Assembly (NCBI GenBank): GCA_030154025.1
Contig: JASKKT010000004.1
Coordinates: 1-64,000 of the forward strand
Direction of reading: 5' to 3'
DNA length: 64,000 bases
Origin: Methanolobus sp.
Lineage (GTDB): Archaea; Halobacteriota; Methanosarcinia; Methanosarcinales; Methanosarcinaceae
The position numbers and the translations under genes were made by a program. The notes under the pieces were generated by a model. It made no database searches. It was given only the letters and a program-made list of their open reading frames with translations, and was not told where the DNA came from. How positions within the stretch are numbered: position 1 is the stretch's first letter; each line of letters opens with the position of its first letter. Shown piece after piece: positions 1 through 64,000 of this stretch.

Positions 1-528
1 AACAGGGCAGGCTGCGCTATTCTTATTGATGCCATGCGCCAGATCTCAAAGATGGACATCAAGGCCACTGTCTATGCTGTGGGTACAGTGCAGGAGGAAG
101 TTGGCCTCAAGGGCGCCAGGACATCCGCATTCGGCCTCAACCCCGACATTGCCATAGCAGTTGACACCACCATCCCAGGAGACCACCCCGGTATCGACAA
201 GAAGGACTCCGTGCTGGATATCGGCAAGGGAGGAGCCATAACCATAGCCGATGCTGCAGGAAGGGGCATAATAGCCTCACCGCAGGTCGTCAAATGGCTG
301 GTCGAGACCGCGAAGAAGAACGACATCCCATTCCAGACGGATGTAGGGGACGGCGGCACCACCGATGCCACAGCCATCCACCTCACAAGGGAGGGTATCC
401 CATCCACGGTCATCAGCGTGGCAACAAGGTACATCCACTCACCTGTGGAAGTGCTTGATGTTGCCGACCTCAAGCACTGCTCGGACCTTATTGCAAAGGC
501 AGTGCTCAGTGTTAACGACTATTTCTGA
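1..528 (+). CDS. M42 family metallopeptidase (glutamyl aminopeptidase/endoglucanase-like), 5' truncated by window edge
   Basis: Frame open from base 1; VQEEVGLKGARTSAF, DTTIPGDHPG and GDGGTTDATAIHLTREGIP are M42 signatures. Confidence 0.85.
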   Translation, partial: NRAGCAILIDAMRQISKMDIKATVYAVGTVQEEVGLKGARTSAFGLNPDIAIAVDTTIPGDHPGIDKKDSVLDIGKGGAITIADAAGRGIIASPQVVKWLVETAKKNDIPFQTDVGDGGTTDATAIHLTREGIPSTVISVATRYIHSPVEVLDVADLKHCSDLIAKAVLSVNDYF

Positions 529-669
529 GTAGGGGTAATTTCCCCTTTCTCCTTTTTGTGAGAAAAACGGACAACACAAAAAGACTGATTCAAACTGTAG
601 GAGTTTCTTGCAGAGAACGAACTGAATTCCTGTATGATCAACCCTAATTGCAAAATGCCGAAATGGTGG

Positions 670-993
670 TTAAAGATGATCATCCATTTTTACTTCAGCC
701 TGTAATAACCCAAGTCGTTCTTTGAGTTCCGGTAGTTCATTTTCGAGAGTGTCCCACACCAGTTCATAGTCTATAGCAAAATAGGCATGAATCAGTCTGT
801 CCCGCATTCCTGCGATCATACTCCATGGAAGTTCCGGTGCAAGTACCCTCACCGTTTCAGGTATTGCCTTGGCTGCCTCTCCTACAATCTCGAACTGCCT
901 TACCACAGCACTCTTGGTCTTTTCATCGCGGAGGAAAGCGTTCTTGTCCATTCCCCGTGTGAAATCCTCAATCAATCCTGCTGCTTCGATCAT
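670..993 (-). pseudogene. hepT: HepT-like (DUF86) RNase toxin, native start codon removed by the adjacent insertion element
   Basis: RDRLIHAYF matches the HepT RX4HXY motif; homologous frame continues upstream of Met993 as RTPSLYLSE until the element boundary at ~1021. Confidence 0.8.
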
Positions 994-1029
994 CTCTGAA
1001 AGATATAGTGACGGAGTCCTCGTGAACTA

Positions 1030-1049
1030 CCACCGGTTAAAACCGGTGG
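1030..1049. repeat. Right-end hairpin of the TnpB element (probable omega-RNA 3' region)
   Basis: Near-perfect palindrome CCACCGGTTAAAACCGGTGG directly 3' of tnpB. Confidence 0.7.
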
Positions 1050-2296
1050 CTTCCTACTTCTTTCCCCTGACTTGTGCCAGTGAGTCCATAGGCTCTTCCC
1101 GCAGTTCCTGCGGTGTTTAAGTCATTCAATGCCATTTTCTTGATGTTGATGGCGGCATTGAGATCTCGATCATGTAATGTCTTACAGGAAGGACATTCCC
1201 ATTCCCTTATATCAAGAGTAAGTTCCTTGAACTTATATCCACATACATTACACAACTTTGATGATGCTTGAAACCTGCCTATCTTCAGGATAGTCTTCCC
1301 TAACCATTCTGCCTTGTAGATCAACTTGTCAACAAATCCAGACCAGCCAACATCACTGATGCTTTGAGCTAAACAATGATTTCTAACCATTCCTTTTACA
1401 TTCAGGTCTTCTAGTACAATGGCTTGACTTTCGCGAATTATCATTGCTGAGACCTTATGCTGGAAATCGTTTCTCTGGTTCACTATCAACTGATGATGTT
1501 TTGCAAGTTTAGCAACAGCTTTTTTCCTGTTCTTTGAACCTTTCGGTTTTCTGGATACACTCCTCTGTAATTTGACGAGTTTTTTCAATGACCTTTTCAG
1601 GAACTTGGGATTTTCAATCTTTTCTCCGGTTGAGAGAACAGCAAAGGTCTTGATACCAACATCAATTCCAATTGTTGTTTCCTCTGTAAATGATTCAGGT
1701 TCCGGATAAGGTTCATGGTCTTCGATCAGAATACTTACATGATATCTTCCAGCTGATGTCCTGGAAACAGTTAATGTCTTGAGAACCTTGAATTCTTTGT
1801 TCAATTTCTGGTCAAGAATAATTTCTCCGTTAATCTCCTTGGTTACAAGGTTATTCTCAATGAATTCCTTGTTTAGAAAATCCCGATGAAGAATAATCTT
1901 CATCCAACCTATTTTTGGGAGATATATTTGAGAGGAAGTCAGGTTGATCTGATAGTTTTGAGGGATCTGAAATGAGAAATGGTTGTCTTTCTTACTTTTC
2001 CAGGTTGGATAAGAACCATTCCCTTCAAAGAAGTTCTTGAATCCAGTCAGCAAATTCCGGTTGGCTTGTTGCAATGATTGAGAATTAATATCTTTTAACC
2101 AGGGAAACGTTTCCTTGAGGGAAATAAGATGGTTATTAAGATCTATCTCCGTAACGTTTACTCTGAACTTTTCATACATCAGATTCTTGATCGAAAGAGA
2201 ATGATTGTATACGAATCGAGCAGCTCCAAAATGCTGCTCTAACAAATTTCTTTGTTCCTTGTTAGGGTAGATTCGATATACATTTCCTTTTTTCAT
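1037..2296 (-). CDS. tnpB: RNA-guided endonuclease TnpB family protein
   Basis: RuvC-like GIDVGIKTFAVLS, AIVLEDLNVKGM, CNVCGYKF..CPSC zinc ribbon, HDRDLNAAINI; all catalytic acidic residues present. Confidence 0.92.
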   Translation of the reverse strand: MKKGNVYRIYPNKEQRNLLEQHFGAARFVYNHSLSIKNLMYEKFRVNVTEIDLNNHLISLKETFPWLKDINSQSLQQANRNLLTGFKNFFEGNGSYPTWKSKKDNHFSFQIPQNYQINLTSSQIYLPKIGWMKIILHRDFLNKEFIENNLVTKEINGEIILDQKLNKEFKVLKTLTVSRTSAGRYHVSILIEDHEPYPEPESFTEETTIGIDVGIKTFAVLSTGEKIENPKFLKRSLKKLVKLQRSVSRKPKGSKNRKKAVAKLAKHHQLIVNQRNDFQHKVSAMIIRESQAIVLEDLNVKGMVRNHCLAQSISDVGWSGFVDKLIYKAEWLGKTILKIGRFQASSKLCNVCGYKFKELTLDIREWECPSCKTLHDRDLNAAINIKKMALNDLNTAGTAGRAYGLTGTSQGKEVGSHRF

Positions 2297-2412
2297 TCAA
2301 ACCACTTAATTGAGAATTAGTTAATTATGTATTACATGTTTGCATGAGATATATGCTTTTTTTAGTTTGGGACGCAATTCATCCACCGTTTAAAAACGGG
2401 GGTCTTCTTGCT

Positions 2413-2748
2413 TCACGCTGATAAAGACACCATCTCTTTCAGTACTTCATTCTTCATCATTGGATGCAAGGCTCTCATGGAAACCACATCGACAGGTAAT
2501 CCGAACATGTTTTCCAGGTAATCACCAAGCCCTGCAAGATCAAAGAGGGTGGCACCATCATCAAAATTTACAAGTACATCAACATCGCTACCAGCTTTCT
2601 CTTCTCCCCTCGCATAAGAACCGAAGATACCAATAACCTCAGCTTTGAACAATTGCCTGATCTCGCCCCTGTGCTCTTTGATCAGGAGCTTGATATCACC
2701 CATTTTCATACGGTTTTTCTCTGATCCATCCATTGATGAACTCTCCAT
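2413..2748 (-). CDS. mntA: MntA-like minimal nucleotidyltransferase antitoxin
   Basis: GSYARGEEKAGSDVDVLV fits GSX10DXD of MNT nucleotidyltransferases. Confidence 0.85.
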   Translation of the reverse strand: MESSSMDGSEKNRMKMGDIKLLIKEHRGEIRQLFKAEVIGIFGSYARGEEKAGSDVDVLVNFDDGATLFDLAGLGDYLENMFGLPVDVVSMRALHPMMKNEVLKEMVSLSA

Positions 2749-3012
2749 TCTCAGCTACCATTTACTTTCGGTCAGTTCAGGGAATATGATCTTTTTATCT
2801 CTCCTTATTCCTATTGGCGATTATCCATACTAAATTTCAGGTATAGTCAAATAGTGCTTAAGCTTCCTTTACATAGCCGGATTGGAGGAGCCCGTTTAGG
2901 ACTTAGTCTGACATTCCCATGAACAATCGTGATAAAATAATCGTCACGCATATATAGCACTTCAGTATATCCCTCTACGCTGTTATTCAAAACAGACAAC
3001 AGATCGTGAGGG

Positions 3013-4491
3013 ATTATATTATTTGAAAATGTCCGGTTTTTAGACACTACTCTCAGAGACGGCGAACAGACACCAGGTGTGGCACTTACCAGCGAGGACA
3101 AGGTGGCGATTGCCAGGAAGCTGGACGAGCTGGGTGTGAATGTGATCGAGGCAGGATCTGCCATCACATCCGAAGGTGAGCGCGAGTCCATTAGAGCTGT
3201 GGTGGCAGAAGGGTTGAACGCTGAGATCTGCAGCTACTGCAGGATCATGAAGCAGGACGTGGACTTTGCCCTGGAAAGCAATGTGGACTCCATTCACCTC
3301 GTGGCACCTGTATCCGACCTGCACATCAGCGTGAAGCTGCGCAAGGACAGGGAGACCGTGAGGCAGATGGCCATTGAGACCACAGAGTATGCCAAGGAGC
3401 ACGGCCTCATCGTGGAGTTAAGCGGCGAGGACGCCTCAAGGGCCGACATGGAATTCCTCAAGTCACTGTACATCGACGGAGTGGAAGCAGGAGCCGACAG
3501 GTTATGCTTCTGTGACACCGTGGGGCTGCTTGTCCCGGAAAGTACAGAGGTCCTGTTCAGGGACATCACATCCGCAGTCCGCGCACCCTTAAGCATTCAC
3601 TGCCACAACGACTTCGGACTCGGCACAGCAAACACCATTGCAGCCCTTCGCGGAGGCGCCAGACAGGCCCATGTGACCATAAACGGTATCGGGGAGCGCT
3701 CCGGGAACACATCTCTGGAAGAAGTGGTCATGACCATTGAATGGTTATACAAAGAGAAGACCGGCATTAACACCAAGGAGATCTTCAAGACCTCCAGGCT
3801 TGTGAGCAGGCTGACAGGCATACCTGTGGCCCCGAACAAATCCCTCGTAGGAGGGAACGCATTCACCCATGAGGCAGGTATCCACGTACATGGCCTGCTG
3901 GCAGACACATCCACCTATGAACCCATCAGGCCCGAGGTTATCGGCAGGGAGCGCAAGATAGTACTTGGCAAGCACGCAGGCAAGAGCTCTGTCACCCTGG
4001 CACTGAAAGAGATGGGGGTCAGCGTGGATGATATCCAGCTCCACGAAGTGCTTGACAGGGTAAAGGAGATGGGAGACCATGGAAAGCGAGTGACGGACGC
4101 AGACCTGCAGACAATAGCAGAGACCGTGCTCAACATCCAGAAGGAGGCAAAGGTCATCCTGGAAGAGTACACTGTGGTCTCAGGAAACAAGGTCATCCCT
4201 ACGGCTTCCGTGAGAATGAAAGTTGACGGCAAAGAGGTCATCGAGGCAAGCATAGGCGACGGACCTGTGGATGCAACCCTTGCAAGCATCAAGAAAGGCA
4301 TCCAGAGCCTGGGAGACGTGCAGCTTGAGGAATACCACGTAGATGCTATCACCGGAGGTACGGATGCGCTCGTCGAGGTGCTTGTGAAGCTCTCAAAGGA
4401 CGGAAAGATGGTAACATCCAGGGGCGCACGCACGGACATAGTCATGGCATCCGTGGAAGCTGTCCTGAACGGTATAAACCGCCTTATCTGA
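3013..4491 (+). CDS. cimA: 2-isopropylmalate synthase / (R)-citramalate synthase family; start codon uncertain
   Basis: In-frame [27 protein letters not shown]...[12 protein letters not shown]...[15 protein letters not shown]; adjacent to ilvBNC. No ATG/GTG/TTG upstream of 3079. Confidence 0.75.
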
Positions 4492-4535
4492 AACAGACCC
4501 CATTACCTATTACAAAAAATGATCAGAGGATTCAT

Positions 4536-6233
4536 ATGACCGGACCTACCGAAAGAATGACAGGCGCCCGAGCCTTTATCGAGTGCCTGTACAGGGAGGG
4601 AGTCGACACCATCTTCGGATATCCCGGAGGCGTGCTGCTCCCCATTTACGACGAGCTGTACAGCTCCAATATCCGCCACATACTTGTACGGCACGAGCAG
4701 GCTGCAGCACACGCTGCCGAGGGGTATGCCAGGGCAACCGGCAAGACAGGGGTGTGCCTTGCAACATCCGGGCCCGGGGCAACCAACCTTGTCACTGGCA
4801 TAGCTAACGCATACATGGACTCCGTACCCATGGTGGCGTTCACAGGGCAGGTGCCCAGCTCACTCATAGGCAATGACGCGTTCCAGGAAGCGAATATTAC
4901 GGGCATAACCATGCCCATCACCAAGCACAACTACCTTGTACAGGATGTGAAGGAACTGCCCCGCATCATCAAGGAGGCGTTCCACATAGCATCCACAGGA
5001 AGGCCTGGTCCTGTGCTTGTGGACCTGCCCAAGGACATCACAACGGACATGATAGACTTCCATTACCCGGAAAAGGTGGAACTGAGAGGCTACAATCCCA
5101 CCTATCAGGGCAACCTGCAGCAGATAAAGAAAGCGGCAGCAGAGATCGAGAGGTCCAGTAACCCCGTAATATACGCAGGCGGAGGTGTCATCAGTTCAGG
5201 TGCGGCAGCGGAACTTAAAAAGTTCGCCGAGAAGATCCAGGCACCTGTGACCACAACTCTCACAGGCATGGGCGGTTTCCCGGGAGACCATCCCCTGTTC
5301 ATGGGAATGCCGGGAATGCACGGCACTAAATATGCGAACTATGCCATCCAGGAAGCAGACCTGCTCATCGCCGTGGGCGTGAGGTTCGATGACAGGGTAA
5401 CAGGCAAGATAAAATCCTTCGCATCCAACGCAAAGATAATACACATCGACATTGACCCTGCAGAGATATCCAAGAATGTGAAGGTCGATATCCCCATTGT
5501 GGGAGATGCTAAGTGGATCCTTTCTCATCTGCTCAAGCATACAGGAAAGGCACAGTCAGAGGAATGGCTGAAGAAGATAGCCGGGTGGAAGGAACTGTAT
5601 CCCCTCCACTATCTGGAAGCTGCCTGCAAGGACGATATCAAGCCCCAGTATATCATCGAGCAGATCAACGAGGTCTGTCCCGATGCCATCATAGTCACCG
5701 AGGTCGGCCAGCACCAGATGTGGGCTGCCCAGTACTTCAAGTATACTGAGCCCAGGACATTCATTTCCTCAGGCGGGCTCGGGACCATGGGTTACGGCTT
5801 CCCTGCAGCCATAGGAGCAAAGGTCGCCAGGCCGGACAAGGTGGTCATTGATGTTTCAGGTGACGGCTCCTTCCAGATGAACTCACAGGAGATGGCCACA
5901 ATCGTGCAGAACAATATCCCGGTCATCATTGCCATCTTCAACAACGGCTTCCTGGGTATGGTCAGGCAGTGGCAGGAGATCTTCTACGGCAGAAGATATT
6001 CATCGACCTGCATAAGGGACAGCGTGGACTTTGTCAAGCTTGCGGAAGCATACGGTGCCCTGGGAATAAGGGTCACAAAGTGCAGCGAAGTGCGCCCGGC
6101 CCTTGAGAAGGCCATAGCTTCAGGCAGGCCCACGCTCATAGACTTCATAGTCGAGTGCGAGGAGAATGTTTCACCCATGGTGCCTGCAGGTGCTGCTATC
6201 AACGAGATACTTGACCTGGAGAGAAAAGAATGA
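4536..6233 (+). CDS. ilvB: Acetolactate synthase large subunit
   Basis: ThDP enzyme motifs ([37 protein letters not shown]); followed by ilvN and ilvC. Confidence 0.95.
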
Positions 6234-6721
6234 GGCACACACTTTCAGTCCTGGTGGAGAACAGGCACGGTGTACTGGCAAGGGTCGCCGGCATGTTCGC
6301 AAGGCGTGGTTACAACATTGACAGCCTGACAGTAGGGGTCACTGAAGACCCGACCATTTCCCGCATGACCATCGTGGTCAGGGGAGACGATGAAGTCCTG
6401 GAGCAGGTCACAAAACAGCTCAACAAGCTCATCGATGTCATCCGGGTCAGTGACCTGAAAGCCGAGGACACGGTGGAGAGGGAAATGGCCCTGTTCAAGG
6501 TGAGCTCGGATGTCAGCAGCCGCTCCGAGATCATGCAGATAGTGGACATATTCCGCGCAAGGATAATCGACGTGGCCCCAAAGTCCATGATCGTCGAGGT
6601 GACAGGCGACGAGACAAAGATAGAGGCCATAGAGCAGCTCCTGCGCCCCTTCGGGATAAAGGAAATGGTAAGGACAGGCAAGGTCGCCCTGAGGAGAGGG
6701 GCGAAAGGTGTTTCAAGCTGA
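6230..6721 (+). CDS. ilvN: Acetolactate synthase small (regulatory) subunit
   Basis: ACT domain [28 protein letters not shown]; overlaps ilvB stop. Confidence 0.95.
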
Positions 6722-6785
6722 AGGTACAGTTTACAGCAAATTCAGTAGTTAATTTAGATCAATTCACATAGAGAGGTACTAGATA

Positions 6786-7793
6786 ATGGCACAGATGTTT
6801 TACGATAATGATGCAGACCTGAATATCCTGAAAGGTAAGAAGATAGCAGTTATGGGTTACGGGAGCCAGGGACACGCCCAGGCCCAGAACCTCCATGACT
6901 CCGGCCTTGATGTGGTCGTGGGCCTGAGGAAAGGTAGCAAGCGCTGGAAGCAGGCAGAAGATGACGGGCTTAAGGTCATGACAGTGGCAGAAGCTGCAAA
7001 GGCTGCAGACATCATACAGATACTCCTGCCCGACGAGAACCAGTCCCAGGTATACTACAGCGAGATCGAGCCCGGTCTTGAAGCAGGGAACGCCATTGTG
7101 TTCTCCCACGGCTTCAACATCCACTACAACCAGATCGTACCCCAGAAGGACATCGACGTCTACATGGTGGCACCAAAGAGCCCCGGCCACCTGGTAAGAA
7201 GGACCTACAGGGATGGAGCAGGAGTACCCGGCCTTATCGCAGTCTACCAGGACGCAACCGGTAATGCAAAGAAGCTGGCACTCGCACATGCAAAGGGTGT
7301 GGGATGCACACGCGCAGGAGTTTATGAGACCACCTTCCGCGAGGAAACCGAGACCGACCTCTTCGGAGAGCAGGTCGACCTCTGCGGTGGTGTCGCCTCA
7401 CTTATCAAGATGTCCTTTGAAGTGCTCACCGAGGCAGGATACCAGCCCGAGATGGCATACTTCGAGACCTGCCACGAGCTCAAGCTCATCGTAGACCTCA
7501 TCCACGAGGGCGGTCTTGAGAAGATGTGGTACTCCGTTTCCAACACTGCCGAGTACGGCGGCATGACCGTGGGCCCCAAGATCATAAACGAGCTCTCCAG
7601 GGAAGCCATGTACGAGGCTCTCGACAGGATCCAGAACGGCGAGTTCGCCCGCGAGTTCGTGCTTGAGGGCAAGGTGAACAGGCCGGTGCTCACAGCCATG
7701 GAAAGGATGGACAGGGAGCACCCTGTGGAAGTCATCGGCAAGCAGATCAGAGCAAAGATGCCCTGGCTCAACAGCGGGCTCAACGAGAAGTAG
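6786..7793 (+). CDS. ilvC: Ketol-acid reductoisomerase
   Basis: [32 protein letters not shown]; full-length class I KARI. Confidence 0.95.
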
Positions 7794-7815
7794 GCCTACA
7801 GCCTACTACCTTTTT
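7789..7815 (+). terminator. Hairpin plus T-run after ilvC
   Basis: AGTAGGC-CTACA-GCCTACT followed by ACCTTTTT; ilvC stop lies inside the stem. Confidence 0.65.
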
Positions 7816-7863
7816 CTATTTTTGGTCACAAAATACTTTTTACCGCATAACCGGAGGTTTTCA

Positions 7864-8388
7864 ATGCCAGGAACTATAGATACTATTATTTCAAGACGCA
7901 GCATAAGGAAATATACGCAGGAGAAGATCTCAAGGGAAGAGATCACTACTATCCTGGAAGCGGGCAGGTGGGCACCCTCAGGCCTCAACAACCAGCCCTG
8001 GAAGTTTATCGTCATCCAGGAAAAAGAGACCGTGGAAAAACTGGCCGGGTGCACCCACTACGGCAACATCGTCAGCAATGCACCGCTGCTCATAGCAGTG
8101 TACCTTGACCAGGCTGCTATGTATAACAGGACAAAGGACCTGCAGGCCATCGGTGCTGCCATACAGAACATGCTGCTTGCCTGCTGCGAGCTGGGACTCG
8201 GAGCGGTCTGGTTGGGAGAGATCCTGAACCAGAAAGATAAAGTTAACTTGATTCTGAGTTGCCCCGATTCCATGGAACTCATGGCGGTGCTGGCCATAGG
8301 ACATCCTGCGGAAAAGAACGCTGTGTCCTCAAGAAAGGAACTAAGGGAAATATGCTATGAAGAAACGTATGCAGAAGAGTGGAAGTAA
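7864..8388 (+). CDS. Nitroreductase family protein
   Basis: SRRSIRKYTQEKISREEITTILEAGRWAPSGLNNQPWKFIV. Confidence 0.9.
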   Translation: MPGTIDTIISRRSIRKYTQEKISREEITTILEAGRWAPSGLNNQPWKFIVIQEKETVEKLAGCTHYGNIVSNAPLLIAVYLDQAAMYNRTKDLQAIGAAIQNMLLACCELGLGAVWLGEILNQKDKVNLILSCPDSMELMAVLAIGHPAEKNAVSSRKELREICYEETYAEEWK

Positions 8389-8612
8389 AACACTATGGAG
8401 GTAGGGAGACGAAGACTGTGATTGTGGAGAAAGGAGGCAGATGTTTCGCAGACCCAACCGATGAAGGTTAATGATTGCGATTTATCTTTATGGTGTAGTT
8501 ATGGATTGCTCTTCGTCTCCAAGTTCTAAAATGTGTTCCATATATTTAAGTTTTTGTCAGATTTGGAGCAATTCAAGATTGATTGATTTAAGAGTAAATC
8601 AAATTTGCTTGA

Positions 8613-10988
8613 TTAGGCTTTACGGACCACTCTGGAGGCACATCGAAGGTTGATGCAGAGCTCCCTCACATCCGCTTCTTTTTGTGGCTTCTCGGCGCCT
8701 TTTCCCTTCTTATCCTTTCCAGTCTCTTTTATGCGCAGTCTCTTCCAGCCGCACTGCTCACATTCACCGGCTATTGACAGCTTACCTTCCTTTGGAAGGG
8801 ATTGCGTGTACCCACACTTCATGGTACAGGCAAGGAAACGGTTCTCCTTCATTTCAAGGATGAACATCGAGCCTTCACACTTCGGGCACTGGCCTACGAC
8901 ATCAGGCGGGAAGCACTCTTTCTCATACTCGCACTTAAAGCAGGGACCTACGCCCACGGACCAGAAGTACCTGGTGCCGACTTTCAGCACGGCCATCCCT
9001 GCTTTTTTACACTCCTTCGACCTGGCCACTGTAAGAGCACCCTCCTTTGGCAGCGGATAGGTCTTCCTGCAATCGGGATAGCCGCTGCAGCCCACGAACC
9101 TGCCATTGTCGGTTTTGACCATACGCAGCATCCGGCCACATTCAGGGCACTGGCCTATGAAGTTCTTCTTATCCGCGGCTATCTGCTCGTCGGTTATGGT
9201 GCCTGCTATATTCCTGACTATCTGGTCCTTGTTTGTTACCAGATGTGAATACATATCCCGGATAAGCACCGAGCCTTCCTCGAGTGCATCCTCAAAGCCT
9301 TTCTTCCCGTCCTCCACTTCCTGGATAAGGGCCTCGATACGGGAGCGGACATCAGGCTTTACAAGTATAGGCACGCTGGAGTCAAGAGCTTCCATGAGAG
9401 TAAAACCGGTGTCAAGGATGGAGATGGTCTTGCCTTTTGTTTCAAAATAGCCGCGCTTCTTGTTAGTCTCTATGTGGGATGGGGCCGTGGCCTTTGTGCC
9501 TATCCTGTTCTTATCCATCAATGTAAGAAGCTCGGCCTCGGTCAGCCTCTTGGGAGGGGTCGTCTGGGATTTGGTGTTGCTCAGTTTCTTGATAGCCACT
9601 TCTTCCTTCACGGCTATGTCCGGAAGGAACTTATCGTTCTTGGTCTCGAAAGGATATGCAGCCAGCCAGCCAGGGTCCTTCATTACAGAACCCGTGGTGT
9701 CGAATATCTCCTCCTTCACTCCGATCTCAAGGTGGGTCTTCTCGAACACGGCAGGCTGCATCAGGTTAGCAAGGAAATGCCGGGCCACCAGGTCGTAAAT
9801 CTTCCAGGCGTCCGGGATCCTCACGCTCTTCTCAATATCGGCTTTCGTTGCAGCCTTAATAGGATATATGGGCGGGTGGTCGTGACCATCGCGCGTCCCG
9901 TTCCTGCATGTGATGGGCGGCTTTGAGAGTATCGCCAGGGCATACTCACGGTATTCTCCCGAAGCAAAACCTAAGACCTTGGTCTGGAAATCGAAATCAT
10001 CGGCATACTTATTGGTCTCGGTCCTCGGGTAGCTGGTAAAGCCTGACAGGTAGAGCTGTTCCGCGATCTCAAGGGCATTCTCAGGGCTTATCCCGAGGAA
10101 CTTGGAGGCGCGCTTGAGGAACTCGGTGGTGTTCAGCGGATAGGGAGGACTCGTCGTGGACTCCTTGACTCTCTTCTTTACAAGGATACCGGTCTTGGAA
10201 CCTTTAATGCGGCTGAATATCTCGTCGGCTTTGGCCTTGTCGTGTATATGGCCGCTGCGGTGCATGCCTGCAAAATCCACACCTGAATGGCTGAAAGTAG
10301 CTTCTATCTTCCAGAAGTCCTTGGACTTGAAATCCCTGATGAGTTTCTCACGCTCGTAAACAAATCCGCAGGTGGGCGTCTGGCAGGGACCGATGGAGAT
10401 TATGTCCTTGGTACGGGCTCTCTGCTGCACCGCCAGGGTCAGGAAACGTGTAAAGGCCGCACCCATCTTCAGGTCCAGTATCTGGCGTGCCTCTGCAGAC
10501 ATCGCCAGGTTGGCATCAGGCTCCACAAGGTTGCTGAATGCCTGCTTTATCTCGCCAGGGGAGAGGGTGGAGAAGCGCGCCCTTTTCATAGGACAAACAG
10601 ATACCTTCTCAGCAAGGGATTTGGCCTCAAAGCCAATGTTCTCACCTTCCCTGTCAAAGTCGCATGCCAGTATTATCTCATCGGCACCACTACAAAGCAA
10701 AGCTATGGCCGACGCGAAGGGTGGTTTTGTGACGGTCTTGACAGGAGGGGTATCAAGCAGCACGGAGGGGTCGCAGCCACGCCAGTTGTTGAGCTCGGGA
10801 GGGAAATCATATCCCATGATGTGGCCGGAGAGGCCCATTATCCTCCATTCCTTGCCATCCTTCTTAAAGTCGTATACGGGAACGCCTTCTATGGATGCAC
10901 GGCTGAAACCCCCTTCGCTCAGTATGCCGGCTATCTGCGCTGCTGCCTTGTTCTTTTCCGTGAATACGACGATGGACATGCACGCCAT
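8613..10988 (-). CDS. topA: DNA topoisomerase I (type IA) with C-terminal zinc fingers
   Basis: Toprim and FTSYPRTETNKY active-site region; CPECGRML, CPKCEGSM and related Zn motifs at C-terminus. Confidence 0.93.
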   Translation of the reverse strand: MACMSIVVFTEKNKAAAQIAGILSEGGFSRASIEGVPVYDFKKDGKEWRIMGLSGHIMGYDFPPELNNWRGCDPSVLLDTPPVKTVTKPPFASAIALLCSGADEIILACDFDREGENIGFEAKSLAEKVSVCPMKRARFSTLSPGEIKQAFSNLVEPDANLAMSAEARQILDLKMGAAFTRFLTLAVQQRARTKDIISIGPCQTPTCGFVYEREKLIRDFKSKDFWKIEATFSHSGVDFAGMHRSGHIHDKAKADEIFSRIKGSKTGILVKKRVKESTTSPPYPLNTTEFLKRASKFLGISPENALEIAEQLYLSGFTSYPRTETNKYADDFDFQTKVLGFASGEYREYALAILSKPPITCRNGTRDGHDHPPIYPIKAATKADIEKSVRIPDAWKIYDLVARHFLANLMQPAVFEKTHLEIGVKEEIFDTTGSVMKDPGWLAAYPFETKNDKFLPDIAVKEEVAIKKLSNTKSQTTPPKRLTEAELLTLMDKNRIGTKATAPSHIETNKKRGYFETKGKTISILDTGFTLMEALDSSVPILVKPDVRSRIEALIQEVEDGKKGFEDALEEGSVLIRDMYSHLVTNKDQIVRNIAGTITDEQIAADKKNFIGQCPECGRMLRMVKTDNGRFVGCSGYPDCRKTYPLPKEGALTVARSKECKKAGMAVLKVGTRYFWSVGVGPCFKCEYEKECFPPDVVGQCPKCEGSMFILEMKENRFLACTMKCGYTQSLPKEGKLSIAGECEQCGWKRLRIKETGKDKKGKGAEKPQKEADVRELCINLRCASRVVRKA

Positions 10989-11215
10989 TATGAGTTGATA
11001 TTAGATAAGAGTTGAGCCTGCGGGGTGAAAGTAATGTTATCGTCGCTTCCTGTGTGCACCGCTGCATCCTCCTTTTCGGTGAATATGACTGAACTCTTAA
11101 AAAAGCAGACTGCGATTAAATATAGTAATGACACAGCACATAAGAATATGAAACATATATATCTACCTAAACTATACATGCTGCCGTAAACAGACATAAT
11201 GCAGGAACAGTAAGA

Positions 11216-12502
11216 ATGACATTAATGGAAGACGCAAAGAAAGGTGTGATCACCTCCGAGATGGAAGCTGTGGCCAGGAGCGAAGGAGTGGAGGCAAAGA
11301 CGATATGTTCCTGCATTGCGAAGGGCACGATAACCATCCCTAACAACACGCAGAGAGAATGCCGGCTCATAGGCATCGGGAAGTACCTGAGCACCAAGGT
11401 CAACGCCAACATAGGCACTTCCAGGGACTACATAAACATAGATGACGAGGTGGAGAAGGCAATAACAGCACAGAGATACGGCGCTGATGCCATCATGGAC
11501 CTCTCCACGGGCGGCGACCTGGACCTTATAAGAAAGAGGATCATGGATGCAGTGGAACTGCCCATCGGCTCCGTCCCCATTTACCAGGCAGCAGCGAGCC
11601 AGAAGGCTGTTGTTGACATGACCTCCGATGACATGTTCAATGCAGTACGCAAACACGCCCGGGATGGCGTGGACTTTGTAACTGTGCACGCAGGTGTCAA
11701 CCTCAACTCCATCCAGCGCCTCAAAAGGGGAGACAGGATCACGAATATCGTTAGCAGGGGAGGCTCCTTCACTTACGCATGGATGATACACAACGGAGAA
11801 GATAACCCATTCTATTCAGAATATGATTATCTCCTCGAGATAGCCCGTGAGTACGACATGGCCGTGAGCCTTGGAGACGGCATGAGGCCGGGCTGTATCC
11901 ATGATGCATCAGACAGGCCCTCGTTCATGGAGTTCATCACCTTGGGAGAGCTTGTGAAAAGGACAAGGGAAGCGGATGTGCAGTGCTTTGTGGAAGGTCC
12001 CGGACACGTGCCCATTGACGAGATAGAGCTTAGTGTCAAAGGAATGAAGAACCTGTGTGACAATGCACCCCTTTACCTGCTCGGCCCCCTGGTAACTGAC
12101 ATCGCACCCGGCTACGACCATATCACCGGAGCTATCGGTGGAACATTCGCTGGCATGTGCGGCACAGATTTCCTTTGCATGACCACCCCTGCAGAGCACC
12201 TGGCCCTTCCCACCAACGATGACATCCGGGAAGGCACTATCGTTACAAAGATAGCAGCCCACGCAGCCGACCTTGCAAAGGAAGGGCAGAAAGAGCGTGC
12301 GAGAGCCATTGACGACAGGATGGCACATGCCCGCAGGAATCTCGACTGGGACACACAGTTCAGCATTGCCATAGACGGCGAGCGCGCAAGGCAGATCAGG
12401 GAAAGCAGGATAACCGGTAGCGGAGCATGCTCCATGTGCGGAGACCTCTGCGCGATGAAGATCGTGAACAAGGCGCTTGAAGAGGAAGAGGGAAATAAAT
12501 AA
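11216..12502 (+). CDS. thiC: Phosphomethylpyrimidine synthase ThiC
   Basis: [24 protein letters not shown]-like region, C-terminal [11 protein letters not shown] radical SAM motif. Confidence 0.95.
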
Positions 12503-12556
12503 GATCCATCTTCGTGTTAAATGATCGTAAAAAACATAGCGGATAGAAATATCCGC

Positions 12557-13423
12557 TTATTCGGCCCTCTCTTTCCTTAGACACATGAACCAGTCGAGGC
12601 AGTACTTGCCTTCCTCAGCGGCCTCCATCCTCTCCTTTGCAACACCGCATGAACCCGGCGGCGGGATTATCACATCGTCACCCGGCTGCCAGTTCGCAGG
12701 TGTTGCGATGCCCTCGGCATCTGCTTTCTGGAGCGCTATGAGCAGCCTCTTTATCTCGTCCATGTTCCTGCCGGTCGAGAGCGGGTAATAGAGTATGGCC
12801 CTTATCTTGGCCTTCGGGTCTATCACGAACACTGCCCGCACGGCCTGGGTATCTGAAGCTGTGGCCTGGAGCATTCCGAACTTCTTTGCCACTTCCATCT
12901 TGAGGTCTGCGATCACAGGGAAAGTTATCTCCACATCCTTCATTCCCCTGTACTCTATCTTTTCCTTGATGGTGCGCAGCCATGCTATGTGGGCATAGAT
13001 GCTGTCGATGGACAGGCCGATAAGCTGGCAGTTGAGTGCATTGAACTCACTTTCCATGCTCGCGAATGTCATGAACTCGGTAGTGCATACGGGCGTGAAG
13101 TCTGCGGGATGGCTGAACAGGATCACCCATTTACCTTTATAGTCACGAGGGAAGTTTATCTCTCCTGCAGTGGTGACAGCTTTGAACGAAGGAGCGTCCT
13201 CGCCTATCAGAGGCACTCTGCTTAGCTCTGGCTCGCCTGCTGTACGCTCGGCGATGCTTTCCTTTATCCTGCGGATATTGGTCTCCATATACTCGTTCAG
13301 ATCCTTTGTCTGCCTGTCGAACTCCTTATCCAGCTCAAGCTCCCGGATGTTACGGGAGATGTTATCCTTCAGTTCCCTGAACTGATCCTCAATATATGTT
13401 CTTGTATCTCTTTTCTCATCCAT
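12557..13423 (-). CDS. Peroxiredoxin with a charged N-terminal helical extension
   Basis: FSHPADFTPVCTTEF, PPPGSCGVAKERM; ~75-aa predicted helical N-terminus from MDEKRDTRTYIEDQF. Confidence 0.9.
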   Translation of the reverse strand: MDEKRDTRTYIEDQFRELKDNISRNIRELELDKEFDRQTKDLNEYMETNIRRIKESIAERTAGEPELSRVPLIGEDAPSFKAVTTAGEINFPRDYKGKWVILFSHPADFTPVCTTEFMTFASMESEFNALNCQLIGLSIDSIYAHIAWLRTIKEKIEYRGMKDVEITFPVIADLKMEVAKKFGMLQATASDTQAVRAVFVIDPKAKIRAILYYPLSTGRNMDEIKRLLIALQKADAEGIATPANWQPGDDVIIPPPGSCGVAKERMEAAEEGKYCLDWFMCLRKERAE

Positions 13424-13586
13424 GAGGGTCACCTCGCAGAATGCAGAGATAAAGCAGGAGTAACTCAAGACACCCTGGTACTTCGTCCCCACATCCCAAG
13501 AACATCCTATGTTCATCAAATAAGTACTTAACTCTACAAGTAACATTAGGTAAAAATAAAAACAAAACTCAAGGGAGCAGGAATAA

Positions 13587-14441
13587 TTGATAACAGAGGA
13601 CATCCTGAGGATACTGGAACTGAGCTTCCTTGAAATGCTGGCATTCGTGGGGCCTGTGCTGCTGCTCGGCCTCCTGCTGGGAAGTATGGAAAAACATGCA
13701 AACAAATACTGGGGTAAGAGCCTTGGGAAAACTGCCCTTCTGCTGACCGCCTGGATAGGAGTGCCTGTGCACGAGACAGGACACCTGCTGATGTGCTGGC
13801 TCTTCAGGCACAAGGTCACAAAGGTGAAGCTGCTTGACCTCAAGGGCAAGGATGGAACTCTGGGCTATGTAAAACATACTTATAACAGGAAGAGCCTCTA
13901 CCAGAACATGGGCAATTTCTTCATCGGAATCGGACCCATCATAAGCGCCAACATATTCCTTATCCTGAGCATGTACCTGCTGCTTCCCGGCATCTTCAGG
14001 GATGTCACAGGCAGTATGCTGCTGTTCAGTAGCAGCAGTGCACTCGGACCTTCCGGGTTCGAATATGTTACAGGCTTTTTAACAGGCCTTCTTTCGGGCC
14101 TGTTCAGCTTATCCAACACAGCCAACATCAATTTCTGGATATACATGTTCCTGGCCCTGGGTGTTGCATCCCACATGGCCCTGAGCACTGCTGACCTCAA
14201 AGGAGCCGCAAAGGGACTGCCTGCATTATTTATTCTTCTGCTGGTGGGCAATGCACTGGCATTTGTGTTGAGAGTGGATACAGAGGATGTGCTGACAAGG
14301 ATATTACTCTACACCATGTACCTGCTGGTATTCACTGTGCTGTCCGTGGTGTTCTCAGCGATCAACCTGGCCCTGGCATATTTTGTCTATAGCTTCAGGA
14401 ACACGTTCAAAGGTCTTTTCTTGCACGACCATTCAAAATGA
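13587..14441 (+). CDS. Integral membrane protein with HEXXH (HETGH) motif, M50-like
   Basis: VPVHETGHLLMCWLFRHKV plus multiple hydrophobic segments; TTG start with upstream GGGAGCAGG. Confidence 0.7.
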   Translation: MITEDILRILELSFLEMLAFVGPVLLLGLLLGSMEKHANKYWGKSLGKTALLLTAWIGVPVHETGHLLMCWLFRHKVTKVKLLDLKGKDGTLGYVKHTYNRKSLYQNMGNFFIGIGPIISANIFLILSMYLLLPGIFRDVTGSMLLFSSSSALGPSGFEYVTGFLTGLLSGLFSLSNTANINFWIYMFLALGVASHMALSTADLKGAAKGLPALFILLLVGNALAFVLRVDTEDVLTRILLYTMYLLVFTVLSVVFSAINLALAYFVYSFRNTFKGLFLHDHSK

Positions 14442-14579
14442 ATGAAAAAGAGACAAGCAAAACTACAAGGGATAACAATCGGGATAATGGAACGGTTTGT
14501 GGAGAAGAGAGCCCCGCCATCTGCGGAACTCTCCCTTAGTGGATGGGTTAGTGGAGGTATTATTTAGGAGGTAGTTTAG

Positions 14580-14660
14580 ATGGAGATAGACCACATACCA
14601 CTAATACCCGAGTATTACTCTACTCAGGTTGACACCGTTATTATAATAACTTATATTTAA
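14580..14660 (+). CDS. Candidate 26-aa micro-ORF MEIDHIPLIPEYYSTQVDTVIIITYI
   Basis: Exact AGGAGGT Shine-Dalgarno at 14566-14572, 7 nt before ATG, in a non-coding gap; no homology evidence. Confidence 0.3.
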   Translation: MEIDHIPLIPEYYSTQVDTVIIITYI

Positions 14661-14869
14661 TTGTTGCCCTCAAATAAAGCTCCTATCAAAAATACTTACG
14701 CAAATAAGTTTGATTTAGCAGTATAAGCATAATCGGTTGCCGATATTTGATAGAAAGCAAATGCAGGTAAGTCTGACATGGTCCGATGCTGCAAAAAAGG
14801 GAACAAGATATATACATATCGCTACAAAATCAAAGGAATGGAAGCGGATGGTAGTGGAAAGGAGGGAAA

Positions 14870-15829
14870 ATGTCTATGAAGGTCTTTCCGGATGAGCCGA
14901 ATTATGCACACAGTACTGAGCACGGGACGGTCGACCCGTTAATACTCAACACGGAAAGGGGCAAAAAGGCCATCAAAGTGTCTTTCCTGGGACTGGCGGC
15001 GATCGCATCAGCACAGATAGTGATTGCACTCATTTCGGGGAGTTCGGCTCTGCTTGCCGATACCTTCCACAGTTTAAGCGATGCTGTTACTGCTGTCCCT
15101 TTATGGATAGCCTTCTCCATTGCGAACAGGAAGCCTGACAAAAGGTTCACATACGGCTACGGACGTGCAGAAGATGTGGCAGGGTTGGCCATTGTCTTCC
15201 TGATCCTGATAAGCGCGTTGTTTGCTGCATATAACGCCATCAGCTTAATACTTGAGCCTGCCGCCATAGCCTATGTGGAGGTCGTCGCTATTGCAGGCAT
15301 AGTGGGTTTTGCGGGTAACGAGATGATAGCGCAGTACAGGATCAGAACAGGAAGGGAGATCGGAAGCGCAGCATTGATAGCCGACGGGTATCATGCCAGA
15401 ACTGACGGCCTGACAAGCCTGGCAGTCGTGCTGGGAGCCATCGGTGTCTGGCTCGGCTACCCCCTGGCAGACCCGGTTGTTGCGATCCTTATCACCCTTG
15501 CCATACTGAAGGTCTTCTGGGACTCAGGAAAACTGGTCTTTGGCAGGCTCATGGATAGCGTGGACCCGGAGGTGGTTGATGACATCGTACATGCCATCGG
15601 CCATATTGAAGGTGTCCTGGAAGTCGCGGATGTGAAGGTCAGGTGGATAGGCCACAGGATGCATGCGGAGATCACAATTGCCGTAGACTCCGGGCTCTCT
15701 GTCAGTGAAGGTCACGACATAACCATAGAGGTAAGGGAATCACTTGCCCGGCATGTGACCTACCTTTCCGGTACGACGATCCACGTCGAACCACTGGAGG
15801 CGACAGGAAAATGCAGCTTACAGGTCTGA
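14870..15829 (+). CDS. Cation diffusion facilitator family transporter
   Basis: LLADTFHSLSDAVTAVPLWIA, ADGYHARTDGLTSLAVV. Confidence 0.92.
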   Translation: MSMKVFPDEPNYAHSTEHGTVDPLILNTERGKKAIKVSFLGLAAIASAQIVIALISGSSALLADTFHSLSDAVTAVPLWIAFSIANRKPDKRFTYGYGRAEDVAGLAIVFLILISALFAAYNAISLILEPAAIAYVEVVAIAGIVGFAGNEMIAQYRIRTGREIGSAALIADGYHARTDGLTSLAVVLGAIGVWLGYPLADPVVAILITLAILKVFWDSGKLVFGRLMDSVDPEVVDDIVHAIGHIEGVLEVADVKVRWIGHRMHAEITIAVDSGLSVSEGHDITIEVRESLARHVTYLSGTTIHVEPLEATGKCSLQV

Positions 15830-15984
15830 ACTACTTCCCAGGTAACAGAGTGCCATCAAGGACAATAAAAAAGCATTAACAGTGTGAGTTATCCCTATGT
15901 GGATAATAAAAAGGTAGATCAGATCTGTTTTTATATCAGTAGGTCCACCCTAGGCAATAAAACAGGAGAAATTCAAGGTAAGAT

Positions 15985-16095
15985 GAGGCGCCCGGAAACC
16001 ACCACGCTTTAAGGCGCCTCTCTCCTTAACGAATCCGAGATGTTCCCCAACATCTCTCCAGCATTCCACTCCCATTGCAGTTCATTCCCCACGAC
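15985..16095 (-). ncRNA. Candidate small structured RNA (two perfect 8-bp hairpins downstream of a TATA box)
   Basis: Minus-strand TATA GGTTATATAAAAACAGA (16111-16130) then GAGATGTT-4nt-AACATCTC (16037-16056) and GAGGCGCC-20nt-GGCGCCTC (15985-16020). Confidence 0.4.
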
Positions 16096-16367
16096 CCGCT
16101 ACACATAGTAAGTTCTGTTTTTATATAACCTAAACCTCATTTAATTTGCTGTGGCTGCTTAACATTGCATGGAAGATCATATTCATGAGGAAGCTGCTTT
16201 TTTAATGCCATTGGATATTAAGCTTACATTGTTAGTATACTATAAATAAAAAGGGCAGACTAATAAGTATAATACCTTTGGATAAATGTGAATAAGTTTG
16301 AACCCGAAGACCACAACTGATATGTATAGAAACAATAGCATCTTAAAAACAGGACGGAGTTATCAAC

Positions 16368-17009
16368 ATGCAGGATATGGCATTCTTTCTTGGTTCTTTT
16401 CTTTCCCTTTTTGCAATAGTCAGTCCTCTGAGCGGGGTCGTAACTTTTGTTTCACTCACTAATAATATAACGTTCCAAGATAAGAATACGCTTGCAAACA
16501 AGTCTGTAGCACTTGCCTGCATCATCGCCCTGTTCTTCGCATTCACTGGAGGCCTTATCCTGGACTTTTTCGGGATAACCGTTGACGCCCTCAGGATTGC
16601 AGGTGGTGCTCTGCTCTTTGTTGTGGCTTTCGACATGATACTCGGGAAAGTGTCCAGGGAAAGCATAACCGAGAGCGAGATAGATAGCTCCATAGACCGC
16701 AGTGACATATGGATATTCCCGATAGCCCTGCCCCTTCTCACCGGTCCCGGTACGATATCCACGGTTATCGTGCTGATGAGCACTGCCGACTCCATTATCC
16801 AGAGCGCCGGTGTGATTGTAGCAATATTGCTGACATTTCTGATCAGCCTTATACTGTTCAGGTTCTCAAGGAGGATATACAAGTTCATGGGATACACCGG
16901 CATGCTGGTCTTCACAAGGCTCATGGGACTTTTGCTTGCAGCCCTGGCTGTGAACTTTGTTGCAACGGGGGTCTGGAACACCTACATGGCATTCAGCAGC
17001 CTGAATTAG
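16368..17009 (+). CDS. MarC family (UPF0056) integral membrane protein
   Basis: PIALPLLTGPGTISTVIVL signature, six hydrophobic segments. Confidence 0.88.
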   Translation: MQDMAFFLGSFLSLFAIVSPLSGVVTFVSLTNNITFQDKNTLANKSVALACIIALFFAFTGGLILDFFGITVDALRIAGGALLFVVAFDMILGKVSRESITESEIDSSIDRSDIWIFPIALPLLTGPGTISTVIVLMSTADSIIQSAGVIVAILLTFLISLILFRFSRRIYKFMGYTGMLVFTRLMGLLLAALAVNFVATGVWNTYMAFSSLN

Positions 17010-17146
17010 AATCCTTATTTCGATTTTAAAATCAACAACCCTTTTATGCCAACCTCACATAACTTCCTGATGGTTATGGGGACAGGACAGCAGAAGAGAA
17101 GGGATTCCAGTGCACTTCCAGGGGCGATGAGCATCACATCGGGCTG

Positions 17147-17770
17147 ATGAATTCCTGCAAAGGCTGAACACCACAGCCGAGGGTCTCTCCAGCGAAGAGG
17201 TTCTCCGGCCAAAGGAGATCTGTGGCCCTAACCTGTTTGGAAAAAGAAAAAAAGAGAGCCTGCTGAAGAAATACCTGAAACTGTACGGGAACTTTTTCGC
17301 CATCCTCCTGCCCTTTGGCTCTGCACTTTCCTTCGCTGCGGAATACCTGGACCCCGGACAGGGCAATATATTCATCGCCATCGCCCTGCTGGGAGTGGTC
17401 ATACTCAATGCGACCTTCACGGTCATCCACGAATACCAGGCCCAGAAGATAATGGAGAGTTTCCAGTGCGACCGCATAATGTTGGAGGGGGAAGAGCGGG
17501 AGCTGGCCGACTCCAAGAAACTGGAGCTGGAAGAGGAGTACCTCAAAATGGCGAAGCGAGGAGAAAGAGTGCTGGCATACGCTTTCAGGAAAGCCGGTGA
17601 GGTTAGGGAATACAAGGAGCATTTCATCTTCCTGGTTTTCTCCGGGGCACTCGACCCTGCGCGTCCCGAAGCCAAAGAGACCATCAACAGGTGCTACAGG
17701 ACCGGCATCAAGGCGAACGGTGATGATCACCGGCACGGATCGGTACCCGTGCGTAATGTGCTGGGATGGT
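17147..17770 (+). pseudogene. Internally deleted P-type cation ATPase relic
   Basis: EFLQRLNTTAEGLSSEEVLRP...SLLKKYLKLYGNFFAILL..QEYQAQ-like N-terminus fused directly to DRIMLEGEERELAD...RGERVLAYAFRKAGE; DKTGT region missing; MITG in another frame. Confidence 0.85.
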
Positions 17771-17909
17771 GATCGTCCTGTCATCACGTCAGTACAGACG
17801 ATCAGGATACTTTTCATCCGTGGATATCTATTCCGGATCTATCCTTCCCTGACTTTTGAGATATTCTCATATATAAGTGTCAATATAATGAGAATGGGAG
17901 TTATCAATA

Positions 17910-19706
17910 ATGGAAAACAGGTTCATAGTCATAGCAGGTGAGGAAGCAGGACCAAGATCTAACAAGATGGGAGGAATCTGGAATGTCATTGATGCTGAGG
18001 CCAGGAACCTTGCACAGATGATAAGTGATGGTGTCATAGGGGATGAAAGGAAAACGCAGATAATAGTTGCAGGGCCTTATTACGGACACTCGGGAGCTGA
18101 CTGGAACAAGGGACTGAACAGAATAACTGACATGAGCGGGTTCGGTGAGTACGAGCCGGAAGGGGAACTGCTCTTTGCCCTTGAGCAGCTTGGCTCAAGA
18201 GGTATAGAAGCACATACCGGATCCGTCAAAGTAGATGATGTGGACATCATTTACATCATGTTCAAAACCAACGACTTCAATATGATCAGTTCTGAATACA
18301 AAGGTCAGAAAATGTGCCTTTCCGGCAAAGTGAAAACTGAGGCATACGAACTCACAGGACTGGACTCGCTCCACTACGAAACCATGAATAACGGCATGGA
18401 ATACACTCACTACCTCAACCTGTCCTACGCCATATCCGAACTTGCCCGGCTGCTTGTGGATGCCGGCAGGTCGGCCTCGCCTGTATATAGTGACAGGGCG
18501 ATATCTGATTTTGCGGCTTCCCTGATGCCCTCCGTGGAGGTCTCCCTTCACTGCCACGAGTTCGGGGTATTCTATGCGGCTGCACGGCTTGAGAGACTTG
18601 GTGTGAGCGTGCACACGGTTGCAACTTACCATGCGACAATCCCAGGAAGGGTGGCAGGCCATCGATCCATCCGGAAAATAAGGGACAAGGACAGTTCCTG
18701 GGACAGCGGGGTACCTGTCAATTTCGCAAAGCTGGAGTCACTTTCATCATATACCGATGTAGTGACTGCCGTGGGTGATTCCACGCGCAAGGAAGTGAAG
18801 CTGTTCTATGGCATCGATGCCATGGTAGTGCGCAATGGCATAGACCTGGAAAGCAGCGACGTTGACTGGCCCAAGAAGGCCAGGAACCGGAAAAGGATAC
18901 AGGAATTCCTGTCAGAGAAGATATATAATGTATTCAACAGCAGGGTGATCCCCCCGGACAGGATCGTGCCTATCTTTTCCATATCCCGTATAGAGATCGA
19001 GAACAAAGGATATCCTGACCTGCTTGATGCCCTTGTGGTACTGGACAGGATGGTCAGGAACGAGATAGATGCAGGTCATCTTGATGAGAACTTCAGGGTC
19101 ATATGTTTCATTGTTGCAGCCCACGGGCCAAAGACAAACACACCGGAGAACTTCCCCATCTACCTGCCCGAAGAGATACTGATAGGCGAGGAGATGAGGC
19201 TTCAGCAGATGATAAACTCCAGGGGACTTGAGTGCTCCAGGATCCCGGACGGCAGCCGGCATGTGGCGGCCGTGCTATACCCACAGTGGCTGTCGGACCA
19301 TGACGGCGGCCTGAACATGACCACGGATGAGTTCATGTCCGGATGTATCGCCGGGGTCTTCCCCTCCAGGTACGAGCCGTTCCTGCTCACCGGGCTGGAG
19401 GCCGGGAAAGAGGCGACCCCCAGTATAGTCAGCAAGGTGTGTGGCTTCAGCGATGCCCTCAGCACCCTCAAAAGGCTTGTGATGGGCATGGGAGGCGTGA
19501 TCGTGGTAGACAACATCAACCTCTCCTATATCGAGTCAATAGCGGATTATGCTCTTGCAATGGACTATTTCATCGATACCTATACGGATGATAAGGTCAA
19601 GTACAACCTCCTCTGCCAGGAAGCGAGCCTGCTTGCAAAGGACATGAACTGGAAAGCACCGGCCAGGGAATATTTTGAGCTCCTCACAGGTACACGCATG
19701 GAGTGA
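17910..19706 (+). CDS. Glycogen synthase-like glycosyltransferase (GT3-type)
   Basis: AGEEAGPRSNKMGGIWNVIDAEA...VATYHATIPGRVAGHRSIRK...MTTDEFMSGCIAGVFPSRYEPFLLTGLEA. Confidence 0.75.
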   Translation: MENRFIVIAGEEAGPRSNKMGGIWNVIDAEARNLAQMISDGVIGDERKTQIIVAGPYYGHSGADWNKGLNRITDMSGFGEYEPEGELLFALEQLGSRGIEAHTGSVKVDDVDIIYIMFKTNDFNMISSEYKGQKMCLSGKVKTEAYELTGLDSLHYETMNNGMEYTHYLNLSYAISELARLLVDAGRSASPVYSDRAISDFAASLMPSVEVSLHCHEFGVFYAAARLERLGVSVHTVATYHATIPGRVAGHRSIRKIRDKDSSWDSGVPVNFAKLESLSSYTDVVTAVGDSTRKEVKLFYGIDAMVVRNGIDLESSDVDWPKKARNRKRIQEFLSEKIYNVFNSRVIPPDRIVPIFSISRIEIENKGYPDLLDALVVLDRMVRNEIDAGHLDENFRVICFIVAAHGPKTNTPENFPIYLPEEILIGEEMRLQQMINSRGLECSRIPDGSRHVAAVLYPQWLSDHDGGLNMTTDEFMSGCIAGVFPSRYEPFLLTGLEAGKEATPSIVSKVCGFSDALSTLKRLVMGMGGVIVVDNINLSYIESIADYALAMDYFIDTYTDDKVKYNLLCQEASLLAKDMNWKAPAREYFELLTGTRME

Positions 19707-19708
19707 GA

Positions 19709-20686
19709 ATGTCCGAGATACGTAAGCACTACTTCCTTGACGAGCACTGCATCATTGCCACCGGCAGGGCTAAAAGGCCATCAGCACCGGAGGCATGCAG
19801 TGACAGCAGGCCTTCGGGACCCTGCGTGTTCTGCCAGGGGCAGGAAGATAAGACACCTCCTGCAACTGCAGTTTATAAGGACGGACATGTGTTAAGGGAT
19901 ACAGAAGATGAAAGGGTCACCGGGTGGGATGTCAGGTGCATCCCCAACATGTATCCTGCACTCTCTCCTGATGCGCCTGAACCGGTAAAACCTGAGTTTG
20001 AGGCCTTACGAGGCTACGGTTTTCACGAAGTGATCATTGAGCACCCTGCACATGACAGCAGGCTGCACCTGTTCTCCGATGAGGAGATACTGCTCCTGAT
20101 GCAGGTATACAGGGACAGGGTCATGCACTACGGAGCACAGGGAGGGATAAAGTATGTATCCCTGTTCAAGAACTGGGGTAAGAAGGCAGGAGCCTCGATC
20201 GAGCACACCCATTCGCAACTCATTGCACTGCCTTTCATGCCTGCCTATATCCAAAGGGAACTTGATGCGGTAAAGAATCTTGATAAATGTCCATATTGTG
20301 ACATGATCGGGAAGGAGAAGAACGGCAGGAGGCAGGTATACATTAACGGGCACTTCATTGTGATAGCACCTTACTGCTCGGGGGTGCCCTACGAGCTCTG
20401 GGTAATTCCATTAAAGCATGTGCATCACCTGTCAGGCTTTACCCGGGAGATGCTCTCTTCTCTGGGGGATAGCATCAGATTCGCCATTTCAAGGCTGGAT
20501 GCAACGATTCCCGGACTTGCATATAATTACATGTTCTTCCAGACAGAAGACTGCCGGGACTACCATCTCAATCTGAGGATACAGCCGGTCACATCCGTGG
20601 CTGCGGGATTTGAGAGAGGTACAGGGATATACATAAACACGATGCCACCTGAGATAGCAGTAGAACACCTTCTGGAAAGAGCCTGA
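19709..20686 (+). CDS. galT: Galactose-1-phosphate uridylyltransferase family protein
   Basis: CVFCQGQEDKTPPA and HIT-type active site EHTHSQL (HXHXQ). Confidence 0.85.
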   Translation: MSEIRKHYFLDEHCIIATGRAKRPSAPEACSDSRPSGPCVFCQGQEDKTPPATAVYKDGHVLRDTEDERVTGWDVRCIPNMYPALSPDAPEPVKPEFEALRGYGFHEVIIEHPAHDSRLHLFSDEEILLLMQVYRDRVMHYGAQGGIKYVSLFKNWGKKAGASIEHTHSQLIALPFMPAYIQRELDAVKNLDKCPYCDMIGKEKNGRRQVYINGHFIVIAPYCSGVPYELWVIPLKHVHHLSGFTREMLSSLGDSIRFAISRLDATIPGLAYNYMFFQTEDCRDYHLNLRIQPVTSVAAGFERGTGIYINTMPPEIAVEHLLERA

Positions 20687-20711
20687 TGTTAATACTAATG
20701 GGAGTGAAATA

Positions 20712-21875
20712 ATGAAAACCTTAAGAATTGCCATGTTCTCATGGGAAAGCCTGTATTCAGTCAATGTTGGAGGGCTTGCGCCTCATGTCTCGGAACTTGC
20801 GGAGGCCCTTGCACAACATGGCCATGAAGTGCATATATTCACCCGTAACCAGGACATGATCCCCTACGAGATAGTTAACGGAGTCCATTATCACAGGGTC
20901 AGCCATTCGCTCTCCGGTGGTATAGTCCAGCAGATGGACAGCATGTGCGATGCCATGCATTCAGCGTTCTGGGAAAGCGTGCAGAAGTTCGGGGATTTTA
21001 ACGTAATGCATGTCCATGACTGGCACCCTGTGAACGTTGTCAGCAGGCTCAAAGCCGATGTGGGTCTGCCCTTTGTTACAACATACCACAGCACGGAGTG
21101 GGGCAGGAACGGGAACGTCCACGGCAGCTGGTGGGAAGCAATTGAGATAAGCCACCGGGAGTGGAGAGAGGGATATGAGTCATCCCAGGTGATATCCACC
21201 TCCCGTGCACTGAAAGCTGAGATCCAGCACCTGTACCAGATACCTGACTACAAGATATCTATAATACCCAATGGGCTCAATGAGAACAAGATGAGGATGA
21301 ATGTGGACCCTGGCAAGGTAAAGTCTGCCTATGGTATCCACCCCTGCGCCCCTGTGGTCCTGTTCGTCGGCCGCATGAACTACCAGAAAGGCCCCGACCT
21401 CCTTGTGAGGGCCATACCGGCGGTTCTCAGTAACAGGTGGGACGTGAGATTTGTCCTGATAGGAGAGGGTGAAATGCGCCCTGTCTGTGAGGATCTTGCC
21501 CGTAAGCTCGGAGTCTATAATAGCTGCCATTTCCTCGGTTACGCTAAAGAGAGCGTAAAGAAGGAATGGGTGAACGCATGTAACCTTATGTGCGTACCAA
21601 GCCGTAACGAGCCCTTCGGGATAGTGCTTCTGGAAGCCTGGGATGCCGGCAAGAACATTGTAGCCACTAATGCAGTGGAGCTCATTGACAACTTCCATAA
21701 CGGCATTACCGTCTACCAGACCCCTGAATCCATTGCATGGGGAATCAACCATGTGCTGGATAACTATGCTGACGGCCAGCTTGGCAGGGAAGGGAGGAAA
21801 CTCCTGAGGGACAGGTACAACTGGGAAAAGATAGCTGAAAAAACCATCGAGGTCTACCTGAAGGCAATAGAATGA
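20712..21875 (+). CDS. Glycosyltransferase GT4 / GlgA-like glycogen synthase
   Basis: MFSWESLYSVNVGGLAPHVSELAEALAQHGHEVHIFTR; VPSRNEPFGIVLLEAW. Confidence 0.88.
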   Translation: MKTLRIAMFSWESLYSVNVGGLAPHVSELAEALAQHGHEVHIFTRNQDMIPYEIVNGVHYHRVSHSLSGGIVQQMDSMCDAMHSAFWESVQKFGDFNVMHVHDWHPVNVVSRLKADVGLPFVTTYHSTEWGRNGNVHGSWWEAIEISHREWREGYESSQVISTSRALKAEIQHLYQIPDYKISIIPNGLNENKMRMNVDPGKVKSAYGIHPCAPVVLFVGRMNYQKGPDLLVRAIPAVLSNRWDVRFVLIGEGEMRPVCEDLARKLGVYNSCHFLGYAKESVKKEWVNACNLMCVPSRNEPFGIVLLEAWDAGKNIVATNAVELIDNFHNGITVYQTPESIAWGINHVLDNYADGQLGREGRKLLRDRYNWEKIAEKTIEVYLKAIE

Positions 21876-22927
21876 AAAAACATTACTCAAGAAAGGCCGG
21901 CCTTGCCCCCGGCACCATTGTCCACGTAGGCGAGGCAAGAGCAGAAAAACCGAAGATAACCCTGATAAATTACGACAAGAACAACTATGAGGAGCGTGTA
22001 GTTGAGGATATCGAGGCATGTTTCCTCTGCAGGGATTCCAGCTCAGTTACATGGATAAATGTCGATGGTGTCCACCAGGTAGACATTGTTGAGAAGATAG
22101 GAACGCATTGCGGGCTTCATCCGCTTGTAATGGAGGATATAGTCCACACAGACCAGCGCCCAAAGATGGAGGAGTTCGAATCCTACATATATCTGGTATT
22201 GAAGATGCTGCAGTTTGATGATGAAAAACTGGCAGTTACCGCGGAGCAGGTAAGCATCATCCTTGGGCCCAGCTTTATCCTGTCGTTCCAGGAAGCCGAA
22301 GGAGATACCTTTGAACCTGTGAGAGAGAGGCTCAGGAACTCAAAAGGACGTATCCGATCCGTTGGGCCCAGCTACCTTGCCTATGCGCTGATGGACTCGG
22401 TCGTGGACAACTACTTCATTGTGCTTGAGAAGATCGGCGAGTTCCTTGAGCTGCTCGAGGAGGACATGATCGAGAACCCGACCCCGGAGATCCTTGAGGA
22501 TATCCACGGGATCAAAAAGGAGATAATATACCTCCGCAGGTCTGTCTGGCCTCTCCGGGAAGTCATAAGCAGGCTGGAGCGCTCTGAGTCACCACTTATA
22601 GAAAAGGTTACACTGGAATTCCTCAAGGACCTGTATGACCACACCATCAGGATAATCGAGACTGCGGAAACCTATCGTGATATAACCTCAGGTATAATGG
22701 ATGTTTACCTGTCAAGCGTCAGTAATAAGATGAACGAGGTCATGAAGACCCTGACAATAATAGCAACCATCTTCATCCCGCTCACTTTTATAGCCGGAGT
22801 GTATGGTATGAACTTCGAGCACATGCCTGAGCTGGGCTGGGAATGGGGATATCCTGCAGCCTGGATGGCAATGCTACTCGTATCCGTTTCCATGATGATG
22901 TATTTCCGCAGGAAGAAATGGCTGTAA
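21872..22927 (+). CDS. corA: Magnesium/cobalt transporter CorA
   Basis: C-terminal YGMNFEHMPELGWEWGYP (GMN motif) and two TM segments; start overlaps upstream stop. Confidence 0.93.
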   Translation: MKKHYSRKAGLAPGTIVHVGEARAEKPKITLINYDKNNYEERVVEDIEACFLCRDSSSVTWINVDGVHQVDIVEKIGTHCGLHPLVMEDIVHTDQRPKMEEFESYIYLVLKMLQFDDEKLAVTAEQVSIILGPSFILSFQEAEGDTFEPVRERLRNSKGRIRSVGPSYLAYALMDSVVDNYFIVLEKIGEFLELLEEDMIENPTPEILEDIHGIKKEIIYLRRSVWPLREVISRLERSESPLIEKVTLEFLKDLYDHTIRIIETAETYRDITSGIMDVYLSSVSNKMNEVMKTLTIIATIFIPLTFIAGVYGMNFEHMPELGWEWGYPAAWMAMLLVSVSMMMYFRRKKWL

Positions 22928-22943
22928 TAAATGAATGATATAA

Positions 22944-23654
22944 ATGTATGACAAATATACGCCCCCTTTCACCCTGAACTTTGAAGGGCATGAGATATCG
23001 GTAGAGAAGGACAGAGAAAACCTCATATACAGAAGGACCTGCAATTACCAGACAGTCGAGAAGACACTCCTTAACACCCACGGCGAGTTCCTTATCAATC
23101 CCATTGAACCTGTGAACCTGCCAAAACCCATAACTTCTTCCCTGCTTATCGATTTTGAACATCCGGTAGTGATAGGGCCGGGAACAAAGCAGAAGATATA
23201 CCTGACATTCCCTGTGGAGACCGGGATATTCATTGTCGGCAGGAACGGGGACCATGAGCTTGTTGACATGCTTACCCTCAGCAATATAAAATACACTCTG
23301 TACGGGACACCTAACAACGGGGTTGTATGCAGATACTGGAAGAGTAAGGCCTTCACATCCTACCCCCATCCGGATACACGATACGAGGGAGATATAGAAC
23401 TTGATATCATCAATGACACAACCCATTGGATGGAAGTAACAAAAGCGGTGTTCAATGCATACGGCATGAAGATATATTACGGGAAAGAACAGCTATCAAT
23501 GAGGGCTTTCATGAGGATCATCAACAGGAATCTCGCTGAGACCGGGTTTATGACTTATACTACTACAGCGGAGTTCAAAAGGTCTATCGAGCTCTACACA
23601 TCCCGTAAGGTAATATTGAGCGGGAACAGGGGAATAATGGAGCATGGCCTATGA
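22944..23654 (+). CDS. DUF432 domain protein
   Basis: MYDKYTPPFTLNFEGHEISVEKD...YRRTCNYQTVEK; resembles archaeal DUF432 proteins found next to mscS. Confidence 0.7.
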   Translation: MYDKYTPPFTLNFEGHEISVEKDRENLIYRRTCNYQTVEKTLLNTHGEFLINPIEPVNLPKPITSSLLIDFEHPVVIGPGTKQKIYLTFPVETGIFIVGRNGDHELVDMLTLSNIKYTLYGTPNNGVVCRYWKSKAFTSYPHPDTRYEGDIELDIINDTTHWMEVTKAVFNAYGMKIYYGKEQLSMRAFMRIINRNLAETGFMTYTTTAEFKRSIELYTSRKVILSGNRGIMEHGL

Positions 23655-24598
23655 ATGTTACTGAAACCATCAGTTTCCTCCCGGAGACCCCTGAAACCGT
23701 GCTCAAGATAATAGGTGCCATACTGGTGCTTATTATCGCCATTGGAATGGGAAAAGCACTTACCATTTACCTGCAGAGGTCCCTCAAGGATAAGGTTGAC
23801 AAGGGGCATCTCGATATAATACTCAAGGTTGGTTATTACGGCCTCATTACACTGGTTATTGTGGTGTTCATTTTACCGCTGACAGGAATTGAAAGCTCCG
23901 GCCTTCTGGTTACAGGAGGTGTCTTCGGTATAGTCATTGGTTTTGCCAGCCAGAGTATCGTAGGTAATCTCATATCGGGTTTCTTCATCATAGTGGAGAG
24001 GCCTATCAAGATAGGCGACCAGATCAATATTGCCAATAACATCGGGTTTGTGGAAGACATCAATATATTCTCTACTATCATAAGGACATACGACGGCCTC
24101 TACATGAGGATACCGAACCAGACCGTATTTACGGCTAACATTACCAACTATGTCGCGAACGTTACAAGGAGATTCGAGTATGTTGTAGGCATTCGTTATA
24201 GCGACGACGCTGAGGAGGCCATCAGGATCATACGCGAGATCATTGACAACGAGCCCTTTGCCCTGAAGGACCCCTCCCCAGGCTTGTTTGTGGATACCCT
24301 CGGGGATAATGCGGTTAACATAATTGTCAGGATATGGGCGCCAATCACAGAATGGTTCGAGATGAAGACCAGACTCCTGTGGGTCATCAAAAAGACATTG
24401 GAAGAGAACGGGATAGAGATAGCCTTCCCGCAGAGGACCGTATGGTTTGCAGGCGAACTCCAGACAAGGAAAGTCACCGATACACAAACCGAACTTCTGC
24501 CTGAAGCCCCAAGCAGGTATCCTCCGGCGGAAAGGACAGATCTTACGGAGGAAATACACGGCCTTCCGGAAATGCAGGAAGGAACAAAGGAAGGTTGA
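23651..24598 (+). CDS. mscS: MscS-family mechanosensitive ion channel
   Basis: GVFGIVIGFASQSIVGNLISGFFIIVERPIKIGDQI; start overlaps DUF432 stop. Confidence 0.93.
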   Translation: MNVTETISFLPETPETVLKIIGAILVLIIAIGMGKALTIYLQRSLKDKVDKGHLDIILKVGYYGLITLVIVVFILPLTGIESSGLLVTGGVFGIVIGFASQSIVGNLISGFFIIVERPIKIGDQINIANNIGFVEDINIFSTIIRTYDGLYMRIPNQTVFTANITNYVANVTRRFEYVVGIRYSDDAEEAIRIIREIIDNEPFALKDPSPGLFVDTLGDNAVNIIVRIWAPITEWFEMKTRLLWVIKKTLEENGIEIAFPQRTVWFAGELQTRKVTDTQTELLPEAPSRYPPAERTDLTEEIHGLPEMQEGTKEG

Positions 24599-24602
24599 AC
24601 CA

Positions 24603-25733
24603 GTGAAAGCTGTCTGCGTGTGCTTTGAAGTCCATCTTCCCTTACCTCTCAAATGGTACTGGCCGCGGGAGGGATACGGCGCCCCGGCGCTTGAAAAATA
24701 TTTTGAGATGGAAAGGAGCTATAACAGTTTCCTGAGACTCGAAAAGGATATCCGGGTACTTAACAGTGCCCTGATGGCATCCATGGAGGTGGGGGGTAGG
24801 TACACATTTGATATCTCCGGGATCTTCCTGGAACAATGCAAATGGGAACCGGCCATACTTGACAGTTTCAGGCAGCTTGCAGATAAGGGGGCAGGGCTTG
24901 TGGCATCGCCCTATTATCACTCCATCTGCCCTATGTTCCCGGACCTTCAGGAGTTCAGGGAGCAGGTCAGCATGCACATGGACTCCCTGAAGGACATATT
25001 TGGAGTAACGCCTGTAAGTTTCGCCAATCCGGAGCTGCTTCTTGACCAGAGGACGAACGATAGCTGCAGGGATCTTGGCTTTAAGTGCTTCATCTCGGAG
25101 GGATCCCATAATATCGTGAACGGATGCGATCCTGTGCACGTTTACAGGAACGAGGTTCCCACTCTGCTGCGCCATATAAACCTCAGCGAGGACGTGGAAA
25201 AAAGGTTATCCGACAGGAAATGGCCTGGCTATCCCCTGATAGCAGAAAAGTTCGCGTCATGGGTAGCCGGAATGGAGGGAGATGTTCTGACACTATACAT
25301 CAAGTACGATTCACTTCAGGTGCATCTCCAGAGGAATGCCGAGATCGTACAGTTCCTGATAGAGCTGCCTCTGTCACTGGCACGGCATGGCATTAAGATG
25401 CTTCTTCCGGAAGAGGCTGCCGGCAGGTTCAGGCAGGAGGAGCTGCCTTCCCTTTACTCAAAGAAGACAGCACGCTACGGCATGCACAATCTCATGGGGA
25501 ACCACGCCCAGCACCTCTACATGCATGAACTGCAGAGCATAGGAAATGAGCTTGGGAAACTTACGTCACATGAGGAACACGAAAAGCTGCAGTCCATTTA
25601 CCGCTACCTGCAGCAGAGCGACATATTCCTGGAAATGAACGCTGAGGGCAGGCGTCTTGGATACGAGAAGGCGGTAAACAATTTCTCCATTCTTTCCGAT
25701 ATGAAACGTGCATTGACAGAGGCGGGTACATGA
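24603..25733 (+). CDS. GH57-family alpha-amylase paralog, catalytic motifs apparently degenerate
   Basis: GTG start KAVCVCFEVHLPLPLKWYW; fold similarity to following GH57 but HQP->HLP and DYETFGEH->KYDSLQVH. Confidence 0.8.
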   Translation: MKAVCVCFEVHLPLPLKWYWPREGYGAPALEKYFEMERSYNSFLRLEKDIRVLNSALMASMEVGGRYTFDISGIFLEQCKWEPAILDSFRQLADKGAGLVASPYYHSICPMFPDLQEFREQVSMHMDSLKDIFGVTPVSFANPELLLDQRTNDSCRDLGFKCFISEGSHNIVNGCDPVHVYRNEVPTLLRHINLSEDVEKRLSDRKWPGYPLIAEKFASWVAGMEGDVLTLYIKYDSLQVHLQRNAEIVQFLIELPLSLARHGIKMLLPEEAAGRFRQEELPSLYSKKTARYGMHNLMGNHAQHLYMHELQSIGNELGKLTSHEEHEKLQSIYRYLQQSDIFLEMNAEGRRLGYEKAVNNFSILSDMKRALTEAGT

Positions 25734-26932
25734 GATCGGTCTGTTTCTATTTTGAAGTTCATCAGCCCTACAGGCTCAAGTGGTTCTGGCCTGGCAGCAG
25801 ATCCGAGGGATTCGGCAGATACTTCGATGACGAGGTCAACAGGGAGATATTCAGGAGGGTGTCCGAGAAGTGTTACCTTCCCGCAAACCGAACCATCCTG
25901 GAACTGATGGACGAGAGTGAAGGAAAACTAAAGCTCAGCATGTCCGTCACCGGCACTCTCCTGAACCAGTGCGAGAGATGGGGCGAGGACGTGCTGGAAA
26001 GCTTCCGGGACCTTGCAGATACCGGATGCATGGAGTTCATAGACGAGACCTATTACCACTCCCTTGCGTCACTCTTTGAGTCAGGGGATGATTTCACAGA
26101 CCAGGTGATGGAACACCGGAAGGCCATGTCAGACCTCCTTGGAGTGAGACCACAGGTGTTCAGGAACACCGAACTGCTGTACAATAATACCATAGCCACC
26201 CTTGCCGCGAAGATGGGGTACAAGGCCATACTGATGGAGGGCATCGAAAGAGTGCTTGAAGGCCGCTCTCCCAATCATGTCTACAGGGCAAAGGACAGCG
26301 ATATCGCAGTGCTCCTGAGGAACTATAAATTGAGTGATGACATTGGATATCGCTTCTCATCACGCTGGTGGGAGGAGTACCCGCTCACTGCCAACAAATG
26401 GGCCGGGTGGTTATCCCGCAGTGCAGGGGAGACTGCGAACATATTCATGGACTATGAGACCTTCGGGGAACACCAGTGGACAGATACTGGCATATTCGAT
26501 TTCCTCAGGGCTCTCCCGGGAGAGGTCACAGACAGGGGAGTGGAGTTTCTAACTCCCTCGGAAACCGTCAGCAGGTACGCTTCTGCAGGCGATATCGATG
26601 TGGGAGATTTCTCCACGGTCTCATGGGCAGATATCGAAAGAGACACCAGCGCATGGCTTGGTAACGATATGCAGAGACGCTGCTTCGAAGAAGCTAAGCT
26701 GCTGGGACCTTACGTGAAGGCGACAGGGGACCAGGAGCTCATAAGTATATGGAAATACCTGCTCACCTCGGACCATTACTACTACATGAGCACAAAATGG
26801 CTCGGCGACGGGGATGTGCACTCTTATTTCAGCATCCACTCCTCACCTTACGATGCTGGGGTCAATTTCATGGCAGTCATGATGGACTTCAAGGAAAGAG
26901 TGTTCAGTAAACTGAAGAGAACAGGCCGCTAA
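25730..26932 (+). CDS. GH57-family alpha-amylase
   Basis: CFYFEVHQPYRLKWFWPG; MDYETFGEHQW; overlaps preceding stop. Confidence 0.92.
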   Translation: MRSVCFYFEVHQPYRLKWFWPGSRSEGFGRYFDDEVNREIFRRVSEKCYLPANRTILELMDESEGKLKLSMSVTGTLLNQCERWGEDVLESFRDLADTGCMEFIDETYYHSLASLFESGDDFTDQVMEHRKAMSDLLGVRPQVFRNTELLYNNTIATLAAKMGYKAILMEGIERVLEGRSPNHVYRAKDSDIAVLLRNYKLSDDIGYRFSSRWWEEYPLTANKWAGWLSRSAGETANIFMDYETFGEHQWTDTGIFDFLRALPGEVTDRGVEFLTPSETVSRYASAGDIDVGDFSTVSWADIERDTSAWLGNDMQRRCFEEAKLLGPYVKATGDQELISIWKYLLTSDHYYYMSTKWLGDGDVHSYFSIHSSPYDAGVNFMAVMMDFKERVFSKLKRTGR

Positions 26933-26975
26933 TGTTACATGGGGCGGCACTGAATAAGATATAGGGGAGATATAT

Positions 26976-28943
26976 CTGATAAGGCAACCCAATTCTATAC
27001 TCGGGAACCGGGAACTGCTCGTTACCATGGGGAAGAGAGCAGAGATCTTCGGTTTCTTCTATCCCGGCAGGGACTTTGCCCAGCATGTGGAGGAATCGCA
27101 GGCATGCCTGCACGACGGGAAGAGGCTTATCTGGTCCAATGATCATGAATGGCAGGCGACCCAGAATTACATCGAAGATACAGATGTGGTGGTCACTCAC
27201 CTCCGCCGGCAGGGAGGACTGAGCATGGATATCCTGGACCTCGCCCATCCTAATCATCCTGTACTGGTACGTAATTACAGGATCAGCGCTTCTGAAGGAT
27301 TCCATGGCAAATTCTATTACTACTCGAAGTTCCAGGCAGGAGAGACCTTGAAAAAGAACTCCGCCTTCTGTGACACCGAATCGGGGATACTTGTACATTA
27401 CTGGAGGAACTATCACCTGGGGCTTAGCTCAAGGCCCGCATTCGAAGAATGGCAGGTGGGCAGAGCGCTTGAGTCGGATATCTGGACCAACGCCCTCTAC
27501 GATATGCAGGATGGGGGACTGCAGAACAAGCGAGAGGAAATAGGCAGGCTCAACAGTGCCATGGCATGGAAGCTGGACATCGAGCCTGGTTCAAGCAGGA
27601 AGATAACGGTTTTCATTGGTGCGGCACCCACAAGGGAGATGCTCTACAATAAGATGAGGACAGCAGGCACCGAAAATGTGGAAAGGATGATGAAGAAGGT
27701 TTACGACGAGCAGACCGGCTGGCTGGCTGGGAGCAGAAGGATCACGCTGCCACAGACTGAGGATAACAGCCGTGAGGAACTTACCAGCGCTTTCAAACGT
27801 TCCTTACTGACACTGTCCCTTCTGAGCGACCCGGAGGAAGGATCTTTCGTCGCGGCTCCCGAGTTCGACCATGATTTTGAGCGGAGCGGAGGCTATGGCT
27901 ACTGCTGGAACAGGGATGCTGCCGAGACAGTGCTCGCACTCCTCAGTGCAGGCTATCCGGACTTCTGCATGCGTTTCTTCAGATGGTGCAGGAAGACGCA
28001 GATGTCCGATGGCTCCTGGTTCCAGCGCTACTGGCTGGACGGGAGCCTTGGCTCTTCCTGGGGAAATTTCAGTTTCTCCACCCAGATGGACGAGACAGGA
28101 GCAACGCTCTTTGCCATGGACAGATACTTCCGGAGCCAGCAGCCAGTAGCCAGAACCGCCTTTCTCAGCGAGATCTGGCCAAGTGTGTTGCCTGCCACCG
28201 AATATCTCATGAGGAGGACTGCCGGGGGCCTTCACGATCCCTGCACCTGCCTCTGGGAATCTTACAAGGGCACATTCACCTACACAAACGCCGCCATATA
28301 TGGGGGACTGACAGGAGCTGCAGACATAGCTGCAGCACACGGAGAGCACGAGCTTGCAAACAGGTGGCTTACGAGAGCGAAGCTCATCAAGGAGGCCACT
28401 GTACGTGAGTTCTGGCTGCCTGAAGGATACTTTGCAAGGGGCAGGGTGGATGACAGGCTGGACACTGAGGCAGATGCCAGCATGCTGGGAGCCGTCGTCC
28501 CATTCGGCATGCTTGACGCGGATGACGAAAAGGAGAGAGAGATGATCCTCTCGATGATCCGCACGATCGAGAAGAGGCTAGGAGTGCAGGTGAACAGCCA
28601 TATCGGGATAAAGCGCTACGAGACCGATGATTACATTGAAGGCAATCCCTGGGTTGTGATAACGCTCTGGCTCTCGAAGGCGCTACTGACCCTGGCCGGT
28701 TCAGCTCAAAGGAAAGGGGACGAGGAGGAATGCAGGAGCATGAGAGCGGAGGCTCTGGAGTATATTAACTGGGCCCTCAGAGGCACGACCAGTACAGGTT
28801 TGTTACCGGAGCAGGTAAACAAGCACACCGGCAGGCCTGCCTGGGCAATACCCTTAAGCTGGAGCTGCGCCCTTATGATCGAGAACCTGATAATGCTGGA
28901 TGAGCTGGACAATGCACTGTTAATGGATCCTGGGCCAATATAA
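26976..28943 (+). CDS. Glucoamylase GH15 family; start codon uncertain (CTG at 26976 or ATG at 27027)
   Basis: Homologous N-terminus IRQPNSILGNRELLVTMGKRAEIFGFFYPG; GGYGYCWNRDAAE; HTGRPAWAIPLSWSCA. Confidence 0.88.
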   Translation: MIRQPNSILGNRELLVTMGKRAEIFGFFYPGRDFAQHVEESQACLHDGKRLIWSNDHEWQATQNYIEDTDVVVTHLRRQGGLSMDILDLAHPNHPVLVRNYRISASEGFHGKFYYYSKFQAGETLKKNSAFCDTESGILVHYWRNYHLGLSSRPAFEEWQVGRALESDIWTNALYDMQDGGLQNKREEIGRLNSAMAWKLDIEPGSSRKITVFIGAAPTREMLYNKMRTAGTENVERMMKKVYDEQTGWLAGSRRITLPQTEDNSREELTSAFKRSLLTLSLLSDPEEGSFVAAPEFDHDFERSGGYGYCWNRDAAETVLALLSAGYPDFCMRFFRWCRKTQMSDGSWFQRYWLDGSLGSSWGNFSFSTQMDETGATLFAMDRYFRSQQPVARTAFLSEIWPSVLPATEYLMRRTAGGLHDPCTCLWESYKGTFTYTNAAIYGGLTGAADIAAAHGEHELANRWLTRAKLIKEATVREFWLPEGYFARGRVDDRLDTEADASMLGAVVPFGMLDADDEKEREMILSMIRTIEKRLGVQVNSHIGIKRYETDDYIEGNPWVVITLWLSKALLTLAGSAQRKGDEEECRSMRAEALEYINWALRGTTSTGLLPEQVNKHTGRPAWAIPLSWSCALMIENLIMLDELDNALLMDPGPI

Positions 28944-28967
28944 GCTTAAGAGGAGTGGGATAAAAGT

Positions 28968-30953
28968 ATGGATAATAGGGATAGTGAAACCCTGCTTGCA
29001 AAAGGCACAGGCAGGGAATGGATAATAACCAACGGCCTTGGCGGATACGCTTCATCCACAGCCATAGGGATGAATACAAGAAAATACCATGGCCTGCTTG
29101 TGGCGGCCATTAACCCCCCGGTACACAGGAGAGTGATGCTCTCATCCCTTGACGAGGAGATACAGGTCGGCAGCCGGGCATACCAGTTTGCAGCACACCA
29201 GTACCCGGGTACCTTGCACCCGCAGGGCGATCGCCATCTTGAGGACTTTTCCACAGAACCTTTTCCGGAATTCCGGTATTTTGCGGAGGATGTCTCTGTC
29301 AGAAAGAAGATAACCATGGTTCACGGGGAGAACACCGTAGTTGTCCGCTATGATATCTCAAACCCTGTGCACGACAGTATTATTTTCAGGGTGCTTCCGC
29401 TTGTGAATAACAGGGACATACATAAACTGACCAGATCGGTAGAGCTGCAGTTCAAGCAGCATCCACACGGAACCGGCACCGTTCTTGACAGTAAAGAAGG
29501 AAAGCTTTACATTGGTTCGGACATCCCCTTCACGCCTAAGGCCTACTGGTATTACAATATGGAATACATGACAGAGCTTTCAAGGGGATATCCATACAGG
29601 GAGGATAACTTCAATCCGGGTTACTTTGAGACTGAGGTCGGCAGGGGCGAGTCGTCTTTCTTCATTGCAGCATCCACTTCGGGGATATCACTTGATATGG
29701 ATGATATTGACAGGATATTTTCCCATGAAATGCAGCGCAGGAACCAGCTCACTGAAAAGCAGGCCCATAAAGATGATTTTATCAACAGGCTGACCAGAGC
29801 CGCAGACTCATTCATAGTACGCCGGCAATCGACCGGTTCAAGATCGATCATAGCAGGCTATCACTGGTATTCGGACTGGGGAAGGGATTCCATGATCTCA
29901 CTGCCTGGCCTCACCCTGGTTACCGGAAGATTTGGCGATGCCAGGAACATACTCGCAACATTTGCAGCCAGCTGCAGCGAGGGACTTATCCCCAACTTTT
30001 TCCCGGAGAGCCCTTCCGGTGAGATAGCATATAATACAGTGGATGCCTCCCTGTGGTTTGTTCAGTCCCTCAGAAAATACCTGGACTATACAGGCGACCT
30101 GGAGTTTATATCAGGAATCTGGGATACTGTCGAGAACATAATAGACTATTATTGCAGGGGAACAAAACATGATATAAGAATGGAAGCAGACGGCCTGATA
30201 TCACAGGGCGGGCAGCTTACCTGGATGGATGTAAAGGTAAGAGGCAGGGAACTGACATCACGCCGGGGAAAGACATGCGAGATCAATGCTCTGTGGTACA
30301 ACGCCCTGCTGCAGGCATCGGCAATGGGAGAGCAACTTGGCAAGGATACCTCCGCGTTCTATGAGATTGCGGAACTTACGAAAGAGAACTTCGAAGGCGC
30401 GTTCTGGAATGGGGACAAGGGCTGCCTCTATGACTGCATTCCCTGCCCCGAAAATCCCGATGACACTGAACCTGCATGTCCGAAAGATGCCTCTGTGAGG
30501 CCAAACCAGGTACTTGCCGTATCACTGCCTTTCACAATGCTTCCTTCTGCCAGTGAAAAAAGTATAATGCAGGTTGTGAAGGATGAATTGCTGACCCCGT
30601 ATGGCCTCAGGACACTTTCCCCGTCAGACCCGTTCTACATGGGTGTCTACCGGGGTGATGCGGAAGGCAGGGACACAGCCTATCATAACGGCACTGTCTG
30701 GCCCTGGCTGCTCGGCCCCTATATAACGGCATACATTAAGGTCAACGGGCATTCAAACAAAAGCAGGGATGAAATGAGAAGCCTGCTCAAGGGAATGGAA
30801 GTGCATCTGGAAGAAGCAGGCATCGGCACCATCTCCGAAGTATTCGACGGGGACACCCCCCACAGGCCCGGCGGTACTATTTCCCAGGCTTGGAGCGTGG
30901 CTGAAGTACTGCGTGCCTATGTGGAAGACATCGGCGCTGGTGACCTGACATGA
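28968..30953 (+). CDS. Amylo-alpha-1,6-glucosidase / archaeal-type glycogen debranching enzyme
   Basis: EWIITNGLGGYASSTAIGMNTRKYHGLLVAA; AGYHWYSDWGRDSMISLPGL; YHNGTVWPWLLGPY. Confidence 0.93.
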   Translation: MDNRDSETLLAKGTGREWIITNGLGGYASSTAIGMNTRKYHGLLVAAINPPVHRRVMLSSLDEEIQVGSRAYQFAAHQYPGTLHPQGDRHLEDFSTEPFPEFRYFAEDVSVRKKITMVHGENTVVVRYDISNPVHDSIIFRVLPLVNNRDIHKLTRSVELQFKQHPHGTGTVLDSKEGKLYIGSDIPFTPKAYWYYNMEYMTELSRGYPYREDNFNPGYFETEVGRGESSFFIAASTSGISLDMDDIDRIFSHEMQRRNQLTEKQAHKDDFINRLTRAADSFIVRRQSTGSRSIIAGYHWYSDWGRDSMISLPGLTLVTGRFGDARNILATFAASCSEGLIPNFFPESPSGEIAYNTVDASLWFVQSLRKYLDYTGDLEFISGIWDTVENIIDYYCRGTKHDIRMEADGLISQGGQLTWMDVKVRGRELTSRRGKTCEINALWYNALLQASAMGEQLGKDTSAFYEIAELTKENFEGAFWNGDKGCLYDCIPCPENPDDTEPACPKDASVRPNQVLAVSLPFTMLPSASEKSIMQVVKDELLTPYGLRTLSPSDPFYMGVYRGDAEGRDTAYHNGTVWPWLLGPYITAYIKVNGHSNKSRDEMRSLLKGMEVHLEEAGIGTISEVFDGDTPHRPGGTISQAWSVAEVLRAYVEDIGAGDLT

Positions 30954-30992
30954 CCCATAAAAGCTTATAAGCAAGTAAGTCAAGTGACTATC

Positions 30993-31205
30993 ATGGATGA
31001 GGTGTGTCTTAATATCGGAGATGCAGCCGGCCACGTGTACAGGCTGCTTGAAAAGGGCGGGTCTAATCTTACCAACGTGAAGAATGTACTCAAGGAAAGC
31101 GGTTTTGATTCCCAGACTGTTTTCATGGCCATAGGATGGCTTGCAAGGGAAGACAAGATCTGCATGAGAAAGAACGGTAACGTCTGGTCCATCAGTCTCA
31201 AATAG
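30993..31205 (+). CDS. Small winged-helix protein (DUF2582-like)
   Basis: MDEVCLNIGDAAGHVYRLLEKGGSNLTNVKNVL...MAIGWLAREDKICMRKNGNVWSISLK. Confidence 0.75.
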   Translation: MDEVCLNIGDAAGHVYRLLEKGGSNLTNVKNVLKESGFDSQTVFMAIGWLAREDKICMRKNGNVWSISLK

Positions 31206-31403
31206 AACTCGGCCAACAACCATCAAGAACGGAAGGGCTGCCTGCAGGTGTACCGGCAGGATAAGATGATACAACCGGCCTTGGGACTGAGAGGACATAT
31301 CCCGCAATAAAAACAAGGCTGGAATTCTAACAGAATCCCTGCTGAAAGTTAACGTATGATATCACTATATCTGCAGCCTGTCATAACTGGCAGTCACTCC
31401 AAT

Positions 31404-31484
31404 TTAGAGCAGAAGCAGTAATATCTGCCATAGTATCACAAGGACGATTATGGCGATCAGAATACGAGTTATCCAGTAAAGCAT
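31404..31484 (-). CDS. Candidate 26-aa hydrophobic microprotein MLYWITRILIAIIVLVILWQILLLLL (single TM)
   Basis: ATG at 31484 preceded by GGGGAGTGAT (SD, 31489-31498) and TATA-like AACTATAAAAC at 31520-31530; TAA at 31404-31406. Absent from the ORF track because of length. Confidence 0.6.
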   Translation of the reverse strand: MLYWITRILIAIIVLVILWQILLLLL

Positions 31485-31519
31485 TCAAATCACTCCCCAT
31501 TAGACTTAGGTCACTATAA

Positions 31520-31530
31520 GTTTTATAGTT
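31520..31530 (-). promoter_or_regulatory. Putative TATA box for the 26-aa micro-ORF
   Basis: AACTATAAAAC ~25 nt upstream of a short leader carrying the SD. Confidence 0.5.
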
Positions 31531-31557
31531 TCCTGCCTTCAGCTGAACTTATTCATA

Positions 31558-31990
31558 CTACTGGAGAACTTCCTGATTCACCACATTCTGCGGGCTTCCT
31601 TTAAGGAACTGACTGATATTGTCCACAGTCACTGACGTACACTCGTCCAGAGATTCCTCTGAAAGGAAAGCAATGTGCCGTGTCAGGAGCACATTGCTCA
31701 GACCAAGCAGCCTCAAAAACATCAAGCTCCGCGGCTGCAATATGACCACTGCGCAGTGAGCTCAGCAGGGCAGCCTCATCAACAACCTCGCCCCTAGCTG
31801 TGTTGATCAGTATGGAGGTCGGCTTCATCTTCAGGAGTTCCTCAGCACCTATCATCTTCTCAGTAGAAGGGGTCAGAGGTACGTGTAATGTGACGATATC
31901 CGGTATTATGACCCGGGCAGCCTGGCATTCACATTGTTCATAAGAAAAGCGCCAGCTGGCAAAATGTCCCCGAATGCAGAACCCATATCT
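31558..31990 (-). pseudogene. D-isomer 2-hydroxyacid dehydrogenase relic (frameshifted, N-terminus missing)
   Basis: LHVPLTPSTEKMIGAEELLKMKPTSILINTARGEVVDEAALLSSLRSGHIAAAELDVFE then, in another frame, LLGLSNVLLTRHIAFLSEESLDE. Confidence 0.85.
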
Positions 31991-32174
31991 CCCATGTAGG
32001 GTTAATGAGGATATTACTTAAAACTACCTTTCACCCGGCAAATATATTTTCCTTATTTTGTATATATGTATATTTAAGCAATGCATCGAATGACTATAGG
32101 CAGACTGATAGATGGTAGACCGGACACTTGGAATAACCTGATGGATATCAGATGCTTCAGCACGGAAAGATAAA

Positions 32175-33470
32175 ATGGTAGATATAGCACTGAGGTTTGG
32201 CCTGGATCCGCTTATAGTGGATTTTGTGCAAAAGATCATTCTCTCACTGATGATAGGGATCCTCATCGGTCTTGAGAGGGAAAGGCAGAGAAGCAGGGAG
32301 AAACTTTTCGCAGGTGTCAGGACCTTTACACTCACATGTATCCTTGGCATGCTGTCTGCCTTCCTCATCGATTATGCCGGGACCTCTATCCTGCTGATAA
32401 CCACGATATTCACAGGAGTGGTCTGTATATTCCTTGCCTACAACATCAACAGAGTACAAGGGAGCCTGGGACTTACAACATCCATATCCCTTTTTTGCAC
32501 CTACCTTCTGGGAGTGCTCATAGCGGCAGACCTTTACATAATATCCATTGTCAGCGCGGTAATAATCACATTCCTGCTTATCGAGAAAAAACCGCTCCAT
32601 TCCCTGGCCGAGAATCTGGCCGAGAGGGATATCATTGACGCACTGCAGTTCGTAGCCATCGCCTTCATTCTGTACCCTGTGGTTCCGGAGGAGCCTGCCT
32701 TTGGGGTCATAGACCTGAAATCTACAATACTTATTATCGTGCTCATATCCTCCATCAGTTTTGTCAGCTATGTGCTCCTCAAGAGAATAGGCGCCCGCGG
32801 AGGAATAGCCTACTCCGGTTTCCTGGGAGGGCTGGCGAGCAGTGGAGCAGCTGTCATTTCACTTTCAAACCTTTCGAAAAGAAGAGTGTCCCTGACAGGT
32901 CATATATGCACGGGAGCTCTGCTGACTATTGTCTCCATGACCCTCCGGGATGTCACTTTCGCTTTCCTTATCGACACTTCCGGGAGGATGGCCTTCCTGA
33001 TGATACCGCCTTTTCTGGTGATGTCCTTAGTCACTCTTCTGATAGCATGGTGTAAGAGGAAAGCAACGACAGTCAACGAGACCATAGAACTCAGGTCCCC
33101 TTTTGCCGTTGTCCCAGCTTTGCGGTTCGGGATACTATTCATGGTAATAACAATGATCGCCGACATAGCCCAATCCCAGGGAGGGAACATGGGGATTTAC
33201 GCAACCGCCATAGGGGGGATAGTAAGCAGTTCAGCAGTCACTGTCTCTATGGCAACGCTTGCACTGAACGGCACCATCCCCTATAGCCAGGCTGCCCAGA
33301 TAGCAGTCATGGCAGGACTAATAAGCACCCTGGCAAAGCCGTTCTACATGAAGCTCACGGGCGCCGACCAGCTTTTCCGCAGGGCTGCAATCCATTTTGT
33401 AATAATAACTGCTCTTGGAGCCGTTTCTCTTCTTATATGGAGTACATATACAGTCTCGTTGAGATTCTGA
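32175..33470 (+). CDS. MgtC/SapB + DUF4010 membrane protein
   Basis: LMIGILIGLERERQRSREKLFAGVRTFTLTCILGML followed by DUF4010-like TM region. Confidence 0.9.
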   Translation: MVDIALRFGLDPLIVDFVQKIILSLMIGILIGLERERQRSREKLFAGVRTFTLTCILGMLSAFLIDYAGTSILLITTIFTGVVCIFLAYNINRVQGSLGLTTSISLFCTYLLGVLIAADLYIISIVSAVIITFLLIEKKPLHSLAENLAERDIIDALQFVAIAFILYPVVPEEPAFGVIDLKSTILIIVLISSISFVSYVLLKRIGARGGIAYSGFLGGLASSGAAVISLSNLSKRRVSLTGHICTGALLTIVSMTLRDVTFAFLIDTSGRMAFLMIPPFLVMSLVTLLIAWCKRKATTVNETIELRSPFAVVPALRFGILFMVITMIADIAQSQGGNMGIYATAIGGIVSSSAVTVSMATLALNGTIPYSQAAQIAVMAGLISTLAKPFYMKLTGADQLFRRAAIHFVIITALGAVSLLIWSTYTVSLRF

Positions 33471-34407
33471 GCAGACGATTGCAGCAGAGGAAAACGGTTT
33501 TGACAGTATAGACGTAAGTGACCATTTCCATCCCTGGAGCGAGGAGGGGCAGTCCTGCTTCACATAGAGCTGGCTGGGAGCTGCTGCGGTCAGTACAAAG
33601 AAGATCAGGATAGGCACCGGTATCACCTGCCCTATCCTCAGGTACCACCCTGCCATCATTGCCCAGGCGGCTGCAACCGTAGCTTCGCTGGCCGGGGGAA
33701 GGACTTACCTGAGCCTGGGGACAGGAGAAGCCCTTAACGAATATCCCATGACATGCGAATGGCCTGAATATAATGAGAGGCAGGAGATGCTGGCCGAGTC
33801 CATTAAGCTCATCAGGGATCTCTGGAGCGGGGAAAAGATCACATTTGACGGCATGTACTATTGCACCCAGGACGCAAAACTATACACACTGCCTCCCCAG
33901 GATATTCCCATATATATCTCTACCATGGTACCCGAAAGTGCTCAGTTTGCAGGGTACCACGGGGATGGCATGATATCGGTCGGCGGCTCCAGGATGAAGG
34001 TATATAGGCAGATCATGGAGAAGTTCGAGTACGGAGCAAAAAGGGCCGGTAAGGATTTATCAGGCATGCCAAGGGCTATTGAGCTCTTTGTGGCATACGG
34101 AAACCGGCTTGAGGAATCTCTTGAAAGGCTGCATAAGTACTGGGCTGGCGCTTTCATTCCTGCCCAGTTCACTAATAAGATCCATACTCCCCAGATGTCA
34201 CAGCAGAACGGGGAGATCGTGGGTGATGATATCCTCAGGCAGAAGGCCTGCATCTCATCAGACCCGGAAGAGCACGCAAAGTACATAAAACAGTATATCG
34301 ACGCAGGTTTCACACATATCTACATTCATTGCGCCGGTCCCGATGAACTAAAGTTCATAAGGTCCTACGCGGATGATGTGCTTCCACTTATAAAAGAACA
34401 GAGATAA
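33462..34407 (+). pseudogene. 5'-truncated LLM-class F420-dependent oxidoreductase (G6PDH-family-like) with in-frame TAG
   Basis: QTIAAEENGFDSIDVSDHFHPWSEEGQSCFT[TAG]SWLGAAAVSTKKIRIGTGITCPILRYHPAIIAQ continuous with the 33748-34407 ORF; no start codon upstream. Confidence 0.85.
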
Positions 34408-34545
34408 GCATGAGATCTTTGAGACCTCACTGGACGGGGAAATGCAGGAAAGACATAAGACCAGGCACACATATAGCAGCAATAAGAGTACGACCAAGAG
34501 ATCCTATGCAAAATATAAGGGAGAAAGACTGAAGGGAGAAGAACG

Positions 34546-35259
34546 ATGGGAAATTCGATCCAGATCGCCAGGATATTTGGCATACCTATTAAGATCCATG
34601 TATCATTCCTGATAGTACTGCCCTTCTTTGCCTGGGTGTTTGCAGTGCAGCCCGAGCCCTACGGATTTGCGGGAACACAGCCTGAGACGTTGAGGTATGC
34701 GTTTGCCCTGGCCACGGCAATACTGCTGTTCGCGTCAGTGCTTGTCCACGAGCTTTCCCATTCATACCTTTCTCTGAGATACGGGACCGGCATCAGGGAG
34801 ATATCGCTGTACCTTATAGGCGGAGTATCGGCAATGGAAGGAGAGCTCAGGGACCCCGCAAAAGAAGCAACCATGGCATTTGTCGGACCTCTTTCCAGCC
34901 TGATAATAGGAATCGTGCTTCTTGCAGTCAACTATCTCTTCAATCCTGCTGCAAGTACGGCGGAAGGAAATGCCCTGTTCATGATGATCTTCATCCTGGG
35001 TTATATCAACGTGATACTTGCATTGTTCAATCTCATACCTGCCTTCCCCATGGACGGTGGAAGGATACTGCGGGCTCTGCTTGCAAGCCGCATGAACTTT
35101 GTGGAAGCCACAGAGAAAGCAGCAACGTTAGGGAAAATACTTGCCCTCCTTATGGGAGTGGTCGGCCTGCTGACCAGCTTCTGGCTCGTGATCATAGCCA
35201 TATTCATCTATATGGGTGCAAGCGCAGAGGAAAGGCAGGTAAAGAGCCTCAGGTACTAA
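34546..35259 (+). CDS. Site-2 protease / M50 family metalloprotease
   Basis: VLVHELSHSYLSLRYG (HEXXH) and NLIPAFPMDGGRILRALLA. Confidence 0.93.
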   Translation: MGNSIQIARIFGIPIKIHVSFLIVLPFFAWVFAVQPEPYGFAGTQPETLRYAFALATAILLFASVLVHELSHSYLSLRYGTGIREISLYLIGGVSAMEGELRDPAKEATMAFVGPLSSLIIGIVLLAVNYLFNPAASTAEGNALFMMIFILGYINVILALFNLIPAFPMDGGRILRALLASRMNFVEATEKAATLGKILALLMGVVGLLTSFWLVIIAIFIYMGASAEERQVKSLRY

Positions 35260-35277
35260 CAAAGTAAAAGAGGGATA

Positions 35278-35639
35278 TCATTCTGTCCAGTAGGGCTCGC
35301 ACTTATAATCTTCATAAAGGTCGCAGAGCCACCTCCGGTCGCTGAGAGGCCAGTTTGCCCGGTCAAAGCCCACCGACTCCTCAAGAGTGCTCTTGTGCAC
35401 ATTCAGCACAAATTGCTTATCCTCCTTCAGATAGGTGAGCGATTTCCAGGGGATGGAAAACAATTTCTCAGCTATGCCGAACAGGCCGCTGAAAGACAGT
35501 ACCGCATAAGCGATCCTGCCATACCGCAGGTCTATCATCAGTTCCTTTATCTTGCCAAGATCTTCACCTTCGGGATCCTTACTTTGACGTTTATCATCTT
35601 GTCCACAGGAAGAAAAACCTGCGCGATACCAGTCTTCAT
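35278..35639 (-). pseudogene. PRC-barrel domain protein, apparently frameshifted near codon 20
   Basis: ATG at 35639 behind GGAGGAAAGC gives MKTGIAQVFLPVDKMINVKV; family continuation DPEGEDLGKIKELMIDLRYGRIAYAVLSF is in the next frame (~35575-35582). Confidence 0.75.
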
Positions 35640-36023
35640 GCTTTCCTCCACTTATGCCCAGGTAAACTGCCTCAAGCCCGGCAGATGGGAAATGTGAACG
35701 GAATGTCCATCAGATCGTTAATTGGCGAGAGAGACGAGCGACGTGGCAATTTATCGTGGAAAGTTTACTATTCAAGGATACAGGCCCTGCATCAACTGCT
35801 TCTGCAGCTATTTGCACCGCTCTTCGCTCGTAATACAAACCCCAACTCCCTCTCGCAAGAAACTATCTGTCTCTGTTGCATATAAATCCTTAAGAAAGGA
35901 TGTTACACCTGTTTAAGGTATTTAAGACAGAACAAACTGCGAAAGGGATAAATAAGATTATTACATATTAACTGCGTATATTTAATTTATGAGTAGAATA
36001 CATATTAAGTGTGGTTATTATAT

Positions 36024-37511
36024 ATGAAGGAACATACTCACTCAGTGTGCCCTCTGTGCGGGGAGTTGATAGACGCTGCCATATTGGAGGAGGATGGCAG
36101 GATCATCATGGAAAAGACATGTGCTCTTCACGGTCAGTTCAGGGATGTATACTGGTCGGACTCCGCAATGTACAGTAAATTCAGCAAGTTCTCACGCATT
36201 GGTTGCGGCCTTTTGAACCCTAATGTGAACTTAAACTCGGATTGTCCTTTCCAGTGCGGATTATGCACATCCCATAAGACAGGCACTATCCTGGCAAATA
36301 TCGACGTCACCAACAGGTGCAATATGTCTTGTCCCGTGTGCTTTGCAAACGCCCGGGTCTCGGGAAGGATATATGAGCCTGAAATGGAACAGATACGCAG
36401 CATGATGACAATGCTTAGGGACCAGAAGCCTGTACCATGCTTCGCGATACAGTTCTCGGGAGGAGAGCCCACTGTGCGTGAAGACCTCCCGGAGATAGTG
36501 GAGATGGCCAGAGACCTCGGTTTTGTGCAGATACAGGTCGCTACTAATGGGATAAAGTTTGCTCAAAGCGTTGCCTACGGAGAAAGGATGGTACAGGCAG
36601 GGATGCATACCATATACCTGCAGTTTGACGGGGTAACGCCTGAGCCATATATAAAGATGAGGGGATTCAACGCCTTTCCGATCAAAGAGAAGGCAATTGA
36701 GAATGCGCGTAATGCAGGCATCCGCAGTATCACCCTTGTACCCACTCTTACAAAAGGTGTCAATGATCACCAGGTAGGAGATGTGATAAGGTACGCGGTG
36801 AAGAACAGGGATGTTGTCAAAGGGGTGAATTTCCAGCCGATATCATTCACAGGACGTGTCCGGCAGGAAGAGAGGGAGATGGGCAGGATTACGATCCCTG
36901 ACCTTGCCAGACTCACCGAGGAGCAGACGGATGGGAGAATACCATGTGATTCCTGGTATCCTGTACCCTTTGTGGTGCCTATATCGAGATTCCTTTCAAA
37001 GGCCAGGCATAAACCCCTGCCTGAAATGACAGTACATCCACACTGTGGTGCAGCTACCTATATCTTCGTGGACGAAGGCAAGATCATTCCCATTACTGAA
37101 TTTGTGGACGTGGAAGGGCTCATGGAGATGATCGATGAAGCTTCCCATGAGCTTGACCACGACAGCAGGAACCTGCTCGTGCTGGCGGATGTGCTGCGCA
37201 AGGTACCCGGTTTCATAGATCATGACAAAGAACCAAAATCAGTCAATGTCACAAGGATGCTGCTCAATGTCCTGAGGGAAGGTGGGGAAAGTGTGGTAAA
37301 ACAATTCCACAGGGAGAGCCTTTTCCTTGGTGCCATGCACTTCCAGGACATGTATAACATGGACATGGAAAGGATACAAAGATGCGGGATACATTATGCA
37401 ACACCTGATGGCAAGGTCATACCATTCTGCACCTATAATACGCTTCACAGGGAAAGAGTGGAAGCCCGGTTCTCAAGACCTTATGCGCCAGCTAAAGAAG
37501 AGTACACGTAA
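36024..37511 (+). CDS. tes: Radical SAM protein, tetraether lipid synthase (Tes/MJ0619)-like
   Basis: CPLCGELIDA..HGQFRDVYW; CPFQCGLCTSHKTGTILANIDVTNRCNMSCPVCFANA arrangement typical of the family. Confidence 0.75.
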   Translation: MKEHTHSVCPLCGELIDAAILEEDGRIIMEKTCALHGQFRDVYWSDSAMYSKFSKFSRIGCGLLNPNVNLNSDCPFQCGLCTSHKTGTILANIDVTNRCNMSCPVCFANARVSGRIYEPEMEQIRSMMTMLRDQKPVPCFAIQFSGGEPTVREDLPEIVEMARDLGFVQIQVATNGIKFAQSVAYGERMVQAGMHTIYLQFDGVTPEPYIKMRGFNAFPIKEKAIENARNAGIRSITLVPTLTKGVNDHQVGDVIRYAVKNRDVVKGVNFQPISFTGRVRQEEREMGRITIPDLARLTEEQTDGRIPCDSWYPVPFVVPISRFLSKARHKPLPEMTVHPHCGAATYIFVDEGKIIPITEFVDVEGLMEMIDEASHELDHDSRNLLVLADVLRKVPGFIDHDKEPKSVNVTRMLLNVLREGGESVVKQFHRESLFLGAMHFQDMYNMDMERIQRCGIHYATPDGKVIPFCTYNTLHRERVEARFSRPYAPAKEEYT

Positions 37512-37566
37512 CAGGATCCAATACCCACTGCTATAGAAAGAGCAAGTTACTGAAGAGGTTGCTGAA

Positions 37567-38055
37567 ATGATTGGAAGACAGATCGAGAGCGTGATCATCG
37601 AGATCCCTAAAGGAAGCCGGAATAAGTATGAATACGATAAGGAAAAGAAAATGATCAAGTTTGACAGAATGCTCTTTTCCTCAATGGTGTATCCGTGCGA
37701 CTATGGCTTCTTCCCGGACACTCTGGCGCTTGACGGTGATCCCCTTGATGTGCTGGTGCTTACATGGGAGCCTACATTTCCCGGATGTCTCATAGATGTG
37801 CATCCCGTCGCATTGTTTGATATGGAAGACGACAAGGGACGGGACGAGAAGATACTCTGTGTCCCGGAGAGCGACCCGCTGTGGAACCATATAGAGAGCA
37901 TTGAACAGGTTCCACCTCATCTGCTAAAGGAAATACCGCATTTCTTCGAGACATACAAGCACCTGGAAAATAAGCATGTGAAGATCATTGGCTGGGAAGA
38001 CCTGGATGCGGCCGTGCAGGTACTAAAGGAGGCTAAATCCAGATACAAGGAATAG
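37567..38055 (+). CDS. ppa: Inorganic pyrophosphatase (family I)
   Basis: VIIEIPKGSRNKYEYDKEKKMIKFDR; YGFFPDTLALDGDPLDVLVL. Confidence 0.95.
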   Translation: MIGRQIESVIIEIPKGSRNKYEYDKEKKMIKFDRMLFSSMVYPCDYGFFPDTLALDGDPLDVLVLTWEPTFPGCLIDVHPVALFDMEDDKGRDEKILCVPESDPLWNHIESIEQVPPHLLKEIPHFFETYKHLENKHVKIIGWEDLDAAVQVLKEAKSRYKE

Positions 38056-38108
38056 AATAAGTGAAGAAACGCTACTTCAAATGTGCATAATGCCGATCTC
38101 CCAGACAT

Positions 38109-38435
38109 TCAGAAGTAGGTCTCTGTCACATACCTGCGCATCATCCTGTGGGTATTGAAATAATAGGCTATCATTCCTATGGAATTCTTCATTATGTTGA
38201 TCCACTCATCCCGCCTGTTGTAATATTCGGGGATGATAACGTACTCCAGTTTATAATAGAGGTCGTCAAGTTCCATGGATTCGGCTTCTTCAGGAGACCT
38301 CTCCGTACCCGGGGCCTCATAGGGCTGCTTGGGGGTGTTGAGCCATACGTCAACGCCTGCAATCATCGTCAGGGCCAGGTCCATGTCATAGTTCTCCAGG
38401 AAGACGATCTTCACGCTTTCCCTGAGTTCACTCAT
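38109..38435 (-). pseudogene. Internally deleted alpha-glucan phosphorylase C-terminal relic (108-aa ORF)
   Basis: KIVFLENYDMDLALTMIAGVDVWLNTPKQPYEAPGT then directly LDDLYYKLEYVIIPEYYNRRDEWINIMKNSI..FNTHRMMRRYV; GTSGMKA segment missing. Confidence 0.8.
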
Positions 38436-38634
38436 ATAACCTCCCCCATGATATGACTGCTGACGAGAAACTGCCAGTCCTCTTTAACAAAATGGGCATG
38501 CAAGGTTAAAGATTCTTGGGTTTACTGCTTTTCACGCCTTTCCGGCCGTGTTCAAATAAGGAAAGATATACGGCCTTTTTGGGAATAAACTTATTAAACA
38601 TTAGAACGAAGGGTTATTGAGGTCAGGGGTTAAC

Positions 38635-41244
38635 ATGAGGAAACACATTAATGTATCTTTACTGGTAAGTGTATTAATAATCACAGCGATCTTTCTGGCA
38701 GTACCTGCCACAGCGCAGAACAACACCACGGGAAACCGCATCTGGTCTGCAGATGAGAACCTGTCCCTGCAATACACATGGACAGCCCAGAGTTATTCGG
38801 GATTCTACTTCGACCTTGATTCAGGCGAAGGATCGGAGACACTGACAGTCAGCCTGCAAAGTCCGTCTAGCAGGACAATACCTGCCGGAGCACTTGAATA
38901 TTCCACCACACCCATCAACACCAACTTTGATCGGAATGACTGGGGTTCCTACCAGGTCATAGGGTTCATGGCAGAGCGTTATTTTGCCGGCTATACCGAT
39001 AACTCACAGTTTGCGGATGACGATGTAAGCCTCATATCCAACGGACAGCTCACAAGGGTCCTTGTGGACGAGGACACACGAAGGTCCGTCTTTGCAGGTT
39101 CTGCGATCGTCCTTAATGAAGGCTACAGGCTCAACATTGTGGAAGTGGACCTTAACGGGGACAGTGTGCTGCTTAACCTGGTGAAGGACGGACAGGTGGT
39201 TGATACTGCCATTATCTCAGGTAACAGCGACTATGTATACGAGGCTGATCTGGGTACACAGCAGGATGTACCGTTGATAGCTGTCCATTTCAGCAACATA
39301 TTCCGGGGAACCGAAACCAACGCAGTGTTCATACAGGGTATTTTCCAGATATCCGAGAACTATGTGGAAATAGAGACCGGTGACAGGTTCGGCAGGATGG
39401 AGATCCAGTCGTTCAGCGAGAACGAGATAAGTATGGAGAATACCAATTCCATATCCCTTACAAGAGGAAACACCATACCTATCATGGGGAAGCTGCAGTT
39501 CGTTGTTGCGGATGACAGCATATTGAGATTTGGACCTGTAGTGGAGACATCACAGCCCGGTATCTATGAGCTCAGGGGGACTGTGGTCGAAGGAGAAACA
39601 TATACATGGACACCATTGAACTTCGAAGGATTCTACTACAATATTGACGAAGGAGTAGGCACCGAATCCCTGGAAATAACCGAACTGAACGGCAGGACTA
39701 TCAGTTCAGGGAACCTTGTATACAGGAGCGTACCTCAGCAGGTGGGCTTTGAATACAGCCCCTGGGGAAGCTTCAATGTGATCGGCTTCCTTGCAGAGAA
39801 GTACTTCGCAGGTTATGTGGAGAACAGCTTCACAGGCAACGAAAGCCTTCTCTCGGGCGGCCAGCTTTCCAGGGTCCTTATAGACAGTGACAGCAGGGCC
39901 TCCCTTTACACCGGCTCCTCACTTGTGCTGGACGAAGGATACAGGCTGGTGATCGAAGAGGTCGATCTTGACGGTTCACGGGTGCTTGTGAGGCTGGATA
40001 AGGACGGCAGCGAGGTCGATACAGGCATTGTCTCCTCAGGAAACGATTATGTATATGAGGCAGATGTTGGCGATGCCGACAGCATACCCATAATAATCGT
40101 ACACTTCAGGGAGATATTCAGAGGCACTGAAACGAATGCCGTATTCGTTGAAGGCATATTCCAGATATCGGAAAACGTGATAGATATCGAGTCCGGTGAG
40201 ACTTTCGGAAGGATGGAGATCTCAAGTGTCTCTTCGGATGAGATCGTCATGACAAGCGACCGCTCCATTACGCTTTCAAGAGACAGCAGTATATCTGTCA
40301 TGGACAACGTGAGGTTCAGGGTTGCAGATTCCAATACTGTGAGGTTCTATCCATACGTAGAGGTCACAACTGCAGAAGATGCCGATCCTCTCGAGATCAA
40401 TATTCCACGGGCTATCGCTCAGAACATGCCCGTGAGCATAGAGGTCACTTCACGTGGAGCGGCAGTGGAGAATGCAGTAGTGATGTTCGGGAACACGGAA
40501 GTAGGCAATACCTCTGCCAACGGCACAATATCATTCACTCCGGGAGAAGTGGGCACATTCACTGTTACAGCAGAGAAGGAGGGATTCGCGCCCGGAAGTG
40601 CCGAAGTTGAGGTCATATCCCCCGACGACCTGAGCAGGAGGCTTGCTATAGATGTATCACCCTCTGAAGTGAATGTTGGAGACAACATCAGCATAACTGT
40701 CACGACACTGATAGACGGAATACCTGTAGGGGATGTGGAAGTGTTGTATGACGGCAGGCTGGTGGGTACTACAGGTACCGACGGCAGGGTCAACCACACA
40801 GCAATGGATGCAGGCATGCACAGGATAAGCACTTCTTCAGACCAATACCTTGAAGCTGAACTGAACATAGAGGTTCAGGGGCCGGAAGCCAGGCACTCCT
40901 ACTCTAACCTTACTATAGAGCCCCTTGTTGCAGAGACAGGAGACGATGTAACGATCTCTGCAAGTATAAGGAACATAGGTACCGAAACCGGGGAAGAGGA
41001 TGTGCAGCTTCTCATCAACGGGAACGTTATGGCAACCGAACAGGTCATACTGGATCCCGGACAGGAAGAGACTGTGAGCTTTACAGTAAGCATGGATGAG
41101 GCAGGCGTTTATAATGCAAGCATAGGGAATCAAAATGGTACCTTTGAAGTTGAGGAGAGCCGTGGGATACCTGCAGCCGGCATCGCAATAGGCTTGCTTG
41201 TAGTGGTCATAGCAGCTGTATGGATACTGAGGAAGCGGAGCTGA
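38635..41244 (+). CDS. Surface-layer family protein with two tandem S-layer (DUF1608-type) repeats, Ig-like region and C-terminal TM
   Basis: Signal peptide; duplicated YTWTAQSYSGFYFDLDSGEGSETL / YTWTPLNFEGFYYNIDEGVGTESL and FAGYTDN / FAGYVEN; C-terminal GIAIGLLVVVIAAVWILRKRS. Confidence 0.88.
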   Translation: MRKHINVSLLVSVLIITAIFLAVPATAQNNTTGNRIWSADENLSLQYTWTAQSYSGFYFDLDSGEGSETLTVSLQSPSSRTIPAGALEYSTTPINTNFDRNDWGSYQVIGFMAERYFAGYTDNSQFADDDVSLISNGQLTRVLVDEDTRRSVFAGSAIVLNEGYRLNIVEVDLNGDSVLLNLVKDGQVVDTAIISGNSDYVYEADLGTQQDVPLIAVHFSNIFRGTETNAVFIQGIFQISENYVEIETGDRFGRMEIQSFSENEISMENTNSISLTRGNTIPIMGKLQFVVADDSILRFGPVVETSQPGIYELRGTVVEGETYTWTPLNFEGFYYNIDEGVGTESLEITELNGRTISSGNLVYRSVPQQVGFEYSPWGSFNVIGFLAEKYFAGYVENSFTGNESLLSGGQLSRVLIDSDSRASLYTGSSLVLDEGYRLVIEEVDLDGSRVLVRLDKDGSEVDTGIVSSGNDYVYEADVGDADSIPIIIVHFREIFRGTETNAVFVEGIFQISENVIDIESGETFGRMEISSVSSDEIVMTSDRSITLSRDSSISVMDNVRFRVADSNTVRFYPYVEVTTAEDADPLEINIPRAIAQNMPVSIEVTSRGAAVENAVVMFGNTEVGNTSANGTISFTPGEVGTFTVTAEKEGFAPGSAEVEVISPDDLSRRLAIDVSPSEVNVGDNISITVTTLIDGIPVGDVEVLYDGRLVGTTGTDGRVNHTAMDAGMHRISTSSDQYLEAELNIEVQGPEARHSYSNLTIEPLVAETGDDVTISASIRNIGTETGEEDVQLLINGNVMATEQVILDPGQEETVSFTVSMDEAGVYNASIGNQNGTFEVEESRGIPAAGIAIGLLVVVIAAVWILRKRS

Positions 41245-41360
41245 AACAGATAATAACAGGAAAAAGTAAGTCAGATGTAAACATGGATACCTGTTCACAG
41301 AGCAGGTATCTGTATCTCTGTTTTTAGTTCAGTGTACCATTCCTGAAATTCCATGGATGC

Positions 41361-42340
41361 TTAGTATTTCCTGAATAGCCAGAAGGTCATCCTGGAAATA
41401 TATGGAGATCTGGCACTCGCTACATTAGGAAAGCCCGGAACCTGTTTTTCAACGTTGTCTATATATATCGCCCGGTCATCCCGGACAAGTATCAGGGCGC
41501 CAAGCAGAATCAACAGGCATCCCTGCATGGTCCTCATCAGTATGGGCTCGTGCAGGAAAAGGGAGCTGAATATGATGCCGCTCACAGGTTCGAGCAGTGC
41601 CAGCACGCTTACTGTCTGGGCCGGTATCTTTCCCGCACTGTTGAGATATAACAGGGATGCAAATGCTGTTGTGACGATACCGAAAACGATCAGCACCGGG
41701 AGATTCGGCTCAAGAACTTCCCCTGAGATCCTGCTCCCGAAAGGTATCAGTATCAACAGGCTTATGAATGATGGCCAGAAGAGCTGGGATGTGCCTGAAT
41801 AGTCTGTCTTCAGATAGCTGACAGTCATTATAGTGCCACTGTAGGAAAGGCCTGAAACAAGCCCAAACAGCACACCTTTTATAAGATGGTTGCCACTTCC
41901 GAAAAGTCCCCCACGGGCATCACAACCAGCAGGATGCCTGCAAGCGACAGGAACAATGACATCATGCTGCGCCTGGTGATCCTGTCTCCCAGGATAAGTG
42001 GCGACATAAGAGTAACATACACAGGTGCCGTATATAGCAGAAGGACAGCTGTGGAAAGCCCGGCATATGTGATGGAGCTGAAATAAGCGTATGCAGTAAT
42101 TACATTGAACACACCTATGAGCAAAACATACCGCTTCTTTATTCCAAGCCGGAAAACTTCATACTTCTTTGTTATGAGCAGGTAGGTCACCAGCAATGAA
42201 AAGCCGAACAGGAGCCTGTAAAAGATAACGGAGCTCACGCCCATTCCGCGGACATGCTTAAAGAAGACACCGCTTGAGCCAAAGATAGTGCATGCTATGA
42301 CCAGCTCAAGATAGGAGTAGCGTCCGTTTTTAAGTTGCAT
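41361..42340 (-). pseudogene. EamA/DMT-family transporter split by a frameshift into two ORFs (41879-42340 and 41361-41873)
   Basis: Two EamA halves; EVATIL* joins ..IKGVLFGLVSGLSYSG in the adjacent frame at ATCTTATAAAAGGTGTG. Confidence 0.75.
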
Positions 42341-42636
42341 ATCGATTGAGACCTGTAATGCATTCCAAATTTAAATGGGTATTCTTGAATAAAAATATAT
42401 AGGTGTGCGCACCACCTATAATATAGACATTGTATATTATTCCTATAGCAGCACACCCCTCTCCTGAAAATAATATAATTTTACAAGTATAAAATATTTA
42501 CAGAATATATGTATTCTCCACTGGAAATACAGGGGTTATTGATCTCATGCATATAATAGGTGGGGTACAATAGAGGGTGCTTATATATTACAGAGTAATA
42601 ACTACATGTATTACCAGAATATAAGGGAGTTAAGCA

Positions 42637-43152
42637 ATGTACACTTCTCAAAACGGAGGCGCCCCATACAAGAATCAAAGAGTGGCTGTATTTGCCGATG
42701 TACAGAATATGTTCTATTCTGCCAGGAGCAACTATTACGACAGCAGGCTGGACTATGAGAAATTGCTTGTTGCCGTCCTGAAAGGCAGACCGCTTGTGAG
42801 AGCTATAGCTTACCTTGTCGAGACAGAAGAAGTAGACCAGTCAGGATTCAAGTATCTGCTTAAAAGCATCGGCTGGGAGGTCAGGACAAAGCAGCTGAAG
42901 GTCCGCCCTGACGGTTCCACTAAAGGTGACTGGGACATGGGGATTGCGATCGATGCAATATCCATTTCCTCTAAAGTCGATACCGTGGCACTTGTAAGTG
43001 GCGATGGTGACTTCACTGCCCTCGTAAGCCACCTGAAAGCTTCCGGAGTGCGTGTGGAGGTGTATTCCTTTGAGAGGAACACGGCATCAGAGCTTATCAA
43101 CTCTGCCACTGAGTACTATCCTATTGACGAGAGTTTCCTGCGGAAGAAATAG
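42637..43152 (+). CDS. NYN domain (LabA/DUF88, PIN-like) protein
   Basis: RVAVFADVQNMFYSAR; KGDWDMGIAIDAI; VALVSGDGDFTALVSHLK. Confidence 0.92.
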   Translation: MYTSQNGGAPYKNQRVAVFADVQNMFYSARSNYYDSRLDYEKLLVAVLKGRPLVRAIAYLVETEEVDQSGFKYLLKSIGWEVRTKQLKVRPDGSTKGDWDMGIAIDAISISSKVDTVALVSGDGDFTALVSHLKASGVRVEVYSFERNTASELINSATEYYPIDESFLRKK

Positions 43153-43202
43153 GTAATGTCAGAAATAAAAAATACCTGACATCCCGCTCCACTTGTATCA
43201 CT

Positions 43203-45851
43203 TCAGGAGATATATCCCTTTTTTTGCAGGTATTTCTCAAACTCGATCAGGAAGAACACCGTACTTGATACTAGCAGGATGTTCAGCCAGTCCGCCGGCA
43301 GGATGGGAGCCGTTGAAAACACCGAATTCATGGTCGGCTCATAGGTTATCAGCAGCTGCAGGAAGAGCACAATAGCAATGCCCAGCAGCATGAACTTGTT
43401 CGAGAACAGGTCCCTGTAGACATAGTCATAAAGGGACTTTGAGTTGAACAGGAAGAATATCTGGAAGAACATGATGGTATTCAATGCAACAGTACGCGCT
43501 GCATCCAGGTTTTCTCCACTGGGGTCCAGTTTCATGAAGAAATTGAAGTAAGCACCTGCTACTATGAGCAGTGAGACAAATACTATCCTTCTCTTTATCA
43601 GGCGTGTCAGTATAGGCTCTTTTGGGGGCCTCGGGGGTCTCCTGAGTATGCCTCTTTCCTTTGGCTCCATGGTAATGGGAACACCAAGGCCGACAGCTGT
43701 GACCGTATTCAGCCACAGGACCTGCAGCGGCACCAGGGGCAGTGTAAGTCCCATCAACACTGCAACCACTATGGACAGGCCCTGTCCTCCGTTGGTTGGC
43801 AGGGTCCACAGTAATATCTTCTGTATCTTGCTATAGACATCCCTGCCTTCCTCGATGGCTGCAACGATGGAGGAGAAATTATCATCTGCAAGCACCACAT
43901 TGGAAGCTTCCTTGGCAACCTCCGTGCCTGTTATGCCCATGGAGATGCCTATATCGGCGGTCTTGAGAGCAGGAGCGTCATTTATGCCGTCACCGGTAAC
44001 TGCAACTACCTCACCCATTCCCTTCAGGAGCTTGACTATCCTTAACTTGTCTTCGGGAGAGGTCCTTGCGAATACGGAGACCGATCTCAGATACTGCCTC
44101 AGCTGCTCGTCTGACATGAGCTCGATATCTTTCCCTGACAGGCCACCCTCGGTCTCAATGCCAATCTTGGTGGCAATAGCATACGCTGTGCTCAGGTGGT
44201 CTCCCGTAATCATTATTACCCTGATCCCCGCGGTCTTGCATTGTTGGACAGCTTCGGTCACTCCATCCCTCGGGGGGTCCATCATACCCTGCAGACCAAG
44301 GAAAACAAGATCCTTTACGTCTTCCGGTTCTATCCTGTCCAATTCGGCAGGCACCTGCCTGTAAGCCATACCCAGCACCCTTAATGCATCCGAAGCCATC
44401 TGTTCGGATGCCTGGGTGACACCCTGTATGTCCAGGGGACCCGTGCTTTCACCATCAAACTGCGAGACACAAAGCTGGAGGATCTTTTCAGGAGAGCCTT
44501 TCACATAAATTACCTTTGAGCCATCCTCATTCTCGTGCAGAGTGGCCATATACCTCTCCTCAGGCTCAAAGGGTACGATATCCACCCGCGGAAGGTAGAA
44601 CTTTCCGGCCTTGAGGCCTGAGATGAGCAGTGCACCTTCCGTGGGGTCCCCGTCGATGTTGTCCTCACCCCTGAAAGATGCGTCGTTGCACAGCACTCCC
44701 GCCTTAAGCGTTTCTGTCAGGGTCCTGTCAGCCAGCGGATCCACTTGGGCTCCGTTAAGCAGGAACTCACCTACAGGGTCATAACCTGCTCCTGTGACCT
44801 CATAAAGTTTGCCTGCAGCATATACCTGGGTCACTGTCATCTGGTTCTTGGTAAGAGTGCCTGTCTTGTCCGTACATATCACAGTGGCGCTTCCAAGGGT
44901 CTCCACGGCGGGAACCGTGCGTATGATTGTGTTCCTTGCTGCCATCCTGTTCACGCCAATGGCCATGGAGATCGTTATGACAGCAGGAAGCCCTTCCGGG
45001 ATAGCTGCAACCGCAAGGCTGACGGAGGCCATGAATATCTCGATGGTCTCAAGTCCCCTCAGCAGGCCTATGCCAAGGGTGAGCGCTGCCACTACAACGA
45101 TGACCACAGACAGTACAACACTCATCTGGGCCATCTTGCGCAGCAGAGGAGTGGATATTTCCTTACTCTCCCTGATGAACTCGGATATCCGGCCAATCTG
45201 GGTCGCACTCCCGGTGGCCACTACAATGCCCCTGCCCTGCCCCTGGCTTATCAGGGTACCCGCAAAAGAGATGTTCTTCTGGTCCCCAAAGGACGCGCAC
45301 CCGGTAGCAATAGCATCTGTGCTCTTTTCCACGGGAACTGATTCGCCGGTCAGTATTGACTCATCTGCCCTCAGGTTCTTGGTATAGAACAGGCGCATAT
45401 CAGCAGGCACCCTGTCACCTGCTTCCAGCAGCACGATATCACCGACCACAAGCTCCCTGCTTTGCAGTACCATGCTCATGCCACCCCTCAGGACCCTTGC
45501 TTCAGGTACCAGCAGCTTTGACAGGGACTCCAGGGCGTGCTGGGCCTTCCCTTCCTGGATGAAACCTATGACCGCATTTGCCAGAACCACGAACAGGATC
45601 ACTATGGTATCGACATACAGCTCAAGGAAGAAGGTAATGGCAGCAGCTATGAGCAGGAGGTATATCAGCGGACTGGCGAACTGCCGGAGAAATCTATAAA
45701 CAGGCCCGTGTTCCTTCTTCGACTCCACCTCGTTATACCCGTCCCGTGCAAGCCTCTTTTCAGCCTCTTCACGGCTCAGGCCATCCGGGTGGCTATTGAA
45801 CAAGGAAAAGACATCTTCCGAAGGTATACTGCACCATTGCTCTTCTGCCAT
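43203..45851 (-). CDS. P-type cation-transporting ATPase
   Basis: ICDKTGTLTKNQMTVTQVY; MITGDHLSTAYAIA; VTGDGINDAPALKTADIGISMG. Confidence 0.95.
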   Translation of the reverse strand: MAEEQWCSIPSEDVFSLFNSHPDGLSREEAEKRLARDGYNEVESKKEHGPVYRFLRQFASPLIYLLLIAAAITFFLELYVDTIVILFVVLANAVIGFIQEGKAQHALESLSKLLVPEARVLRGGMSMVLQSRELVVGDIVLLEAGDRVPADMRLFYTKNLRADESILTGESVPVEKSTDAIATGCASFGDQKNISFAGTLISQGQGRGIVVATGSATQIGRISEFIRESKEISTPLLRKMAQMSVVLSVVIVVVAALTLGIGLLRGLETIEIFMASVSLAVAAIPEGLPAVITISMAIGVNRMAARNTIIRTVPAVETLGSATVICTDKTGTLTKNQMTVTQVYAAGKLYEVTGAGYDPVGEFLLNGAQVDPLADRTLTETLKAGVLCNDASFRGEDNIDGDPTEGALLISGLKAGKFYLPRVDIVPFEPEERYMATLHENEDGSKVIYVKGSPEKILQLCVSQFDGESTGPLDIQGVTQASEQMASDALRVLGMAYRQVPAELDRIEPEDVKDLVFLGLQGMMDPPRDGVTEAVQQCKTAGIRVIMITGDHLSTAYAIATKIGIETEGGLSGKDIELMSDEQLRQYLRSVSVFARTSPEDKLRIVKLLKGMGEVVAVTGDGINDAPALKTADIGISMGITGTEVAKEASNVVLADDNFSSIVAAIEEGRDVYSKIQKILLWTLPTNGGQGLSIVVAVLMGLTLPLVPLQVLWLNTVTAVGLGVPITMEPKERGILRRPPRPPKEPILTRLIKRRIVFVSLLIVAGAYFNFFMKLDPSGENLDAARTVALNTIMFFQIFFLFNSKSLYDYVYRDLFSNKFMLLGIAIVLFLQLLITYEPTMNSVFSTAPILPADWLNILLVSSTVFFLIEFEKYLQKKGYIS

Positions 45852-45964
45852 AGGAAAAAGAGATTGCCAAAATGATAAATAAGTTACCGTTGTCTGGCTC
45901 CTGATAGTATATCTCAACTGTAAAAAAAGCAAAAGTTGTAAATAAGGTACATGGCAAATTGAAA

Positions 45965-47428
45965 ATGCTAGTCACTTTGATTATATGTACGGGTGGGGCA
46001 ACGGTGGTTCCTATGTCTGCTGGTTTAATTGGTATGAGCTTTCTTGTACTTGGCATAATCCTACTTGTGGGTAAATGGATAAGGCTTGTATCACCACCCC
46101 TCCAAAAACTGTTCATTCCCAGTTCACTCATAGGCGGCTTTCTGGGACTGATCCTTGGACCCGAGGTGCTTGGCAGTGTTGTTTCTATGACCGGAGTTTC
46201 TGGTAATCTGTTCTCAGGAGGGATCTTTCCCGGAGAGATGCTGGAAGTATGGGCAACCCTTCCCGGAATTTTTATAAACGTGATATTCGCTACTCTCTTT
46301 CTGGGAAAAAGGATACCTGGCATCAGGGAGATATGGCTGCTGGCAGGACCGCAGGTCGCTCACGGGCAGACCATAGCATGGGGGCAATATGTGTTTGGGA
46401 TACTTGCTGCTGTCCTTATCCTCAGCCCAATGTTCGGGATAGATCCCATGGCAGGCGCGCTTATTGAGATAGCATTCGAAGGAGGGCACGGTACTGCTGC
46501 CGGGATGGCTGCAACCTTTGACGAGCTTGGATTTTCCGAGGCTTCCGACCTGGCGCTGGGTCTTGCCACAGTGGGTATCCTCTTCAGTGTGATCCTCGGT
46601 ATAGTATTGCTCAACTACGGAGTGAGGACAGGAAGATCACAGATACTTAGCGACCCCTCTCAGATTACACTTGATGAGAACAGGCAAAGCGGTATTATCG
46701 ATTTTGATGCGAGGGAGCCTGCGGGAAGAATGACGACAAGGCCTGAATCCATTGAGCCCCTTTCACTGCACCTGGCCTACGTGGGAGTTGCCATAGGGAT
46801 CGGTTACGTGATCCTGCAGATACTTATCTGGATCGAATCGGTGACATGGGGACAGGCCAGTGGTGTTTATCTGCTGACCTATATACCGCTCTTCCCCCTG
46901 GCAATGATAGGAGGCATCCTCCTCCAGCTCTTCCTTGACAGGTTCGATATCCACCAGACACTTGACAGGGACCTTGTGATGAGGATACAGGGGCTGTCCC
47001 TGGACATACTGATAACCAGCGCCATAGCAACATTGTCACTGAGCGTTATAGGTGATAATCTGCTACCTTTCCTGACCCTTGCAGGAGTCGGGATTGCATG
47101 GAACCTTATAGCTTTCATGTTCCTTGGACCCAGGATGATGCCTTCTTACTGGTTTGAAAGAAGCATCGGCAATTTCGGGCAGTCAATGGGAATGACCGCC
47201 AGCGGCCTTCTGCTGATGAGGATAGCCGACCCGGATAACAGATCACCGGCTCTTGAGGGATTCGGCTACAAACAACTGCTTTTTGAGCCCATAGTTGGTG
47301 GCGGTATATTCACGGCAGCTTCCGTACCGCTGATATTCTACTTCGGTCCGCTGCCCGTGCTCATCCTGGCAGCTGCGATCATGATGTTCTGGCTGTTATT
47401 GGGAATATTCTATTTTGGCCGAAAGTAA
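45965..47428 (+). CDS. Sodium/glutamate symporter (GltS)-family protein
   Basis: PSSLIGGFLGLILGPEVLG; FEGGHGTAAGMAATFDELGF. Confidence 0.8.
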   Translation: MLVTLIICTGGATVVPMSAGLIGMSFLVLGIILLVGKWIRLVSPPLQKLFIPSSLIGGFLGLILGPEVLGSVVSMTGVSGNLFSGGIFPGEMLEVWATLPGIFINVIFATLFLGKRIPGIREIWLLAGPQVAHGQTIAWGQYVFGILAAVLILSPMFGIDPMAGALIEIAFEGGHGTAAGMAATFDELGFSEASDLALGLATVGILFSVILGIVLLNYGVRTGRSQILSDPSQITLDENRQSGIIDFDAREPAGRMTTRPESIEPLSLHLAYVGVAIGIGYVILQILIWIESVTWGQASGVYLLTYIPLFPLAMIGGILLQLFLDRFDIHQTLDRDLVMRIQGLSLDILITSAIATLSLSVIGDNLLPFLTLAGVGIAWNLIAFMFLGPRMMPSYWFERSIGNFGQSMGMTASGLLLMRIADPDNRSPALEGFGYKQLLFEPIVGGGIFTAASVPLIFYFGPLPVLILAAAIMMFWLLLGIFYFGRK

Positions 47429-47433
47429 CTTAC

Positions 47434-47450
47434 ATTACTAAATTAGTAAT
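47434..47450. repeat. Palindrome ATTACTAA-A-TTAGTAAT between convergent genes
   Basis: Perfect 8-bp inverted repeat; possible bidirectional terminator. Confidence 0.5.
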
Positions 47451-47475
47451 AATGTGCTGATAATACGCTTTTTTG

Positions 47476-48093
47476 TCATGCATTTTTACTTTGGCCCCTA
47501 CCTGCGTCCTTCTTTCGGACCGGTGTGGGCATGATATGTTTATGGATATAGACGGTAAGCACGATCAGTGCCATGGCAAGCCAGATAACTTGCATCAGAG
47601 CATACCGAAGGTCCGTACCTATCAACCATGCATGGAAAAACACGAGTACGAATCCCAGGTAGTTCAGTGCATGGATGCTCCTCCATTTTTTTGGTATCCT
47701 CTTCCTGAAAACACCGGCCAGCACTGCTACCAGGATAATGTAGAATGCAGGCCTTCCTGCAAGCATCAGGAAATCCATTACCGGATAGAACACCGGCAGA
47801 AAAGCACTCAGACCAGACTGGTACGCAACAAGCAGGGGGTGAAGCAGGACAAGCACGACTCCTGCCCTTGCAAGGTGATGATGGGTATTCAGAAAAGGCC
47901 TGTCAAAGACCTTCTTCATCTGTATCCGGTACTCAGATGACAATATCCCCAGGAACAGGAAAAGGTAGCCAAACAGTGCTGCTGCCCTGACAATCATATT
48001 AATGGTCGAACTCGTTTCCTGATACAGGAAGAAAAGTATTATCCCAACCACTACCACTACAGAAGAAACTATGAGCTCACGTTCATATTTCAT
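47476..48093 (-). CDS. Ferric reductase-like/cytochrome b-type transmembrane protein
   Basis: THHHLARAGVVLVLLHPLLVAY, WRSIHALNYLGFVLVFFHAWLIG: paired His in TM segments. Confidence 0.7.
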   Translation of the reverse strand: MKYERELIVSSVVVVVGIILFFLYQETSSTINMIVRAAALFGYLFLFLGILSSEYRIQMKKVFDRPFLNTHHHLARAGVVLVLLHPLLVAYQSGLSAFLPVFYPVMDFLMLAGRPAFYIILVAVLAGVFRKRIPKKWRSIHALNYLGFVLVFFHAWLIGTDLRYALMQVIWLAMALIVLTVYIHKHIMPTPVRKKDAGRGQSKNA

Positions 48094-48205
48094 AGATAAT
48101 GTTCTTACAGGCAAACGATATGAATTTAACCAGAAGAGAATAGTGAAACCGCACTAAAAAACAAAGTTGTGAAGCCTTTGTTTTTTCAGGCTTCACTGAA
48201 TTCAT

Positions 48206-48493
48206 TTAAGCGTAGACCCATACTTCCTTTGTCCAGTATCCGCATTCGTTGCAGTGCTGAATACCTCTGGCAGCATTAAATAACTCCATACCACAGCTGG
48301 GACAGTTTATTAGTACTTCCACGGGATAACACCTCCACTCCTTTTGACGATAGCTGGCCGGAAGAACAGCCTCGGCTATTTCATAGCCCGTATTCACAAA
48401 TAGCAGGTTTTCACAACCTGCTGCCATTTTGCTTCCACCAACTCCGACTGTTGAATGTACTCTGTGGGATATAAAACAAACCTCTCTGAACAT
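48206..48493 (-). CDS. Small zinc-ribbon protein of unknown function
   Basis: CPSCGMELFNAARGIQHCNECGYW; true start may be internal Met (~48428). Confidence 0.5.
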   Translation of the reverse strand: MFREVCFISHRVHSTVGVGGSKMAAGCENLLFVNTGYEIAEAVLPASYRQKEWRCYPVEVLINCPSCGMELFNAARGIQHCNECGYWTKEVWVYA

Positions 48494-48700
48494 AACACGC
48501 CATTGTAATTTCTATCAGCAGGCCATACAAAGAATAACGATTTTCGGTCAGTGTCAGGGACCCTCAGGTTTAAGACTGGAACCACCTAGTTCAATAATAT
48601 GCCCGGTTATAAGAACATGAAAAATAGGTCTGTTTTTGGCAGCTTATTATGCCTTTAAGTAAGAGCAAACACTTGAGAACATCCAGGCGGGCAGGAATAT

Positions 48701-48895
48701 TCACTCGGGTTGTAGCCAGATGGCCCTGATGCTATCTATATCGATATGAGTGTATCCTTCCTTACCGATATCCCATTTAAGGCTGAGGATACCGTCATTG
48801 CACTCTGCAGCTATACCCCTGTAATTTTCCTCTCCACCGATGTCGATCTCAACTTCCTTTTGCATATAGTACCTTTCAATGAAAGACTGCTTCAT
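48701..48895 (-). CDS. Small conserved-looking protein, predicted beta-rich
   Basis: KEVEIDIGGEENYRGIAAECNDGILSLKWDIGKEGYTHIDIDSIRAIW. Confidence 0.55.
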   Translation of the reverse strand: MKQSFIERYYMQKEVEIDIGGEENYRGIAAECNDGILSLKWDIGKEGYTHIDIDSIRAIWLQPE

Positions 48896-49065
48896 CTGAA
48901 ACTCCCCCTCTGACTGCGAACAGAATGCAGCCTTAAATGTTGCTTACATCCTGTTCATTTGAAGAAGGGAAGTTTATCATACTTATACCTAAGCGAAAAG
49001 ATAAATCTAAACCGAGATTACTCAGGTGAAAAAGATCGAATGAAATGAAAACTAAAAAAAAGAAG

Positions 49066-49137
49066 TACATCAGCCGGGATTCGAACCCGGGTTCTAGCGT
49101 TGGCAACGCCAGGTGATGACCGCTACACTACTGATGT
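49066..49137 (-). tRNA. tRNA-Gly(GCC)
   Basis: Cloverleaf: acceptor ACATCAG/CTGATGT, anticodon loop TTGCCAA, T-arm GGTTCGAATCC. Confidence 0.93.
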
Positions 49138-49155
49138 CCTGCGTTTGCTTCTAGG

Positions 49156-49229
49156 TGCCCAGACCCGGATTTGAACCGGGGACAACTGCCTCTTCAGGGC
49201 AGCGCTCTCCCGAACTGAGCTACCTGGGC
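49156..49229 (-). tRNA. tRNA-Phe(GAA)
   Basis: Acceptor GCCCAGG/TCTGGGC, anticodon loop CTGAAGA, T-loop TTCAAAT. Confidence 0.93.
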
Positions 49230-49298
49230 TTGAGTGTCCTTGCACCTAATAGGTGTTTTCGCATTTAAACTTATCGAACCCTGCCAGAGGATTCGTGA

Positions 49299-49372
<74 letters not shown>

Positions 49373-49801
49373 ATGCCATTCGGTTTGCTGTCTCACATTC
49401 CCGATGATCGCATTGTGCCCTGCACATTACCGCAAGCATCAGGCGCCTAACAGCAACCCTCATAATGCATTATTGTTGATAAAGGTTTTGGGCTGACAGT
49501 CTTTCTACTGACCGTCACATGAAAACTGCAAGGTGATATGAGCATTCAGACAGGTCTTTCCCAGAATATCAGCAATTAAAGTGTCCCTTTTTCTGTAAAA
49601 CGGCACTATAAGAACTTTAATGCATAATAAAATCCTATAAGAGATATAAAGCACAGGAACTCACGGGAAGACCATGAGTGTGCCATCCTGCATATAACAG
49701 ATTCAATGCCCTGCCGGAAGGAATACGACTAAGAAAGGCGGCACCTGAGTGCCGGGCCTGGTGGATACAGGGATATAGGAAACAGATCAGATATCAGGCC
49801 C

Positions 49802-50248
49802 TCATCCGCCATAGAATGTGTAAGGAGTCGCCGTGGCTCCGGGCACGTTCCTTGATGAGCCGTCAGGATACTGGAGTGTAAGCATGTCCACCCTTGCCCC
49901 AAGCGCGCGTGAATCGTGCAGGTAGTATTCTGAGTTCTGCCTGGAAATGTTGGTAACATGGACCACCGCATGATTACGGCCTATTTCCCTTACCTCCACG
50001 TGTTCAAAGTCGAACAGGACGTTCTCGATAGTAGGCTGGAGATTGTAACTCCCGAGAAGGAACACATACACCCTGGAGAACATATCCAGGTCATAATGAA
50101 ATGTCACCTCTGCATCTGTGCCTTCGAACTTAATGTTCATCTGGGTGAGATGTATATACTGCCCCTCCTCATTGAGGGCATACCCGGTCATGGACAGGGA
50201 AAGGACTGCAAACATCAAAACAAAGAGGAACAAGAGAGCCTGCTTCAT
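49802..50248 (-). CDS. Secreted protein of unknown function
   Basis: Signal peptide MKQALLFLFVLMFAVLSLSMTGYA; no recognised domain. Confidence 0.6.
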   Translation of the reverse strand: MKQALLFLFVLMFAVLSLSMTGYALNEEGQYIHLTQMNIKFEGTDAEVTFHYDLDMFSRVYVFLLGSYNLQPTIENVLFDFEHVEVREIGRNHAVVHVTNISRQNSEYYLHDSRALGARVDMLTLQYPDGSSRNVPGATATPYTFYGG

Positions 50249-50422
50249 ATTATACCTGACATATTATTGAGGATAAGTAGATTCTTATACGGTGCCAGCA
50301 TTAATAGATGTTGGTTCTGTTTGAGGTACTTTGATATAAGGTGATTCACAAATTAATAAAAACCGTCAAGTATATATTTTGTACGTACTTCAGTGAACAA
50401 ACTTGAAACTTGTGAGTAGACT

Positions 50423-52324
50423 ATGGAGAATGAAATAACCGTTTCTGGCGATGAGAAAGAACTCTATGGTGATACTTTTGATACGACGGACTCCATTGAT
50501 GTTCCAAAACTCCTGATCGATCAGATCATCGGGCAGGAACATGCAGTAGAGGTTGTCAAAAAGGCAGCCAGCCAGAGAAGACATGTAATGATGATAGGAA
50601 GCCCGGGTACCGGCAAATCCCTGCTGGCCAAGGCCATGGCAGAGCTTTTGCCAAAGGAGGAACTTCAGGACATACTCGCCTACCCTAACCCGGAGGACAA
50701 CAATAACCCCAAGATAAGGTCCGTCCCTGCCGGAAAAGGCAGGGAGATCGTCATGGCCCATAAGATGGAGGCACAGAAGAAGGTGCAGTCCAGGAACATG
50801 CTGATGATGATACTGGTATTTGGTATCATCATATACTCGTTCTACGTTGGCCAGTTACTCTGGGGTATTATTGCTGCCATAATGATACTGCTGCTTACCC
50901 GCCAGTTCCTTCCGAAGGATGATCTGATGATCCCTAAAATGATAGTCTCTAATTACCAGAAGGAACACGCATCATTCATAGACGCAACAGGAACCCATGC
51001 CGGTGCATTGCTCGGTGATGTCAGGCACGACCCCTTCCAGTCCGGCGGACTTGAGACACCGGCCCATGACAGGGTAGAGAGCGGAGATATCCACAAGGCA
51101 CACAAGGGTGTGCTTTTCATTGACGAGATCAACACCCTTAGCATCGAGTCCCAGCAGAGCCTGCTCACTGCACTCCAGGAGAAGGAGTACCCGATCACCG
51201 GCCAGTCCGAGAGGAGCTCCGGGGCCCTGGTCAAGACAGAGCCTGTGCCCTGTGACTTCATCATGGTGGCGGCAGGTAACCTGGATGCCATGGAAAAGAT
51301 GCATCCTGCCCTGAGATCCCGTATAAAGGGATACGGGTACGAGCTGTTCATGCGCGAGTCCATGGAGGATACCCCTGAGAACCGTAAGAACCTTGTGAGA
51401 TTCGTTGCGCAGGAGGTCATGAGGGACGGGCATATACCGCCCTTTGACAAGAGCGCAGTGGACGAAGTGATACGCGAGGCGCAGAGGAGGGCAGGCAGAA
51501 AAGGCCACCTCACCCTCAAGCTACGTGACCTTGGAGGTCTTGTAAGGGTTGCAGGAGACATAGCACACTCAGAGGGTGTGCCCGTAGCTACTGCAAAGCA
51601 TGTTCTTGCAGCCAAGAAGATGGCAAGGTCCATAGAGCAGCAGCTCGCTGACAGCTATCTGGAGCGCAAGAAGGACTACCAGCTCTTCAAGAAGAAGGGA
51701 GGAGCCATCGGTCGTGTGAACGGCCTTGCGGTCCTTGGAGGAGATTCGGGTATAGTCCTGCCGATAATAGCTGAAGTGACACCTTCCCAGTCCAGTTCCG
51801 AAGGACGTGTCATTGCCACAGGTATGCTCAAGGACATCGCTAAGGAAGCCGTCCAGAACGTATCCGCGGTCATCAAGAACATTACCGGGAAAAATGTCAT
51901 CAACCACGACATCCATATCCAGTTCATAGGCACCTATGAAGGAGTGGAGGGGGACAGTGCCTCGATATCAATAGCCACGGCAGTAATATCAGCACTTGAA
52001 GGCATACCCATCGACCAGTCAGTGGCGATGACCGGATCGCTTTCCGTGCGCGGCGATGTGCTACCGATAGGCGGCGTAACCTACAAGATCGAGGCTGCAG
52101 CGCAGGCCGGGATAAAGAAGGTCATCATCCCCAAGTCCAATGAGGATGACGTGCTGATAGAGGAAGCCTATAAAGACAGGATACAGATAGTGCCTGTAAC
52201 AAGCATTATAGAAGTAATTGAGCACAGCCTGGTTGGCCCTGAAAAGAACCGCATCATGGAAAAGCTTCAGAGTATAACCAACTTTAAATTCAATCTGGAT
52301 ATGCCAGATGTGGTCCCTGCATGA
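50423..52324 (+). CDS. lonB: Archaeal membrane-anchored ATP-dependent protease LonB
   Basis: Walker A GSPGTGKSLLAKA, two TM segments inside AAA domain, catalytic GDSASISIATAVISALEGIP. Confidence 0.96.
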   Translation: MENEITVSGDEKELYGDTFDTTDSIDVPKLLIDQIIGQEHAVEVVKKAASQRRHVMMIGSPGTGKSLLAKAMAELLPKEELQDILAYPNPEDNNNPKIRSVPAGKGREIVMAHKMEAQKKVQSRNMLMMILVFGIIIYSFYVGQLLWGIIAAIMILLLTRQFLPKDDLMIPKMIVSNYQKEHASFIDATGTHAGALLGDVRHDPFQSGGLETPAHDRVESGDIHKAHKGVLFIDEINTLSIESQQSLLTALQEKEYPITGQSERSSGALVKTEPVPCDFIMVAAGNLDAMEKMHPALRSRIKGYGYELFMRESMEDTPENRKNLVRFVAQEVMRDGHIPPFDKSAVDEVIREAQRRAGRKGHLTLKLRDLGGLVRVAGDIAHSEGVPVATAKHVLAAKKMARSIEQQLADSYLERKKDYQLFKKKGGAIGRVNGLAVLGGDSGIVLPIIAEVTPSQSSSEGRVIATGMLKDIAKEAVQNVSAVIKNITGKNVINHDIHIQFIGTYEGVEGDSASISIATAVISALEGIPIDQSVAMTGSLSVRGDVLPIGGVTYKIEAAAQAGIKKVIIPKSNEDDVLIEEAYKDRIQIVPVTSIIEVIEHSLVGPEKNRIMEKLQSITNFKFNLDMPDVVPA

Positions 52325-52356
52325 ACAGGGACCTCTTGCTATTTTGGGAGTAGATC

Positions 52357-53688
52357 ATGTACAGGGTTGACTTTTTTGATGCAAAGATAATTGAGGGGAC
52401 AACGACATCGATAGTCCTCGATAATGGTAATATAAAGGAAGTATCCGAGAACTACACGAAGGGAGCCGGAGTGCGTGCCCTGAGCGGAGGCTCATGGGGG
52501 TACACTTCCGTGGACGGGGATTTTGATCTTAACAAGGCCATCGGTGCAGCATCAGAGCTTGCGGTCGGAATGGACGAGAGGTCACACAAGGAGAAGGTGG
52601 AAATGCTTGACATCTCAAAGCCCGTCGCAAGGAACATGCCTAGGATAAAGGTCGATCCAAGGGACATCTCCCTTGAGGAGAAGGTCGGGCTGTTGAAAGA
52701 GATAGGCTCACGGGCAAAGATCGAAGGCATCTCCAGCACCAGTGCGGTCTACAGTGAATCCTCGTACAAGGTACTGTACACCGACTCCACAGGCATCGAG
52801 GGAGAATACGAGCTCATAAGGACAGGCTTTGCGATCAGCGCCGTGGCATCGAGGGAAGGCATGTACCAGGCAGGCAGAGAGAGCAGATTCGGGGTCAACG
52901 GGTACGAGATATTTGAAAAGCACAATGCATTCGAGCTTGCAGAGTCTGCTGCAAAGACAGCCCTCCAGCTGCTCGATGCAAAGCCCGCCAAAGGCGGCAC
53001 AATGCCTGTCATACTGGATCCGGAACTTGCCGGCGTGTTCGCTCACGAGGCCGTAGGCCATGCTTCTGAAGCCGATCTTGTGCTTGAAGGCAGCTCGATA
53101 CTTGAGAACAGGATAGGCCAGCAGATAGCCTCGCCGCTTGTTGATATAATCGATGACCCTACACTTCACGAGTATGGTTTCTTCCCCTTCGACGATGAGG
53201 GTACACAGTCAGAGAGAACTGTCCTGATCAAGGACGGTGTATTCAATTCATACCTGCACTCCAGGGAGACAGCTGCAAAGCTTGGAGGACAGGCCGGCCA
53301 CTGCAGGGCCCAGGGACATGCAAAGCCAATTGTCAGGATGAGTAATACCTACATAGACAACGGCACCTCCAGGTTCGAGGAAATGCTTGAAGAAATAAAG
53401 AACGGCGTGTATCTCATAGGCTCCAGGGGCGGACAGGTCAACACCGGCGAGGGAGTGTTCCAGTTCAATGCTGAAAAGGGCTACCTTATCGAGAACGGAC
53501 AACTTACTACCCTGGTCAGGGACGTCTCACTTTCAGGTAAGACGCTTGAGATACTCAATAACGTAAGAATGGTAGGTAATGACCTTACACTCAACTCCGG
53601 CAGGTGTGGAAAAGGAGGACAACTGGTGCCTGTGACAGACGGTTCACCCCATCTCATGGTCTCAGAAGCCCTGGTGGGTGGTGCCTGA
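52357..53688 (+). CDS. tldD: TldD family metalloprotease
   Basis: AGVFAHEAVGHASEADLV (HEXXXH). Confidence 0.94.
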   Translation: MYRVDFFDAKIIEGTTTSIVLDNGNIKEVSENYTKGAGVRALSGGSWGYTSVDGDFDLNKAIGAASELAVGMDERSHKEKVEMLDISKPVARNMPRIKVDPRDISLEEKVGLLKEIGSRAKIEGISSTSAVYSESSYKVLYTDSTGIEGEYELIRTGFAISAVASREGMYQAGRESRFGVNGYEIFEKHNAFELAESAAKTALQLLDAKPAKGGTMPVILDPELAGVFAHEAVGHASEADLVLEGSSILENRIGQQIASPLVDIIDDPTLHEYGFFPFDDEGTQSERTVLIKDGVFNSYLHSRETAAKLGGQAGHCRAQGHAKPIVRMSNTYIDNGTSRFEEMLEEIKNGVYLIGSRGGQVNTGEGVFQFNAEKGYLIENGQLTTLVRDVSLSGKTLEILNNVRMVGNDLTLNSGRCGKGGQLVPVTDGSPHLMVSEALVGGA

Positions 53689-55001
53689 TGATGTACGAGC
53701 TTGCACGCAGGGGGCTTAAGGCTGCGATGAATGCCGGTGCCGATGAGGCCGAGATCCTTATCATTGAAGATCATAAGACTTCAGTGGACATCCGTAAGGA
53801 CGAGATCGAAGGTGCAAAGGAGAACATCTCCCAGGGACTGGGCATCCGTGCCATTGTCAACGGAGCTGTCGGGTTTGCAAGCACCAACATCATGAGTCAT
53901 ATAGAGGACGCAGCCAGGAGTGCTGTCAGGTCTGCCAGGGTCCGCGAGAGGGATCCCGACTGGAAGTCATTACCTTACGCAAGTGAATATCCTAAAGTAT
54001 CCGGCATTATGGACCCGGAACTTGAGCACATGGGACTGGATGCCTGTATCCTGCAGGCACTTAACATGGTTGAAGGGGCAAAGGAAGTCCATGGCGTTAT
54101 TGTAACCTCGGGTAGCTTTTCCCGCAGCGCCGGAAAGCGCGTGATAATGAATACAAACGGCGTGGAGGTTGAGGAATGCTCCACAGGCATCTCGGGTTTT
54201 GCGGATGTCATCACCACAAGCGGGGATGTGTCCACAGCCTATGACTTTGCCATCTCCCGAAGTAATAATATCGACTTTACTGCTATCGGCAGGAATGCAG
54301 CTGAGCTTGCCCGCAGTTCACAGCACGGGATCAGCATTGAGCCTCACCGGACAGATGTGATCCTGCACCCCTTTGCATTCGCTGACCTGCTGGGAAGCGC
54401 CTTTATACCGTCCATAGATGCGGACAATGTCCAGAAGGGACGCTCCAATCTGAAGGGCAGGCTCGGGGAGCAGATAGCCACTTCAAATCTCTCAATAACA
54501 GATGATGGATTGCTTGACGGAGGTATAGAGACCGGGAGGTCGGATGATGAGGGAGTGCCGTCACAGAGGACAAAAGTGATAGAGAGCGGCGTCTTCAGAT
54601 CATATCTTTATGACACTTATACCGCAGGAAAGGACAATGTCAAAAGCACAGGAAATGCTTCAAGGGGTTCATATTTCTCAACGCCCTCCGTCGGCCCCAG
54701 GAATTTCATCATAGACCATCCGGGTACTGATGTGATAGCGGATACCGACAGGGGGATCTATGTCAACACTGTTATCGGTGCCCATACAGCCAACTCTATC
54801 TCGGGGGACTTCTCTGTGGAGGCAAGGAACGCCTTTACAATAAGAGATGGCCAGATCGGCCAGCCAGTGAGATCCCTTATGATATCAGGCAATATATTCG
54901 AGATGCTTGGCAGGATCAACGGCGCGGGCACGGACATCCGCAAGGTTGGAGGCGTGGTCACTCCATCAATAAGGGTCCCCGACATGAGCGTTGTAGGCTG
55001 A
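53688..55001 (+). CDS. pmbA: TldE/PmbA family protein
   Basis: Partner of tldD with overlapping start; DVILHPFAFADLLGSAFIPSIDADNVQKGRS. Confidence 0.92.
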   Translation: MMYELARRGLKAAMNAGADEAEILIIEDHKTSVDIRKDEIEGAKENISQGLGIRAIVNGAVGFASTNIMSHIEDAARSAVRSARVRERDPDWKSLPYASEYPKVSGIMDPELEHMGLDACILQALNMVEGAKEVHGVIVTSGSFSRSAGKRVIMNTNGVEVEECSTGISGFADVITTSGDVSTAYDFAISRSNNIDFTAIGRNAAELARSSQHGISIEPHRTDVILHPFAFADLLGSAFIPSIDADNVQKGRSNLKGRLGEQIATSNLSITDDGLLDGGIETGRSDDEGVPSQRTKVIESGVFRSYLYDTYTAGKDNVKSTGNASRGSYFSTPSVGPRNFIIDHPGTDVIADTDRGIYVNTVIGAHTANSISGDFSVEARNAFTIRDGQIGQPVRSLMISGNIFEMLGRINGAGTDIRKVGGVVTPSIRVPDMSVVG

Positions 55002-55017
55002 GCGATCAGCCTTTTTT
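54996..55017 (+). terminator. Intrinsic-type terminator overlapping pmbA stop
   Basis: GGCTGA-GCGA-TCAGCC-TTTTTT. Confidence 0.7.
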
Positions 55018-55210
55018 CCTTCAATTCATCCTGTTTTCCAGGCTATCTTACTGAACGTTCGATCCGATGACTGTGAGATATACACTTACTGTTGTTAAAG
55101 TAAATGTTAAAATATATATAATACCATAAAGGAAGTTCAATTATTCTATGGACCAAAATCAATGAGATACCTCTACTGCATTAACCCTTCAATATAAGGA
55201 CCGTGCCAAC

Positions 55211-57247
55211 ATGACGACCCTGCGCAGAAAAACACTTGCTATCCTTGGTGCCACGCTTGCCGGGCTTGTCATAGTGCTCTTTCTGGGTTCTCAGATAATC
55301 ATAACAAACAGCTTTGACCATCTTGAAAAGGAAGAGCTGAAAAATGATGTGCAGAACGCAAGGAATACTCTTTACTGGGACATGAAGGACCTTGAAAGAA
55401 AAACTGCAGATTGGTCTGTCTGGGATGAGACCTATTATTTCGTCCTTGACAATAACAGCAGCTATGTCAGCAGTTACCTGATGGATGAGACTTTTATTAA
55501 TCAGAGACTGAACTTCGCCCTGTTTTACAACTCTTCCGGTTCCCTGGTATACTCTAAAAGTATGGACCTGTCAGGCGAAAAGCAGACATCTCCACCTCAA
55601 TTTCTTATTGAGCATCTTGAAAGTAACAGCTACCTGCTGGAGCATGATAACGCAGCCAGCCGGAAGACAGGGCTGCTGTATATTGCGGACATGCCGGTCA
55701 TGGTCACATCCCAGCCTATAGTCACAGGCAGTCGGGACAGCACCATCGGAGGGGTCGTTCTCATGGGACGTTTCCTGGATGAAGCTGAACAGGGACTTCT
55801 TGGTGAGAAATCAAACCTGTCACTGGAACTGCTTTCCTCACAGGCAGCTGCCAAGGAGAGGGAGGGTACCGGGCTGAGTCTTAGTTCCGGCGAGGAGGTC
55901 TACTTAAACTCCGTTGAAGAAAGTACGGTCACTGGAGGCATTTTTCTCGAGGATGTCTACGGACAGGACAACCTTGCACTCATGGTGGACAAGAACCGCA
56001 GCATACACATGCAGGGTAAAGCCACGATGACCTACATCCTTATGGTCCTGCTGCTCGTGGCCGGTACTTTCGGCTCCGTGACTTTGCACCTCTACGAGAA
56101 CTCCTTCTTCTCACGGCTCAATGATCTCAATACCAGCATAAAGAACATCGGAGAAAGCAGGGATCTCTCCCGGCGTATCTATGAGGAGGGAAAGGATGAG
56201 ATATCCGAGCTTTGCAGGTCCATCAACCTGCTGCTTGAATCGCTTGAGCACTCCAGGCACCTGATCATGGAAAAGGATGCGACGCTCAAAGCTATCATCC
56301 AGGCGATGCCCGATATGATATTCCGGATCAGAAGGGATGGGACAATATGCAACTATAAGCTTTCCACCGGGGAGTGCCTCTATGAATCACCGCAAGGCAT
56401 CCCGGGCATAAGGATTGATGACGTACTGCCTGCGGAGCTGGGTGCAAAAGAACTCAGCATCATCAATGAGGTTTTAAGCACAGGGAAGATGCAGACGATG
56501 CAATACCAGCTTCCCGTTAAAGGGGAGATGAGGGATTATGAGGCACGTATAGTTGTAAGCGGAGAGGAAGAGGTCATGTCCGTGGTAAAGGACATCACGG
56601 ATATCAAAAAGGCAGAAGAAGCCCGCAAAAAGGATATCCTGCTCAGGGAGATCCACCACAGGGTAAAGAACAATCTTCAGGTCATTTCCAGCCTGCTTAA
56701 CCTCCAGTCCAGGAAGTTCATTGACAGTGAAGTTGTCGGGGCATTCAGGGAGAGCCAGCACCGCGTAAGATCCATGGCACTGGCGCATGAGAGACTTTGC
56801 AGGTCACAGGACATCGAAAAAGTGGAACTTGAGGACTATATCAGGAGCATTGTGGAATATCTTGTCAATTCTTATGGTTTTTCCAGAAATACTGTCCGAA
56901 TCAATTTAAATATTAAAAACGTTATATTTGGTATAGACACGTCCATCCCCCTTGGTCTTATAATAAACGAGATCGTTTCGAACTCCCTGAAGCATGCTTT
57001 CCATAAAGGCGGTGGAGAGATAGCGATAGGGATATACCCGGAAGGAGATGATTTCGTCCTGAGTATCAGTGACGATGGAGAAGGATTCCCTGAGAATATA
57101 GATTTCAGGAACACGGATTCGCTTGGCATGCAACTGGTGAACTCGCTTGTGGAGCAGATAGAGGGGAAGATCGAGCTCTATAGGAACAATGGTACAGAAT
57201 TCAGAATAACTTTCAAGGAACTCTCCTACGTAAGAAGGGACTGTTGA
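55211..57247 (+). CDS. Membrane sensor histidine kinase (CHASE4-like sensor, PAS, HisKA_2/HATPase)
   Basis: Two TMs, DWSVWDETYYFV (CHASE4), EIHHRVKNNLQVISSLLNLQ, HATPase G motifs. Confidence 0.9.
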   Translation: MTTLRRKTLAILGATLAGLVIVLFLGSQIIITNSFDHLEKEELKNDVQNARNTLYWDMKDLERKTADWSVWDETYYFVLDNNSSYVSSYLMDETFINQRLNFALFYNSSGSLVYSKSMDLSGEKQTSPPQFLIEHLESNSYLLEHDNAASRKTGLLYIADMPVMVTSQPIVTGSRDSTIGGVVLMGRFLDEAEQGLLGEKSNLSLELLSSQAAAKEREGTGLSLSSGEEVYLNSVEESTVTGGIFLEDVYGQDNLALMVDKNRSIHMQGKATMTYILMVLLLVAGTFGSVTLHLYENSFFSRLNDLNTSIKNIGESRDLSRRIYEEGKDEISELCRSINLLLESLEHSRHLIMEKDATLKAIIQAMPDMIFRIRRDGTICNYKLSTGECLYESPQGIPGIRIDDVLPAELGAKELSIINEVLSTGKMQTMQYQLPVKGEMRDYEARIVVSGEEEVMSVVKDITDIKKAEEARKKDILLREIHHRVKNNLQVISSLLNLQSRKFIDSEVVGAFRESQHRVRSMALAHERLCRSQDIEKVELEDYIRSIVEYLVNSYGFSRNTVRINLNIKNVIFGIDTSIPLGLIINEIVSNSLKHAFHKGGGEIAIGIYPEGDDFVLSISDDGEGFPENIDFRNTDSLGMQLVNSLVEQIEGKIELYRNNGTEFRITFKELSYVRRDC

Positions 57248-58077
57248 TGGCAAACGAAAAGATACTGGTTGTTGAGGATGAGAGGATAGTTGCCCTGGAC
57301 ATCAAGCATAGCCTGGAGAGTTTTGGTTATGTCGTACCATGCATGGCATCAACCGGAGAGGATGCCATACAGATGGCTAAGAGATACAAGCCTGATCTCG
57401 TGCTGATGGACATTGTGCTCAAAGGTGACATTGATGGTATCGAGGCTGCTACGGTGATACATAGCAATTACAGGATCCCCGTCGTATACCTTACCGCCTA
57501 TTCCGATGAAAGGACACTGCAAAGGGCTAAGATGACCGAACCCTTCGGCCACATACTGAAGCCTTTTGACAACAGGGAGCTCAGGACCAATATAGAGATA
57601 GCACTGCACAAGAGAGCACTGGAGCAGGAGAAGCTCTTCAACAATGACAGCTGGATCAACTCGCTGATGGATAATGTGGGAGATGCCGTTATTTCCACGG
57701 ATGCCGGCGGAAGGGTCACGCATATTAACCTCCTTGCCCAGGCGTTGACCGGCTACCGGCTTGAAGAGGCAATAGGAGAACCAGTTGACCGTGTCTTCAA
57801 GGTAATATGTGATACAACAGGAAAGGCCGTTCTGAACCCTACAGAAAAAGTCTTGAAGGAAGGAACATTTTATGGCCTCTGTGAAGGAACCGTACTTGTC
57901 TCAAAAGAACAGAACCACATACCGGTCGATGTTATCGGCTCGCCTATCAGGAATATCCACAATGAGACCATTGGAGCTATCATTGTCTTCTGCGACATAA
58001 CTGAAAGAAGGGATATTGAAAGGTCTTTTCTGGACTACATTACAGATCCGGGGCTCAGCCACACAGTCAACCACTGA
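57247..58077 (+). CDS. Response regulator receiver + PAS domain protein
   Basis: ILVVEDERIVALDIKHSLESFGY; LVLMDIVLKGDIDGIEAA; C-terminal PAS. Confidence 0.93.
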   Translation: MANEKILVVEDERIVALDIKHSLESFGYVVPCMASTGEDAIQMAKRYKPDLVLMDIVLKGDIDGIEAATVIHSNYRIPVVYLTAYSDERTLQRAKMTEPFGHILKPFDNRELRTNIEIALHKRALEQEKLFNNDSWINSLMDNVGDAVISTDAGGRVTHINLLAQALTGYRLEEAIGEPVDRVFKVICDTTGKAVLNPTEKVLKEGTFYGLCEGTVLVSKEQNHIPVDVIGSPIRNIHNETIGAIIVFCDITERRDIERSFLDYITDPGLSHTVNH

Positions 58078-58082
58078 GCGTT

Positions 58083-59303
58083 CTAAGTGTTACCGGGCTC
58101 TTTTACCTTTGCAAGTACCAGGAAGAAGGACAGAAGGATCAGCGCTGCACACAGGTAGAAAGGGGTTCGGAAAGATACATATCCCGCAAGCAGTCCCCCC
58201 AGAAGTGGCCCCAGCGCCATGCCGCCGGCCTGTGCCGCAGTTATGATGCTGACCCGCGAGCTCACAGCCCTTCCTCCTGTCAGTTCCACTGCCAGGGCCA
58301 TGACAGGGGTTTCCACTGCAGCCATGGAGATGCCCTGCAATGCACGCAGGATGATGAGCTCGGTTATGTTGCCGGCATAGGCAAGCCCTATCACTATGGG
58401 GACATTCAGCAGCAGACCGTAAGCCACCATTCTTTTCCTTCCCATCCTGTCCGAGATGACACCCATGGGGGTCTGGAAAAGCACTCTTACAAATACATAG
58501 GCAGACACCGCAATGCTAAGAGAAAGTTCGCTTGCGTCCAGTCTTATCTTGTATTCCGGCAGGAAAGCGAATATGATCATTATGCCTACCATCATCATGA
58601 ACATTGCAACGGCAAGGACGAAGAACTGCGAGTCTCTTGAGACCGATATACCGGCAGATACATCCTCCGGTACACTGCCATGTGTCTCACGTACAAAGAA
58701 AAGGACCAGGAATGTGCTCAGGATGCCTAGGGAAGCACATACGTAAAAAGCTGGTCCGAACCCGTAGTAGTTCACCACAGCACCCGCCACGATGGGACCG
58801 CTGCCAAAGCCCAGTCCCCTCAGGGAAGAATAGATCCCGATAGCCTTCCCTCGTGTCCTGCTTGTGGAAAAATGTGTTACCATCGCCACGATAGCAGGAA
58901 CTGCCGCACCTACGGTTATCCCCTGCATAAATCGAAAGAATACGATATATTCGAACTGGCTGGTGTTCGCATATATGAATGACAGGATAGTGAAACCTGC
59001 CATTCCCGCAAGTACAAACAGTTTCCTGCGGTCGAGGCTATCGGACAGCTTTCCCATAAAAGGCTGCGAGATGCTATTGGAAATGCCATAGGCTGTTGCG
59101 ACGATGCCTGCCTTTACAACAACGGGAGTCGATCCGAAGAAAGGACTGTACAGGTCTACTATATAGAGCGGGATCAGGAAGGCAAGCATTCCTGTGCCCA
59201 GATCCTTAAAGAACTTGGAAACGGAAAGGATGTAAAGCTGTGGGTCCAGACTATTTGAGGAGGAGGCAGCTGGTTCTTCAGGCCTTTGCGGGATCCATTC
59301 CAT
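58083..59303 (-). CDS. MFS transporter
   Basis: 12-TM pattern; MGKLSDSLDRRKLF, PMGVISDRMGRKRMV. Confidence 0.9.
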   Translation of the reverse strand: MEWIPQRPEEPAASSSNSLDPQLYILSVSKFFKDLGTGMLAFLIPLYIVDLYSPFFGSTPVVVKAGIVATAYGISNSISQPFMGKLSDSLDRRKLFVLAGMAGFTILSFIYANTSQFEYIVFFRFMQGITVGAAVPAIVAMVTHFSTSRTRGKAIGIYSSLRGLGFGSGPIVAGAVVNYYGFGPAFYVCASLGILSTFLVLFFVRETHGSVPEDVSAGISVSRDSQFFVLAVAMFMMMVGIMIIFAFLPEYKIRLDASELSLSIAVSAYVFVRVLFQTPMGVISDRMGRKRMVAYGLLLNVPIVIGLAYAGNITELIILRALQGISMAAVETPVMALAVELTGGRAVSSRVSIITAAQAGGMALGPLLGGLLAGYVSFRTPFYLCAALILLSFFLVLAKVKEPGNT

Positions 59304-59327
59304 TTTTAGTTCCCTGCGAATGAATCC

Positions 59328-60158
59328 TCACTCCGAAGAAGGATATGCTGTTTTCCTGACCGCTTTTATCGTCCTTACTATCCTGTCCCTGTACCTGACT
59401 GCAATGGCATAACTGATGGCCGCCAGCATCAGCCCTCCGAAGAAATCCGTTATCCAGTGTATGCCCAGGTAGAAGATAGTGAACTGTATTGCAATTGTCA
59501 GCAGGACAGCCACCACCTTATATTTCCTCAGGTCCGTCCTCAGTACAACAAGTAACATCGCTATGATGGAAAGCGCAGCGTGCAGGCTCGGGAAGCAATT
59601 ATCGAAATAAGGATCAACGCTCCTTAAGCCTTCCAGTATCACAGGGCTTAACTGATAAAGCAGGGGAACCACGTTGGGAAGTGTATAACCCGTTACCTTC
59701 ACCGGAGCCAGCACCTGGAAAGGGAAAGCAACTAGATAAGCTACCGTTATGGCGATGGCATATTCCTGCAGTACGGATACCTTACCGCTGCATATGAGAG
59801 CTACAAAAGTGAAGATGAGCAGGAACGAGAAACCGAACAGGTAGATGAAGGCACTGAAATATGTCAGTGCAGGACTTGCTATGGTCTGGAATGCACTCAC
59901 AGTGCTGCCTTCCAGTAAAAGTATGAGCTCAGCTATCCTCAGAGTGGGAGTTATCCCGAGGGCAGCTGTGATGGTCTCCTGGGACTTGGCAAAGATGTAT
60001 ACAAGAGAGACCAGTATAAGATAAGGAAGCACTTCAGAAACGACATTTACAGACTTTCCATGTTCACATAGCCTCACATCCAGCCTGTACTCCTTTGGCA
60101 TCAGCGTGAAATAAGCTATGAGACTCAATAGAACGACGACGGGTGCCATTACAGTCAT
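59328..60158 (-). CDS. PAP2-family phosphatase
   Basis: DNCFPSLHAALS and GIHWITDFFGGLMLAA motifs. Confidence 0.85.
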   Translation of the reverse strand: MTVMAPVVVLLSLIAYFTLMPKEYRLDVRLCEHGKSVNVVSEVLPYLILVSLVYIFAKSQETITAALGITPTLRIAELILLLEGSTVSAFQTIASPALTYFSAFIYLFGFSFLLIFTFVALICSGKVSVLQEYAIAITVAYLVAFPFQVLAPVKVTGYTLPNVVPLLYQLSPVILEGLRSVDPYFDNCFPSLHAALSIIAMLLVVLRTDLRKYKVVAVLLTIAIQFTIFYLGIHWITDFFGGLMLAAISYAIAVRYRDRIVRTIKAVRKTAYPSSE

Positions 60159-60275
60159 CAGGGCAATAGCTGTCAGTATATCCGCTCCTCAACAGTGTCC
60201 TTGAAACCTGATATTTATTAGTCCTTAAAGAAAATAATTGTTGTGCCTGGACCATGCACAAAATAGGAGAAAATG

Positions 60276-60641
60276 TCACTCCACGATGATCATTCCGCTC
60301 CCTGTCCAGGGATGTGAGAGCAGGTAATAGTTATAGGTCCCACGGGCATTGAAAGTGACATCGTAGCTGTCGCCTCTCCTGAGAGCAGGTGACTGGAATG
60401 AGCTGCCACTTATGACTAATGCGGCAGTATCATTGCTTATCCATCTTACCGTTTCACCTTCTGCTATTGTCACTGAGTCGGGATTGAAAGAGAAGTTATC
60501 TATATAGACTATCGTTACACCCGACTCTATATCGCTTACGGATGTATCCCTCTCATACACATTCTCCAGGCAGCCGGCAAGGATCAGGAAACCTGATATA
60601 AGGATAAGTGTTATCAGTTTTGTTATCAACTTTGTATTCAT
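60276..60641 (-). CDS. Cupredoxin-like lipoprotein
   Basis: Lipobox LILAGCLE; VYIDNFSFNPDSVTIAEGETVRW cupredoxin fold pattern. Confidence 0.8.
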   Translation of the reverse strand: MNTKLITKLITLILISGFLILAGCLENVYERDTSVSDIESGVTIVYIDNFSFNPDSVTIAEGETVRWISNDTAALVISGSSFQSPALRRGDSYDVTFNARGTYNYYLLSHPWTGSGMIIVE

Positions 60642-60651
60642 CTGCCACCTC

Positions 60652-62361
60652 TTATGCAGTACCCGGACCAATCCCCCTTTCCCTTTGCAGGCGGTACATC
60701 TCTTCAAGCCTGCCCAGGGTCTCAACATCTTCCAGGGACTTGTCATCCCGCACATTCACAAGCCGGGGGAACCGGAGAGCATAGCCGGATTCGTAATTGG
60801 TGCTCTTCTGTATCTCCTCGAAGGCGACCTCAAAGATGACCTGGGGCTTGAGCTCTATCCTGATACCCGATTCCATTACTATGAGGTCCGAAAAGATTGT
60901 CGTGAGTTCAGCCAGCTGCTCGTCCGAGAATCCGGTAGCAACCTTTCCCACCGGCAGGAAGCGCCCCGTCCGGGGATCATGGCAGGCGAGGGCAAAAGAT
61001 CCCATGAAACTTGTACGCTTCCCATAACCCCATTCGGCACCGATCACAACCAGGTCCAGGGTCTCCATGACAGGCTTCTTTTTGAGCCAGTTCTTACCCC
61101 GCTTCCCTGGAGAGTAAGGGGACTGAGGGTTTTTGATCATGATACCTTCATGGCCTGCCTTGAGAGCCTCGGCATATATTACGCTGATCTCCTCGTAATT
61201 ACTGGTAAGCACTTGCCTGGCCACACTAATGGAATCGCCGTTCTCCACACAGCTTTCAAGCAGTTCCCTTCTTCTTATCAAAGGCAGGTCTATCAGATCC
61301 TCCCCATTTAGGTACATTATATCAAAGATGTTGATCGATAAAGGGATTTCCTTTGCAGTGGAGTCCACCTCGTACTTCCGCCTCAGGCGCCTGAGTATGT
61401 CCTGGAAGGCACGGGGATGACCTCTTTCGTCCAGGGCAACCGCCTCCCCGTCAAGAATGGCTGAATCCGCATGAACGTATTTCCTTATAGATGCAGCAAT
61501 ATCAGGCAGGGAACTGCTAATGTCCTCAAGCTTGCGGGAGTAAAGGGTCACCCTGTCGCCATCCTTATGGATCTGGACCCTTGCACCGTCGAACTTCCAC
61601 TCGATGGCCGCTTCGCCTACTTCCGCAATAGCTGACTCGATGGTGGGAGCGATCTGCGCAAGCATCATCCTGATAGGACGGTTCAGCTTAAGACCAAGTC
61701 CCCCCACAGCCTCAGTCCCACCTTCCCGAGCTGTAGCTGCCACAAGTCCCATGTCGTTGGTGAGCATGAAGGCACGCTCCACGGAAGCCACTGGGACATT
61801 GAACGCAGAAGCTGTGGCATCGCGCACAATACCTTCACCGACCCCTATCCTGAGGTCCTCCACGGCAAGCCTGGCGATATAGCCGACCTCTTCGGGGCCT
61901 GAGCAGTTGAAAAGATACTGGAGGTTCTTGATCTTGGATGTCTGGGAACCCTTACCGGAAGACCTGGAGATCGCCTGGAAACGTTCAAAGACCTCATGGA
62001 GGGAAAGCTCAGGGGCTTCCTCAAGGAATGATGAGAATGTTGCCTGGCCCTTTGACTTCCCTGCCAGTGCCTTCACTGCGGTCTTGCCAATATCTCCCGT
62101 ATCCTTGACAAGATTCTCGATATCACCTACAGAAAGCCCGGAAGACCTGGCAAGGGCGGCATACAGGATACCTGCGCCTACGCCCATTTCCTGGGAACTC
62201 CATGCAGGGAACACTTCACCCATGACGAAATGAGTAACGATTGGAAGTTCCTCAGGGCTCACTTTTTTCATCAGCTCTGCAACCTGCGAGGTCATCTCCA
62301 GTGAACCGGAGGTCGCCTCGATCACCTTACAGGCCTGTGCAAATTCCCTGAAACTCGTCAT
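60652..62361 (-). CDS. lig: ATP-dependent DNA ligase
   Basis: [15 protein letters not shown] nucleotidyl-lysine motif; [28 protein letters not shown]-like region. Confidence 0.95.
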
Positions 62362-62377
62362 GTCGATCAGCTTAACC

Positions 62378-63373
62378 TTAGTTCCTGTAGATGCCGATGA
62401 TATCGCTCAGGATGGCACTGGCTGTCTCTATTGAGCCTGCGCCTCTTCCTGTGATGGTTATGGGACCCGCGAGGTCGGTCTGCACTGAGAACACATTCAG
62501 TGTACCGCCCACTGCAAGTGGATGGCTCAGCGGCACCAGCTTGGGTGCGACGTTGATATTGCTGTCGTTGACCTCGCCTATGAGCTTGATTGCAAAGCCA
62601 TCAGCGTTTGCAAGTGAGAGCGCCTCGGGAGTTATCCTGGTGATACCGGTCACTGTCACATCTTTATAAGAAACGTTCATCCCGAAGATGGAATTGGCTA
62701 CTATCACAAGCTTGGATGCGGTGTCAATGCCTTCAACATCATACGAAGGATCCTTTTCAGCTATCCCGAGTTCCTGGGCCTCGGCCAGCATCTGCTCGTA
62801 AGGGGCCTGCTCCTCCATCATGCGGCTGAGGATATAGTTGCAGGTGCCATTGAAAATGCCTTCCATACTGATCATTCTGTTACCTGCAAGCACATCACAT
62901 GCAAGGTTAATGACAGGCATCGCACCGCCTACGGTGGCTTCGAACCTGCAGTGTGAGCCTGAGCTCTTAGCTGCCGCCATCACCTCGCCGTACTTGAGAG
63001 CAAGGGGGCCCTTGTTGGACGTCACTACATCCATACCCCTCTCAAAGGCGGCCATCATATTGACAAGTCCTACGCCACCGGTCTCGATGTTCGTAGGGGT
63101 GGTCTCTATCACCAGCTCATGGTCCACTGTCCTTATTATCTCGGTACCGGAAATGGTATCGCTCCCCACTGCCCCGGTTTCCTTTTTGCGGGACAGTGCA
63201 GATGCAAGGTCCACACCCTGAGAGTCAACGACCGCTGTTCTCGAATCCGCTATGGCGATCACTTTCAGGTCGATGCCGATGCTACGCAGGTAGTCACGCT
63301 TGTCAAGAAGCACTTTTGCAACACCCCGGCCCACAGCCCCAAAACCTATTATTGATGCACGTATCGTTTTCAT
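62378..63373 (-). CDS. hom: Homoserine dehydrogenase
   Basis: [54 protein letters not shown]. Confidence 0.94.
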
Positions 63374-63383
63374 TACATCATCC

Positions 63384-63884
63384 TCAGTTGACACATATAG
63401 GCTCTATGACCAGCAGGTCCTTCTCCTTTGCAATGGATTTCAGCAATTCTATGGCAGCGCTCATGTGCTGTTTGCTCACAGCATCTATCTTAAGGGAAGC
63501 TGAGGAAGGCCTGTTTATACGCGGCATTGCCAGGTTCAGGTCAACAACTTCAGCATATCCTGTATTGTCGATCTTATCAATGGTGTCCTTGATGTCAGTG
63601 TGCACTATGTGGCCTATAAGTATCACTGCACCGTGCTCAAGATACCTCTTCTCGTCCACGCTCACCACGCTGATCCCGCTTTCTTCCAGGAGGGATATTA
63701 TATTGTCAAGGTGATCGGACTTGATCTCGAATACAAGATGCACGGGGATCTTGCCGCGGGGCGTCTTCTTCTCATGGTGATGCACGACAGATATGAGATT
63801 GCCCTTAAATTCAGAAACGGGCTTCAGTGCAAGGACTAGTTGCCCCGGGATGTCTTTCAGTTCAAGGTCCATAGAAACTCGCAT
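63384..63884 (-). CDS. ACT domain amino-acid binding regulatory protein
   Basis: MDLELKDIPGQLVLALKPVSEFKGNLISVVHHHEKKTPRGKIPVHLVFEI; adjacent to hom. Confidence 0.85.
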   Translation of the reverse strand: MRVSMDLELKDIPGQLVLALKPVSEFKGNLISVVHHHEKKTPRGKIPVHLVFEIKSDHLDNIISLLEESGISVVSVDEKRYLEHGAVILIGHIVHTDIKDTIDKIDNTGYAEVVDLNLAMPRINRPSSASLKIDAVSKQHMSAAIELLKSIAKEKDLLVIEPICVN

Positions 63885-64000
63885 ATATACCTCGTAAGAG
63901 TCGATAAAATACTCTGGATGATTTCTGTATCCTTAGGCATCAAATACAGTTATATATTTTGGTTTGTCCCTTCAGGCTGGATATTTTCAGCGCCATTCTT

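What the first reader, a model, noticed from the sequence alone, without database searches (positions are those of the whole stretch)
31404..31530. Stand-alone 26-aa transmembrane microprotein gene
MLYWITRILIAIIVLVILWQILLLLL is a single hydrophobic helix. It has an ATG behind a strong GGAGTGAT SD, a TATA-like AACTATAAAAC at archaeal spacing and a very short leader. All elements of a complete transcription unit fit in ~130 bp that gene callers skip. It could be a regulatory membrane peptide or a type-I-toxin-like peptide.
Basis: partly seen in the sequence, partly recalled or inferred. Interest (0 to 1): 0.65.

Follow-up and report, generated by a model that had tools for sequence, protein, structure and literature searches.

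The report
Conserved 26-residue archaeal membrane microprotein gene
A methane-producing archaeon and eight related species carry a previously unrecognised gene, with its own promoter, for a 26-amino-acid membrane-spanning protein that evolution has kept almost unchanged; it probably regulates or stabilises a larger membrane protein.

Summary
The 26-codon ORF (window 31484..31404, minus strand) recurs once per genome, at exactly 26 aa, in 9 of 27 genomes of its genus (Methanolobus). Only its reading frame is open in all nine. Synonymous sites are near saturation while the protein stays 65-96% identical to the window copy (dN/dS about 0.01-0.16 in most resolvable pairs). W4, R7, W19 and Q20 are invariant, and the GGGGAGTGAT ribosome site is identical in all nine, behind a TATA-like box 43-46 nt from the ATG. 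No homolog was found elsewhere in its class, and no Pfam, NCBIfam or PDB match. The nine carriers form one clade; the one non-carrier nested in it (G014) lost the gene. Upstream neighbours differ between species and nothing follows on the same strand, so it is monocistronic, not a leader peptide. I found no sign of a type I toxin. Most likely it is a single-helix regulator or subunit of a larger membrane protein. The best partner candidate is a clade-specific MgtC/DUF4010 protein 0.7-2.6 kb away, present in 9/9 carriers and 0/18 non-carriers; but this is one linked event and the MgtR-like interaction motif is absent. Expression is untested.

The parts
31404..31484 (-). 26-codon CDS (ATG 31484..31482, TAA 31406..31404): MLYWITRILIAIIVLVILWQILLLLL, one hydrophobic helix
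   Evidence: same length in 9 genomes, dN/dS mostly about 0.01-0.16, second codon positions nearly invariant (0.03 vs 0.30 and 0.40)
31489..31498 (-). Shine-Dalgarno site GGGGAGTGAT, identical in all 9 genomes; predicted transcription start lies at or just before it
31521..31528 (-). TATA-like box CTATAAAA; TATAA or TTTAAA 43-46 nt before the ATG in all 9 genomes
31321..31339 (-). terminator-like hairpin followed by a T-run; marks the likely 3' end of a transcript of about 190 nt (inferred; sequence not conserved outside G002)
32175..33470 (+). MgtC (PF02308) + DUF4010 (PF13194) membrane protein, clade-specific type A; candidate partner, not co-transcribed
31561..31900 (-). decayed 2-hydroxyacid dehydrogenase upstream of the promoter (frameshifted fragments); intact in three relatives, replaced by a TrpB-like gene in three others
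30984..31205 (+). convergent winged-helix gene (DUF2582), syntenic neighbour; also found in genomes without the microprotein
28968..30953 (+). glycogen debranching enzyme gene, syntenic anchor on the 3' side in all carriers

Best explanation
A genuine monocistronic protein gene. Inferred: a TATA promoter starts a short mRNA (leader about 14-16 nt) and the SD drives initiation. Shown: the product is a 26-residue, strongly hydrophobic peptide under purifying selection. Inferred: it inserts as a single helix with the N-terminus (Met1 amine, Arg7) on the cytoplasmic side, and the invariant Trp/Arg near the N-end and Trp19-Gln20 inside the helix make specific contacts with a larger integral membrane protein, whose activity or stability it tunes. 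It acts in trans, from its own promoter, so its dose can be set independently of the partner. Best single partner candidate: the linked, clade-specific MgtC/DUF4010 protein (about 0.2 probability for that specific pairing).
For: Coding: in frame +0 there are 0 stops in 9 genomes and 333 synonymous vs 181 non-synonymous codon differences; the other five frames have 4-47 stops and far more non-synonymous differences; examples pS 0.61/pN 0.03, pS 0.63/pN 0.02. Sequence-specific constraint, not only hydrophobicity: W4, R7, W19, Q20 invariant. Own expression signals: identical SD, TATA-like box 43-46 nt away. Stand-alone: the upstream same-strand gene is an intact, decayed or absent dehydrogenase or a TrpB-like gene while the microprotein stays; downstream genes are convergent. 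Hydropathy 2.3-2.8 mean KD over all 26 residues. Partner lead: type A MgtC/DUF4010 in 9/9 carriers, type B in 18/18 non-carriers, types separated with 100/100 support; G014, nested in the carrier clade, lost both and keeps type B at the polyphosphate locus. Precedent: M. mazei small proteins MtrR (49 aa), MtrI (68 aa, a stand-alone gene not ubiquitous in Methanosarcinales) and sP36 (61 aa) all bind larger membrane proteins (PMC13370731, PMC12774963, PMC10714827).
Against: No transcript, ribosome or peptide data. The partner is inferred: the microprotein and type A gene are linked, so their shared gain and the loss in G014 may each be one event. No helical face stands out as conserved (moment p=0.64), so an interaction face is not shown. 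Lost in G014, so dispensable at least there. The MgtC/DUF4010 gene is on the other strand and cannot be co-transcribed with it.
Confidence: 0.62

Rival explanations
1. The peptide acts by itself on the membrane (homo-oligomer, change in ion permeability, or membrane-shape sensor as for SpoVM) rather than on one protein partner.
For: The whole 26 residues are hydrophobic; a conserved buried Gln can drive helix self-association (own knowledge); low amphipathicity with a full transmembrane span fits an oligomer better than a surface helix.
Against: Precise conservation of W4, R7, W19-Q20 without a conserved helical face does not decide; the low hydrophobic moment (about 0.15) argues against a SpoVM-like surface helix.
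Confidence: 0.15
2. It is a type-I-toxin-like peptide held down by an antisense RNA.
For: Size and hydrophobicity resemble known type I toxins such as DinQ, a 27-residue single-TM peptide (PMC3567139).
Against: One copy per genome; vertical inheritance at one locus under strong purifying selection; no TATA-like antisense promoter in 7 of 9 genomes; strong SD directly behind a very short predicted leader; none in viral contigs; type I systems so far reported from bacteria only (PMC12390103).
Confidence: 0.08
3. It is an MgtR-like peptide: it binds the neighbouring MgtC/DUF4010 protein and controls its turnover. (A specific form of the best explanation.)
For: Linked in 9/9, co-lost in G014, absent with type B; both peptides contain LWQI (MgtR sequence from PMC6813294).
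Against: Similarity to MgtR is no better than shuffled sequences (p 0.11-0.16); the Ala-coil motif needed for MgtC binding is absent (one small residue, A11); not in an operon with it.
Confidence: 0.2
4. The locus is a small RNA and the ORF is incidental or secondary (dual-function RNA).
For: The window transcript folds somewhat better than shuffles (z -2.5); dual-function sRNAs are reported in M. mazei (PMC11456600).
Against: Conservation has codon periodicity and covers the SD; the 3' part that makes the fold is not conserved between species; no Rfam match.
Confidence: 0.04

Closest known systems
MtrI / MtrR / sP36 small proteins of Methanosarcina mazei
   Same: Small proteins of Methanosarcinales that act on larger membrane proteins; MtrI is described as a stand-alone gene (PMC12774963, PMC13370731, PMC10714827)
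   Different: 49-68 aa; MtrI has a zinc-ribbon region and sP36 moves between cytoplasm and membrane; none is described as a 26-aa single helix, and no homolog of the peptide was found in other genera of the class
Salmonella MgtR (30 aa)
   Same: Single hydrophobic helix with LWQI; an MgtC-domain protein is linked to the gene
   Different: [quoted passage not shown] the peptide here lacks it, has its own promoter, and does not exceed shuffled similarity
Bacterial single-TM small regulators and subunits (KdpF, CydX, MgtS, AcrZ, MgrB; own knowledge)
   Same: Size class, one TM helix, overlooked by annotation, act on larger membrane proteins
   Different: No family match found in Pfam, NCBIfam or PDB; archaeal-type promoter; no operon partner
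Type I toxins (DinQ, TisB, Ibs, Ldr)
   Same: Length and hydrophobicity
   Different: No antisense gene detected, one copy per genome, vertically inherited, single syntenic locus

Membership tests
Single-TM small membrane protein (functional class) | Translated ORF under about 50 aa | tested here: met
   26 aa, coding selection in 9 genomes; translation itself not measured
Single-TM small membrane protein (functional class) | One membrane-spanning hydrophobic stretch | tested here: met
   mean KD 2.3-2.8 across all 26 residues; best 18-residue KD 3.3 in the window copy
Single-TM small membrane protein (functional class) | Binds or tunes a larger membrane protein | not testable with these tools
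   needs pull-down or genetics
MgtR | Sequence homology to MgtR | tested here: not met
   score within shuffles, p 0.11-0.16
MgtR | Ala-coil (three small residues in heptad spacing) used to bind MgtC | tested here: not met
   only one small residue shared by all, A11; motif defined in PMC6813294
MgtR | Same operon as mgtC | tested here: not met
   MgtC/DUF4010 on the opposite strand, 0.7-2.6 kb away
Type I toxin | Short hydrophobic peptide | tested here: met
Type I toxin | Antisense RNA antitoxin gene overlapping or adjacent | tested here: not met
   no TATA-like antisense box in 7 of 9 genomes, unconserved ones in 2; simple consensus scan only, RNA-seq not available
Type I toxin | Toxic when overproduced | not testable with these tools
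   needs an inducible expression test
Leader peptide / uORF | Regulated gene downstream on the same strand | tested here: not met
   the neighbouring downstream genes are convergent in 9 genomes
Known protein family | Match in Pfam, NCBIfam, PADLOC or PDB | tested here: not met

The most novel reading that the evidence does not exclude
An archaeal micropeptide controls an MgtC-domain membrane protein, independently of bacterial MgtR: when the Methanolobus clade moved to a new (type A) MgtC/DUF4010 gene at the glycogen locus and gave up the type B gene of the polyphosphate locus, it also gained a dedicated 26-aa regulator; the branch that lost type A lost the peptide with it.
Probability: 0.15. 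Interest if true: 0.65.

Novelty: new member of a known kind. Interest (0 to 1): 0.45.

Why it matters
It is a very short archaeal protein gene with strong evolutionary support, and at 81 bp it falls below usual gene-caller length limits (own knowledge). Small proteins have recently been found to act on membrane complexes and transporters of methanogens (Mtr, AmtB1); this adds a clade-restricted family with an exact sequence, promoter and a named candidate partner, so its function can be tested by one deletion, one start-codon mutant and one pull-down in a methanogen.

Tried and rejected
Leader peptide or attenuator: no downstream gene on the strand. Type I toxin: see membership rows. Non-coding RNA: no Rfam match, codon-periodic conservation. 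Distant homologs: profile over 112 family and 238 class genomes and a second query over 186 order genomes gave only chance-level hits; two weak order hits are near-copies of one sequence with a different architecture. Viral contigs: none. Genome collection: only Methanolobus sp. UBA118 (records near the window's own genome may be left out). MgtR homology: rejected as homology, kept as a working analogy. Conserved helical face: not found. AlphaFold of MgtC/DUF4010: mostly helical but pLDDT 65, too weak for a fold search. PDB relatives of MgtC/DUF4010: none by sequence. A small TM ORF beside MgtC/DUF4010 in other genera: none convincing in 8 genomes of other genera.

Full report
WHAT IS THERE. 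The window is contig C54 of a 2.26-Mb archaeal genome; the genus is Methanolobus, read from the title of one carrier record, Methanolobus sp. UBA118. The ORF at 31484..31404 (minus) encodes MLYWITRILIAIIVLVILWQILLLLL. A search of 27 genus genomes found it in 9, always one copy, always ending at residue 26, at 65-96% identity to the window copy in the other eight. An independent DNA pattern (GGAGTGAT, 2-6 nt, ATG-YTN-NAN-TGG) found the same 9 genomes and no others, with no hit to the reversed control pattern.

IT IS A PROTEIN GENE. Only frame +0 is open in all nine (0 stops; the others 4-47), with 333 synonymous against 181 non-synonymous codon differences; second codon positions are nearly fixed (0.03) against first (0.30) and third (0.40). 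Pairwise dN/dS ranges mostly from 0.01 to 0.16 where it can be computed, one closest pair with two changes giving 0.30; many pairs are saturated at synonymous sites with pN under 0.25. Second-position T could follow from selection for hydrophobicity alone, but the fixed W4, R7, W19 and Q20 show residue-level constraint.

ITS SIGNALS. GGGGAGTGAT is identical in nine genomes, and a TATAA or TTTAAA box starts 43-46 nt before the ATG. Pairing of the SD with the generic anti-SD, with a one-base bulge, is about as strong as GGAGGU. The DNA search with 421 bases matched only the block from promoter to coding sequence in most of the more distant carriers (query about 68-226), so that block is more conserved than its flanks. 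In the whole window no other ORF combines these features and 12 Markov resamples gave none.

WHERE IT SITS. In all nine genomes its 3' side faces the convergent glycogen debranching enzyme gene, in several with a DUF2582 winged-helix gene between them. On the 5' side the same-strand gene is an intact 2-hydroxyacid dehydrogenase (three genomes), a decayed or missing one (window, G002, G009) or a TrpB-like gene (three genomes; name read from the sequence); beyond it lies an MgtC/DUF4010 gene on the other strand. The microprotein has thus outlived or switched its upstream neighbours. It is not a leader peptide and not part of an operon.

HISTORY. In a debranching-enzyme tree the carriers form one group that also contains G014; G014 has lost the gene (the fork joining the two carrier halves has 87/77 support). 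In G014 the winged-helix gene is followed directly by a 64-residue remnant of MgtC/DUF4010 (closest to the carrier type, 59%), so a deletion or decay took out the microprotein and most of that gene. No homolog was found outside the genus.

A LEAD TO THE PARTNER. A tree of MgtC/DUF4010 splits the genus cleanly: type A in the nine carriers (100/100), type B in the other 18. Type B sits in a polyphosphate-linked locus in the genomes examined in this genus and also in another genus, g14 (PPK/PPX/PPK2-type names are my reading of the sequences, not tested with a family library). G014, although inside the carrier group, has type B, split over two contigs, at that locus. No genome has an intact copy of both, and carriers that keep the PPK2-like gene have no MgtC/DUF4010 within 1.5 kb of it. 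So the peptide travels with type A. The weakness is plain: the two genes are neighbours, so this is one gain and one loss, not many independent events. Salmonella MgtR, a 30-aa helix that binds MgtC, also carries LWQI (PMC6813294), but the similarity is no better than shuffled sequence and the MgtR interaction motif is missing. I keep it as an analogy with about 0.2 probability.

HOW IT MOST LIKELY WORKS. Shown: a conserved coding ORF, conserved SD and TATA-like box, hydrophobic along its whole length, monocistronic arrangement. Inferred: single transmembrane helix, N-terminus inside, contact with a larger membrane protein through the conserved Trp/Arg/Gln residues, tuning its activity or stability. 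M. mazei offers precedents: MtrR, MtrI and sP36 act on Mtr or AmtB1 (PMC13370731, PMC12774963, PMC10714827), and 314 unannotated small ORFs are translated there (PMC11456600). A toxin is unlikely for the reasons in the membership table.

NOVELTY AND SCORE. A new family of a known kind (single-TM microprotein); no named relative was found. Real and well supported as a gene, modest in surprise; interest 0.45.

Noticed in passing
window 32175-33470; L098-L126: MgtC/DUF4010 occurs as two clean types in the genus: type A at the glycogen-debranching locus (9 genomes) and type B (18 genomes; at a polyphosphate-linked locus where examined); one genome (G014) carries type B plus a type A remnant, suggesting functional replacement.
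   Followed up: partly
window 31561-31900 (minus): 2-hydroxyacid dehydrogenase next to the microprotein is a frameshifted remnant here, intact in three relatives and replaced by a 747-aa TrpB-like gene in three others.
   Followed up: partly
window 33460-34407 (plus): Luciferase-like monooxygenase gene lacks its N-terminal part and has an in-frame TAG at 33565 where the relative G006 reads Trp; it looks like a pseudogene, not a pyrrolysine site. The copy in G006 is broken in another way.
   Followed up: partly
G000, G002, G003, G012: A PPK2-like gene found in the other 23 genus genomes was not detected in these four carriers.
   Followed up: no
between TATA box and SD, e.g. L006 and L002: A short near-palindrome GTCAT-A-ATGAC (GTCA-tag-TGAC in G002) follows the TATA box in several carriers and could be an operator; it is not preserved in the window or in G026/G010.
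   Followed up: no
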